Positions 1 to 40,223 of a stretch of 40,223 nt of DNA are shown one piece after another. The first letter of the stretch is position 1. Each line of letters begins with the position of its first letter. The DNA is taken from contig JAFGHU010000205.1 of assembly GCA_016929955.1 (NCBI GenBank), positions 1 through 40,223 on the forward strand, written 5' to 3'. The notes under the pieces are model-generated. The model searched no databases and was not told the DNA's origin. It worked only from the letters and a program-made list of their open reading frames with translations. A program made the translations under genes and the position numbers. Source of the DNA: Bacteroidales bacterium (GTDB lineage Bacteria; Bacteroidota; Bacteroidia; Bacteroidales; UBA12170).

Positions 1-112
1 GCTTTGCAAAACTCATTTTTTGATCCAACTCTTCGTTAAAATCTTCTTCAAAATCCTCATTTACGGAAGTAAACTGTGGTTTTTCATTTGATTTTGCCTC
101 AATTTGAATCAA
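1..112 (-). CDS. Possible 5' end of a divergent unknown gene (partial)
   Basis: On the minus strand an open frame runs from a TTG at 112-110 off the left edge of the window. It encodes about 37 residues, and the stretch FEEDFNEELDQKM is acidic and protein-like, whereas the plus-strand frames here are broken by stops. An in-frame TAG at 118-116 limits the start to TTG or the ATT just before it. No -7 box was found for it. It may be the N-terminus of a gene divergent from ruvC. It is too short to identify and could be spurious. Confidence 0.25.
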   Translation of the reverse strand, partial: MIQIEAKSNEKPQFTSVNEDFEEDFNEELDQKMSFAK

Positions 113-153
113 AATCTATCGCCCTGCAAAGCTCTCGTTTCGTTTGCTTTTTC

Positions 154-161
154 TATCTTTG
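154..161 (+). promoter_or_regulatory. Bacteroidota -7 promoter box for ruvC
   Basis: TATCTTTG matches the TAnnTTTG -7 consensus of the Bacteroidota primary sigma factor and lies 23 nt before the TTG start of ruvC. No clear -33 TTG is present at the usual spacing. Confidence 0.55.
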
Positions 162-183
162 TTTATACCAATACCAGTAATTC

Positions 184-735
184 TTGAAAAAAGAAAGAAT
201 CATTTTAGGCATCGATCCGGGAACCAATATTATGGGTTATGGACTTATCCATCAAAAAGGAAATGCCATTGAAATGATAACTATGGGCGTGCTTAAATTG
301 GGTGGATTTGCAAATCATCCCATGAAATTGAAAAAGATTTTTGAACGTACCCTGGCTTTAATCGACGAGTATAATCCTGATGAAATGTCGCTCGAAGCCC
401 CATTCTTTGGTAAAAATGTACAATCGATGCTTAAATTAGGAAGAGCACAAGGTGTGGCTATGGCAGCCGGATTGTATCGCGATATTCCAATTTTCGAATA
501 TGCGCCAAGAAAAATTAAGATGGCCATAACCGGAAAAGGAACGGCATCTAAAGAGCAGGTTGCAGCTATGTTAAAACAGATTTTAAGGCTAAAAGAAGAA
601 GCTGAATATTTAGATGCTACGGATGGATTGGCTGCGGCTGTTTGTCATTATCTACAAAAAAACCCGAGCAGCGAAGGCGATAGTTATACCGGATGGAAAA
701 GCTTTGTGAGTAAAAATCCGAAAAGGGTAAAATAG
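184..735 (+). CDS. ruvC: Crossover junction endodeoxyribonuclease RuvC
   Basis: Holliday-junction resolvase that acts with RuvAB in recombinational repair in the cytoplasm. The 183-residue length is normal for the family. The acidic catalytic residues are all visible: D11 in GIDPGTN, E71 in SLEAPFF, and D144 and D147 in [10 protein letters not shown]. The conserved basic segment [18 protein letters not shown], which contacts DNA in known RuvC structures, is at about 109-126. The start is TTG at 184, because no ATG exists before the IDPG motif and the frame begins [13 protein letters not shown]. It appears monocistronic and converges on the response regulator gene, with a hairpin repeat between the two. 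ruvA and ruvB are not in this window. Confidence 0.95.
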
Positions 736-755
736 GCGATAATTGATATTTCCTT

Positions 756-786
756 GTGATACGATGACTCAAAAGTATCGTATCAC
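756..786. repeat. Dispersed palindromic element, copy 1
   Basis: GTGATACGAT (756-765) pairs perfectly with ATCGTATCAC (777-786). The inner part, GACTCAAAAGT, can add three more pairs around a bulged G. It lies between the convergent ruvC and rprY-like genes. A second copy with the same core (GATGACTCAAA flanked by GTGATA and TATCAC) is at 28771-28801. There is no downstream T-run, so it is not a canonical terminator on either strand. Confidence 0.6.
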
Positions 787-798
787 ATAGTTAAATAT

Positions 799-1494
799 TT
801 ATTCCGTAATTAGTTTAAAACCAACACCATGAACATTTAATATTTCGATGCTCGGATCGCTTTTCAGGTATTTACGCAGTTTTGTTACATAAACATCCAT
901 GCTTCTAGCATTAAAATAGCTGTCGTCGTGCCAAATTTGCTTTAGTGCTTCACTTCTATCCAGAGTTTCGTTTCGGCGAGCACAAAGCATTTTTAATAAT
1001 TCCGCTTCTTTTGAGGTGAGTTTTTGACTCTCTCCATCGGCAGATAAAATGTGGCGTGTTACATCAAAAGAGAATTTACCGATCGTGAAAAACTCTTTGT
1101 TTACGTTTTCTTTATGTACTTGCGTTCTGCGTAAAATAGCTTCTATTCTAACCAAAAGCTCCTCCATACTAAAAGGCTTGGTAAGGTAATCGTCGGCGCC
1201 AATTTTAAATCCTTCCATTTTATCTTCTTGCAAGGATTTTGCGGTTAAAAACAATATAGGAATATCTTTATCTTTTTCTCTGATTTCCCGAGCCAGGGTA
1301 AAGCCATCTTTAACGGGCATCATCACATCTAAAATAAGAAAGTCGTATTCGCCCTTATTAAACTCATCCAAAGCTTCTAATCCATTAATACGAAGCGTAG
1401 TTTTGAATTTTTTTGCATCGAGATACGCTTTTAAAACAGTACCCAGATTTTTATCGTCTTCTGCCAATAGAATTTTTATTTCCTGTTGTCCCAT
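799..1494 (-). CDS. rprY: OmpR-family response regulator, RprY-like
   Basis: Cytoplasmic DNA-binding response regulator, 231 residues. The N-terminal receiver domain (about 5-120) shows the acidic pair D13/D14, phospho-acceptor D56 in LILDVMMP, the switch threonine in LFLTAKS and the conserved K106 in YLTKPFS. The C-terminal winged helix (about 130-229) contains LTSKEAELLKML and SMDVYVTKLRKYLK. The C-terminal half reads very like RprY of Bacteroides and Porphyromonas. It lies 1 nt downstream of the histidine kinase gene (stop TAA 1498-1496, ATG at 1494), so the two are translationally coupled. Targets are not known from the sequence. A plausible one is the tandem-repeat array at 2992-3028. 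The family call is firm; the RprY name is inferred from similarity. Confidence 0.9.
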   Translation of the reverse strand: MGQQEIKILLAEDDKNLGTVLKAYLDAKKFKTTLRINGLEALDEFNKGEYDFLILDVMMPVKDGFTLAREIREKDKDIPILFLTAKSLQEDKMEGFKIGADDYLTKPFSMEELLVRIEAILRRTQVHKENVNKEFFTIGKFSFDVTRHILSADGESQKLTSKEAELLKMLCARRNETLDRSEALKQIWHDDSYFNARSMDVYVTKLRKYLKSDPSIEILNVHGVGFKLITE

Positions 1495-1495
1495 A

Positions 1496-2938
1496 TTATG
1501 CTTGTTTTAGTATTGTGTTAAATGGCAAGTAAATCGAAAAACTACTTCCCTTTTTAAGTTCGCTTTCCAGTGTAATTTTTCCTTGATGCTTTTCTACAAT
1601 GGTTTTTACATAGCTTAGTCCTAAACCAAAGCCTTTTACATTGTGAATATTTCCGGTAGGTACACGATACAATTTTTCGAATACTTTTTTCTGATTCGAT
1701 TTACTAATGCCTATGCCGTTGTCTTTTATTGATATCAAAATACCTTTTCCTATTGTTTTTGTAGCGATATGAATAATTGGCGCCCAGGGCGTGTATTTAT
1801 TTGCGTTATCGAGCAAGTTAAAAAGAATATTGGTAATATGAACACGATCGGCCTGAATAATGGCATTTTCGGCATTTAATTCGGTATAGATTACCCCGCC
1901 TTTTTTCTCAATTTGTAAATTTATCTTTGATATGGCATCATTCAATGCATCGTGAATATCAATATTTTCTAATTTGAGTTGAATATCTCCTTTTTGAAAA
2001 CGGGCACTCTGTAATATTTTTTCGGCCATTCCCGACAAGCGTCCGTTTTCTTCTGAAATTACTTTAATATAAGCTTCGTAAAAGCCGTTTGTTTTAACAA
2101 GGTCTTTATCCGACATCGCCTCACAGGCCAGGGAAATGGTCGAGATTGGCGTTTTAAATTCGTGGGTCATATTATTGATAAAGTCGTTGCGCATTTCCGA
2201 TATTTTCTTTTGTCGGAATACCGTAGTTACCACATAAGTAAAAGAAAAAATAATGGCCGAAATAAGAAAAAACGAAATCAACAATAAAATCCATAAACGG
2301 GTAATTAAAAACTGTTGCTCGTTCGGAAAATAAAGCAAGAGAATATCGTGCTGCGAAAACACATCGCCCGGAAAAAGCATATATTTAAACGAAGACCTTA
2401 AGACTTCATTTGGAAATTTGCCCGTTTTTTGGATAACCAATCGGTTTCTGTTAGGACTATAAACGGCAAATTCGTATTTTGTGTTGATTCCGGCAGAGCG
2501 AAATTCGCGGTGTAAAAGCGAGTCGACAATTTTTACGTTTATCCGGTTTTCTACAAAATTGGTGAGTTTTTTATTTTGCGAAAACAAATTTTCAATTATG
2601 CGTTGCGAACTAAACCCGCTTTTATTGATATCGTTGATATTGGCGTTGGGCGAAAAATTCAATAAGTTGGAAATCAAGGATTGATTAAGCGAATCTACAG
2701 CATTGTTTAGCAAGAGTTTGTTTTGAGATAAGAGCTCTTTTTGTTTGGTGTAAGTTAGTGCTCTGTCGATTCGTTCTAAATCGTAAATCGCTTTCGTAAC
2801 TGAGGCATCCACATCGCGATTAAAAATAGCCTGTTTAACCACTATGGCATTCTTTATCCAATAAACCTGAATTACCATCAGGCTTATTAGCGCAAAAGAC
2901 ATGAGACTAATGATTAAATAGATGACCTTTTTATTCAT
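1496..2938 (-). CDS. rprX: Membrane sensor histidine kinase, RprX-like
   Basis: Inner-membrane sensor kinase of 480 residues. Transmembrane helices are at about 5-28 and 214-240, enclosing a roughly 185-residue periplasmic sensor region with no domain I recognise. The cytoplasmic part has the HisKA H-box with phospho-acceptor H259 (NNMTHEFKTPIS), the N-box NILFNLLDNANKYTP, the G1 box IKDNGIGIS and the G2 box FGLGLSYV, so all ATP-binding motifs are intact. It is cotranscribed with the downstream response regulator. A perfect -7 box lies 20-27 nt upstream and a four-unit repeat array lies beyond it, which would suit autoregulation. The kinase call is firm; the RprX name rests on its pairing with the RprY-like regulator. 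Confidence 0.9.
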   Translation of the reverse strand: MNKKVIYLIISLMSFALISLMVIQVYWIKNAIVVKQAIFNRDVDASVTKAIYDLERIDRALTYTKQKELLSQNKLLLNNAVDSLNQSLISNLLNFSPNANINDINKSGFSSQRIIENLFSQNKKLTNFVENRINVKIVDSLLHREFRSAGINTKYEFAVYSPNRNRLVIQKTGKFPNEVLRSSFKYMLFPGDVFSQHDILLLYFPNEQQFLITRLWILLLISFFLISAIIFSFTYVVTTVFRQKKISEMRNDFINNMTHEFKTPISTISLACEAMSDKDLVKTNGFYEAYIKVISEENGRLSGMAEKILQSARFQKGDIQLKLENIDIHDALNDAISKINLQIEKKGGVIYTELNAENAIIQADRVHITNILFNLLDNANKYTPWAPIIHIATKTIGKGILISIKDNGIGISKSNQKKVFEKLYRVPTGNIHNVKGFGLGLSYVKTIVEKHQGKITLESELKKGSSFSIYLPFNTILKQA

Positions 2939-2957
2939 AATTATGGAATAATTTTAG

Positions 2958-2965
2958 CAAAGATA
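2958..2965 (-). promoter_or_regulatory. -7 box for the rprX-rprY operon
   Basis: CAAAGATA on the plus strand reads TATCTTTG on the minus strand, a perfect TAnnTTTG box. The expected transcription start is near 2951, giving a leader of about 13 nt before the ATG at 2938. Confidence 0.6.
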
Positions 2966-2991
2966 GAGTTGAAACCTATTGTAAATAAGGC

Positions 2992-3028
2992 TTTAACTTT
3001 CTTTAACGCTTGTTAAATGCCCTTAACA
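2992..3028. promoter_or_regulatory. Four-unit 10-bp-phased TTAA array (candidate OmpR-family operator)
   Basis: TTAA cores occur at 2993, 3003, 3013 and 3023, exactly one helical turn apart. The first two units are identical direct repeats, TTTAAC (2992-2997 and 3002-3007). The last two form a perfect inverted repeat, TGTTAA-N6-TTAACA (3011-3028). The array sits about 40-75 bp upstream of the predicted rprX start (minus strand) and at a similar distance upstream of a plus-strand TATTTTTG box at 3050. OmpR-family regulators bind tandem half-sites at about 10-11 bp spacing, so the adjacent RprY-like protein is the obvious candidate. The binding itself is inferred. Confidence 0.55.
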
Positions 3029-3049
3029 TATTTCGGTATTTCTTTGCTG

Positions 3050-3057
3050 TATTTTTG
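3050..3057 (+). promoter_or_regulatory. Plus-strand -7 box upstream of the candidate sRNA
   Basis: TATTTTTG matches TAnnTTTG. No protein gene follows on this strand, but an intrinsic terminator does, at 3142-3169. The predicted start is near 3063. There is no good -33 element, which would fit an activator-dependent promoter. Confidence 0.4.
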
Positions 3058-3062
3058 CTTCT

Positions 3063-3169
3063 GTAATTGAATGAATTTTCTCATAGTTCACAGAAATTAG
3101 TAAACTTTTTTATTTAGTAAAATTTTGATTTTTGGTTAGTAAGTGCGGTTGGCAGGCCGCACTTTTTTT
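3063..3169 (+). ncRNA. Candidate small RNA of about 105 nt
   Basis: The interval is bounded by a TATTTTTG -7 box (3050-3057) and a GC-rich hairpin followed by seven T residues on the plus strand. The only ATG frame inside is nine codons (MNFLIVHRN), so it is unlikely to be coding. The body is AT-rich, and its 3' end is the terminator stem. The terminator faces the plus direction although the flanking genes are both minus-strand, so those genes do not explain it. The transcript is inferred. Confidence 0.4.
3142..3169 (+). terminator. Intrinsic terminator, plus-strand orientation
   Basis: AGTGCGG (3142-3148) pairs with CCGCACT (3156-3162) around an 8-nt loop and is followed by TTTTTTT (3163-3169). 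On the minus strand, downstream of the cvpA stop, the same stem is preceded by A residues and followed by TACTAACC, so it would terminate less well in that direction. Confidence 0.65.
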
Positions 3170-3719
3170 ATTTAACAATATCTTCTACGGTTTCTTCGGC
3201 TTTGTTTTTTACTTTATCTAAAACACCATCCTCTTCGTCTATTCCGTTATAAAATTTAATAATAGCGGGAGCCACATCTTCGATATAAGGGTATAATATT
3301 GATTTAGAGGTTATTGATTCGCTAAAAATAAGTCTGCTTTTATCAAATTTATTCACAAAATAAATAACAAAGCTTAAAAATATTGCCGCTTTTAAAACGC
3401 CAAAAAAACCGCCAAAACCTTTGTTCAAAAAACTTAAAGCCACAAGGTCGATAATTTTTTCGAGGAGTTTTCCCAGCAGGTTAACAGCAAAAACTACTAA
3501 AACAAAAGTGAGTATAAAGGCAAGTATACCTAAGTATTTGGGATCGGTCGAAAAATAATCCTTCAGAAAGTCGGCTGTGATATACGAAAAGTGCAAACTA
3601 ATATAAATGCCCAAAACCAAGGCAACAAGTGTGGATAGTTCAATAATCAATCCTTTCGAAAATCCTTTGTAGGCAAGCCATACTATAGGAATTATAAAAA
3701 TAATATCAAGTACTCCCAT
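3168..3719 (-). CDS. CvpA family membrane protein
   Basis: A 183-residue integral membrane protein of the CvpA family. It has four hydrophobic segments, at about 3-19, 24-45, 62-86 and 103-122, then a soluble, acidic C-terminal tail of about 55 residues (IDEEDGVLDKVKNKAEETVEDIVK). The GFSKGLIIEL segment at about 19-28 and the GFGGFFGVLKA segment near the fourth helix are characteristic. CvpA was named for colicin V production and is linked to envelope stress tolerance in Proteobacteria; its molecular role is unsettled. The gene lies 3 nt downstream of the mlaF-like gene, so it is probably the last gene of the mlaE-mlaF-cvpA operon. The family call is firm and the function uncertain. Confidence 0.85.
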   Translation of the reverse strand: MGVLDIIFIIPIVWLAYKGFSKGLIIELSTLVALVLGIYISLHFSYITADFLKDYFSTDPKYLGILAFILTFVLVVFAVNLLGKLLEKIIDLVALSFLNKGFGGFFGVLKAAIFLSFVIYFVNKFDKSRLIFSESITSKSILYPYIEDVAPAIIKFYNGIDEEDGVLDKVKNKAEETVEDIVK

Positions 3720-3722
3720 AAC

Positions 3723-4469
3723 TTATTTTTTTAAACGTTTGGTGAGCTCAGTAGAAAACACAAAAGCGTTGAGCTCCGGACTATCATCAATTAATATGGT
3801 GTGTTTGTTTCCCTGCCAACTCAATAAACCATTATTTATAAAATTAATATGATCGCCCATTTTTAAAACAGAATTCATATCGTGCGAATTAATAATGGTT
3901 GTCATATTGTATTCTTCGGTTATTTCGGCAATTAAATCGTCAATCAAATTGGCTGTTTTCGGATCGAGACCCGAATTCGGTTCATCGCAAAATAAATATT
4001 TCGGGTTATTAGCAATGGCGCGGGCAATAGCTACTCTTTTGGTCATGCCGCCACTTAATTCTCCGGGATTTAGCTTATTTGCATTTTCCAGATTAACGCG
4101 TTTTAAAACTTCATTTACGCGCGCCTTTTTTTCTTCTAAAGATTGATCGGTATACATATTGAGCGGAAACATTACGTTTTCCTCTACATTATAATAATCA
4201 AATAAAGCACCACCCTGAAAAAGCATACCAATTTCTTTACGGATGGACTTGCGGTTTTTAAAGTCCAAGGAGGAAAAATTTCGTCCATCAAAATCGATAT
4301 GTCCTTGATCTACTTCGAATAAACCCACAAGGCATTTTAACAGCACTGTTTTTCCTGCTCCACTCTGGCCGATAATCAAATTATTTTTGCCTTTTTCAAA
4401 CTTTATGGAGATATCCTTTAAAATTTGGGTTTCGCCAAAGAATTTCGATATGTTAAAAGCCTCAATCAT
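3723..4469 (-). CDS. mlaF: MlaF-type ABC transporter ATP-binding protein
   Basis: ATPase of the Mla/MCE phospholipid transport system, which moves lipids between outer and inner membrane. It has 248 residues. Walker A is GQSGAGKT (34-41), the Q-loop LFQGGALFDYYNV follows, the signature is LSGGMTKRVAIARA, Walker B is YLFCDEPNSGLDP and the H-loop is INSHDM. The DEPNSGLDP and SGGMTKR wording is typical of the Mkl/MlaF subgroup rather than importers or drug exporters. The start ATG overlaps the end of the permease gene by 4 nt, which indicates translational coupling. No MlaD/MCE substrate-binding protein gene is in the window, so that partner must be encoded elsewhere. Confidence 0.9.
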   Translation of the reverse strand: MIEAFNISKFFGETQILKDISIKFEKGKNNLIIGQSGAGKTVLLKCLVGLFEVDQGHIDFDGRNFSSLDFKNRKSIRKEIGMLFQGGALFDYYNVEENVMFPLNMYTDQSLEEKKARVNEVLKRVNLENANKLNPGELSGGMTKRVAIARAIANNPKYLFCDEPNSGLDPKTANLIDDLIAEITEEYNMTTIINSHDMNSVLKMGDHINFINNGLLSWQGNKHTILIDDSPELNAFVFSTELTKRLKK

Positions 4470-5206
4470 GTAAGTAAGAGTTGAGTTAATAGCAAGTTAA
4501 ATAGAATGATTAAAACGCTGGCATAAACCACGGTTTTGGTGCTTGCTTTTCCAACCTGAATAGATCCTCCGTTAACAATATATCCCTGAAAACCGGCCAT
4601 AGTAACTATAATAATGGCAAATACTGCAGTTTTAATTAAAGCATAAAATACGGTAAAACTTTCAAAATCTAGCTGAACACCACTTATAAATTCGTCGGGA
4701 GTAAGCAAATTTGTAAATACAGCAATTAAATATCCGCCAATAATTCCAATATACATTCCGAAAATAATCAGTGCAGGATTGATTAAAGTAGCAGCCACTA
4801 ATTTTGGAAAAATAAGAAAATTAGCCGGATTGATTCCCATAATTTCTAAGGCATCAATCTGACCGGAAATGCGCATGGTACCAATTTCGGATGCAATACT
4901 TGATCCAACTTTACCGGCTAAAATTAAACTCACCATAGTTGGAGCAAATTCCAAAACAATCATCTGGCGCGTTGAAAAACCGATGAGCGTTTTCGGAAGT
5001 AGCGGATTATCAATATTGTATGCCACTTGTATGGCAACAACTGCACCGGAAAACAAAGAAACGATGGCCACAATTCCAAAAGAATCGACACCAATGGCAT
5101 AAAGTTCGGTTTTAAGCCGCTGAAAAAATATCCGCCAACGATCGGGTCGTGATACCACCTGCGACATCAATAGTAAATAAGCACCAATATCTTTTATCAG
5201 GTTCAT
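4466..5206 (-). CDS. mlaE: MlaE-type ABC transporter permease
   Basis: Permease of the Mla lipid transporter, 246 residues, inner membrane. An N-terminal amphipathic segment is followed by about five hydrophobic segments. The family's conserved core is clear: FGIVAIVSLFSGAVVAIQ (about 43-60), the glycine-rich APTMVSLILAGKVGSSIASEIGTMR around 88-112, and QIDALEIMGINP just after it. It is the first gene of a three-gene minus-strand operon with mlaF and cvpA. No convincing -7 box was found in the roughly 140 bp upstream. A TATTTTTG at 5214-5221 faces the plus strand instead. Confidence 0.9.
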   Translation of the reverse strand: MNLIKDIGAYLLLMSQVVSRPDRWRIFFQRLKTELYAIGVDSFGIVAIVSLFSGAVVAIQVAYNIDNPLLPKTLIGFSTRQMIVLEFAPTMVSLILAGKVGSSIASEIGTMRISGQIDALEIMGINPANFLIFPKLVAATLINPALIIFGMYIGIIGGYLIAVFTNLLTPDEFISGVQLDFESFTVFYALIKTAVFAIIIVTMAGFQGYIVNGGSIQVGKASTKTVVYASVLIILFNLLLTQLLLT

Positions 5207-5350
5207 TCCTAAATATTTTTGCTAAAATAAGCATTATTGTTTTCAGGAATGAAAGTATTAAGCGAAGAAATATTTACATAAACCAAAAGATACTTTTTTA
5301 TTTGCCAATTTTTTCCGTGATTTGAAGATATAAAACCAGCGTGCTATTTA

Positions 5351-5512
5351 ATGAAACTGCGGACTATAATTGGACTTTTAATGCTTGCTGCTGCGCTAGT
5401 TTTAAGCGCTTGCAAAACCACTGTAAAAGGAATGCGTAAAACACCAAAAAATTGCAATTGCCCCTCCTTTTCCTATCAAAAAACAAATACAATACATTTT
5501 GTAATTGCTTAA
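5351..5512 (+). CDS. Small cysteine-containing lipoprotein, 53 aa
   Basis: A short gene encoding a lipoprotein precursor. Residues 1-20 form a classic signal peptide (MKLRTIIGLLMLAAALVLSA) ending in the lipobox LSAC with C21 as the lipidation site. The mature part is only 33 residues, with a basic patch (KGMRKTPK) and a CNC pair at C35/C37 followed by PSF. The stop codon (5510-5512) is 2 nt before the ATG of the SprT-like gene, so the two are likely cotranscribed and coupled. The function is unknown. The lipobox in frame with a hydrophobic core makes chance occurrence unlikely. A TATTTTTG box at 5214-5221 could be its promoter but would leave a leader of about 125 nt. Confidence 0.65.
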   Translation: MKLRTIIGLLMLAAALVLSACKTTVKGMRKTPKNCNCPSFSYQKTNTIHFVIA

Positions 5513-5514
5513 AA

Positions 5515-6132
5515 ATGAATAAAGACAAAGAGTTGCTTTTTAATTATATTCCCGAAGCGGCCGTTCAGCCTATGGTAGAATGGCTGCATAAAAATAAAGT
5601 ACAACTCAAAATTACTCGCGCACGAAGCACTAAACTGGGCGATTTTAGAGTGGCTCGCAATGGCGATTCTCCACGCATAAGCGTAAATTACAACCTCAAT
5701 CCCTATTCCTTTTTAATCACTTTGGTTCACGAAATGGCACATGCCGAAGTTTTTAAAACAACGTCTCGTTTTAAACGTATTCAACCTCATGGTATAGAAT
5801 GGCAGCTTGCTTTTTCGCGCTTGATGCAGCCGTTTTTAAACGATAGCGTTTTTCCAAAATCCTTATTGCCACTTTTAAATAATTATTTTCAGAAGCCAAA
5901 AGCCTCCAGTTTTTCTGATTCTAAACTCATGCAAGCATTAAAAATGTATAATGCTGAAACAAGTAAAAAACCACAACTTAACGATTTAGTTTTGGGCGAT
6001 TGTTTTTTGCTCAATCAGATTCCTTATCGTGTAGAAAAGAAAATGCGCACACGTTTTCAGTGTAAGAACTTGCAAAATAAGCGCTTATATATTATCCATG
6101 GATTAGCCGAAGTGGAAAAAATAAGCGAATAA
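5515..6132 (+). CDS. SprT-like zinc metalloprotease domain protein
   Basis: A 205-residue protein of the SprT-like family, whose eukaryotic relative Spartan cleaves DNA-protein crosslinks; the bacterial role is not well established. The zinc-binding HExxH motif is present as VHEMAHAEV (H72, E73, H76). A downstream IQPHGIEWQLAFSRLM segment supplies a further histidine, as in the family. The C-terminal part (about 160-205) would correspond to a zinc ribbon but has only single cysteines (GDCFLL, FQCKN), so the ribbon looks lost. I chose the ATG at 5515, because the extension to a TTG at 5452 would overlap the preceding lipoprotein gene and has unlike composition. No signal peptide is seen, so it is cytoplasmic. 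Confidence 0.75.
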   Translation: MNKDKELLFNYIPEAAVQPMVEWLHKNKVQLKITRARSTKLGDFRVARNGDSPRISVNYNLNPYSFLITLVHEMAHAEVFKTTSRFKRIQPHGIEWQLAFSRLMQPFLNDSVFPKSLLPLLNNYFQKPKASSFSDSKLMQALKMYNAETSKKPQLNDLVLGDCFLLNQIPYRVEKKMRTRFQCKNLQNKRLYIIHGLAEVEKISE

Positions 6133-6136
6133 TAAG

Positions 6137-6161
6137 CATGGTAATTGTTTAATTGCCAATG
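6137..6161. terminator. Weak hairpin between convergent genes
   Basis: GGTAATT (6140-6146) pairs with AATTGCC (6151-6157), and CAT/ATG pairs extend the stem around one bulged A. It lies between the convergent SprT-like gene and the M23-like gene. Neither side has a long T-run, so terminator function is tentative. Confidence 0.3.
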
Positions 6162-6165
6162 CCTG

Positions 6166-7116
6166 TTAATGTTTACGCTTGGCTATTTTTTTCAATTCTT
6201 TTCTGGTCAACTCAAACAAAAGAATATTTTCATCAAAATCTGCCGTATAATAGCTATTTTTTTTAAGTATTTGATTGCCTCCAGATGTATAAAAAAGGGG
6301 TGTAATATATTCAAATCGACTTTTTTGATTGTATAGAGTTTCATTCCGATTTTCTGAGGCATCAATTAAAAAATAAATTTTGAAATTTAATTTTGAAATT
6401 GATGCGTTTTTGATTTCACCATCAATTCTTAAGGTATTACTACTTTTTCCCAGAATGCCCAAAGGCGTTTGAGGATAAATCATTTGCCCTTTTTCCACAA
6501 AGATTCCATTTTTTTCAAATCCGGAATACGATCCATAGGTTCCGTCCGCATGCTCCACCAAAACTTCATTTTTTTTGCTTGTAAAGTAGCTTGTGGTATC
6601 CATTTCATAGTGATCAATCACGTCGATTATCAAGCCTTTTCGCGAAGCAAAAACACTATCGTTATCAAAAGAAATAAATTGATAAGCCTTCCAATTTTTT
6701 GGTGATTCATTGCCAAATTGAGTGCTACCAATAAAATTCAGTTCACGAACATATACTTTATTTCCCTTTGAAAAGGGAAGTAGATACGTAAAAGCAGCAT
6801 CTACTTTTGGATTCGGAATTCCTCTTATATAGGAATAAGAATACGAAAAGGAGATTCCGTTGTTGATATTAAAAGGTTTAAGTGTGGTTATTTTTCCACT
6901 ACTTCCACTTATAACACCAATGTAATCGGGCGAATAGTTATTAACTACATTTTTAAATTTAAGCGATAACAAATAACTTCCGGGTTCTGACTTTTTGTAA
7001 AAGAAATCGACACTATGGTCTTTATTTCTTTGGTATTCAATTTCGATAGTTTTTGTTTGTGTATAAGCGTTTAGCGTGATGAAAATGAATGCGATAATAC
7101 TAAGTTTGAATTTCAT
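6166..7116 (-). CDS. Secreted protein with degenerate M23/LytM-like domain
   Basis: A 316-residue exported protein with a signal peptide at about 1-20 (hydrophobic FKLSIIAFIFITLNAYTQ). Residues about 150-222 resemble an M23 (LytM) peptidase core: SVFASRKGLIIDVID, then EVLVEHADGTYGSYSGFEKNGIFVEKGQ, then a PLGILGKS turn. The metal ligands of active M23 enzymes are missing: the HxH loop (usually YxHL) reads YSGF, and the first HxxxD is absent. It is therefore probably a non-catalytic LytM-like protein, comparable in principle to EnvC/NlpD-type factors. That comparison is inference. The N- and C-terminal thirds are beta-rich and not recognised. It lies alone, convergent with the SprT-like gene. 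Confidence 0.6.
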   Translation of the reverse strand: MKFKLSIIAFIFITLNAYTQTKTIEIEYQRNKDHSVDFFYKKSEPGSYLLSLKFKNVVNNYSPDYIGVISGSSGKITTLKPFNINNGISFSYSYSYIRGIPNPKVDAAFTYLLPFSKGNKVYVRELNFIGSTQFGNESPKNWKAYQFISFDNDSVFASRKGLIIDVIDHYEMDTTSYFTSKKNEVLVEHADGTYGSYSGFEKNGIFVEKGQMIYPQTPLGILGKSSNTLRIDGEIKNASISKLNFKIYFLIDASENRNETLYNQKSRFEYITPLFYTSGGNQILKKNSYYTADFDENILLFELTRKELKKIAKRKH

Positions 7117-7217
7117 ATTTAAAAATGGGATTTGTTTAAAGTACTGTTTTCAGCCGTTAAATTACACCATTTTTCTAAATCGAAAAAACAATAAGTCGGA
7201 AAAAACAGCATTAGATT

Positions 7218-7700
7218 TTATTTATGACTTCTGGTAGGCACAATAAAGAGTGGTCGGTTGGTTTGGTTGAGCACGCTTTCGGTAACGCTTCCCATCACAA
7301 TTTTTTCTAACCATTTTCTACTATGCGATCCCATTACAATAATATCAATATGCAAATCTTTTGCAGTTTTTAATATAGAATTAGCCAGATTTCCTTCTTT
7401 TATTACTGTTTTTATCTTTTCATCCCCTAAAAGCCGTTTCGATTTGTTGAGAAAATCCTGGGCTGCTTTTTTTAATCCTACATCGCCTTCAGCATGAATC
7501 GGAAAAGATACCATTTCGCCCGATAAACCCATAATAGGTGAGTATTCCGGTGAGTAATAATACAATATATCCGATATAACGTGAAGCAATATTACATCGG
7601 CATTCATCGCTTTAGCTAAAGCAAAACCTTCATTTGCAACTTTTTGTGCTGTTGGATCATAATCCAAAGCAATCAGTACTTGTTTCTTTTTTGCTTTCAT
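7218..7700 (-). CDS. Universal stress protein (UspA family)
   Basis: A single-domain Usp protein of 160 residues, cytoplasmic. It begins with QVLIALDYDPTAQKVANEGFALAKAMNADVILLHV, the usual first strand and helix. It ends with IIVMGSHSRKWLEKIVMGSVTESVLNQTNRPLFIVP. The ATP-binding loop G-x2-G-x9-G-S is present except that the second glycine is serine (GSHS). ATP binding is likely but not certain. These proteins are associated with starvation and stress survival; the specific role is unknown. It is separated from its neighbours by about 100 bp on each side and appears monocistronic. No convincing -7 box was found upstream. Confidence 0.9.
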   Translation of the reverse strand: MKAKKKQVLIALDYDPTAQKVANEGFALAKAMNADVILLHVISDILYYYSPEYSPIMGLSGEMVSFPIHAEGDVGLKKAAQDFLNKSKRLLGDEKIKTVIKEGNLANSILKTAKDLHIDIIVMGSHSRKWLEKIVMGSVTESVLNQTNRPLFIVPTRSHK

Positions 7701-7792
7701 TTTTATTAGGCTTTAATTTCTACCTGTGAAGATACTAAATATTTAGCGCTAATTTTTAAAAAAATGAATGAAGCGGCTATTCGAATTCGATG

Positions 7793-7800
7793 TAAATTTG
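7793..7800 (+). promoter_or_regulatory. -7 box for the EamA transporter gene
   Basis: TAAATTTG matches TAnnTTTG and ends 17 nt before the ATG at 7818. Confidence 0.5.
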
Positions 7801-7817
7801 CAAACTAAAACCTAGCC

Positions 7818-8714
7818 ATGATTCAATCTCATTTTGGAGAATTTGCCGCCTTACTAACTGCTATTTTCTGGACCATAACTGCACTTGCTTTTGAAGGTGC
7901 TACTAAACGTGTAGGTCCTTTTGCAGTCAATCTAATTCGTTTGTTATTTGCCTTCGTTTTTCTAAGTTTTATGTCGTATTTCAGTCGCGGACTTGCTTTT
8001 CCGACGGATGCAACAGGTCATATTTGGCTCTGGCTGGGTTTATCGGGCGTTGTTGGTTTTATACTTGGCGATTATTTTTTGTTTGCCTCTTATCCGCTTA
8101 TTGGATCGCGCATGGCCATGTTAATGATGACTTTAGCGCCTCCAATTGCCGCATTTTTTGGCTGGCTAGCTTTAGGTGAAACTATGAATATAAAAGGATT
8201 AGCCGGAATGTTACTTGTTATTTCAGGAATTGCAATTGCCATTTGGAATAAACCCAATGGCGAGCAAAAATCGCGACTAAAATTTCCTATACGTGGATTA
8301 ATCTTTGCTTTTATTGGCGCTTTGGGTCAAGGCGGCGGAATTGTTTTAAGTAAATATGGTATGGGTCAATACAATGCCTTTGCTGCCACGCAGATTCGCG
8401 TAATCGTTTCTATTGTCGGATTTGCGCTTATCATTACGTTCTTAAAACGATGGAAAAATGTATCGGGCACTTTCCAAAATAAAAAGGCAATAAGAGCCAT
8501 TATTTTAGGATCTATTTTTGGTCCTTTTCTTGGCGTCTCTTTTTCTCTTTTGGCTGTTCAAAACACAAATACAGGAATTGCCTCCACTATAATGGCCATC
8601 GTTCCCGTATTAATCATTCCACCGGCAGTCATACTCTATAAACAAAAAGTTACATTAGCTGAAATTACCGGTGCGTTTTTAAGTGTTTTTGGTGTAGCGC
8701 TGTTTTTTATTTAA
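7818..8714 (+). CDS. EamA/DMT-family transporter
   Basis: A 298-residue inner-membrane protein with ten predicted hydrophobic segments arranged as two EamA repeats (about 8-138 and 155-298). These belong to the drug/metabolite transporter superfamily. Typical repeat endings are visible: LGDYFLFASYPLIGSRMAMLMMTLAPPIAAFFGWLALGE in the first half, and TNTGIASTIMAIVPVLIIPPAVILYKQKVTLAEITGAFLSVFGVALFFI in the second. The substrate cannot be predicted; family members export amino acids, nucleosides or other metabolites. Its last 8 nt overlap the 3' end of the convergent acyl-CoA ligase gene, so neither has room for its own terminator. Confidence 0.85.
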   Translation: MIQSHFGEFAALLTAIFWTITALAFEGATKRVGPFAVNLIRLLFAFVFLSFMSYFSRGLAFPTDATGHIWLWLGLSGVVGFILGDYFLFASYPLIGSRMAMLMMTLAPPIAAFFGWLALGETMNIKGLAGMLLVISGIAIAIWNKPNGEQKSRLKFPIRGLIFAFIGALGQGGGIVLSKYGMGQYNAFAATQIRVIVSIVGFALIITFLKRWKNVSGTFQNKKAIRAIILGSIFGPFLGVSFSLLAVQNTNTGIASTIMAIVPVLIIPPAVILYKQKVTLAEITGAFLSVFGVALFFI

Positions 8715-10611
8715 ACAGCTTACTCATGCTTTCCAGATTCATATCATTATGAAGCGTTTTGGCTTCTGTTTGATAGAGAAAACTTAGTTTATCGGCATGG
8801 GCTTCGTTGATTTTTCCGCGAACAATTTTCATGGTACTGTTTACCATATGATTGGCTTCGCTAAAACCCTCATCTAAAACGGCAAATGTAGATGGCAACC
8901 AACGCTCGGGGAACATACCCACATATTTTCCGCCTGCTTTATATTGGTTAATGGTATCCTGCAAAATGCTAAGCGCTTCCTTTTTTCCTTCTTCTGAAGC
9001 AGGTTCAAATCCGTTGGCTTTTACTTTTTTTCGTAAAGCTTCTTTGTTTGGGTAAATTAATCCTACTGTAAATGGATCTTGATTATTATGCAACATGCAT
9101 TGTTCTACATAGGGCGAATGCTCCATCAAAGCCTCTTCTATGCTTTCCGGACTGTATTTTTCACCATCGTGACCGATTAATAAACTTTTTGAGCGCCCTA
9201 AAACATAAAGGAAACCATCGGCATCCATATAGCCCAAGTCGCCTGTATAGAGCCAACCATTGCGCAAAGCTTCGGCGGACGCTTTTTCGTTGCGCCAATA
9301 ACCAACCATAATGTTTTCGCCACGAATAACTATTTCGCCTTTTTCGCCTTGAGCCAATTCCTTTCCTTTATCATCACAAATTTTAAGCTCCAAATCTTTT
9401 ACCAGAAAACCCGAAGAACCCATTTTATGACGATGTTCAGCATTGGAAGAAATAATGGGAGCGGCTTCTGAAAGTCCATAGCCCTGAAACATCGGAATAC
9501 CAATAGCATAAAAGAATTTTTGAATATCCGTATCAAGGAGGGCGCCGCCACCAACGAAAAATTTCATATTGCCGCCAAAACCTTCACGTACTTTTTTAAA
9601 CAGAATTTTATCATAAATCCACAAAAGTGGTTTTTTAAATAGTTTCATGCCTTTTCCTTTATCAAACCCCAAGCCATTATAATCTTCCGCTGTTTTTAGG
9701 GCGTGATTAAACAGTTTTTGAACGAAAGATCCTTTTGCTTTGATTCCGTTTTCAATGTTTTTCTTGAAATTACGTGCCAAAGCCGGAACGCTCATCATTA
9801 CATGAGGCTTAACTTCGTTGATATTTATTGGGATATTTTTTAAAGTTTCCGGCCCTGTTTTACCGGCTTGTACGGTGGCAATACTTGCACCGAATTTCAT
9901 AAAACTGTAAATACCAACGGTATGTGCAAAAGAATGATCTAAAGGAAGTATAATAAGTGTTTTATAATAAGAAGGGATATGCATCAAACTGGTGGCTTGA
10001 TCCACATTGGCATAATAATTTAAATGCGAAAGAATAATTCCTTTTGGGTCGGCAGTAGTTCCTGAAGTATAGCAAATATTAGCATAGGTGTTTTCTTCGA
10101 TTCCTTTCCAAATTTCTTCAAAAGCATTTTTATTCGTGCTTAGCTCATTTTTGCCTAAACGAATCAACTCATCGATGGGTGTTTCGTCTTTCGCATATTC
10201 CTCTTTTTCATCGAGCAGAATTATTTTTTCAATGCCTGTTAATTTAGCTCTGATTGCCTCAATTTTTGGCGCTAAATTTCCTGAAACAATAAGCATACGA
10301 CATTGGGCATGATTAATCCTAAATTCAAGTTCAAAGGGTTCGAGTTTGATTGACAAAGGAACATTGATAATACCCTGGTAAAGCATGGCCAACTCGCTGA
10401 TTACCCAAGCATTTCTTCCTTCAGAAATTAGTGCCACCCGATCGCCTTTTTTTAGTCCAAAAGCTTTAAAACCTGCTGATAAATCGTAAACCTGTTTGCG
10501 CGTTTCTGCATATGTTAAACTTTCGTATTGTGTGGTTTTCTTTTCCCACAAAAAAGGAAGGTCGCCAAATTTTTCTACACTTTCCTCGAATAAACCGGGT
10601 ATTGTTCTCAT
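8707..10611 (-). CDS. AMP-binding long-chain fatty acid-CoA ligase
   Basis: A 634-residue adenylate-forming enzyme that activates fatty acids to acyl-CoA through an acyl-AMP. The ATP/AMP signature ICYTSGTTADPKGIILSHLN is at about 180-199. The second core motif is FQGYGLSEAAPIISSN, and the hinge region WLYTGDLGYMDADGFLYVLGRSK follows. The length and wording fit the Bacteroidota long-chain acyl-CoA synthetases that resemble FadD15/FAA1. It is probably peripheral to the inner membrane. A strong terminator separates it from the upstream pgi gene. No good -7 box was found in the 75 bp before the ATG. The substrate chain length cannot be read from the sequence. Confidence 0.88.
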   Translation of the reverse strand: MRTIPGLFEESVEKFGDLPFLWEKKTTQYESLTYAETRKQVYDLSAGFKAFGLKKGDRVALISEGRNAWVISELAMLYQGIINVPLSIKLEPFELEFRINHAQCRMLIVSGNLAPKIEAIRAKLTGIEKIILLDEKEEYAKDETPIDELIRLGKNELSTNKNAFEEIWKGIEENTYANICYTSGTTADPKGIILSHLNYYANVDQATSLMHIPSYYKTLIILPLDHSFAHTVGIYSFMKFGASIATVQAGKTGPETLKNIPININEVKPHVMMSVPALARNFKKNIENGIKAKGSFVQKLFNHALKTAEDYNGLGFDKGKGMKLFKKPLLWIYDKILFKKVREGFGGNMKFFVGGGALLDTDIQKFFYAIGIPMFQGYGLSEAAPIISSNAEHRHKMGSSGFLVKDLELKICDDKGKELAQGEKGEIVIRGENIMVGYWRNEKASAEALRNGWLYTGDLGYMDADGFLYVLGRSKSLLIGHDGEKYSPESIEEALMEHSPYVEQCMLHNNQDPFTVGLIYPNKEALRKKVKANGFEPASEEGKKEALSILQDTINQYKAGGKYVGMFPERWLPSTFAVLDEGFSEANHMVNSTMKIVRGKINEAHADKLSFLYQTEAKTLHNDMNLESMSKLFK

Positions 10612-10687
10612 AATCGTATCGTATTGAATTTTTTCTTGCGATAAAAGTAAGTTATTTTTTCAATTTTAAAAACAGGGTGATAAAAGC

Positions 10688-10719
10688 AAAAAGCCAAACG
10701 AGTTTTTGTTTGGCTTTTT
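10688..10719 (-). terminator. Intrinsic terminator of pgi
   Basis: AAAAAGCCAAAC (10688-10699) pairs with GTTTGGCTTTTT (10708-10719) in a 12-bp stem with an 8-nt loop. The A/T flanks make it usable in both directions. Its position, 30 nt past the pgi stop, suits minus-strand termination before the acyl-CoA ligase gene. Confidence 0.75.
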
Positions 10720-10748
10720 GGAGGGTTTTAATCTGATAAAAACGATAG

Positions 10749-12056
10749 TTAAAAACCGGGTTTTCCTAAAATGGAAAACATATTCTTTTTATAAGCTTCC
10801 ACTCCTGGTTGATCGAAAGGATTAACGCCCAAAGTATAACCACTTAATCCACAGGCAAACTCAAAAAAGTAAAGCAATTGGCCCAGGTTTTCTTCATTTA
10901 TTTGAGGAATCGATAAACGTAGGTTGGGCACATTTCCATCGCTATGAGCTTGACGTGTTGCTTCCTCGGCACCCTGATTGACTTCGGTAATGCTTTTATT
11001 GCATAAATAATTCAATCCGTCTAGATTTTCATCGTCATTTGGAATAGGAAGCTTATGATGACTGTTTTCCACAGATAAAACTGTTTCAAAAAGGATGCGT
11101 TTGCCTTCTTGAATATATTGACCCATAGAATGAAGATCGGTGGTATTGCTTACGCTTGCAGGGAAAATGCCTATATTTTCCTTGCCTTCGCTTTCTCCAA
11201 ATAGTTGTTTCCACCACTCGCTTAAAAAGTATAGACGCGGCTCGTAGTTTACCAGTATTTCCGTTGATTTTCCTTCTTGATACAAGGCATTCCGAACGGC
11301 AGCGTATAAGGCGGCAGGATTGCTTTCGAGTGTTTTATTTGCTTTTAGGAAAAGCTCCATTTCTTTTGCTCCGGAAACGAGTTTTTTAATATCGAAACCG
11401 GCAACGGCAATGGGCAATAGTCCAACAGGTGTCAATACAGAATAACGACCACCAACATTATCCGGAACAACATAGGTTTTATAGCCTTCTTTATCTGCTA
11501 AAGTTTTTAAGGCACCGCGTTTTTCGTCGGTAATGGCAATAATCCGCTGCGCAGCTTCTTTTTTCCCGTATTTGTTTTCGAGGTGATTTTTTATCAGGCG
11601 AAAAGCCAGGGCGGGTTCGGTAGTTGTTCCCGATTTAGAAATAACGCTTACTGCATATTCTTTTTTATCGAGAATTTCCATTAAATCAACCAAATAATCC
11701 TCAGAGATATTTTGACCTGCGTAGATAATTTGGGGATATTTTCCGGGAAGCATCAAACAAAAATGGTGTTGAAGAGCTTCGATTACTGCACGAGCGCCCA
11801 AATAAGATCCGCCAATGCCAATAACAACATAAACTTCGGCTTTTTGGGCTAACGTTTTTGCCTGATCCAACAAATCATTCAACAATGATTCTTGAATGGA
11901 GGAGGGTAAATTTACCCAACCCAAAAACGCATTTCCGGCTCCTGTATTTTCTAATAAATCGTGATGAGCCGTATTTATTTTTTCTTGAAAATGATTGATT
12001 TTTTCATCGGAAAGAAAAGGCTTAACTGCATCAACAGCGAGTTTTAACTGAATCAT
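10749..12056 (-). CDS. pgi: Glucose-6-phosphate isomerase
   Basis: Interconverts glucose-6-phosphate and fructose-6-phosphate in glycolysis and gluconeogenesis. The protein is 435 residues, matching the short bacterial form (as in Bacillus) rather than the 550-residue enterobacterial form. Conserved segments include VIGIGGSYLGARAVIEAL, SVISKSGTTTEPALAFR (sugar-phosphate binding), VGGRYSVLTPVGLLPIAVAG, LFGESEGKENIGIFP with the catalytic glutamate, and the late GVEAYKKNMF with the family lysine. It is transcribed alone, with a -7 box at 12109-12116 and a terminator downstream. Confidence 0.95.
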   Translation of the reverse strand: MIQLKLAVDAVKPFLSDEKINHFQEKINTAHHDLLENTGAGNAFLGWVNLPSSIQESLLNDLLDQAKTLAQKAEVYVVIGIGGSYLGARAVIEALQHHFCLMLPGKYPQIIYAGQNISEDYLVDLMEILDKKEYAVSVISKSGTTTEPALAFRLIKNHLENKYGKKEAAQRIIAITDEKRGALKTLADKEGYKTYVVPDNVGGRYSVLTPVGLLPIAVAGFDIKKLVSGAKEMELFLKANKTLESNPAALYAAVRNALYQEGKSTEILVNYEPRLYFLSEWWKQLFGESEGKENIGIFPASVSNTTDLHSMGQYIQEGKRILFETVLSVENSHHKLPIPNDDENLDGLNYLCNKSITEVNQGAEEATRQAHSDGNVPNLRLSIPQINEENLGQLLYFFEFACGLSGYTLGVNPFDQPGVEAYKKNMFSILGKPGF

Positions 12057-12108
12057 ACTATTAAATTTTTGGTATGCAAAAATGCATAAAAATAGCGTTG
12101 TAGCTAAA

Positions 12109-12116
12109 CAAATTTA
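12109..12116 (-). promoter_or_regulatory. -7 box for pgi
   Basis: CAAATTTA reads TAAATTTG on the minus strand. It follows directly after the EF-G2 terminator and gives a leader of about 45 nt. Confidence 0.5.
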
Positions 12117-12120
12117 AACA

Positions 12121-12152
12121 AAAAACCCCGACAATTTCTTATCGGGGTTTTT
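12121..12152 (-). terminator. Intrinsic terminator of the EF-G2 gene
   Basis: AAAAACCCCGA (12121-12131) pairs with TCGGGGTTTTT (12142-12152) in an 11-bp stem with a 10-nt loop. On the minus strand it ends in a T-run. It lies 23 nt beyond the stop of the EF-G2 gene. Confidence 0.8.
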
Positions 12153-12174
12153 GATAAACAGTGAATAAAGTATT

Positions 12175-14310
12175 TTATTCTTCTTCTTGCTCTTCTTCGT
12201 AAGCTTTTAGCAACTTATCCTGAACATCGACAGGTACCTGAACGTAGGCATCGAATTTCATCGTATAAGTTCCTTTACCGGAAGTGATAGAGCTTAAAGT
12301 GGTAGAGTATTTGTGCATTTCGGCCAAAGGCACTTTTGCACGAATAACCTGATATTTTCCGTCAGAATCCATTCCCATAATAATGGCGCGGCGTGTTTGT
12401 AAATCGGTCATAGCGGCACCCATCATTTCCTCTGGCAAACGAATTTCAACATCGTATACGGGTTCCATAATTTTTGGTCCCGAATTTTTAAAGGCAGTTA
12501 TAAATGCAAAGCGGCCGGCAAGTTTAAAGGAGATTTCGTTTGAATCAACCGGATGCATTTTTCCATCGTAGATATAAACGGCGATATCGCGTGCATAAGA
12601 ACCTGTTAACGGACCTCTTTCCATACGCTCCATAATTCCTTTCAGAATGGCCGGCATAAAACGTGCATCTATAGCTCCCCCAACAATACAGTTGTGGAAA
12701 ACCAACTTTCCGCCCCAAGGCAATTCATGTTCTTCTTTATTACGAACAGGGAAATCGGTTGGTGTTGGCATATTTTCGGAATAAGGCTGAATGAACATAT
12801 GCACTTCGCCAAATTGACCCGAACCACCGGATTGTTTTTTATGGCGGTAATCGGCACGAGCCGATTTGGTTATGGTTTCGCGATAAGGAATTTTAGGTGC
12901 ATAATATTCGATATTAATTTTATGCACATTATCGAAATACCATTTTATCGTATTTAAATGCAATTCGCCTTGCGCTTTGATGATCATTTGGCGCAATTCT
13001 CTGGATAAACCGGCATGAATGGTTGGATCTGTTTTATGCATTTCGTGAAGAATTCCACCCATCTTTTCATCGTCGGACGAATTTACAGCTTTAACAGCCA
13101 TTTGGATAGTGGGTTCAGGGAACTGAATAGGCTCCAGCTTTTCGTCTTCTGCTTTTGCAATGGCAAGCGTATCGTTAGTATGTGTTTCTTTTAGCTTTAT
13201 GGTTGTAACAATATCACCGGCATTTGCTTTTGCAATTTTTTCTCTGTTTTTACCGGCAACAATAAACAATTGCGATAATCGCTCTTTGTTTCCGGTGCGC
13301 GTATTTATTAAATCCATACCTTCTTCAACAGCACCTCCGTAAACTCTTAAGAAAGAAACTTCGCCCAAATGGGGTTCGATGGAGGTTTTAAAAACGAATA
13401 AACAAGTAGGATCTTCCGGTTTAGAGTTGAAGATTTTTCCGGTTGAAGATTTGCGTTCGCCCGCAATACCAGATGGCGCAGGGCAACTAAACTCGATAAA
13501 TTCGAGTAAACGTGCAACACCTAAACTGAATTTGGCTGAAACGGCAAATACCGGGAATATAGAACGGCTGCGCATGCCCAAGCGAATACCTAATCGCATA
13601 TCTTCGATCGAAAGCGTATCGTCGGCAAAATATTTTTCCATCAATTCTTCAGAACCTTCGGCAGCATTTTCGATAAGCGAAAGGTGTAATTTTTTTGCTT
13701 TTTCCATTTCCGAGGCAGGAATATCCACAATTTCTGCTTTAGCTCCGTCTTTGTTGCATTTGATCATTTTCATCAAAATCAAATCGATAATACCGTCAAA
13801 TTCTTCACCGGTACTAACAGGATACTGCGCAACAGACACTTTTTCACCAAAATTATCTTTTAACTGAGCAACAACCTGATCGAAATTTGCTTTTTCATGA
13901 TCGAGTTGATTCATAACAAACAACACGGGTGTGTTTGTTTTTTCGGCTTGGCGCCAAGCATTGATTGAAGTTGCGTCGATGCCAACAGTAGCATTACTAA
14001 CTAAAACAGCGGTTTCAACCACGGACAAAGCAGAAATAATTTCGCCCACATAATCACTAAAACCGGGAGTATCTAAAATGTTAATTTTAGTTCCATCAAC
14101 TTCAGTATACATTAATGTAGTGTGAACGGAATTTTGTTTTGCTAATTCGATTTCACGATAATCAGAAACAGTATTTTTATCATCAACATTACCTTTTCTG
14201 TTTATCACTTTACCTTCAAAAAGCATTGCTTCGGCCAAAGTGGTCTTACCGCTTTTCGCCCCCCCAATGAGCGCAATGTTTTTGATTTCATTTGTTTGAT
14301 AAACTTTCAT
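12175..14310 (-). CDS. fusA2: Divergent elongation factor G paralogue (EF-G2 type)
   Basis: A 711-residue protein with the full EF-G domain order: G domain, domain II, III, IV (FGEVHMFIQPY; AIDARFMPAILKGIMERM) and V (GAAMTDLQTRRAIIMGMDSDG). The G domain is degenerate. The P-loop is GGAKSGKTT (16-24) instead of AHVDAGKTT. The switch I RGITI is missing. Switch II reads DTPGFSD (80-86), so the catalytic histidine of DTPGHVD is phenylalanine (F84). G4 is NQLD (133-136). A Bacteroides EF-G2 paralogue has been reported to support translation under nutrient limitation without GTPase activity, and this protein fits that class. It is monocistronic, with its own promoter and terminator. Assignment as a paralogue rather than the main EF-G rests on these motif losses. 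Confidence 0.9.
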   Translation of the reverse strand: MKVYQTNEIKNIALIGGAKSGKTTLAEAMLFEGKVINRKGNVDDKNTVSDYREIELAKQNSVHTTLMYTEVDGTKINILDTPGFSDYVGEIISALSVVETAVLVSNATVGIDATSINAWRQAEKTNTPVLFVMNQLDHEKANFDQVVAQLKDNFGEKVSVAQYPVSTGEEFDGIIDLILMKMIKCNKDGAKAEIVDIPASEMEKAKKLHLSLIENAAEGSEELMEKYFADDTLSIEDMRLGIRLGMRSRSIFPVFAVSAKFSLGVARLLEFIEFSCPAPSGIAGERKSSTGKIFNSKPEDPTCLFVFKTSIEPHLGEVSFLRVYGGAVEEGMDLINTRTGNKERLSQLFIVAGKNREKIAKANAGDIVTTIKLKETHTNDTLAIAKAEDEKLEPIQFPEPTIQMAVKAVNSSDDEKMGGILHEMHKTDPTIHAGLSRELRQMIIKAQGELHLNTIKWYFDNVHKINIEYYAPKIPYRETITKSARADYRHKKQSGGSGQFGEVHMFIQPYSENMPTPTDFPVRNKEEHELPWGGKLVFHNCIVGGAIDARFMPAILKGIMERMERGPLTGSYARDIAVYIYDGKMHPVDSNEISFKLAGRFAFITAFKNSGPKIMEPVYDVEIRLPEEMMGAAMTDLQTRRAIIMGMDSDGKYQVIRAKVPLAEMHKYSTTLSSITSGKGTYTMKFDAYVQVPVDVQDKLLKAYEEEQEEE

Positions 14311-14360
14311 ATTTTATTGTGTTAGAGTAGATTAAAAAATGCCTTTTTAAACAAGGGACA

Positions 14361-14368
14361 CAAACATA
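14361..14368 (-). promoter_or_regulatory. -7 box for the EF-G2 gene
   Basis: CAAACATA reads TATGTTTG on the minus strand. It predicts a leader of about 44 nt before the ATG at 14310. Confidence 0.5.
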
Positions 14369-14427
14369 CGGAAAATAAGCGAATAATCGACCTCAGATAA
14401 GAAAAATCTAAGGTCTAAATAGCGTTT

Positions 14428-14445
14428 TTGTTAATTGTATAACAA
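14428..14445. promoter_or_regulatory. Rex-box-like palindrome upstream of the EF-G2 gene
   Basis: TTGTTAATTGTATAACAA is an 18-bp palindrome, TTGTTA-N6-TAACAA. It differs at one position from the clostridial Rex consensus TTGTTAANNNNTTAACAA. A rex gene is present at 33235-33858 in this window. It sits about 75 bp upstream of the predicted EF-G2 start and downstream of the nucleotidyltransferase stop. Rex binding is inferred. Confidence 0.35.
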
Positions 14446-14495
14446 GAAATGAAAGTTTGAAATATTTCGAGCCTATAAGAAGAACAACAAGGGGT

Positions 14496-15404
14496 TTACC
14501 AAAGTTTGTTTGGATATTTTCCTGTAGCAATAAGGGCTTGAATATTTTGAATTACACCCGCTTTATCCTCTTGATATGTTACTCCAAACCACGATGCTTT
14601 TGAGTGTAAAACTTTTACGCGTGCACGCTTTTCTTCAATCAGGTCGTTTACAACCGAAGGAATATAAAATTCAGCTTTTAGGTTGGATTGATTGGCTTCT
14701 ATAAATTGACGGAATTTTTCGTTTAAAAAATCAAAATACGAAGGATCGAATCCCCAAAAATTCATCGATACTAAAGTGTCTTCGGGAAGCTCGATAAGTT
14801 TTTCGTTTTCATCCTGAAAAACAATTTTTTCTCCTTTTTGCTCAATATGCGTACGTTCAATCACATCAAATAAGAAATGATTTTCGTCTGATTTGCACTG
14901 GCCGCGACTTACATACCCATTTTCTGATAAGGTATTTTTAAGCTCGTAGCCAACCATGCAATAATCGGTTTCTTTTTTATCGGGTTTATTGAAATAATCA
15001 ACTATAGAAAGGTAGGCCTCGCGACCATAAAAATCATCGGCATTGATAACGGCAAAATTTTCTTGAATGGTATCTTTTGCCATTAAAACAGCATGGCCTG
15101 TTCCCCAAGGCTTTTGACGCTCTGGATTAAAATGAATGCCTTCCGGAACTTTATTTGTTTCCTGAAAAACATAATCGACCTCAATTTTACCTTCGAGTTT
15201 TTTGTCGAAAAAAGCCCTGAAATCAGCTTCAATACTTGCTCTAATCACAAAAACAACTTTGCCAAAACCGGCCTGAATCGCATCGTATATCGAATAATCA
15301 ATAATCGTTTCGCCATTGGGTCCAACTTTATCGAGCTGTTTTAATCCTCCGTAGCGACTGCCAATTCCGGCAGCTAATATAAGTAAAGTGGGTTTTTTGT
15401 TCAT
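14496..15404 (-). CDS. NTP transferase family nucleotidyltransferase
   Basis: A 302-residue cytoplasmic nucleotidyltransferase of the GT-A-like sugar-phosphate family. The N-terminal LILAAGIGSRYGGLKQLDKVGPNGETII is the nucleotide-binding loop, with glycine-rich start, arginine and lysine. FAVINADDFYGREAY supplies the metal-binding aspartates. The family normally makes NDP-sugars or similar activated sugars; the substrate here is not predictable. Many Bacteroidota carry a close homologue near cell-surface or phosphotransferase genes. It lies downstream of ispD but has its own -7 box (15422-15429), so it may be transcribed separately. No terminator is evident after the stop. Confidence 0.75.
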   Translation of the reverse strand: MNKKPTLLILAAGIGSRYGGLKQLDKVGPNGETIIDYSIYDAIQAGFGKVVFVIRASIEADFRAFFDKKLEGKIEVDYVFQETNKVPEGIHFNPERQKPWGTGHAVLMAKDTIQENFAVINADDFYGREAYLSIVDYFNKPDKKETDYCMVGYELKNTLSENGYVSRGQCKSDENHFLFDVIERTHIEQKGEKIVFQDENEKLIELPEDTLVSMNFWGFDPSYFDFLNEKFRQFIEANQSNLKAEFYIPSVVNDLIEEKRARVKVLHSKASWFGVTYQEDKAGVIQNIQALIATGKYPNKLW

Positions 15405-15421
15405 CTGTTTTAAATTTGGCG

Positions 15422-15429
15422 CAAATGTA
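15422..15429 (-). promoter_or_regulatory. -7 box for the nucleotidyltransferase gene
   Basis: CAAATGTA reads TACATTTG on the minus strand. It lies 17 nt upstream of the ATG at 15404. Confidence 0.5.
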
Positions 15430-15487
15430 CAATTTTTAAGGAAATTGGAAATAAAGTGCTGATGAACACCGCTAAACCTTTTCGAAT

Positions 15488-16177
15488 TTATTTACTTAGG
15501 ATAAATTGAGCAAGTTCGAAATCGGAGGGATAGGTTATTTTAATGTTTTGTTCATCGCCCCGAACCAGAAAAACAGGTGCAAGTTTATAGTGATGAACCA
15601 AACCTGTATCGTCGGTAAAATCGGTATTTTTATCCTTTTGAGCCTTTGTATACGCTGCTTTTAAAAGTGCGGATTGAAAAGCCTGTGGAGTTTGAATACG
15701 TTGTATCGTTTTTCTGCTGGGATAAGTAGCAATCAAACCGTTTTTATCGGTACTTGCCAAAGTATCTGTCGATTCTATTGCGCAGCTAACCGCTTTGTAT
15801 TCAGAAAGTTTATCCAGACAATTATCGATAAGATTAGTCGTGATAAAAGGCCGTGCAGCATCGTGAATAAGAACATTTTTAATATCGTCTTGAATTTGAT
15901 GCAAAGCATTTTGAACACTTTCAAAACGGGTTTTTCCGCCTGCTATCACGTGTATGGGTTTTGAGAAAGAATCAAGTTTAAGTTTTTCTTTTATATCGAT
16001 TATTAAGTTTTTAGGAACAACAAGATACACACTTTCAATTTCGGAATGAGCCAATAAAATAGCTAAACTATAGTTATAAACAGACTTTCCATTTAAAACA
16101 AGAAAGGGTTTTGGGATATCGCTTCCAAAACGTTCCGATTTTCCGGCAGCAAGAAGTATGGCGACAGTTTTATTCAT
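15488..16177 (-). CDS. ispD: 2-C-methyl-D-erythritol 4-phosphate cytidylyltransferase
   Basis: Transfers CMP from CTP to MEP in the non-mevalonate isoprenoid pathway. The 229-residue length is normal. Key motifs are LLAAGKSERFGSDIPKPFL (CTP-binding loop with conserved arginine and lysine), VLIHDAARPF (about 103-112, metal and cytosine contacts), ESTDTLA, RIQTPQAF and FTDDTGLV. It indicates that the organism uses the MEP pathway. It lies about 100 bp downstream of the MFS gene and upstream of the nucleotidyltransferase, all on the minus strand. No strong -7 box was seen directly before the ATG. Confidence 0.95.
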   Translation of the reverse strand: MNKTVAILLAAGKSERFGSDIPKPFLVLNGKSVYNYSLAILLAHSEIESVYLVVPKNLIIDIKEKLKLDSFSKPIHVIAGGKTRFESVQNALHQIQDDIKNVLIHDAARPFITTNLIDNCLDKLSEYKAVSCAIESTDTLASTDKNGLIATYPSRKTIQRIQTPQAFQSALLKAAYTKAQKDKNTDFTDDTGLVHHYKLAPVFLVRGDEQNIKITYPSDFELAQFILSK

Positions 16178-16276
16178 TGATAAATTGTATTTTCTGTTTG
16201 TTGCAATTTTGCTGGCAGCGACTGCATTTTTGTAAAAATAATGAAATTGTTAGTATAGAAGTGAAAAGAAAAAGCC

Positions 16277-17512
16277 TTATTGCTTTTTTAGCCAATAAAC
16301 AGGCGCAAAAAGAAGAAGTAAAACAGCACTAAGGATTAAGGCCAGATCAACGGAATAAAGATCGGCCACAAAACCTATAAACAAAGCTAAAAGCGCAGTA
16401 ATTCCCGCCTGAACTTGCGATACTACCGACAATACAGTAGCATTTATTCGCTCCGATGAATAGTCGATAATTTTACTTATTCCTATGGGTTTTCGAAGGT
16501 TTTCGATAATGTAAATACCGAAAAACAGGAGAATGGCTATAAAATTTAAATTTAGGAAAACAAAAGTTCCGGCTAAAGCTCCGGCCATAATCCCGAGCAG
16601 TATACTGCTATTCAAAGCCTTTATATCCGAAGAAAAAAGCGAATTAAATTTGGAGGAGTTTTTGGAAGCGACGGAAGATAAAAGAAATAGAAATGTATAG
16701 GCAATGCCTATAAACAGTGCATTTTGCTGATCCGAACTAAAAGCGGGCAAAAATACAATGCCCATACTAAATCCCAATATCAAAACTTGAAAATAATCTT
16801 TTACCGCTTTGTAATAGGCTGAATAAATAGAAAGATTAAGAGCTGCTAAAACTAAATTTTTCTGTTTAAAAGCCTGCCAACTTTCTAAAGTCAACCGAAA
16901 AGCATTTTGAATTAATACGTTGAACGAATCGTTACTATTGATTTTATCCAAATAATTTGGATAGAGCGTTAAGTTAATCAAACCAAACAAATAAGGAATG
17001 GTAGAAAAGAGAAAGATAATTTCTAGATTGGCATTTAAAATAACGATTCCGGCGGCAATGGCAGCTGAAAAAGCAGATCCCATTTGAGAACATGCGCGCG
17101 TATGCCCATAATAATCGGTTTTGTGTTTAATCCAATTTTTATGCTCCAGATAGGCAAAAATAAGCGCCTTATGTGTGCCCGACCGAAAACTTTCGCCAAA
17201 AGAAAAAATGAGCATGGCAACAGCAATCAAAGCAAAAGATTGAGCAAAATAAAAAGTTAAGAAAGAAAGCAGATAGGCGATATAAGAAATGATTAAACTT
17301 TTCTTTCTTCCAAAAGCATCGGCAAAAATACCACTTGGGATTTCGGTTAAAACAAAACCAATTTCGCGAATGGCATATAGTATTCCAATATCAAAATAAT
17401 CAAAGCCTTTTGATAAAAAAAACAAGAGGATAAACGGATCGAAAAAACGCAGATTTTTTAGGAAACCATAAGCGCAAAATTGATAAAACTGTTTGTCTTT
17501 ATTGGGAATCAT
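16277..17512 (-). CDS. Major facilitator superfamily transporter
   Basis: A 411-residue membrane protein with about twelve hydrophobic segments in two halves joined by a loop near 185-205. The MFS motif A appears in the loop after the second helix as GIFADAFGRKKSLI (G-x3-D-x2-GRKK). The substrate is unknown. The pattern resembles poorly characterised MFS members in Bacteroidota related to drug exporters. The gene is probably nearly leaderless: CAAATTTA at 17517-17524 (TAAATTTG on the minus strand) is only 5 nt upstream of the ATG. A small AAAAAGC/GCTTTTT hairpin overlaps its stop codon and may act as a weak terminator. Confidence 0.8.
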   Translation of the reverse strand: MIPNKDKQFYQFCAYGFLKNLRFFDPFILLFFLSKGFDYFDIGILYAIREIGFVLTEIPSGIFADAFGRKKSLIISYIAYLLSFLTFYFAQSFALIAVAMLIFSFGESFRSGTHKALIFAYLEHKNWIKHKTDYYGHTRACSQMGSAFSAAIAAGIVILNANLEIIFLFSTIPYLFGLINLTLYPNYLDKINSNDSFNVLIQNAFRLTLESWQAFKQKNLVLAALNLSIYSAYYKAVKDYFQVLILGFSMGIVFLPAFSSDQQNALFIGIAYTFLFLLSSVASKNSSKFNSLFSSDIKALNSSILLGIMAGALAGTFVFLNLNFIAILLFFGIYIIENLRKPIGISKIIDYSSERINATVLSVVSQVQAGITALLALFIGFVADLYSVDLALILSAVLLLLFAPVYWLKKQ

Positions 17513-17516
17513 AGTC

Positions 17517-17524
17517 CAAATTTA
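17517..17524 (-). promoter_or_regulatory. -7 box for the MFS gene, near-leaderless
   Basis: CAAATTTA reads TAAATTTG on the minus strand. Transcription would begin at or within a few bases of the ATG at 17512. Confidence 0.4.
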
Positions 17525-17573
17525 GAATAAATAGTATTCGGAAATATCATTCTCAATCATAACATTGAAATTT

Positions 17574-17661
17574 CTTTGTGTAACTTTGTGAAACCTCTGA
17601 GCATCTTTGTGATATAGCTATTACACAGAGTTACACAAAGATAACTCAAAGCTTCTCAAAG
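17574..17661. repeat. Imperfect 88-bp inverted repeat built from CTTTGTG units
   Basis: Two arms made of degenerate CTTTGTG/CACAAAG units meet at a perfect ATAGCTAT centre (17614-17621). Pairing across the axis is about two-thirds complete, with fully paired outer CTTTG/CAAAG blocks. It fills much of the 272-bp divergent spacer between the MFS and cobalamin adenosyltransferase genes. Similar CTTTGTG-rich repeats are common in intergenic DNA of Bacteroidota. There is no coding potential or T-run. Confidence 0.6.
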
Positions 17662-17757
17662 GTCAAGAACTTAAACTTAAAGGGTTTGTTTATAGACTTA
17701 GAAATAAATTAGACTTTGATAAACAAAGAATCAAATTCACTTTACACGAAAATACCT

Positions 17758-17765
17758 TAATTTCG
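17758..17765 (+). promoter_or_regulatory. Near-consensus -7 box for the adenosyltransferase gene
   Basis: TAATTTCG differs from TAnnTTTG at one position (C for T) and ends 19 nt before the ATG at 17785. Confidence 0.35.
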
Positions 17766-17784
17766 CATAAAGAAAAACAAAGTC

Positions 17785-18339
17785 ATGGACTGGAAAATAT
17801 ATACGAAAGGTGGTGATAAAGGACAAACTGCATTAATCGGAGGTTCACGCGTTCCCAAATATCATCAAAGAATAGAAGCCTACGGAACCATTGATGAATT
17901 GAAATCCTATATTGGTTTGATTCGTGATTTATCGGAAAATAAGGAAATACGTAATTTATTATTGGAAATTCAGGATCGCTTGTTTACTACCGAAAGTTTG
18001 ATTGCTGCTGATTCTGTAGAATCGGCCGAAAAGCTTCCGAAACTTTTTGAGAAAGATGTAGAATTGCTCGAAAAAAGTATCGATAAAATGAATGAAACCT
18101 TGCCGGGACTTTCTAGTTTTATTTTGCCCGGCGGACAAGTGCTGGCTTCGCATACGCATATCGCACGAACCATTTGTCGGCGTGCCGAACGCCAAACCAT
18201 TAAAGCGGCTGAAGAGTTTACTTTAGATCCGCTTTGCGTTAAATACTTGAATCGGCTTTCCGATTTTCTGTTTGTTTTGGCCCGTAAATTTGTGTATGAT
18301 TTAGGTGGAGAAGAAATTATTTGGAAAGCGCGTATTTAA
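17785..18339 (+). CDS. PduO-type ATP:cob(I)alamin adenosyltransferase
   Basis: Transfers the adenosyl group of ATP to cob(I)alamin to make adenosylcobalamin. The 184-residue length fits the PduO/MMAB type. The N-terminal ATP-binding signature YTKGGDKGQTALIGGSRVPK (6-25) is slightly altered from the usual TKTGDKG. The second signature is GTIDELKSYIGL, and the cobalamin and ATP contacts appear in ILPGGQVLASHTHIARTICRRAERQ. It implies that the cell uses adenosylcobalamin enzymes such as methylmalonyl-CoA mutase or ribonucleotide reductase. The next gene on this strand begins 89 nt after its stop and may be cotranscribed. Confidence 0.92.
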   Translation: MDWKIYTKGGDKGQTALIGGSRVPKYHQRIEAYGTIDELKSYIGLIRDLSENKEIRNLLLEIQDRLFTTESLIAADSVESAEKLPKLFEKDVELLEKSIDKMNETLPGLSSFILPGGQVLASHTHIARTICRRAERQTIKAAEEFTLDPLCVKYLNRLSDFLFVLARKFVYDLGGEEIIWKARI

Positions 18340-18428
18340 AATCCGAACTTATATTTTCCTCTGCTAGGCAGGCAAACCAAGAAAACGAAATTGAGTACGA
18401 TTTGCAAATCAAATCCAACAGTTTAAAA

Positions 18429-19154
18429 ATGAAAATCAATTCTAAGATTAAGATAATTGCTTTTGATGCCGATGATACACTTTGGGTAAACGAGCCTTTT
18501 TATCGCGAAATTGAAAAAAAATACACCGATTTATTGGCTGATTTTTTACCTGAAAATGAGATAAATAAACGCCTGTTAGAAACCGAAACACGGAATATTC
18601 ATCTTTATGGTTATGGCGTTAAAGGTTTTGTGCTTTCAATGATTGAAACAGCGCTTCAAATCACAGATAATCAGGATAATAATCAACTAATAGAAAAGAT
18701 AATAGCACTAGGAAAAGAGCTAATAAATGTGCCTCTTGTTTTGCTAGATGGCGTAAAAGAAAGTCTTCAGGAAATTAAACAGCAGGGCATAAAAATGGTT
18801 TTAGCCACTAAAGGCGATTTATTGGATCAAGAACGAAAACTAAGCAATTCGGGATTAGAAAATTGTTTTGATCATATCGAAATTATGAGCAATAAAAACC
18901 AAAAAGATTATCAAAAACTCTTGAATAGATTAAGCGTTTTGCCCGAAGAGTTTTTGATGGTTGGGAATTCGGTTAAATCTGATATTTTACCGGTTTTGGC
19001 ACTTGGAGCCTATGCCATTCATATTCCATATCATACCACTTGGGTGCACGAAAAGGTTGTAAATACAGCAAAAGACAATGAACGGTTTCTTGCCATAGAC
19101 TCGATTTCGGATTTTTTATCCGTAATTGAACAGAATAAAGAATGGTTTAACTAG
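18429..19154 (+). CDS. HAD superfamily hydrolase
   Basis: A 241-residue phosphatase-type HAD protein, cytoplasmic. Motif I is AFDADDTLW, with nucleophile D13 and acid/base D15. Motif II is MVLATKGD, with its threonine. A conserved lysine lies in the NQKDYQKLL region (motif III). Motif IV is MVGNSVKSDILPVLALGAYAIHIPY. A helical cap is inserted between motifs I and II. The substrate is unknown. I took the ATG at 18429, because the longer frame from 18321 overlaps the adenosyltransferase gene and its extra 36 residues look non-coding. It is 89 nt after the adenosyltransferase gene and probably on the same transcript. Confidence 0.8.
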   Translation: MKINSKIKIIAFDADDTLWVNEPFYREIEKKYTDLLADFLPENEINKRLLETETRNIHLYGYGVKGFVLSMIETALQITDNQDNNQLIEKIIALGKELINVPLVLLDGVKESLQEIKQQGIKMVLATKGDLLDQERKLSNSGLENCFDHIEIMSNKNQKDYQKLLNRLSVLPEEFLMVGNSVKSDILPVLALGAYAIHIPYHTTWVHEKVVNTAKDNERFLAIDSISDFLSVIEQNKEWFN

Positions 19155-19167
19155 ATTTACAAGTGCT

Positions 19168-19198
19168 AAAAAAAGCCGAAAAATTCATTTTCCGGCTT
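19168..19198 (-). terminator. Intrinsic terminator of the yebC-family gene
   Basis: On the minus strand AAGCCG(G)AAAA pairs with TTTTCGGCTT around TGAAT, with one bulged G, and is followed by a T-run (plus-strand A residues 19168-19172). It lies 19 nt after the stop at 19217. It may also serve the convergent HAD gene. Confidence 0.7.
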
Positions 19199-19216
19199 CC
19201 TCTCTTTCGTTTTTTT

Positions 19217-19966
19217 TTATTCTTCCTCCAAAGCAGCCTGAAGCTCTTCGGTCATTTCCAGGTTGTGAAAAACATTGGTTACATCGTCGTCTTCTTCAAA
19301 AGCATCTATCATTTTTAAAACTTTTTTAGAATTTTCAACATCCAGTATTTCTGTATTGTTTGGAATGCGTTGTAATTCAGCTGTTTCCGGTTCAATATTT
19401 AACTCTTCCAGTTTTTTCATCATACTGCCAAAATCTTCTAGAGCAGTGGTAACGGTTGCCATACCCTCTTCTACCTCAAAATCTTCGGCACCGGCATCAA
19501 TAATTTCCAATTCGATTTCGTCCATATCTAAATTTTCTATGGGAAAAGAAAAAATTCCTTTACGATCGAAAATAAAACTAAGCGAGCCGTTTTTGCCCAA
19601 ACTTCCGGAATATTTGTTAAATATAGCCCGAACATTAGAAACGGTACGTTGTGTATTATCAGTTGTACACTCAACAAATACAGCAATTCCGTGAGGTGCA
19701 TAGCCTTCGTAAGTTAATTCGGTATAGTTTGCACTATCTTTATCGTCGCCTTTTTTAATTGCCCTTAAAATATTGTCTTTAGGCATACTGGCGCTTTTTG
19801 CCAAAGAGATGGCCAAGCGTAATCTCGGATTGCTATCCGGGTCGTTTCCGCTTTCTTTAACGGCAATAGTAATATCTTTTACTAGTTTACTAAAAAGTTT
19901 TGAGCGTTTTGCGTCAGCCGCTCCTTTCTTTCTTTTAATGGTTGACCATTTACTGTGTCCTGACAT
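19217..19966 (-). CDS. YebC/PmpR family (TACO1-like) protein
   Basis: A 249-residue member of the YebC/TACO1 family. The N-terminal signature MSGHSKWSTIKRKKGAADAKR is diagnostic, followed by LFSKLVKDITIAVKESG and MPKDNILRAIKKG. Family members have been described as DNA-binding regulators and, more recently, as translation factors that relieve stalling at proline stretches. I cannot tell from the sequence which applies. An acidic C-terminal tail (MIDAFEEDDDVTNVFHNLEMTEELQAALEEE) is normal. It is monocistronic, with a terminator downstream. Confidence 0.93.
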   Translation of the reverse strand: MSGHSKWSTIKRKKGAADAKRSKLFSKLVKDITIAVKESGNDPDSNPRLRLAISLAKSASMPKDNILRAIKKGDDKDSANYTELTYEGYAPHGIAVFVECTTDNTQRTVSNVRAIFNKYSGSLGKNGSLSFIFDRKGIFSFPIENLDMDEIELEIIDAGAEDFEVEEGMATVTTALEDFGSMMKKLEELNIEPETAELQRIPNNTEILDVENSKKVLKMIDAFEEDDDVTNVFHNLEMTEELQAALEEE

Positions 19967-20068
19967 ACAAATGAGTTTAAAATTCTTCTTATTTTCAGCG
20001 GATAAAATTACTAAAAAATAATGCTTGTAACCACATTAAAAAATGTACGTCATAAAGGCGAATAAAAA

Positions 20069-20563
20069 ATGTTTATCATGGAACCAAAAAAATTAAGAAG
20101 AAGCTTTAGAGATAAGATAATAGGCGGTGTTGCCGGGGGTCTGGGAGAGTATTTTGCTACTGATCCGCTCATTTTTAGAATCTTATTCGTTGTTTTACTT
20201 TTTACAGGAGGAGGTGGTTTTCTGATATATATTCTGATGTGGATTTTTATTCCTGTGGAACAAAAGAGATTTGGAGAGCATTTTGAAAAAGCCGAGGCTG
20301 AAGATCCTTCGCAAACAGAACCTTTTCGTTCTCCCGTAGAAAAAACGAAGTCGCACAACGGAAGTATCATTGGAGGAACAATTCTGATTCTGATCGGTTT
20401 ATTTTTTCTCTTAGACACGATGTTTCCTTGGATTGATTTTGCCGATTTATGGCCTGTAGCTCTGGTAATTGCCGGTTTGGCCATCGTAAAAATGAATTAT
20501 CCCGGAAGCAAAAAAGAAGACAAAAACGATACTGAAAAGACAGAGGAAACTACAGAATCGTAA
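20069..20563 (+). CDS. PspC-domain membrane protein
   Basis: A 164-residue membrane protein. The PspC domain covers about 5-67: LRRSFRDKIIGGVAGGLGEYF, then a transmembrane helix at about 33-60 (RILFVVLLFTGGGGFLIYILMWIFIPVE). The C-terminal part has a second hydrophobic region (SIIGGTILILIGLFFLLDTMFPWIDFADLWPVALVIAGLAIV), a DUF5668/LiaF-like pair of helices. The tail is acidic and charged. PspC proteins take part in envelope stress (phage shock) signalling. The start could also be the ATG at 20078 (MEPKKLRR), which is equally plausible. It precedes the LiaF-like gene by 98 nt on the same strand. Confidence 0.85.
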   Translation: MFIMEPKKLRRSFRDKIIGGVAGGLGEYFATDPLIFRILFVVLLFTGGGGFLIYILMWIFIPVEQKRFGEHFEKAEAEDPSQTEPFRSPVEKTKSHNGSIIGGTILILIGLFFLLDTMFPWIDFADLWPVALVIAGLAIVKMNYPGSKKEDKNDTEKTEETTES

Positions 20564-20605
20564 ATAAATAGCGTATGAAACGAGCATGTTCGTTGACATA
20601 GATTA

Positions 20606-20635
20606 GGATGAAGATCTCACATGCGAGTTCCATCC
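20606..20635. repeat. Hairpin between the pspC and liaF-like genes
   Basis: GGATG (20606-20610) pairs with CATCC (20631-20635). After a two-nt bulge, GATCTC pairs with GAGTTC (one T-T mismatch) around an ACATGC loop. It lies inside the 98-nt gap between two likely cotranscribed genes and has no T-run, so it could be an mRNA processing or attenuation structure. Confidence 0.4.
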
Positions 20636-20661
20636 CGTTCATTGAATAAAATTATTGACGG

Positions 20662-21603
20662 ATGAATAATAAAAATGTTTTTTGGGGAGTAATCCTCGTG
20701 GTAATTGGCGCTCTATTTATATTTAATAATCTGGGCTGGTTCGATTTTAGTTTAAGATCGCTATTCGATATGTGGCCGGCTTTACTTATTATTTGGGGAA
20801 TATCGATGCTGCCAATAAAAGGTGGTTTAAAAACCGCACTATCTGTAATTACTGTGTTGTTGGCCATTTTTATTGCAAGCACACGCGATTATAGCGATCA
20901 TTGGACCACGCGCTTTAACAAACATGTGAATATGAGAGGTGTTGATTGGGATCATTCGGATGATGAGTATAACCAAAGCGATGATGTGTATACCTACACG
21001 TTTAACGAAAACTACGATGCCTCTATAAAAACGGCTGTTTTAAATATGGATATTGCGGCCGGAAAATTTCGTATCGAAGATACAACGAATTATTTGCTTG
21101 ATTTTGAAGCCGAAAATAATGTGGGTCAGTACAGCAATGAAGTAATGAAAAACGGCTCAACTACCGAAATTTATGTGCGGCTCGAAGAAGGACGAATTCG
21201 ATCCGGAACCAATAAAAACAGAGCCTATATTAAATTAAATACCCAACCCGTTTGGGAAATGAAACTGGATGTTGGTGCCGCTGATTTTGTTGGCGATTTG
21301 CGTGAGTTTAAAGTGAGTAAAGTGGAAATTGATGGCGGCGCATCGTCGATAAGATTAAAAATTGGCGATAAACAGGACGAAACAAATATAGATATTGAAA
21401 CAGGTGCTTCGGCAGTGAAAGTGTATATACCTGAGTCTGCAGGATGCGAAGTGGTTAGCAATACGGTACTTTCCGATTTGGATTTAAAAGGGTTTATCAA
21501 AGAGGGAAAAAGGTATCGTACACCAAATTTTGACGGGCAAAAACAAAAGGTATTTATTTCTTTAGATGCAGCTGTTTCTGCACTCGATGTAATTCGAGAA
21601 TAA
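20662..21603 (+). CDS. LiaF-like membrane protein (DUF5668 plus beta-rich domain)
   Basis: A 313-residue protein with N-terminal transmembrane segments at about 5-28, 34-52 and 57-71 (GVILVVIGALFIFNNLGWF; MWPALLIIWGISML), a LiaI/LiaF-like transmembrane unit. A long domain (about 110-313) follows, rich in short beta strands with repeated glycine-containing turns (MDIAAGKFRIE, LDVGAADFVGD, IDGGASSIRLKIG, IETGASAVKVYIP), as in LiaF-type and related beta-helical or adhesin-like domains. LiaF in Firmicutes tunes an envelope stress response. Pairing with a PspC gene supports an envelope-stress role here, by inference. A terminator follows. Confidence 0.75.
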   Translation: MNNKNVFWGVILVVIGALFIFNNLGWFDFSLRSLFDMWPALLIIWGISMLPIKGGLKTALSVITVLLAIFIASTRDYSDHWTTRFNKHVNMRGVDWDHSDDEYNQSDDVYTYTFNENYDASIKTAVLNMDIAAGKFRIEDTTNYLLDFEAENNVGQYSNEVMKNGSTTEIYVRLEEGRIRSGTNKNRAYIKLNTQPVWEMKLDVGAADFVGDLREFKVSKVEIDGGASSIRLKIGDKQDETNIDIETGASAVKVYIPESAGCEVVSNTVLSDLDLKGFIKEGKRYRTPNFDGQKQKVFISLDAAVSALDVIRE

Positions 21604-21644
21604 ATAATTCACCGAATTAAAATTCTCATTATTTCAAATGAAAT

Positions 21645-21677
21645 AGGCACTCGGCAACGGGTGCTTATTTTTTTTTT
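21645..21677 (+). terminator. Intrinsic terminator of the liaF-like gene
   Basis: AGGCACTC (21645-21652) pairs with GGGTGCTT (21659-21666), including wobble pairs, and is followed by A and then ten T residues. It overlaps the stop codon of the convergent Crp/Fnr gene. Confidence 0.65.
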
Positions 21678-22368
21678 AGCCAAAGCGACTGACTTTTTTA
21701 AGCATTTCCAAATTCACAATTTTAATGCCTTTACCATCGGTTTCTATAATGCCGTCATCTTTAAAATCTTTTAAAATCCGAATGGCGCTTTCGTTCGACA
21801 TCGCTGTGAGATCGGCCAAATCTTTTCGCGAAAAGGCAAGCACAAATTCGTAAGAACCATAAATACGATTGGATAAGCAAAGTAAAATATCGGCCATGCG
21901 GCCATGCAATTGCTTTTGGGTTAAACTAAAAAAGCGATCGAATGTTAAAATCTGAGCTTCATGCCCTATTTTCATTAAAAACCAGGCAAACTTTGCGTTT
22001 TCCTGTGCTACTTTTTTGATGGCTGATAAATCGAAAAAACAAACTTCTACATCTTCTAAAGCCGCTACTGTATAATGAAAAACATTGTCGACCGACATAG
22101 AAGGAATTTCAAGAAAACAACCCGGAGGATTGATGCATAAAATTTGTGTCCGGCTGTCTTCCTCTAAATAACTTTTTGTTAGTCCTTTTTGCACAAACAG
22201 CAAATGCGTTGCAAACGAACCCTGTTTGCATATCACCTCCCCCTTATTAAATTTTAATTCTACACGATGGGCATTTAGCAAATCAATCTCCGACTTACTT
22301 AAGGATTGAAAAGCAATTGATTCACAAAAGCAGTCGATACATTGGGTTGTTAATTGAGGCTTGGCCAT
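21676..22368 (-). CDS. Crp/Fnr family transcriptional regulator
   Basis: A 230-residue DNA-binding regulator. The cyclic-nucleotide-binding-like barrel spans about 20-135 (FNKGEVICKQGSFATHLLFVQKGLTKSYL), the dimerisation helix about 120-150, and the winged helix about 165-230, with recognition segment FSRKDLADLTAMSNESAIRILKDF. The N-terminus carries a cysteine cluster, C10-x2-C13-x-C15 (CIDCFCES), and further cysteines are C47, C78, C84 and C110. This is compatible with an iron-sulfur or thiol redox sensor, but the spacing differs from classical FNR. A perfect TATCTTTG -7 box lies upstream at 22383-22390, divergent from panB. Confidence 0.88.
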   Translation of the reverse strand: MAKPQLTTQCIDCFCESIAFQSLSKSEIDLLNAHRVELKFNKGEVICKQGSFATHLLFVQKGLTKSYLEEDSRTQILCINPPGCFLEIPSMSVDNVFHYTVAALEDVEVCFFDLSAIKKVAQENAKFAWFLMKIGHEAQILTFDRFFSLTQKQLHGRMADILLCLSNRIYGSYEFVLAFSRKDLADLTAMSNESAIRILKDFKDDGIIETDGKGIKIVNLEMLKKVSRFG

Positions 22369-22382
22369 AAACTCTTTTTTTG

Positions 22383-22390
22383 CAAAGATA
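22383..22390 (-). promoter_or_regulatory. -7 box for the Crp/Fnr gene
   Basis: CAAAGATA reads TATCTTTG on the minus strand. It lies 14 nt upstream of the ATG at 22368. Confidence 0.6.
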
Positions 22391-22485
22391 AGAAATTCGG
22401 TTCTTTATATTATCCGAGTTTAAAAATAGCAAAAAAATGGATATTGCCAAAAAATTTAAGTCCTGTTCCTAAAACAACTTTCTAA

Positions 22486-22499
22486 ACAATAAATATTGT
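22486..22499. promoter_or_regulatory. Palindrome abutting the panB -7 box
   Basis: ACAATA-AA-TATTGT is a perfect 6+2+6 inverted repeat. Its last base is the first base of the panB -7 box at 22499-22506. The position suits a repressor operator. The divergent Crp/Fnr regulator is a candidate, but the sequence is not a standard Fnr site (TTGAT-N4-ATCAA). Confidence 0.3.
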
Positions 22500-22506
22500 A
22501 GTTTTG
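22499..22506 (+). promoter_or_regulatory. -7 box for panB
   Basis: TAGTTTTG matches TAnnTTTG. The predicted start is near 22513, 14 nt before the ATG at 22527. Confidence 0.5.
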
Positions 22507-22526
22507 TTGCTGTAAACTCAACGATT

Positions 22527-23348
22527 ATGTCTGCATATTTAGAATCAAATTATAAGAAAGTCACTACCCACGTGCTTCAAGAAATGAAATTGCGTGAAGA
22601 AAAAATAGCGATGCTTACTGCCTACGATTATTCCTTTGCTACTTTGCTTGATGCTGCTGGAATAGATATTATCTTGGTTGGCGATTCGGCCTCGAATGTA
22701 ATGGCCGGACACAAAACCACCCTGCCTATTACGCTCGATCAAATGATTTATCATGCGTCTTCAGTTATGCGTGGAGTAGATCGATCCTTAGTTGTGGTCG
22801 ATTTGCCTTTTGGTACGTATCAAGGAAACTCTAAAGCAGCATTGAACTCGGCCATTCAAATTATGAAAGAATCCGGAGCAAATGCCATAAAAATTGAAGG
22901 TGGGCGAGAAATATTGGAATCGGTCGACCGTATTCTATCTGCCGGAATTCCGGTTATGGGCCATTTAGGACTTACACCACAATCCATTCATAAATTTGGT
23001 ACGTATGTTGTGCGTGCTAAAGAAGAAAACGAAGCCAATCAATTGCGCGAAGATGCCAAGCTTTTGGCTGATGCCGGCTGTTTTGCTATTGTATTGGAAA
23101 AAATTCCGGCTAAACTGGCCGGTGAAGTTACAAAATCGATTAAAATTCCTACAATCGGCATTGGTGCCGGTGCTGATGTTGATGGACAAGTACTTGTTTT
23201 GCACGATATGTTAGGAATCACTCAAAAATTTAGTCCGCGCTTTTTGCGTCGATACCACAACTTAAGTGAGGAAATTAAGGGCTCTGTTAAAGCCTACATT
23301 CAAGATGTAAAAACACTTGATTTCCCAAATGAGAAAGAACAGTATTAA
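22527..23348 (+). CDS. panB: 3-methyl-2-oxobutanoate hydroxymethyltransferase
   Basis: Adds a hydroxymethyl group to alpha-ketoisovalerate to give ketopantoate, the first committed step of pantothenate and CoA synthesis. The 273-residue length is normal. Conserved segments are [48 protein letters not shown] (metal and substrate site), [34 protein letters not shown] and [23 protein letters not shown]. It is followed 16 nt later by the exported peptidase gene, so the two may share a transcript despite unrelated roles. panC and panD are not in this window. Confidence 0.96.
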
Positions 23349-23364
23349 TTTAAACACATTCACT

Positions 23365-24558
23365 ATGAACCGATTACTTAGTTTACTGCTTATTGCAGTG
23401 ATGCCTCTTGCTGTATTGGCCAAAAAAAAACCAAAAGAAGAAGGTTATCAATTTAAAATGCTTTACGAAGTTCCTACTACTCCTGTTAAAGATCAATACC
23501 GAACAGGAACATGCTGGAGTTTTTCGGGATTGGCTTTTTTCGAAACGGAATTGCTACGCATGGGAAAAGGAGCTTACGATTTGGCCGAAATGTACAATGT
23601 GCGCCAGTCGTATTTAGAAAAAGCAAAACGTTTTGTTCGTTTTCAGGGAAAAACGAATTTTGGTAATGGCGGCATTATTCATGATGTTTTATACAATATT
23701 AAAAATTATGGTTTAGTTCCTGAAGATGCTTATCCGGGCCTTAATTACGACGAGCCTAAGCATGTTCACGCCGAAATGGACGCCCTTTTATCGAGCTATG
23801 TAAACACCGTTATTCAAAACAAAAACAAAAAATTATCGCCGGTATGGTTAAATGGTTTTGAAGGTGTTTTAGATGCTTATTTAGGTGTGGTTCCTGAGGA
23901 ATTTGAAGTGGATGGCAAAACGTATACACCAAAATCATTTGCCGATTTTCTGGGCATCAACCCCGATGATTATATCATTATTGGATCGTATACGCATCAT
24001 CCTTTTTATGAACCTTTTGTGATTGAGATTCCTGATAATTGGCTGAGAGGCAGCATCTACAATCTACCTTTAAACGAAATGATGGATATTGTAAATCATG
24101 CCCTCGAAAACGGATATTCGGTGGGTTGGGGTGCTGATGTGAGCGAAAAAGGTTTTTCGTGGAAAAATGGCGTTGCTATTGTTCCCGACGAAAATAGTCC
24201 TGAATTGGATAATTTGGAGCAAGCCAAATGGGAGGCCTTAGATTCGAAAGAGAAACAAGAACTGCTTTATAAATTTGATAAGCCCATCAAGGAAAAAGTA
24301 ATTACGCAGGAAATGCGCCAAAAGCAGTTCGATAATTACTTAACTACCGACGATCATGGCATGTTATTTACAGGTATTGCCGAAGATCAAAATGGCCATA
24401 TTTATTATAAAGTAAAGAACTCGTGGAGCGAAAAAGGCAATGCCTACCACGGCTATTTCTTTGCATCAAAAGCTTTTGTAGAACTTAAAACAATCGATGT
24501 TTGGGTTCATAAAGATGCTTTACCTGATGAGATTAAGATGAAACTAGGCATCGAATAA
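23365..24558 (+). CDS. Exported C1 family (bleomycin hydrolase/PepC-like) peptidase
   Basis: A 397-residue cysteine peptidase of family C1B. A signal peptide covers about 1-19 (MNRLLSLLLIAVMPLAVLA). The catalytic residues are C50 in TGTCWSFSGLAF, the histidine in DDHGMLFTGIA and the asparagine in VKNSWSEKG, preceded by the oxyanion glutamine in PVKDQYRTG. The order and the long insert between C and H match PepC/bleomycin hydrolase aminopeptidases, but secretion is unlike cytoplasmic PepC; such exported forms occur in Bacteroidota. I chose the ATG at 23365, because the upstream frame start at 23317 lies inside panB and would hide the signal peptide. The ABC transporter genes follow 20 nt later. 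Confidence 0.88.
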   Translation: MNRLLSLLLIAVMPLAVLAKKKPKEEGYQFKMLYEVPTTPVKDQYRTGTCWSFSGLAFFETELLRMGKGAYDLAEMYNVRQSYLEKAKRFVRFQGKTNFGNGGIIHDVLYNIKNYGLVPEDAYPGLNYDEPKHVHAEMDALLSSYVNTVIQNKNKKLSPVWLNGFEGVLDAYLGVVPEEFEVDGKTYTPKSFADFLGINPDDYIIIGSYTHHPFYEPFVIEIPDNWLRGSIYNLPLNEMMDIVNHALENGYSVGWGADVSEKGFSWKNGVAIVPDENSPELDNLEQAKWEALDSKEKQELLYKFDKPIKEKVITQEMRQKQFDNYLTTDDHGMLFTGIAEDQNGHIYYKVKNSWSEKGNAYHGYFFASKAFVELKTIDVWVHKDALPDEIKMKLGIE

Positions 24559-24578
24559 TCAATACTTTAGTTTAGCAC

Positions 24579-25364
24579 TTGGTTTATCAACCTAAAAATA
24601 TCAATCTTATTTTTACTTTTTTAAGTGGACTGGTTTTGCTATTTATTCTCGGTCCTTTAATTGGTATGTTATTGGATACGCCCGCAACGGATATTTTTGA
24701 TGTGGGTAAAGAAAGCGAAGTGCAAAATAGTATTGGCCTTACCTTGGGCGCTTCTTTTTTGGGCACTTTGTTTTTTTCTATTGCAGCTATTCCTTTTGCG
24801 TATTTATTAGCACGAAAAGAATTTAAATTAAAGCGTTTGATTTCAGGTATTATCGATATTCCTGTGGTTATTCCTCATTCGGCTGCCGGAATTGCTCTAC
24901 TGGGTTTTATCTCGCGCGATAGCTATATTGGAAAAGCGGCCGAATACCTTGGCTTTTCTTTGGTTGGTCATCCTGCCGGTATTGCCATGGCTATGGCTTT
25001 TGTTAGTTTGCCTTATTTAATCAATGCTGCCCGTAATGGCTTTGAAGCTGTTCCGGTTCGCCTCGAAAAAGCAGCACTAAATTTAGGCGCGGGCTCTTTT
25101 AAAATGTTTTTTAGCATTTCTTTGCCCCTGGCCTGGCGAAGTATATTAAGCGGTTTGATTATGATGTTTGCCAGAGGCATGAGTGAGTTTGGCGCCGTTA
25201 TTATTATTGCCTATAATCCAATGACAACACCGGTAATGATTTTTGAACGCTTTGGCTCTTTTGGCTTAAAATATGCGCAACCCGTAGCCTTAATTTTTAT
25301 TGCAATTAGTCTTTTCGTTTTTATCTTATTACGTTGGTTATCAGGAAAAAATAGCAATGCTTAA
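24579..25364 (+). CDS. ABC transporter permease, molybdate/tungstate or sulfate type
   Basis: A 261-residue inner-membrane permease of the ModB/WtpB/CysT family. It has about six hydrophobic segments. The EAA cytoplasmic loop is recognisable in NAARNGFEAVPVRLEKAALNLGAGSFKMFFSISLPLAWRSILSGLIMMFARGMSEFGAVIII, where the ARGMSEFGA ending is characteristic of molybdate, tungstate and sulfate permeases. The start is TTG at 24579, the only sensible initiation codon between the upstream stop and the first transmembrane helix. Its 3' end overlaps the ATPase start by 8 nt. No periplasmic binding protein gene is in the window. Confidence 0.82.
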   Translation: MVYQPKNINLIFTFLSGLVLLFILGPLIGMLLDTPATDIFDVGKESEVQNSIGLTLGASFLGTLFFSIAAIPFAYLLARKEFKLKRLISGIIDIPVVIPHSAAGIALLGFISRDSYIGKAAEYLGFSLVGHPAGIAMAMAFVSLPYLINAARNGFEAVPVRLEKAALNLGAGSFKMFFSISLPLAWRSILSGLIMMFARGMSEFGAVIIIAYNPMTTPVMIFERFGSFGLKYAQPVALIFIAISLFVFILLRWLSGKNSNA

Positions 25365-26418
25365 ATTAAAAAACATAAACCTAAGCTTTGGGCAATTTGC
25401 TATTTCCAATATTGATTTGGAACTTCAAAAAGGCGACTATTTTGTTTTACTTGGACCTTCGGGTGCCGGTAAATCGGTTGTGCTTGAACTGATAGCAGGA
25501 ATTTTATCACCACAGAGCGGACATATTTTTTTAAACAACAAAGATATAACGCATACAAAAATTCAAAAGCGATCGGTTGGACTGGTTTTTCAGGATTTTG
25601 CCATTTTTCCTCATTTGAATGTAGAACAAAATATAGCCTATCCTTTAAAAATTAAACATTGGTCAAAAGAGAAAATAGCCAAAAGAGTAATGGAACTGGC
25701 AACGCAAATGGACATTCTTCATCTTTTAAAAAGAAGAACAACAAGCTTGTCGGGTGGCGAAAAACAAAGAGTGGCTCTTGCCCGCACTTTGGCCCTATCG
25801 CCCGATTTGCTTTTGCTCGACGAACCGCTGGCTTCGCTGGATGTACAACTTAAAAAGGAGTTAAGAAGTCAATTAAGAAAATTGCATAAACAAGGACAAA
25901 CCATTATTCATGTGACCCACGATTTTGAAGAAGCTTTGTTACTTGCAGACAAAGTAGCCATTTTTAATCAAGGTAAGATTATCCAACAAGGATTAAAAGA
26001 AGCTGTTTTTGCTCAGCCTCATTCTGAGTTTGTGGCTCATTTTATAGGCGTTAAAAATTATTTTAAAGTTACAAATAAAGTATCTAATCAAATTGAGCTA
26101 GCCCAAAAAATCCTTTTAAACTGCGATGCGTATTTGGCTCAAAACGAGCCGCCTTTTGCCGTTATGATTCATAGTGGAGATATTCAATTGAGCAAGGAAG
26201 CTACAAATAGTCAAGTGGCGGAGAACACTTTTGAAGGGACAATTTTAGAACTCTACCCTGCTTTTAGAGGTTACGAATTGCTTGTGGATATTGGCATTCC
26301 CTTGGTTGTTAATTTAAGCCAAAAACAATTAATGCTATTGAGTTTAGAAGAAGGCGATCGTATATTTTGCTCAATATTAAATGAAAATATTCAAAAAATC
26401 AATCAACCACTCCGCTAA
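25357..26418 (+). CDS. ABC transporter ATP-binding protein, ModC/WtpC-like
   Basis: A 353-residue ATPase that partners the preceding permease. Walker A is GPSGAGKS (about 35-42), the Q-loop VFQDFAIFPHLNV, the signature LSGGEKQRVALARTLA, Walker B LLLLDEPLASLD and the switch histidine VTHDFEEA. The C-terminal third (about 240-353) is a TOBE-like beta domain, as in ModC, WtpC, CysA and PotA, where it often has a regulatory role. The ATG at 25357 overlaps the permease by 8 nt and is preferred to the longer frame from 25300. Molybdate, tungstate or sulfate is the likely substrate but cannot be settled without the binding protein. Confidence 0.85.
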   Translation: MLKLKNINLSFGQFAISNIDLELQKGDYFVLLGPSGAGKSVVLELIAGILSPQSGHIFLNNKDITHTKIQKRSVGLVFQDFAIFPHLNVEQNIAYPLKIKHWSKEKIAKRVMELATQMDILHLLKRRTTSLSGGEKQRVALARTLALSPDLLLLDEPLASLDVQLKKELRSQLRKLHKQGQTIIHVTHDFEEALLLADKVAIFNQGKIIQQGLKEAVFAQPHSEFVAHFIGVKNYFKVTNKVSNQIELAQKILLNCDAYLAQNEPPFAVMIHSGDIQLSKEATNSQVAENTFEGTILELYPAFRGYELLVDIGIPLVVNLSQKQLMLLSLEEGDRIFCSILNENIQKINQPLR

Positions 26419-26422
26419 GCTT

Positions 26423-26430
26423 TAATTTCG
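26423..26430 (+). promoter_or_regulatory. Near-consensus -7 box before a 29-codon ORF
   Basis: TAATTTCG is identical to the box ahead of the adenosyltransferase gene (17758-17765) and lies 11 nt before the ATG at 26442. Confidence 0.25.
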
Positions 26431-26441
26431 CGCAAAATAAG

Positions 26442-26531
26442 ATGCCTTTTCATTATCTTTCACTTAATCAAGAAGGAAAACTTATCCATAATGCCATTGT
26501 GCCAAACAAAACACAAAAAAAACATTTTTAA
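26442..26531 (+). CDS. 29-aa ORF, possible small peptide or gene remnant
   Basis: A short ATG frame encodes MPFHYLSLNQEGKLIHNAIV followed by PNKTQKKHF, in the 165-bp gap between the ABC ATPase and the foldase gene. A near-consensus -7 box precedes it. The first 20 residues look protein-like, with codon use like the neighbours, and then the sequence decays into an A-rich stretch and stops. It could be a real small protein, the N-terminal remnant of a lost gene, or chance. I do not recognise a family. Confidence 0.25.
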   Translation: MPFHYLSLNQEGKLIHNAIVPNKTQKKHF

Positions 26532-26547
26532 ATTTCCTAATCTATTG

Positions 26548-26555
26548 TACATTTG
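26548..26555 (+). promoter_or_regulatory. -7 box for the foldase gene
   Basis: TACATTTG matches TAnnTTTG. The predicted start is near 26562, giving a 22-nt leader before the ATG at 26584. Confidence 0.55.
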
Positions 26556-26583
26556 CAGCTTGTTTAAATTTAGATAAAACACC

Positions 26584-28704
26584 ATGGCCGCAATAGGACA
26601 AATTAGAAAACATTATGGATTATTAGTTGCAATAATTGCTATCGCTCTTGGAGCTTTTATTTTAGGCGATTTTGCAAAAGGAAATACACGTACACCAAAT
26701 AATATTGGTGTGGTTGATGGAGAAGAAATTTCGTATAAAGACTTTAGCATACAGGTGGAAAAAGCAACCGAAATGCAAAAGCAAAACAGTGGACAAAATC
26801 AAGTTTCTGCTGAAGATGCCTTTAATATTAAGTTAAACGTTTGGAATCAAATGGTTCGTCAAATCATTATGCAAAAAGAATTTGACGAGTTAGGACTTCA
26901 GGTTACTGCTCCTGATTTATTTGATCAAGTGCAAGGGCCTAATCCTCATCGTTATATATTACAGTATTTTTCAGATCCGTCAACAGGAGCCTATAATCCT
27001 CAAATGGTATTGAATTACCTTCAGAATCTGGACAGAATGCCTCGCGAAAATCAAGTGCAATGGTTCGATTTTGAGAAAGCGATTAAGGAAGATTACTATA
27101 TGACTAAATTCAACAAATTGGTTGCCAAAGCTTATCATTTACCAAATGCATTTGCAAAAATGTTAAATGAAAATTCTGCAACTCAGGCCGATGTTGATTT
27201 TGTAGCTTATCCTTATACAGCCATAGCAGATAAAGATGTAGTTGTTTCTGACGCTGATTTTAAAGCGTATTACAATGAGAATAAAGAAGACTTTAAACAA
27301 GACGAAACACGTAATGTTCAATATGTTGTTTTTAGTGTAAAGCCTTCGGCAGAAGATCGCAAAGAGCAAAAAGCAAGTTTTGATGAATATTACGAAGAGT
27401 TTAAAACCATCGATTTAAAAGATGCTGCACAATTTGCAAACTCAGTTTCTGACAATAAATATCTGGATAAATGGTATATGCAAGGCGAATTGCCCGTGCA
27501 AATCGATTTGGCTATGTTTGATGGCAAAATTGGAACAACGGTTGAGCCTTATATGTTTAATAACGCCTATAACACGGCTCGTTTATTAGATTCGCAAATG
27601 CGACCTAAAGAAATGAAAGCCAGTCATATTTTAATTGCCTATACAGGAGCTTTGCGTGCTGGCGCTGATGTTCAACGCACCAAAGATGAGGCAAAAGCAT
27701 TAGCCGACAGCTTGTATACTGTAGTTCGTAAAAACAAAAACAAGCTGGAAGATTTAGCGGTAGAATTTTCGAACGATGGTGGTGTAGTAGAAAATAAAGG
27801 ACATTACGATTGGTTCCCCGACGGCCAAATGGTTCCTGAGTTTAACGAAGCCATTGTAAACGGAAAAGTAAACGATGTTTTTTTGGTAGAAACCGCGTTT
27901 GGTTACCACGTAATTCTTATTGATGGTAAACGCGATATGACCAAAAAAGTTAAAGTGGCAATGATAGAACGTAGCATAGAGCCTAGCAATACTACTTTCC
28001 AGGAAGTTTATGTAAAAGCCAACGAATTTGCCAGTAAAGCAACTTCTGTTGATGCTTTTGAAAAAGCAGCCGAAGAAATGGGATTTTCAGCACGTATTGG
28101 CGATCATTTAAGCGCTATGCAAGCAAGCATTCCCGGATTGGAAGATAGCCGCCAAGTGATTATGTGGGCCTATAACGAAAACACCAAATTAGAAGAAACG
28201 AATTTATTCGATAATGGCAATAATTATATTGTAGCCGTTTTAAGTCGCATAAACAAAGAAGGCTATCAAACGCTTGAAGAAGTAAAAGCAAGTATTACAT
28301 CTGCAGTTACCAATCGTAAAAAAGCAGAAACGATGATTGAAAAACTAAACGCTGCTTCAACTAATGGTGATTTAAATCAAATGGCTTCAGCTTTAAGCTT
28401 ACAGGTAGAAAATGTTCCAAACCTTAGTTTTGATAGTCGCGGATTTGGAAATTATGGTCCAGAACCTGAGGTTTTAGGAACTGTATTTGCATTGAACGAA
28501 GGCGCAGTTTCTGCTCCTGTTATGGGTAAACAAGCAGTTTATGTGCTTAAAATTAAGCAACTTAAACAAGCAGAGGTCAATGTTGACTTTGCGGCTTTAG
28601 CTAAGCAAATGCAAAATCGTTTCGATGCTCAGGTAAACTATAATTTATACCGTTCACTTGAAGAAAGTACCGAAGTAGAAGATAATTGCTACCGTTTTTT
28701 CTAA
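26584..28704 (+). CDS. PpiD/SurA-like peptidylprolyl isomerase foldase
   Basis: A 706-residue periplasmic folding factor anchored by an N-terminal transmembrane helix at about 11-30. The SurA-type N-terminal chaperone region follows (NNIGVVDGEEISYKDFSIQVEKA to about 220). A parvulin PPIase domain lies at about 340-460: KEMKASHILIAYTG, VEFSNDGGVVENKGHYDWFPDGQMVPEFNEAIVNGKVNDVFLVETAFGYHVILIDGK. The remaining C-terminal region (about 470-706) contains a second, degenerate parvulin-like segment near SLSFDSRGFGNYG. The family helps outer-membrane and secreted proteins to fold. It is monocistronic, with a clear promoter and a terminator. Confidence 0.88.
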   Translation: MAAIGQIRKHYGLLVAIIAIALGAFILGDFAKGNTRTPNNIGVVDGEEISYKDFSIQVEKATEMQKQNSGQNQVSAEDAFNIKLNVWNQMVRQIIMQKEFDELGLQVTAPDLFDQVQGPNPHRYILQYFSDPSTGAYNPQMVLNYLQNLDRMPRENQVQWFDFEKAIKEDYYMTKFNKLVAKAYHLPNAFAKMLNENSATQADVDFVAYPYTAIADKDVVVSDADFKAYYNENKEDFKQDETRNVQYVVFSVKPSAEDRKEQKASFDEYYEEFKTIDLKDAAQFANSVSDNKYLDKWYMQGELPVQIDLAMFDGKIGTTVEPYMFNNAYNTARLLDSQMRPKEMKASHILIAYTGALRAGADVQRTKDEAKALADSLYTVVRKNKNKLEDLAVEFSNDGGVVENKGHYDWFPDGQMVPEFNEAIVNGKVNDVFLVETAFGYHVILIDGKRDMTKKVKVAMIERSIEPSNTTFQEVYVKANEFASKATSVDAFEKAAEEMGFSARIGDHLSAMQASIPGLEDSRQVIMWAYNENTKLEETNLFDNGNNYIVAVLSRINKEGYQTLEEVKASITSAVTNRKKAETMIEKLNAASTNGDLNQMASALSLQVENVPNLSFDSRGFGNYGPEPEVLGTVFALNEGAVSAPVMGKQAVYVLKIKQLKQAEVNVDFAALAKQMQNRFDAQVNYNLYRSLEESTEVEDNCYRFF

Positions 28705-28725
28705 ACAAAAACGCGGTATGAATTT

Positions 28726-28756
28726 AAAGCTTTCACTCTTTGGGTGAAAGCTTTTT
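28726..28756 (+). terminator. Intrinsic terminator of the foldase gene
   Basis: AAAGCTTTCAC (28726-28736) pairs perfectly with GTGAAAGCTTT (28744-28754) around a 7-nt loop and ends in a T-run. It lies 22 nt after the stop at 28704. Confidence 0.75.
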
Positions 28757-28770
28757 AAATGTCTGGACAA

Positions 28771-28801
28771 GTGATAAGATGACTCAAAGTCATCCTATCA
28801 C
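28771..28801. repeat. Dispersed palindromic element, copy 2
   Basis: GTGATAAGATGACT (28771-28784) pairs with AGTCATCCTATCAC (28788-28801) around a CAA loop, giving 13 of 14 pairs. It shares the core of the element at 756-786. It lies after the foldase terminator and before the lysS promoter, so it is outside both predicted transcripts. Confidence 0.6.
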
Positions 28802-28825
28802 TAAAACACATAGAAACAAAAAACA

Positions 28826-28833
28826 TATCTTTG
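28826..28833 (+). promoter_or_regulatory. -7 box for lysS
   Basis: TATCTTTG is a perfect match and lies 33 nt upstream of the ATG at 28867. Confidence 0.6.
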
Positions 28834-28866
28834 CAAAATTAGTAGTAGTCTAAAACACAATATAAA

Positions 28867-30579
28867 ATGGCACTTAGCGAACAAGAGTTAGTTAGAAGAA
28901 ATTCGCTTAACGAATTAAAAAAATTAGGCATTGATCCTTATCCGGCTGAAGGATACGAAGTAAATGTTACTGCACGCGAAATCAAAGAAAAATTTCCGAA
29001 AGACAATAGTCTTTTTCAGGAAGTAAGTATAGCCGGAAGAATTATGGGTCGCCGCATTATGGGCGCCGCTTCTTTTGTTGAGTTAAAAGATCCTACCTCA
29101 AGAATTCAATTGTATTTTAAGCGTGATGATATTTGTCCGGATGAAGACAAAACGATGTACAATGTGGTTTTTAAGCGTTTACTCGATATCGGCGATTTTA
29201 TAGGTGTTAAAGGCTATGTTTTTATCACGCAAATGGGCGAAATCAGCATCCATGTAACGTCTTACCGTTTGCTGTCTAAAGCTTTACGCCCGCTGCCCGT
29301 TGTTAAAGAAAAAGACGATAAAACTTTTGATGCTTTTACTGATCCTGAAATGCGTTTTCGTCAGCGTTATGTCGATTTAATTGTGAACGATTCCGTTAAG
29401 GAAATATTTATTAAACGAACAAAAATTATCAATGCTATGCGTTCGTTTTTGAATAATTATGGATATCTGGAAGTGGAAACGCCTATTTTACAAGCTATTC
29501 CAGGAGGTGCATCAGCACGCCCCTTTGTTACACATCACAATTCCTTAGATATTCCTATGTATTTGCGCATTGCTAACGAATTGTATTTAAAGCGTTTGAT
29601 AGTAGGTGGTTTCGAAGGCGTATATGAGTTTGCAAAAGATTTTCGTAACGAAGGGATGGACCGCACTCACAATCCGGAGTTTACACAAATGGAAATTTAT
29701 GTGGCCTATAAAGATTACAACTGGATGATGGACTTTACAGAAGCCATGTTGGAAAAAATTGCCACCGATGTACACGGAAAAACGGAGGTTGTATTTGGGG
29801 ATAACACCATTAGCTTTAAAGCGCCATTTAAGCGTGTTCCTATTTTGCAGGCCATTCTGGATTATACCGGTCACGATTTAAACGGCAAAAGTCAGGAAGA
29901 AATTTTTAAAATTGCCGAAAGCCTTGGTGTAGAAGTGGACGAAAGCATGGGAAAAGGCAAATTAATCGACGAAATATTTGGTGAAAAATGCGAACATAAT
30001 TATATACAGCCAACATTCATTACCGATTATCCTGTTGAAATGTCACCACTTTGTAAGCGCCATCGCGAAAATCCGGAACTAACTGAGCGCTTTGAATTGA
30101 TGGTGAATGGAAAAGAATTGGCCAACGCCTATACAGAATTAAACGATCCTATCGATCAATTGGCACGTTTTGAAGAGCAAGTACGCCTGGCCGAAAAAGG
30201 CGATGATGAAGCCATGTGGATTGATATGGACTTTGTTCGTTCGCTTGAATACGGTATGCCTCCAACATCAGGTATGGGCATAGGAATAGATCGTTTGGTG
30301 ATGTTTATGACCAATAATGCGAGCATTCAAGAAGTTTTGCTTTTTCCGCAAATGAAACCGGAACCTAAAAAAGCAATGCCTAAAGTGGAAGATTTTGTGG
30401 CACTCGGAATTCCTACCGAATGGGTAAAACACATTATGGATGCCGGATTTACTTCAGCTCGTGAATTGAAAGAACAAAAAGCAAGTAAAATTCATCAAGT
30501 GTTGAATGGATACCGTAAAAAGAACAAATTAAGCATTCCTGCTTTATTAATCGAAGAGGTGGAAGCTTGGCTTAAGTAA
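28867..30579 (+). CDS. lysS: Lysyl-tRNA synthetase, class II
   Basis: Charges tRNA-Lys in the cytoplasm. The protein is 570 residues, about 65 longer than E. coli LysS. The anticodon-binding OB fold spans about 50-160 (VSIAGRIMGRRIMGAASFVELKD). The class II catalytic domain spans about 170-500: motif 2 is FRNEGMDRTHNPEFTQMEIY and motif 3 is GMGIGIDRLVMFMT. The extra C-terminal tail (about 508-570, VEDFVALGIPTEWVKHIMDAGF and onward) looks like a helix-hairpin-helix-type domain, as found in other Bacteroidota LysS proteins. Its TAA overlaps the ATG of the antiporter gene by 1 nt, so the two are coupled. Confidence 0.97.
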   Translation: MALSEQELVRRNSLNELKKLGIDPYPAEGYEVNVTAREIKEKFPKDNSLFQEVSIAGRIMGRRIMGAASFVELKDPTSRIQLYFKRDDICPDEDKTMYNVVFKRLLDIGDFIGVKGYVFITQMGEISIHVTSYRLLSKALRPLPVVKEKDDKTFDAFTDPEMRFRQRYVDLIVNDSVKEIFIKRTKIINAMRSFLNNYGYLEVETPILQAIPGGASARPFVTHHNSLDIPMYLRIANELYLKRLIVGGFEGVYEFAKDFRNEGMDRTHNPEFTQMEIYVAYKDYNWMMDFTEAMLEKIATDVHGKTEVVFGDNTISFKAPFKRVPILQAILDYTGHDLNGKSQEEIFKIAESLGVEVDESMGKGKLIDEIFGEKCEHNYIQPTFITDYPVEMSPLCKRHRENPELTERFELMVNGKELANAYTELNDPIDQLARFEEQVRLAEKGDDEAMWIDMDFVRSLEYGMPPTSGMGIGIDRLVMFMTNNASIQEVLLFPQMKPEPKKAMPKVEDFVALGIPTEWVKHIMDAGFTSARELKEQKASKIHQVLNGYRKKNKLSIPALLIEEVEAWLK

Positions 30580-31526
30580 TGGCCTATTTGCTGCTAATCA
30601 TCGGTTTAATTGTGCTTATTGGCAGTGCCAATGTATTGGTGGTAGGCGCTTCTTCTTTTGCTAAAAAATTCAATATTCCCAACTTGGTTATCGGCCTTAC
30701 GGTCGTTTCTTTTGGAACTTCATTTCCCGAGCTGATAATCAATGTGTTGGCTGGTTTTAAAGGGCAAAGCGATTTAGCGATAGGAAATGTTATTGGGAGT
30801 AATGTAGTGAATATTTTACTGGTTATTGGCGTATCCGCAATAGTGCAACCAATACGCGTACAAAGCAATACCGTTAAGTTTGAAATCCCTTTCAGTATCC
30901 TGGCCATTTTTGTCCTTTTTGTTATGGCTAACGATTTGTTGTTTGATGGCACTCAACGAACAATGCTTAGTCGCTCCGACGGCATTATCTTATTGGCCTT
31001 CTTCCTAATATTTATGTATTATACCTTTATTATTGCAAAACATGGCTCTGCCGACGAAGGACATCAGGTAAAAATTCTGCCCAATTGGAAATCGGTTTTA
31101 TATTTAGTGGCCGGTGTTATAGGTTTGTATTTTGGAGGGGTGTTAATTGTGGATAATGCAACTCTTATAGCTCTAAATCTGGGATTAAGCGAAGCGGTAA
31201 TCGGTATTTTAGTTATTGCTTTGGGAACATCACTTCCCGAACTTGCAACTTCGGTGGTGGCTGCCTATAAAGGCAATGCCGATATGGCGGTAGGAAATGT
31301 GGTAGGATCTAATATTTTTAATGTGTTTTTTGTGTTGGGAATTAGTGTTACGCTAAGTCCTATCCCTTTTAATATATCCTTAAATACCGATTTACTTGTC
31401 GTTCTTGTATCCAGTATTTTATTGTTTGTATTTGTATTTACCAGAAAAGGGCGACAAATAGATCGCCTAGAAGGCAGTATTTTTTTAATGCTATATCTTG
31501 CTTACGTAGTTTGGTTGCTTGTATAA
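30579..31526 (+). CDS. Calcium/sodium antiporter (CaCA family, YrbG-like)
   Basis: A 315-residue inner-membrane cation antiporter with about ten hydrophobic segments in two inverted Na_Ca_ex repeats. The alpha-1 motif is visible as VVSFGTSFPELIINVLAGFKG and GNVIGSNVVNILLVIG. The alpha-2 motif is IALGTSLPELATSVVAAYKG and GNVVGSNIFNVFFVLG. Both acidic residues of the GTS-PE motifs are kept. The ion is probably Ca2+ exchanged for Na+ or H+. It is translationally coupled to lysS, and its last 25 nt overlap the 3' end of the convergent metallo-hydrolase gene. Confidence 0.9.
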   Translation: MAYLLLIIGLIVLIGSANVLVVGASSFAKKFNIPNLVIGLTVVSFGTSFPELIINVLAGFKGQSDLAIGNVIGSNVVNILLVIGVSAIVQPIRVQSNTVKFEIPFSILAIFVLFVMANDLLFDGTQRTMLSRSDGIILLAFFLIFMYYTFIIAKHGSADEGHQVKILPNWKSVLYLVAGVIGLYFGGVLIVDNATLIALNLGLSEAVIGILVIALGTSLPELATSVVAAYKGNADMAVGNVVGSNIFNVFFVLGISVTLSPIPFNISLNTDLLVVLVSSILLFVFVFTRKGRQIDRLEGSIFLMLYLAYVVWLLV

Positions 31527-32299
31527 GGCAATTCAATTTGCAAACCATCGTAAGCCAATTCAACATTGGCAGGCAGCGTTTTATTTACTTCATCGTGTAA
31601 TCCAATATAATGGCCTAAGTGCGTAAGATATGCTTTTTCGGGATTTACTTTTTCAATCATTTCCAAGGCTTCCGACAAGCAAAAATGAGAAGGATGTTTT
31701 CTTTTTCTGAGCGCATTTAAGACCAATATTTTGCTTCCTTTTATTTTTTCGAAAGTTTCTTCAGGTATAAAATTAGCATCTGTTATATAACTAAAATCGC
31801 CAATTCTAAAACCAAAAACGGGCATATCACGATGCATAACCGGCAGAGGATGAATACACAATCCGGCAATATTTATTTTCTCTTTGCTAAGTTTGTGTAA
31901 TTCTAATTTAGGTCCGCCTTGGTAATCGCCGGGAGTAAAAATATAGGGAAACTCTGTTTTTACATTTTCTAAAACACGCGGACTTAAATAGAGATGAATA
32001 GGTTTTCTCAAAAGATAATTAAATGCACGCACATCATCTAATCCGGCAATATGATCGCGATGCTCATGCGTAAGCAAAATGGCTTCTAAATCTTTTACTC
32101 CGGCATTAAGCATCTGCATTCTAAAATCGGGACCACAATCGATATTGACGTTTTTATGTTGATAATTAAGCAGAACAGATGTTCGTAAACGTTTGTCTTT
32201 GGGGTTTTTAGATGTACAAACTTCGCAGTCGCAACTGATTATAGGAACACCTATAGAAGTGCCAGTACCTAAAAAAGTAATACGAAGTAAATGGTCCAT
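31502..32299 (-). CDS. MBL fold metallo-hydrolase, PhnP-like
   Basis: A 265-residue metallo-beta-lactamase-fold hydrolase. The metal-binding motif THEHRDH is at 77-83 (H78, H80, D82, H83). Further ligands are likely H in VMHRD, D in ITDANF and H in LTHLGHY. A CDCEVC cluster (C23, C25, C28) matches the structural zinc site of PhnP-type phosphodiesterases, so a cyclic phosphodiesterase activity is likely. The substrate is unknown. It is the third gene of the rex-ribF operon (6-nt gap) and converges on the antiporter gene with a 25-nt overlap. Confidence 0.85.
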   Translation of the reverse strand: MDHLLRITFLGTGTSIGVPIISCDCEVCTSKNPKDKRLRTSVLLNYQHKNVNIDCGPDFRMQMLNAGVKDLEAILLTHEHRDHIAGLDDVRAFNYLLRKPIHLYLSPRVLENVKTEFPYIFTPGDYQGGPKLELHKLSKEKINIAGLCIHPLPVMHRDMPVFGFRIGDFSYITDANFIPEETFEKIKGSKILVLNALRKRKHPSHFCLSEALEMIEKVNPEKAYLTHLGHYIGLHDEVNKTLPANVELAYDGLQIELPYTSNQTT

Positions 32300-32305
32300 G
32301 GATAC

Positions 32306-33229
32306 TTAAAATTGAAGCTTATTAAAGTGGATCAAGTCTTTGATAATCGCTGATTTTAACAAAGTAGGATCTTTAATAATTTTGCTGGGTTTAATAAAGC
32401 GAACACATACATGTTCTGTTTCATTTTCTTGCTCAGGGAAATCAGGAATATATAAATCGATATTGTTTTTATCCGTTTCGTTACAAAGCGATATCAAGCA
32501 AAGACCTTTATAGGTTTTTTGAAGAAAATCGACTTGAATAAGATAAGAACCACAAGGCGGAACAAGTTTGTATTTTTCTTCAATAATCAGACGCTTTGTT
32601 TTATAACCCATTTGTAAATATTGCGCTTGACCTTGTCCGTTTAACAGTGCTTTTATTTGATATTGATGGCCGAGATAAACTTCGGCTTTTTCTACCTGTC
32701 CCTGCAAGATGGCTTCGCGAATAAGTGTTGAGCTAATATCCACATTTTGAATATCTTGCGAAGGGATTAGCTCCAAATCGAAGCCGTGTTTCAGACCTAA
32801 TATTTTAAGCTCCTCTATATCGCCTTCCCTGTTTTTTCCAAAATGATGGTTTGTTCCGGTTACAATTTTTTTTACGTGTAATTTATCAACCAAATAGTCT
32901 TTTATAAAATCTTTAGCTGAAGTTTCGGCAAATTCTTTAGTAAATTTTACAAAAATGATATTATCGAGGCCCGCGTTGCGCAGTAAGTCAATTTTTTCTT
33001 GTCGCGAATTGATCATCATTAAATCCTTGCCCGAAGTATCGGGATACAAAACCTGACGAGGATGTGGATAAAAGGTGATAAGAACAGTTTCGCCATTTAT
33101 TTTTTGAGCAGTTTCGCTCAAGCGTTTCAATATAAGTTGATGACCTATATGAACACCATCAAATGAGCCTGTAGTTACAACTGCATTTTTAATATGTTTT
33201 ACTTCTTCGAAGCCAAAATATATATTCAC
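32306..33229 (-). CDS. ribF: Bifunctional riboflavin kinase/FAD synthetase
   Basis: Phosphorylates riboflavin to FMN and adenylylates FMN to FAD. The 307-residue length is normal for the bifunctional enzyme. The N-terminal FAD-synthetase domain shows TGSFDGVHIGHQLIL (HxGH nucleotide-binding motif), GTNHHFGKNREGD and SSTLIREAILQGQVEKAEVYLG. The C-terminal kinase domain (about 190-307) is recognisable by position and length but more divergent: the usual PTxN-type signature is not obvious. It lies 5 nt after rex, an arrangement that couples flavin cofactor synthesis with a redox regulator. Confidence 0.9.
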   Translation of the reverse strand: MNIYFGFEEVKHIKNAVVTTGSFDGVHIGHQLILKRLSETAQKINGETVLITFYPHPRQVLYPDTSGKDLMMINSRQEKIDLLRNAGLDNIIFVKFTKEFAETSAKDFIKDYLVDKLHVKKIVTGTNHHFGKNREGDIEELKILGLKHGFDLELIPSQDIQNVDISSTLIREAILQGQVEKAEVYLGHQYQIKALLNGQGQAQYLQMGYKTKRLIIEEKYKLVPPCGSYLIQVDFLQKTYKGLCLISLCNETDKNNIDLYIPDFPEQENETEHVCVRFIKPSKIIKDPTLLKSAIIKDLIHFNKLQF

Positions 33230-33234
33230 GTCCC

Positions 33235-33858
33235 TTATTTCATATTTTTTGCAAAATAAGCAACTTTTTCCAAAGAAGTAACCATATCGTACTCTTCTAA
33301 GTAAATATTTTCAGGAACATTTACCGGACGGGGAGAATAATTTAAAATACCTTTAATTTTAGCATCGACGAGCAATGAGGCTACATTTACAGCTTCATTT
33401 ACCGGAACAGAAATAATGGCGATGCTTATGTTTTTTTCTTTAACAATTTGTTTGAGCTTTTCTAAGGGATAAACTTCTATACCGGCCAAAGTGGTTCCAA
33501 TTTTATCAGGATTCACATCAAAAGCGGCAACTATACTTAGTTTTTCGCGTCGGTTCGAAAAATATTTCATCAAAGCCCGACCTAAATTTCCGGCACCAAC
33601 AATGGCTACATTTTGTCCTTCGGGTTTGTCAAGTATTTCTCCTATCAATTCCACCAATTCCTTTACATTATATCCTTTCCTAAGCGTTCCGGTATAACCA
33701 ATAAGCATAATATCACGTCTTACCTGAACAGGTGTAATATGATGAATATTAGCAATTTCATGTGAAAAAATATGCTCTTTTCCGTTTGCATCACAGATCA
33801 GCAAGTTTCTTCTATACTGACTTAATCTTTCTACGGTTTTATCTGGTAGTGTACTCAT
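33235..33858 (-). CDS. rex: Redox-sensing transcriptional repressor Rex
   Basis: NADH/NAD+-sensing repressor of 207 residues. The N-terminal winged helix (about 5-78) contains ANIHHITPVQVRRDIMLIGYTGTLRKGYNVKELVELIGEIL. The C-terminal Rossmann domain begins VAIVGAGNLGRALMKYF (GxGxxG), followed by IVAAFDVNPDKIG, the expected NAD-binding aspartate. IIKG-type and ILNYSPRPVNVPENI segments close the protein, as in Rex. The gene heads the rex-ribF-MBL operon. A palindrome overlapping the predicted transcription start (33870-33883) suggests autorepression. Confidence 0.95.
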   Translation of the reverse strand: MSTLPDKTVERLSQYRRNLLICDANGKEHIFSHEIANIHHITPVQVRRDIMLIGYTGTLRKGYNVKELVELIGEILDKPEGQNVAIVGAGNLGRALMKYFSNRREKLSIVAAFDVNPDKIGTTLAGIEVYPLEKLKQIVKEKNISIAIISVPVNEAVNVASLLVDAKIKGILNYSPRPVNVPENIYLEEYDMVTSLEKVAYFAKNMK

Positions 33859-33869
33859 TCTTTTTTACA

Positions 33870-33883
33870 TTGTTAACTAACAA
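33870..33883. promoter_or_regulatory. Candidate Rex operator at the rex promoter
   Basis: TTGTTA-AC-TAACAA is a perfect 6+2+6 palindrome covering the predicted transcription start. Extending to 33887 gives TTGTTA-N6-AAACAA, one mismatch from an 18-bp Rex-type site. Rex genes are often autoregulated. Confidence 0.45.
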
Positions 33884-33884
33884 A

Positions 33885-33892
33885 CAAAGGTA
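33885..33892 (-). promoter_or_regulatory. -7 box for the rex operon
   Basis: CAAAGGTA reads TACCTTTG on the minus strand. It predicts a start near 33878 and a leader of about 20 nt. Confidence 0.5.
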
Positions 33893-33974
33893 ATTAAATT
33901 TGTTAAATGTTTGTGATTTTTTTTTTGAAACGAAAAGGGGGATTTTAAAAAAACGTATAACCGAACTAGAGACT

Positions 33975-34508
33975 TCAAACGGAATGCTTTTTTATACGAT
34001 CTAAATGTTTGTAAATATGAGCTAACTTTGCTTTTATACCGCCACTTTTAATCGGTCTAAGTTCCTCTAACATTAGAATGAGCTCGTTTATTAAAATGAT
34101 TTCATTGTCAGCTAGTTTTAAGTACAAATCGCTGGCATGGGCAATTACTGCAATAGGAGAATTCAGGTCAAGAAGAAGATTTGTGGTATAATCAAGCAAA
34201 AAGCCTTGCTGCTTAATTGGAATTTTTGCCGATATCAATAAAGCAAGCACATTTCGCTGAACAGCAAAATCGTGTTTTTTTTGGAGCATAGAAATTAGCG
34301 AATCAATTTTATTTATTAAAAGCTCCGGATATTGATCCTGAATAATTCGTAAAGGCCAGGCCGCTCTTCTTGATAAAGGTTCTGATTGCGCAAAAGTAAA
34401 TGCAATCAAGTCATCGATTAGTTCGGGCTTTTGATGAATTATATCTGCAATAAACAAGGCCTGTGCCTTGCTGTGCTCTTTTAAAATAAGTGCTTTAAGT
34501 GTTTCCAT
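33975..34508 (-). CDS. Uncharacterised all-helical protein
   Basis: A 177-residue protein predicted to be almost entirely alpha-helical (METLKALILKEHSKAQALFIADII, then repeated leucine-rich amphipathic helices). The pattern resembles HEAT/armadillo-like repeats: the helix pairs at about 20-60, 65-105 and 110-160 are similar in length but I cannot align clear repeats. No enzyme motif, signal peptide or transmembrane helix is seen. I chose the ATG at 34508, which leaves a 4-nt gap to the upstream SpmAB gene; the longer frame to 34535 would overlap it. Cotranscription with the SpmAB-like gene is likely. The function is unknown. Confidence 0.65.
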   Translation of the reverse strand: METLKALILKEHSKAQALFIADIIHQKPELIDDLIAFTFAQSEPLSRRAAWPLRIIQDQYPELLINKIDSLISMLQKKHDFAVQRNVLALLISAKIPIKQQGFLLDYTTNLLLDLNSPIAVIAHASDLYLKLADNEIILINELILMLEELRPIKSGGIKAKLAHIYKHLDRIKKHSV

Positions 34509-34512
34509 GGCA

Positions 34513-35745
34513 TCAAGCAAAAAATAAATAGGCAATAAAGATAGCGGCTACAATACCGGCAAAGTCGGCAATAAGACCTGCGCTAACGGCATACCTCGTA
34601 TTTTTTATAGAAACCGATCCAAAATATACCGCTAAAATATAAAAGGTAGTGTCGGTTGCACCCTGAAATGTGGCCGACAATCTTCCTACAAAAGAATCGA
34701 CACCATAATTCTTCATCGTTTCAATCATTAATCCACGTGCTCCACCACCACTTAGTGGTTTCATAAAAGCGGTAGGAAGTGCTCCCACAAAATCGGTGTT
34801 TACACCTAAAAAGGCAAAAAAAGCACCCAGTCCGTTTACCAGATAATCCATAGCCCCCGAAGTGCGAAATACACCAATAGCAACCAATATTGCCACTAAA
34901 AAAGGGATAATTTTAATGGCAATCGTAAATCCTTCTTTGGCGCCATCGATAAAGGTATCGTATACATTCACTTTTTTTCTTAAGGCCAACAAAATAAATA
35001 AAGCGATAATACTGAATAAGATAAAGTTGGCGATTACCGTAGAATATACGGATACTTCGTTTTGTGGTAAACGCACAAAGAGGTAAATTATGCCGGCAAT
35101 TATTGCAGAAAATCCGCCCAAATAGGCCAGAATAACCTTATTGAACAGATTTATTTTTTGATGCAGAGAAACAGCGATAATTCCGGCTAGTGTTGAAAAG
35201 AAAGTCGAGAGTAAAATGGGTAAAAATATATCGCTGGGATTGGCCGCTCCCAATTGAGCCCGATAAACCATAATAGTGATAGGAATTAGTGTTAAACCCG
35301 AAGTATTTAAAACCAAAAACATAATCATCGCATTGGATGCTGTATCTTTTTTTGTATTCAATTCCTGAAGCTGTTCCATAGCTTTCAGTCCCATTGGTGT
35401 TGCCGCATTATCGAGTCCTAACATATTGGCTGCCAGATTCATCATAATGGTGCCATTTACCGCATGATTTTTAGGTATTTCGGGAAATAATTTTTGAAAA
35501 AACGGACTTACGGCTTTTGATAAAAGCTGAACAACACCTCCTTTTTCGCCTACTTTCATTAAACCAAGCCAAAGCGTCATTACACCCGTTAATCCCAAGG
35601 AAAGTTCAAAACCGGTCTTCGCATTATCGAAAGTGCTATTCATAATCGCCGGAAAAATTTCGGTATCTCCAAAAAATATCAATCGAATAAGCGCTATTAT
35701 AAAGGCAGAAAGGAAAAAGAAAATCCAAAGATAGTTTAAGGCCAT
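34513..35745 (-). CDS. Fused SpmA-SpmB (nucleoside recognition domain) membrane protein
   Basis: A 410-residue membrane protein in which the spore maturation proteins A and B are joined in one chain. The SpmA-like half covers about 1-200 (GLTGVMTLWLGLMKVGEKGG; MMNLAANMLGLDNAATPMGLKAMEQLQ). The SpmB-like half covers about 245-410 (DTFIDGAKEGFTIAIKIIPFLVAILVAIGVFRTSGAMDYL; FMKPLSGGGARGLM; TFQGATDTTFYILAVYFG). Both carry nucleoside-recognition (Gate) domains. The organism has no reason to sporulate, so the name is historical; a transport role is likely but the substrate is unknown. A -7 box at 35757-35764 gives an almost leaderless mRNA. Confidence 0.85.
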   Translation of the reverse strand: MALNYLWIFFFLSAFIIALIRLIFFGDTEIFPAIMNSTFDNAKTGFELSLGLTGVMTLWLGLMKVGEKGGVVQLLSKAVSPFFQKLFPEIPKNHAVNGTIMMNLAANMLGLDNAATPMGLKAMEQLQELNTKKDTASNAMIMFLVLNTSGLTLIPITIMVYRAQLGAANPSDIFLPILLSTFFSTLAGIIAVSLHQKINLFNKVILAYLGGFSAIIAGIIYLFVRLPQNEVSVYSTVIANFILFSIIALFILLALRKKVNVYDTFIDGAKEGFTIAIKIIPFLVAILVAIGVFRTSGAMDYLVNGLGAFFAFLGVNTDFVGALPTAFMKPLSGGGARGLMIETMKNYGVDSFVGRLSATFQGATDTTFYILAVYFGSVSIKNTRYAVSAGLIADFAGIVAAIFIAYLFFA

Positions 35746-35756
35746 TGCTTTTTTAA

Positions 35757-35764
35757 CAAAGATA
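35757..35764 (-). promoter_or_regulatory. -7 box for the SpmAB-like gene
   Basis: CAAAGATA reads TATCTTTG on the minus strand and lies 11 nt before the ATG at 35745. Confidence 0.5.
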
Positions 35765-35816
35765 AAAATTAATCATTCTAACAAAGCGCTTCGATAATTC
35801 TCTGGACTATTTTAGT

Positions 35817-36776
35817 TTAAATTGCCAAATCATCATCATTGAAAATAGAAAAGACAGCATCTTCATAAGCATCGAATGATTTGCACTTTTTTAGTTTGCG
35901 CATAATTTTGTGCGGTTCGTTAAAAGCAAAAGCCAAATACGACCAGTATTCTTTTAAAACACCCAACAAAGTAAGCCTGTCCATATAGGCTTTTCGATAA
36001 GCATAATACAAATTATCCATAAAACGATGGAGGTGTGCTTTTTTGTCGATTGGCAATTCCAGGCCTTTTATTCGAGCGGGCAAAAAAGGATCAGCTAAGA
36101 TTCCACGTCCAAGCATTAGCCGATTGAAATTTACGAATCGTTTTGAAAAGGCAGCAAATTTTTCGCTACTTGTTATATCGCCATTATAAACTACGGGCAT
36201 AGTTAATTGAGGAGCAATTTGTGCAAAAGCTTCCCAATCTGCTTCGCCTGAGTACATCTGTTTTCCCGTTCGTGCATGAATGATTAATTCGCTTATAGCA
36301 AAGGAGTTAAAAACAGGAATAAGCGCTTTTAGCTCTTCGTTATCTTCGTATCCCAATCGGCATTTTATCGAAAATTTTAGATCAATCTGAGCCATTATAT
36401 CCTTCAAAATAGCTTGAATCATATCCGGAAAAGGCAGTAATCCCGAGCCTCGTTTTTTATTTGCAACCTGAGGATGAGGACAACCTAAATTCCAGTTTAA
36501 TTCTCTAAATCCGAGCTGTTTACATTGTTGAGCAAAGTAAATGATTTCATCGGCATCCTTACTCAAAATCTGAGGAATCACTTCCGACTTATTTTCAGTT
36601 TGATTTTTAAGTTCCGCTAAATATCTTGGTGATAAAGCATCCTTGTTTTTTATGCCCGTAAAATAAGGCGTATAAAAAGCATCAATACCTTCAAAAAATT
36701 GAGCGTAAATATGTCGGAATGTCTGATTTGTAATTCCTTGAAAAGGCGCAAAATAGATTTTAATATTCCGATTCAT
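35817..36776 (-). CDS. tRNA-dihydrouridine synthase family protein
   Basis: A 319-residue FMN-dependent enzyme that reduces uridines in tRNA. The N-terminal FAPFQGITNQTFRHIY is the FMN-binding start of the TIM barrel. The catalytic cysteine is C99 in NWNLGCPHPQVANKKRGSGLL. Further FMN and phosphate contacts appear in FSIKCRLGY, IIHARTGKQMYSGEADW and VVYNGDI and in the LMLGRGILADPFL loop. The helical C-terminal tRNA-binding domain covers about 235-319. It reads closer to DusC/DusB-type enzymes than to DusA, but the exact target uridine is unknown. It is 13 nt downstream of glnA and likely cotranscribed. Confidence 0.88.
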   Translation of the reverse strand: MNRNIKIYFAPFQGITNQTFRHIYAQFFEGIDAFYTPYFTGIKNKDALSPRYLAELKNQTENKSEVIPQILSKDADEIIYFAQQCKQLGFRELNWNLGCPHPQVANKKRGSGLLPFPDMIQAILKDIMAQIDLKFSIKCRLGYEDNEELKALIPVFNSFAISELIIHARTGKQMYSGEADWEAFAQIAPQLTMPVVYNGDITSSEKFAAFSKRFVNFNRLMLGRGILADPFLPARIKGLELPIDKKAHLHRFMDNLYYAYRKAYMDRLTLLGVLKEYWSYLAFAFNEPHKIMRKLKKCKSFDAYEDAVFSIFNDDDLAI

Positions 36777-36789
36777 GGCCTAAAACCAT

Positions 36790-38295
36790 TTATCCACAAT
36801 GGAAAAACCGATCGACAAGTTCTAAAATACGCTCTTCATCATTCCCAATTTCCTCTCGAATATTTTCGTCGTTATAGGCTTTTAATTTAGAAATAATGCC
36901 GTCTATTGTTCTGTTGTCGAAAACATTGTATTGTAAGAAAATTTCTTTTTGGGCGGCTAGTTCATCGGCAGAATTCCAACAAGAAATCGGCAGTTGATCG
37001 AGGCTTGACGCCTTTTCTTGATGTTCCTTTTCGAAAATATTGACATCTACATAGGTTTTTTCAGCGTAATCTAAAGCCTTATCCATTTCTAAACCATGGC
37101 GTGCTGCAATGGTCAATCCGGCTAAAAGCAAATAGATATCAGCAGAACCATCAGGACAGCGAAATTCTACCGTTTGTTTACTACTAAAATCTTTGTTGTT
37201 TTTACTTTCTAAAGGATTGGCATGTTTTAGCATATCATTTTGTCCGGACCATCCAAGAGGAACACGTACCAAAACCGAACGATTGCGGTCGCCCCAACAT
37301 ATATTTGTGGGCGCTTCCTGATGTGGAACCAAACGGAAGTAGGAAGTAGGATTTGTATTTCCAAAAGCGGTTAATGCTTTTGATAAACTTAAATATCCGG
37401 CAATTGCTTTTTTGGCCGTATCGCTTATTTTTCCGTTTTCTACCATTTGATTTTTACCTTCTTTCATCAAGCGGGTATGAATATGCAATCCGCTTCCGGC
37501 GCGACCCACAGTAATTTTGGGTGCAAAAGTAACCGTAACGCCATAGCGATGAGCAAGTGTGCGTAATGCCCATTTAGCAATAATTAATTGATCGGCAGCT
37601 TCTTCTAATTTTGAAGGTTTGAATTCGATTTCGTTTTGCTCGTATTCTAAATTTCCTACCGTAAAATTGCCTACTTCAGAGTGTCCGTATTTAATATTTC
37701 CACCAATAGAAGCAATGGCTAACATCGCTTCTCTGCGTAGGTCTTCCCACTTGGTAAAAGGACTGCTTTCGTGATAGCCTTTTTGATTGTCGGTAACAAA
37801 ATAAGGTTCTTTTTCGCTGATGACATAGTATTCCAGCTCGCCCATAACTTCAAAATCGAAACTCGTTTTTTCTTGTAAGGCCAGATGCGCTTTTTGCAAA
37901 ATATATTCTGGCGATCCTTCAAAAGGATTTCCGTCTTTATTGTAAAAGGAGCATAAAATATCGACCGTTGGAATTTCGCTAAACGGATTTAAAAAAGCGG
38001 TTCTAAAACGTGGAATGACATATAAATCGCTATTGCCGGCTTCGATATTAGGAAACAAACTACTGCCATCCACACGTTCGCCCGAAGAAAGAATTTCTTC
38101 TAATTGCGCACGATTATGAACGACAAAATTGAGCGTTTTTAAGCGGCCATCGCCACCTACATAGCGAAAATTAAGCATTTCAATATGTTGTGATTCAATG
38201 TATTGAATAATGTCGTCGCGTGTAAACTCGTGTTGTGGTTTATTAAAAAACTGAATTAATGGATTTGGGCTGAGTGCAAAATTTGTTGTCATCAC
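36790..38295 (-). CDS. glnA: Glutamine synthetase
   Basis: Makes glutamine from glutamate, ammonia and ATP. The protein is 501 residues. The beta-grasp N-terminal domain (about 20-115) includes VDGSSLFPNIEAGNSDLYVIPR. Catalytic-domain motifs are FEVMGELEYYV (metal-binding glutamate), HSEVGNFTVGNLEYEQNEIEF, the ATP-site GRAGSGLHIHTRLM and the glutamate and ATP site NPTSYFRLVPHQEAPTNICWGDRNRSVLVRVP. The usual GYEAP is HQEAP here. The ending FRCPDGSADIYLLLAGLTIAARHGLEM replaces the FRFPDPSANPYL of GSI enzymes. It is therefore a GS-family protein of a Bacteroidota subtype, and strict GSI activity is likely but not proved. It heads the operon with dus. The adenylylation tyrosine region was not identified. 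Confidence 0.85.
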   Translation of the reverse strand: MMTTNFALSPNPLIQFFNKPQHEFTRDDIIQYIESQHIEMLNFRYVGGDGRLKTLNFVVHNRAQLEEILSSGERVDGSSLFPNIEAGNSDLYVIPRFRTAFLNPFSEIPTVDILCSFYNKDGNPFEGSPEYILQKAHLALQEKTSFDFEVMGELEYYVISEKEPYFVTDNQKGYHESSPFTKWEDLRREAMLAIASIGGNIKYGHSEVGNFTVGNLEYEQNEIEFKPSKLEEAADQLIIAKWALRTLAHRYGVTVTFAPKITVGRAGSGLHIHTRLMKEGKNQMVENGKISDTAKKAIAGYLSLSKALTAFGNTNPTSYFRLVPHQEAPTNICWGDRNRSVLVRVPLGWSGQNDMLKHANPLESKNNKDFSSKQTVEFRCPDGSADIYLLLAGLTIAARHGLEMDKALDYAEKTYVDVNIFEKEHQEKASSLDQLPISCWNSADELAAQKEIFLQYNVFDNRTIDGIISKLKAYNDENIREEIGNDEERILELVDRFFHCG

Positions 38296-38312
38296 TATCG
38301 ATTTAGTCGTAT

Positions 38313-38335
38313 TCGTTATTTTTTTAACAAAGATC
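38313..38335 (-). promoter_or_regulatory. glnA promoter region with Rex-like palindrome
   Basis: CAAAGATC (38328-38335) reads GATCTTTG on the minus strand, one base from TAnnTTTG. Overlapping it by 3 nt, TCGTTA-N6-TAACAA (38313-38330) is one base from TTGTTA-N6-TAACAA. The geometry matches the rex promoter. The TTAACAAAG context may simply be a common promoter sequence in this genome. Confidence 0.25.
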
Positions 38336-38403
38336 AGAAAAAGGCTTAATTAATTGGACTTGTTTGAAAACTATTTTTTAAAAAATACGCGAATTAATTC
38401 CGT

Positions 38404-39282
38404 TTATCTTTTACAATCCGGATTATATTCGGATTGAAAAGTAATGTGTTGAACCGGAAATACTTGTTTAATTTTTTCTTCTATGGCCATACATATCGAA
38501 TGGGTTTCGGCCAGACTATAATTTTTTGAAAACGAAAGATGCGCTTCTAAATGGATTTGATTTTCGTTGAGCGCCCATAAATGAATATGATGCATATTTT
38601 CTATTTCAGGAAACCGTAAAACTTCCTTTTCTATCGATTCAATACGAATATTATTTGGCGTAAAAAGCATTAAAATCTTTACCGCTTCTTCTAAAATTTT
38701 CCAGCTGCTAATAATTAAATATCCGGCTATCAGAATGGTGAGTAAAGGATCAATCCAATAGATCGACCAAAACGACATCAATAAACCACCAATTACGACC
38801 GCAATAGAAGTAAGCATATCCGTAAATAGATGAAGATAAGCCGAGCGGATATTTAAACTTGTTTTCGCTTCTTTGGCAAGCAATAAAACACTAAATCCAT
38901 TTACCAATATGCTCAATAATCCCAATCCGATTACCCAATTGGCTTGAATTACAGTGGCATTATTAAAACGTTCTATGGCCTCTTTAATCAGGAAAAACGA
39001 CAAAGCCAATAGCGTGGAGGCATTGATAAATGCGGCCATAATTTCGGCGCGTTTATAACCAAAAGTTTTTTTAGTGTCGGCAGGTTTTAAGGTAAGTTTA
39101 TGTGCAAACCAACTAATGATTAGCGAAAGCACATCGCTAAAATTATGCAAAGCATCGGATAAAAGCGAAAGGCTGTTAGACAAGATACCGCCAATGGCCT
39201 GGGCCAATGTAATGGTCAGGTTTAGGAGGATTGACCAGAGCAATTTTTTACCATGCAAAGTGCTGTGATGATGATGTTCCAT
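38404..39282 (-). CDS. Cation diffusion facilitator, zinc-type (CzcD/ZnT-like)
   Basis: A 292-residue efflux protein of the inner membrane with six transmembrane helices and a cytoplasmic C-terminal domain (about 205-292). The intramembrane metal site is H46-x3-D50 in SDALHNFSDV and H151-x3-D155 in HLFTDML. An HDHD site is typical of zinc-selective members, whereas YiiP has DDHD. The start MEHHHH carries a histidine-rich N-terminus. It removes excess Zn2+ (possibly Co2+ or Cd2+), probably in exchange for protons. Its -7 box at 39287-39294 leaves almost no leader. A divergent MacB-like gene follows on the other strand. Confidence 0.9.
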   Translation of the reverse strand: MEHHHHSTLHGKKLLWSILLNLTITLAQAIGGILSNSLSLLSDALHNFSDVLSLIISWFAHKLTLKPADTKKTFGYKRAEIMAAFINASTLLALSFFLIKEAIERFNNATVIQANWVIGLGLLSILVNGFSVLLLAKEAKTSLNIRSAYLHLFTDMLTSIAVVIGGLLMSFWSIYWIDPLLTILIAGYLIISSWKILEEAVKILMLFTPNNIRIESIEKEVLRFPEIENMHHIHLWALNENQIHLEAHLSFSKNYSLAETHSICMAIEEKIKQVFPVQHITFQSEYNPDCKR

Positions 39283-39286
39283 TTCG

Positions 39287-39294
39287 CAAAAATA
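39287..39294 (-). promoter_or_regulatory. -7 box for the CDF transporter gene
   Basis: CAAAAATA reads TATTTTTG on the minus strand and lies 4 nt upstream of the ATG at 39282, so the mRNA would be nearly leaderless. Confidence 0.4.
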
Positions 39295-39411
39295 ATTATT
39301 TTCCTTTGAGTTATTTTGCTATAAACTTAAAGGATAAAAATTATCCGACGGACACACATCATTTTTTGTTACCTTTACCTGTTTTTAACGTCAACCATAA
39401 AAACCAATTTT

Positions 39412-40223
39412 ATGATATATCTGAAACTTTTAAGAGAGAGTTTGATTTTCGCCTTTAATGAATTGGTGGTAAATAAAGTACGTACATTTCTTTCCCTTTT
39501 AGGAATTACGATCGGCATATTTTCAGTTATCTCCGTTTTTACCATTTTTGATTCGATGGAAATTTATTTGCGCAACAGCATTAATTCATTAGGAAGCAAT
39601 GTGTTGTTTGTGCAGAAATGGCCTTGGATGGGCGGCGAAGATTTAGAATGGTGGAAGATAATGAATCGCGATGAGCCTACCCTGAATGATTTAGAAGCTA
39701 TTACACGAAAAAGCGAATTGTTAGAAGCGGCAACTTTTATGGCAGGAACTAACAAAACCTTAAAAAACGGTAATAATTCGATGGAAAATATCAGTGTACA
39801 AGGAGTCTCTTACGATTACCCCAAAATAATGAATATTGATATTGAAAGCGGCCGGTTTTTTACGGAACTGGAAGCCAATAATGGGCGAGGGGTTGCCATA
39901 ATTGGTTCAGATGTAGCCGATAACTTATTTCCGGGTGTAGACCCTATTGGTAAAGACATAAAGGTTGGTGGACGAAAAACCTATGTTATTGGTATTTTTA
40001 AAAGAAAAGGCGATGATGCATTTGGCAATTCGCCCGACAAAACGGTTGTGCTTCCAATTAATTATTTGCGCAATTTTGTAAATCTGCGTCGTTCCGGAGG
40101 AACTTCTATCGCCGTTTTGGCCAAACCTTATATAACAAACGAGCAGCTTCGCGATGAATTAACCGGAATTCTACGATCTTATCATCGTTTAAAACCAGGA
40201 GAAGAAGACGATTTTGCCATTAA
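39412..40223 (+). CDS. MacB/FtsX-like ABC transporter permease, 5' part
   Basis: The first 270 codons of a permease running off the right edge. It begins MIYLKLLRESLIFAFNELVV, with the first transmembrane helix at about 25-48 (TFLSLLGITIGIFSVISVFTIF). The periplasmic MacB_PCD domain follows: SINSLGSNVLFVQKWPW, VAIIGSDVADNLFPGVDPIGKDIKVGGRKTYVIGIFKRKGD and PINYLRNF. The C-terminal FtsX domain with the remaining helices is outside the window. Such proteins work with an ATPase in efflux, lipoprotein export or envelope-stress mechanotransmission; the partner genes are not visible. A near-consensus box TACCTTTA is at 39370-39377. Confidence 0.85.
   Translation, partial: MIYLKLLRESLIFAFNELVVNKVRTFLSLLGITIGIFSVISVFTIFDSMEIYLRNSINSLGSNVLFVQKWPWMGGEDLEWWKIMNRDEPTLNDLEAITRKSELLEAATFMAGTNKTLKNGNNSMENISVQGVSYDYPKIMNIDIESGRFFTELEANNGRGVAIIGSDVADNLFPGVDPIGKDIKVGGRKTYVIGIFKRKGDDAFGNSPDKTVVLPINYLRNFVNLRRSGGTSIAVLAKPYITNEQLRDELTGILRSYHRLKPGEEDDFAI

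Follow-up and report, generated by a model that had tools for sequence, protein, structure and literature searches.

We describe here an array of four repeats, spaced about one helical turn apart, which lies between the minus-strand gene of an rprX-like sensor kinase and a region closed by a plus-strand terminator (3141-3164) in a Bacteroidales genome. We consider it likely, with a probability of roughly 0.7, that this RprY-type box controls rprXY and, in its four-unit form, also a new divergent small RNA. Relatives across the phylum keep two repeats and loci with a matching divergent promoter keep four, and it is for this reason that a single regulator is thought probably to control both its own genes and the divergent small RNA. 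What the sequence establishes is the array and its conservation, the geometry of the promoters, the link between the distal pair and the divergent promoter, and the terminator. These features offer a candidate binding-site definition for a two-component system that is spread across the Bacteroidota, and point to a small RNA linked to the RprXY system in many families. Neither the GTTAA box nor the divergent RNA is described in the part of the literature that was searched.

Results

The array and its surroundings

The features discussed below are listed here with their positions in the window, by which we mean the whole stretch of DNA analysed (40,223 nucleotides).

799..1494, minus strand: rprY-like response regulator gene (Response_reg and Trans_reg_C domains), whose product is the presumed binder of the array
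1496..2938, minus strand: rprX-like sensor kinase gene (HisKA and HATPase_c domains)
2958..2965, minus strand: predicted rprX -7 element TATCTTTG, 27 bp past the proximal pair, consensus TAnnTTTG
2993..3007, minus strand: proximal pair (units 3 and 4), GTTAAAGAAAGTTAA, the predicted rprX promoter box, from its conservation in loci outside the genus and the logo
3013..3027, minus strand: distal pair (unit 2, TTTAA, 3013-3017; unit 1, GTTAA, 3023-3027), tied to the divergent promoter
3050..3057, plus strand: predicted -7 element of the divergent promoter, TATTTTTG, 42 bp from the proximal pair
3062..3171, plus strand: candidate small RNA of about 110 nt with approximate ends, from the promoter, conserved segments and terminator in relatives and from its fold
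3076..3085, plus strand: conserved segment TTTTCTCATA, complementary to ATG-containing start regions
3122..3137, plus strand: conserved segment ATTTTGATTTTTGGTT
3141..3164, plus strand: terminator hairpin followed by a T run

An earlier note on this DNA had drawn attention to four TTAA cores at 10-bp spacing, and their positions were verified at 2993-2996, 3003-3006, 3013-3016 and 3023-3026. The pattern TTAA-N6-TTAA-N6-TTAA-N6-TTAA is unique in the 40-kb window, where dinucleotide shuffles gave an expectation of 0.01. Read toward rprX on the minus strand, the core is GTTAA at 2993-2997, 3003-3007 and 3023-3027, while the unit at 3013 is TTTAA rather than GTTAA. The same note had also singled out two identical TTTAAC repeats (2992-2997 and 3002-3007) and a TGTTAA-N6-TTAACA palindrome (3011-3028); both are present as described, but neither turned out to be the informative feature. 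The palindrome was rejected because unit 2 is only weakly conserved and the GTTAA direct repeat strongly so, which makes the direct repeat the informative core. TTTAAC-N4-TTTAAC, which had been put forward for a genome-wide search, was likewise given up as a regulon motif, since the window's own genome is not enriched for it (62 matches when up to one mismatch was allowed, and 141 for the reversed control). The suggestion that predicted starts flank the array on both strands agrees with the two predicted -7 elements listed above. A leader peptide on the rprX strand (starting ATGAGAAAATTC) was also considered and rejected, as frame lengths vary between relatives.

The rprY gene follows rprX, both on the minus strand, and beyond the terminator lie cvpA (3168-3719, minus strand), mlaF and mlaE. 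The best NCBIfam model for the regulator is RprY (NF051850), which leads the other models by about 150 bits; the score of 333.9 bits is below the cut-off of 370, and the protein is therefore called RprY-like. It has the receiver and Trans_reg_C domains expected of a regulator encoded next to an OmpR/PhoB-family operator, and its residues N195, A196, R197, M199, D200, V201 and Y202 are invariant among 16 orthologues. In Porphyromonas gingivalis, RprY bound its own promoter in a gel shift and has been proposed as a possible repressor (PMC3646045). As a side observation, cvpA and mlaF (3168-5206 in the window) adjoin rprX in several members of the genus and were not seen next to it at the examined loci from other families.

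Conservation upstream of rprX orthologues

Sixty relatives and a set of named genomes yielded 101 rprX-rprY loci. Of the 87 loci outside the genus of the window, 64 have GTTAA-N5-GTTAA in the 300 bp that precede rprX, and they range from Bacteroidales to Sphingobacterium. Distances between GTTAA words in these upstream regions peak at 10 (72 cases), 20 (27) and 30 bp (26), any other distance occurring at most five times, and the opposite strand has no such peak; the one-turn, OmpR-family type of array that had been proposed for the rprX operon thus passed the check on orthologues. About a quarter of the loci outside the genus have no GTTAA pair within 300 bp of rprX, and some of these may reflect mis-assigned gene starts.

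TAnnTTTG, the -7 consensus known from published work (PMC7366714), or TAnnTTCG follows the proximal pair in 62 of the 101 loci, and in 57 of these it does so after a gap of 27-29 bp. Records titled Bacteroidales and Flavobacteriales are among the 62, as are two Sphingobacterium genomes. The gap itself contains no conserved -33 motif. Operators of the OmpR/PhoB family are tandem repeats about one helical turn apart at a fixed place before the core promoter, and both properties are found here. The spot just ahead of the core promoter is one that we take to be the class II activator position for OmpR-family regulators.

Two variations were seen among individual loci. The box upstream of rprX is degenerate in a Phocaeicola metagenome-assembled genome (L088), which counts among the loci that lack the pair, and Sunxiuqinia and Gaoshiqia (L106, L111) carry an extra GTTAA-N5-GTTAA ahead of rprX, some 60 bp further out than the proximal pair.

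The distal pair and the divergent promoter

A second pair, 20 bp further out, is present at the window locus and at 27 other loci. A locus of the four-unit type is also carried by the cultured relative Perlabentimonas gracilis (L068). Between the proximal pair and the divergent -7 element there are 42 bp in 19 loci and 32 bp in 7, two distances that differ by one helical turn. With the genus thinned to four loci, 20 of the resulting 56 loci have a divergent -7 element at exactly 32 or 42 bp, whereas 1000 shuffles gave 0.13 such loci on average and never more than 2. Outside the genus, this phased element accompanies 16 of the 18 four-unit loci and none of the 34 two-unit loci (p=1.5e-11, for related sequences that are not fully independent), which indicates that the distal pair goes with the divergent promoter. 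This tracking is the strongest support for the proposal, made in the earlier note, that one array could serve both the rprX operon and a divergent transcript. An operator shared between divergent promoters, as in agr and luxO-qrr1, is thus present as far as the DNA itself can tell. In loci of the 32-bp class, unit 1 sits between -33 and -7 of the divergent promoter, and a regulator bound there might act as a repressor.

The candidate small RNA and its possible targets

Downstream of the divergent promoter, 31 of 37 loci have a terminator at least as stable as -8 kcal/mol, whereas the other strand has one in 2 of 37 loci and shuffled sequences have one in 2.7% of cases; a terminator on the divergent strand is also found in 10 of the 34 two-unit loci. 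Within the genus the hairpin is kept though its sequence changes, and across families the terminator stems of the candidate RNA do not align. Both TTTTCTCAT and a TTTGATTTTT segment are kept in nine genus sequences, and TTT[TC]*CATA occurs in 20 of 37 loci across families, as against 3.4% of shuffles. In the predicted fold, UUCUCAU is located in a loop. A search of the genus with the complement of the RNA's tail gave nine matches, seven of them at rprX; the candidate is tied to rprX and is not multicopy in the genus. It has no Rfam match at gathering score, with 16.1 of the required 56 bits against FopS and 18.4 of 72 against rteR, so that neither family is reached, and the corresponding regions of the relatives gave weak and unrelated Rfam matches.

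Start regions in Bacteroidota are A-rich and devoid of Shine-Dalgarno sequences (PMC6847099), and the conserved segments of the candidate RNA are complementary to typical start regions of this kind. The module TTYATAATTNTTGGTTTTTG has six matches in 294 genomes of the order. Three of these are the array-linked RNA (L157-L159), and in the remaining three (L160-L162) the other strand reads, as judged by eye, as the start of a coding sequence. Complements of the seed in the genus are found at the start codons of two TonB-type receptors (L209, L210), of exported proteins and of others, and in the window's own genome at the start of an HmuY-like protein (L218); their number in the genus, 82 against 65 for the reversed control, is no clear enrichment.

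Other genes behind the motif

The combination of motif and promoter matches once in the window's own genome, at rprX. Eleven genomes of the genus contain 15 matches, of which 10 are at rprX (control, 4), and 118 genomes of the order contain 80, against 7 for the control. Among 30 of the order matches that were inspected, 16 precede rprX-like kinases. The motif also stands before genes for an HtrA-like protease (L190), an ABC transporter (L191), a DUF1573 protein (L178) and two carboxypeptidase-regulatory-like (CarbopepD_reg_2) proteins (L179, L187), which suggests, as a lead only, that the regulon of the RprY-type box is small and partly envelope-related. In two genus members (L135, L136, around 1500-1550), motif and promoter are located ahead of the gene for an exported peptidase-like protein, and one of the two (G003) yielded no close rprX orthologue.

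Discussion

The following mechanism is proposed. The RprY-like regulator from the neighbouring operon would bind the array. One dimer would occupy the proximal GTTAA-N5-GTTAA, at roughly -38 to -53 of an rprX promoter with no obvious -33 element, and would activate rather than repress rprXY, so that the feedback would be positive. From the distal pair, a second dimer would govern the divergent promoter at a fixed helical phase, and this promoter would drive a small RNA of about 110 nt that ends at the terminator at 3141-3164. The RNA may block the translation of mRNAs, many of which encode envelope proteins, by base-pairing with their A-rich start-codon regions through its UUUUCUCAUA segment and possibly also through UUUUGAUUUUUGGUU. 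It is possible, if somewhat short of an even chance, that the RNAs form an undescribed Bacteroidales family which acts as the RNA arm of RprXY, with the four-unit box driving both regulator and RNA, and the RNA silencing the mRNAs of envelope proteins by masking the regions of their start codons. If the RNA does block start codons, envelope sensing would be coupled to the control of translation in bacteria without Shine-Dalgarno sequences.

Several other explanations need to be weighed against the view that an RprY-type box activates rprXY and, with four units, a divergent RNA. RprY could instead be a repressor that blocks one or both promoters when bound, in negative feedback, so that the small RNA or rprXY would be made when RprY is inactive. 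The P. gingivalis work (PMC3646045), which detected binding of RprY to its own promoter and suggested that the protein may repress, agrees with this, as does the location of unit 1 inside the divergent promoter in the 32-bp class. However, the placement of the proximal pair, upstream of the -33 position and with its end some 27 bp from TAnnTTTG, suits an activator, as does the absence of a conserved -33 motif; we therefore hold repression to be unlikely, though with an appreciable chance of being correct. It is improbable that the box serves only RprY autoregulation of rprX, with the divergent element and the terminator being incidental and no functional small RNA being made. Such a reading would account for the 34 of 62 loci that have the proximal pair alone, without a phased divergent promoter, for the missing Rfam match and for the small excess of seed complements, but it leaves unexplained why the distal pair co-occurs with the phased divergent -7 element (16 of 18 loci against 0 of 34) and why the divergent strand carries a terminator in 31 of 37 loci and the other strand in 2 of 37.

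The binder could also be an OmpR-family regulator other than RprY. These genomes encode many two-component systems and sequence alone cannot name the protein that binds; yet the box stays with rprXY throughout the phylum, and within the genus the motif with its promoter is almost confined to rprX, which makes another regulator quite improbable. That the repeats are a chance product of AT-rich intergenic DNA can be given practically no weight. While TTAA is frequent in such sequence and TTTAAC-N4-TTTAAC is not enriched genome-wide, this explanation is refuted by the expectation of 0.01 for the window and by spacing that is conserved across the phylum.

The arrangement predicted here, in which a response regulator controls its own operon and a regulatory RNA that diverges from it, is of a known kind. 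In the agr P2-P3 region of Staphylococcus aureus, AgrA binds direct repeats between divergent promoters and controls its own operon and RNAIII (PMC4227749); however AgrA is a LytTR protein that uses separate pairs of sites near -60, and RNAIII also encodes a peptide, whereas the window has an OmpR-family regulator and one contiguous 10-bp array. In Vibrio luxO-qrr1, too, a small RNA lies just upstream of a response regulator gene, runs in the opposite direction and is controlled by that regulator (PMC8043402), but LuxO acts with sigma-54, luxO is reported to be constitutive, and the sites and the RNA are unrelated to those described here. The WalR/VicR box, TGTWAH-N5-TGTWAH, is bound by an OmpR-family regulator and, like the present array, has TGTTAA-like direct repeats that face the same side of the helix (PMC4168254); it belongs to another phylum and another regulator, and its period of 11 bp rather than 10 bp sets the two apart. 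The RprX/RprY pair of Bacteroides and Porphyromonas is by family the same gene pair, and in P. gingivalis RprY binds its own promoter, but there RprX has been lost; the RprX/RprY literature found, which covers part of the whole, gives neither a binding motif nor a divergent RNA. Lastly, the Bacteroides RNAs GibS and FopS (RF04319) resemble the candidate in having a single-stranded seed, a terminator and a proposed action near start codons (PMC11697453), although the candidate falls outside the FopS family by its Rfam score, is linked to rprX and occurs in the genus in other than multicopy form.
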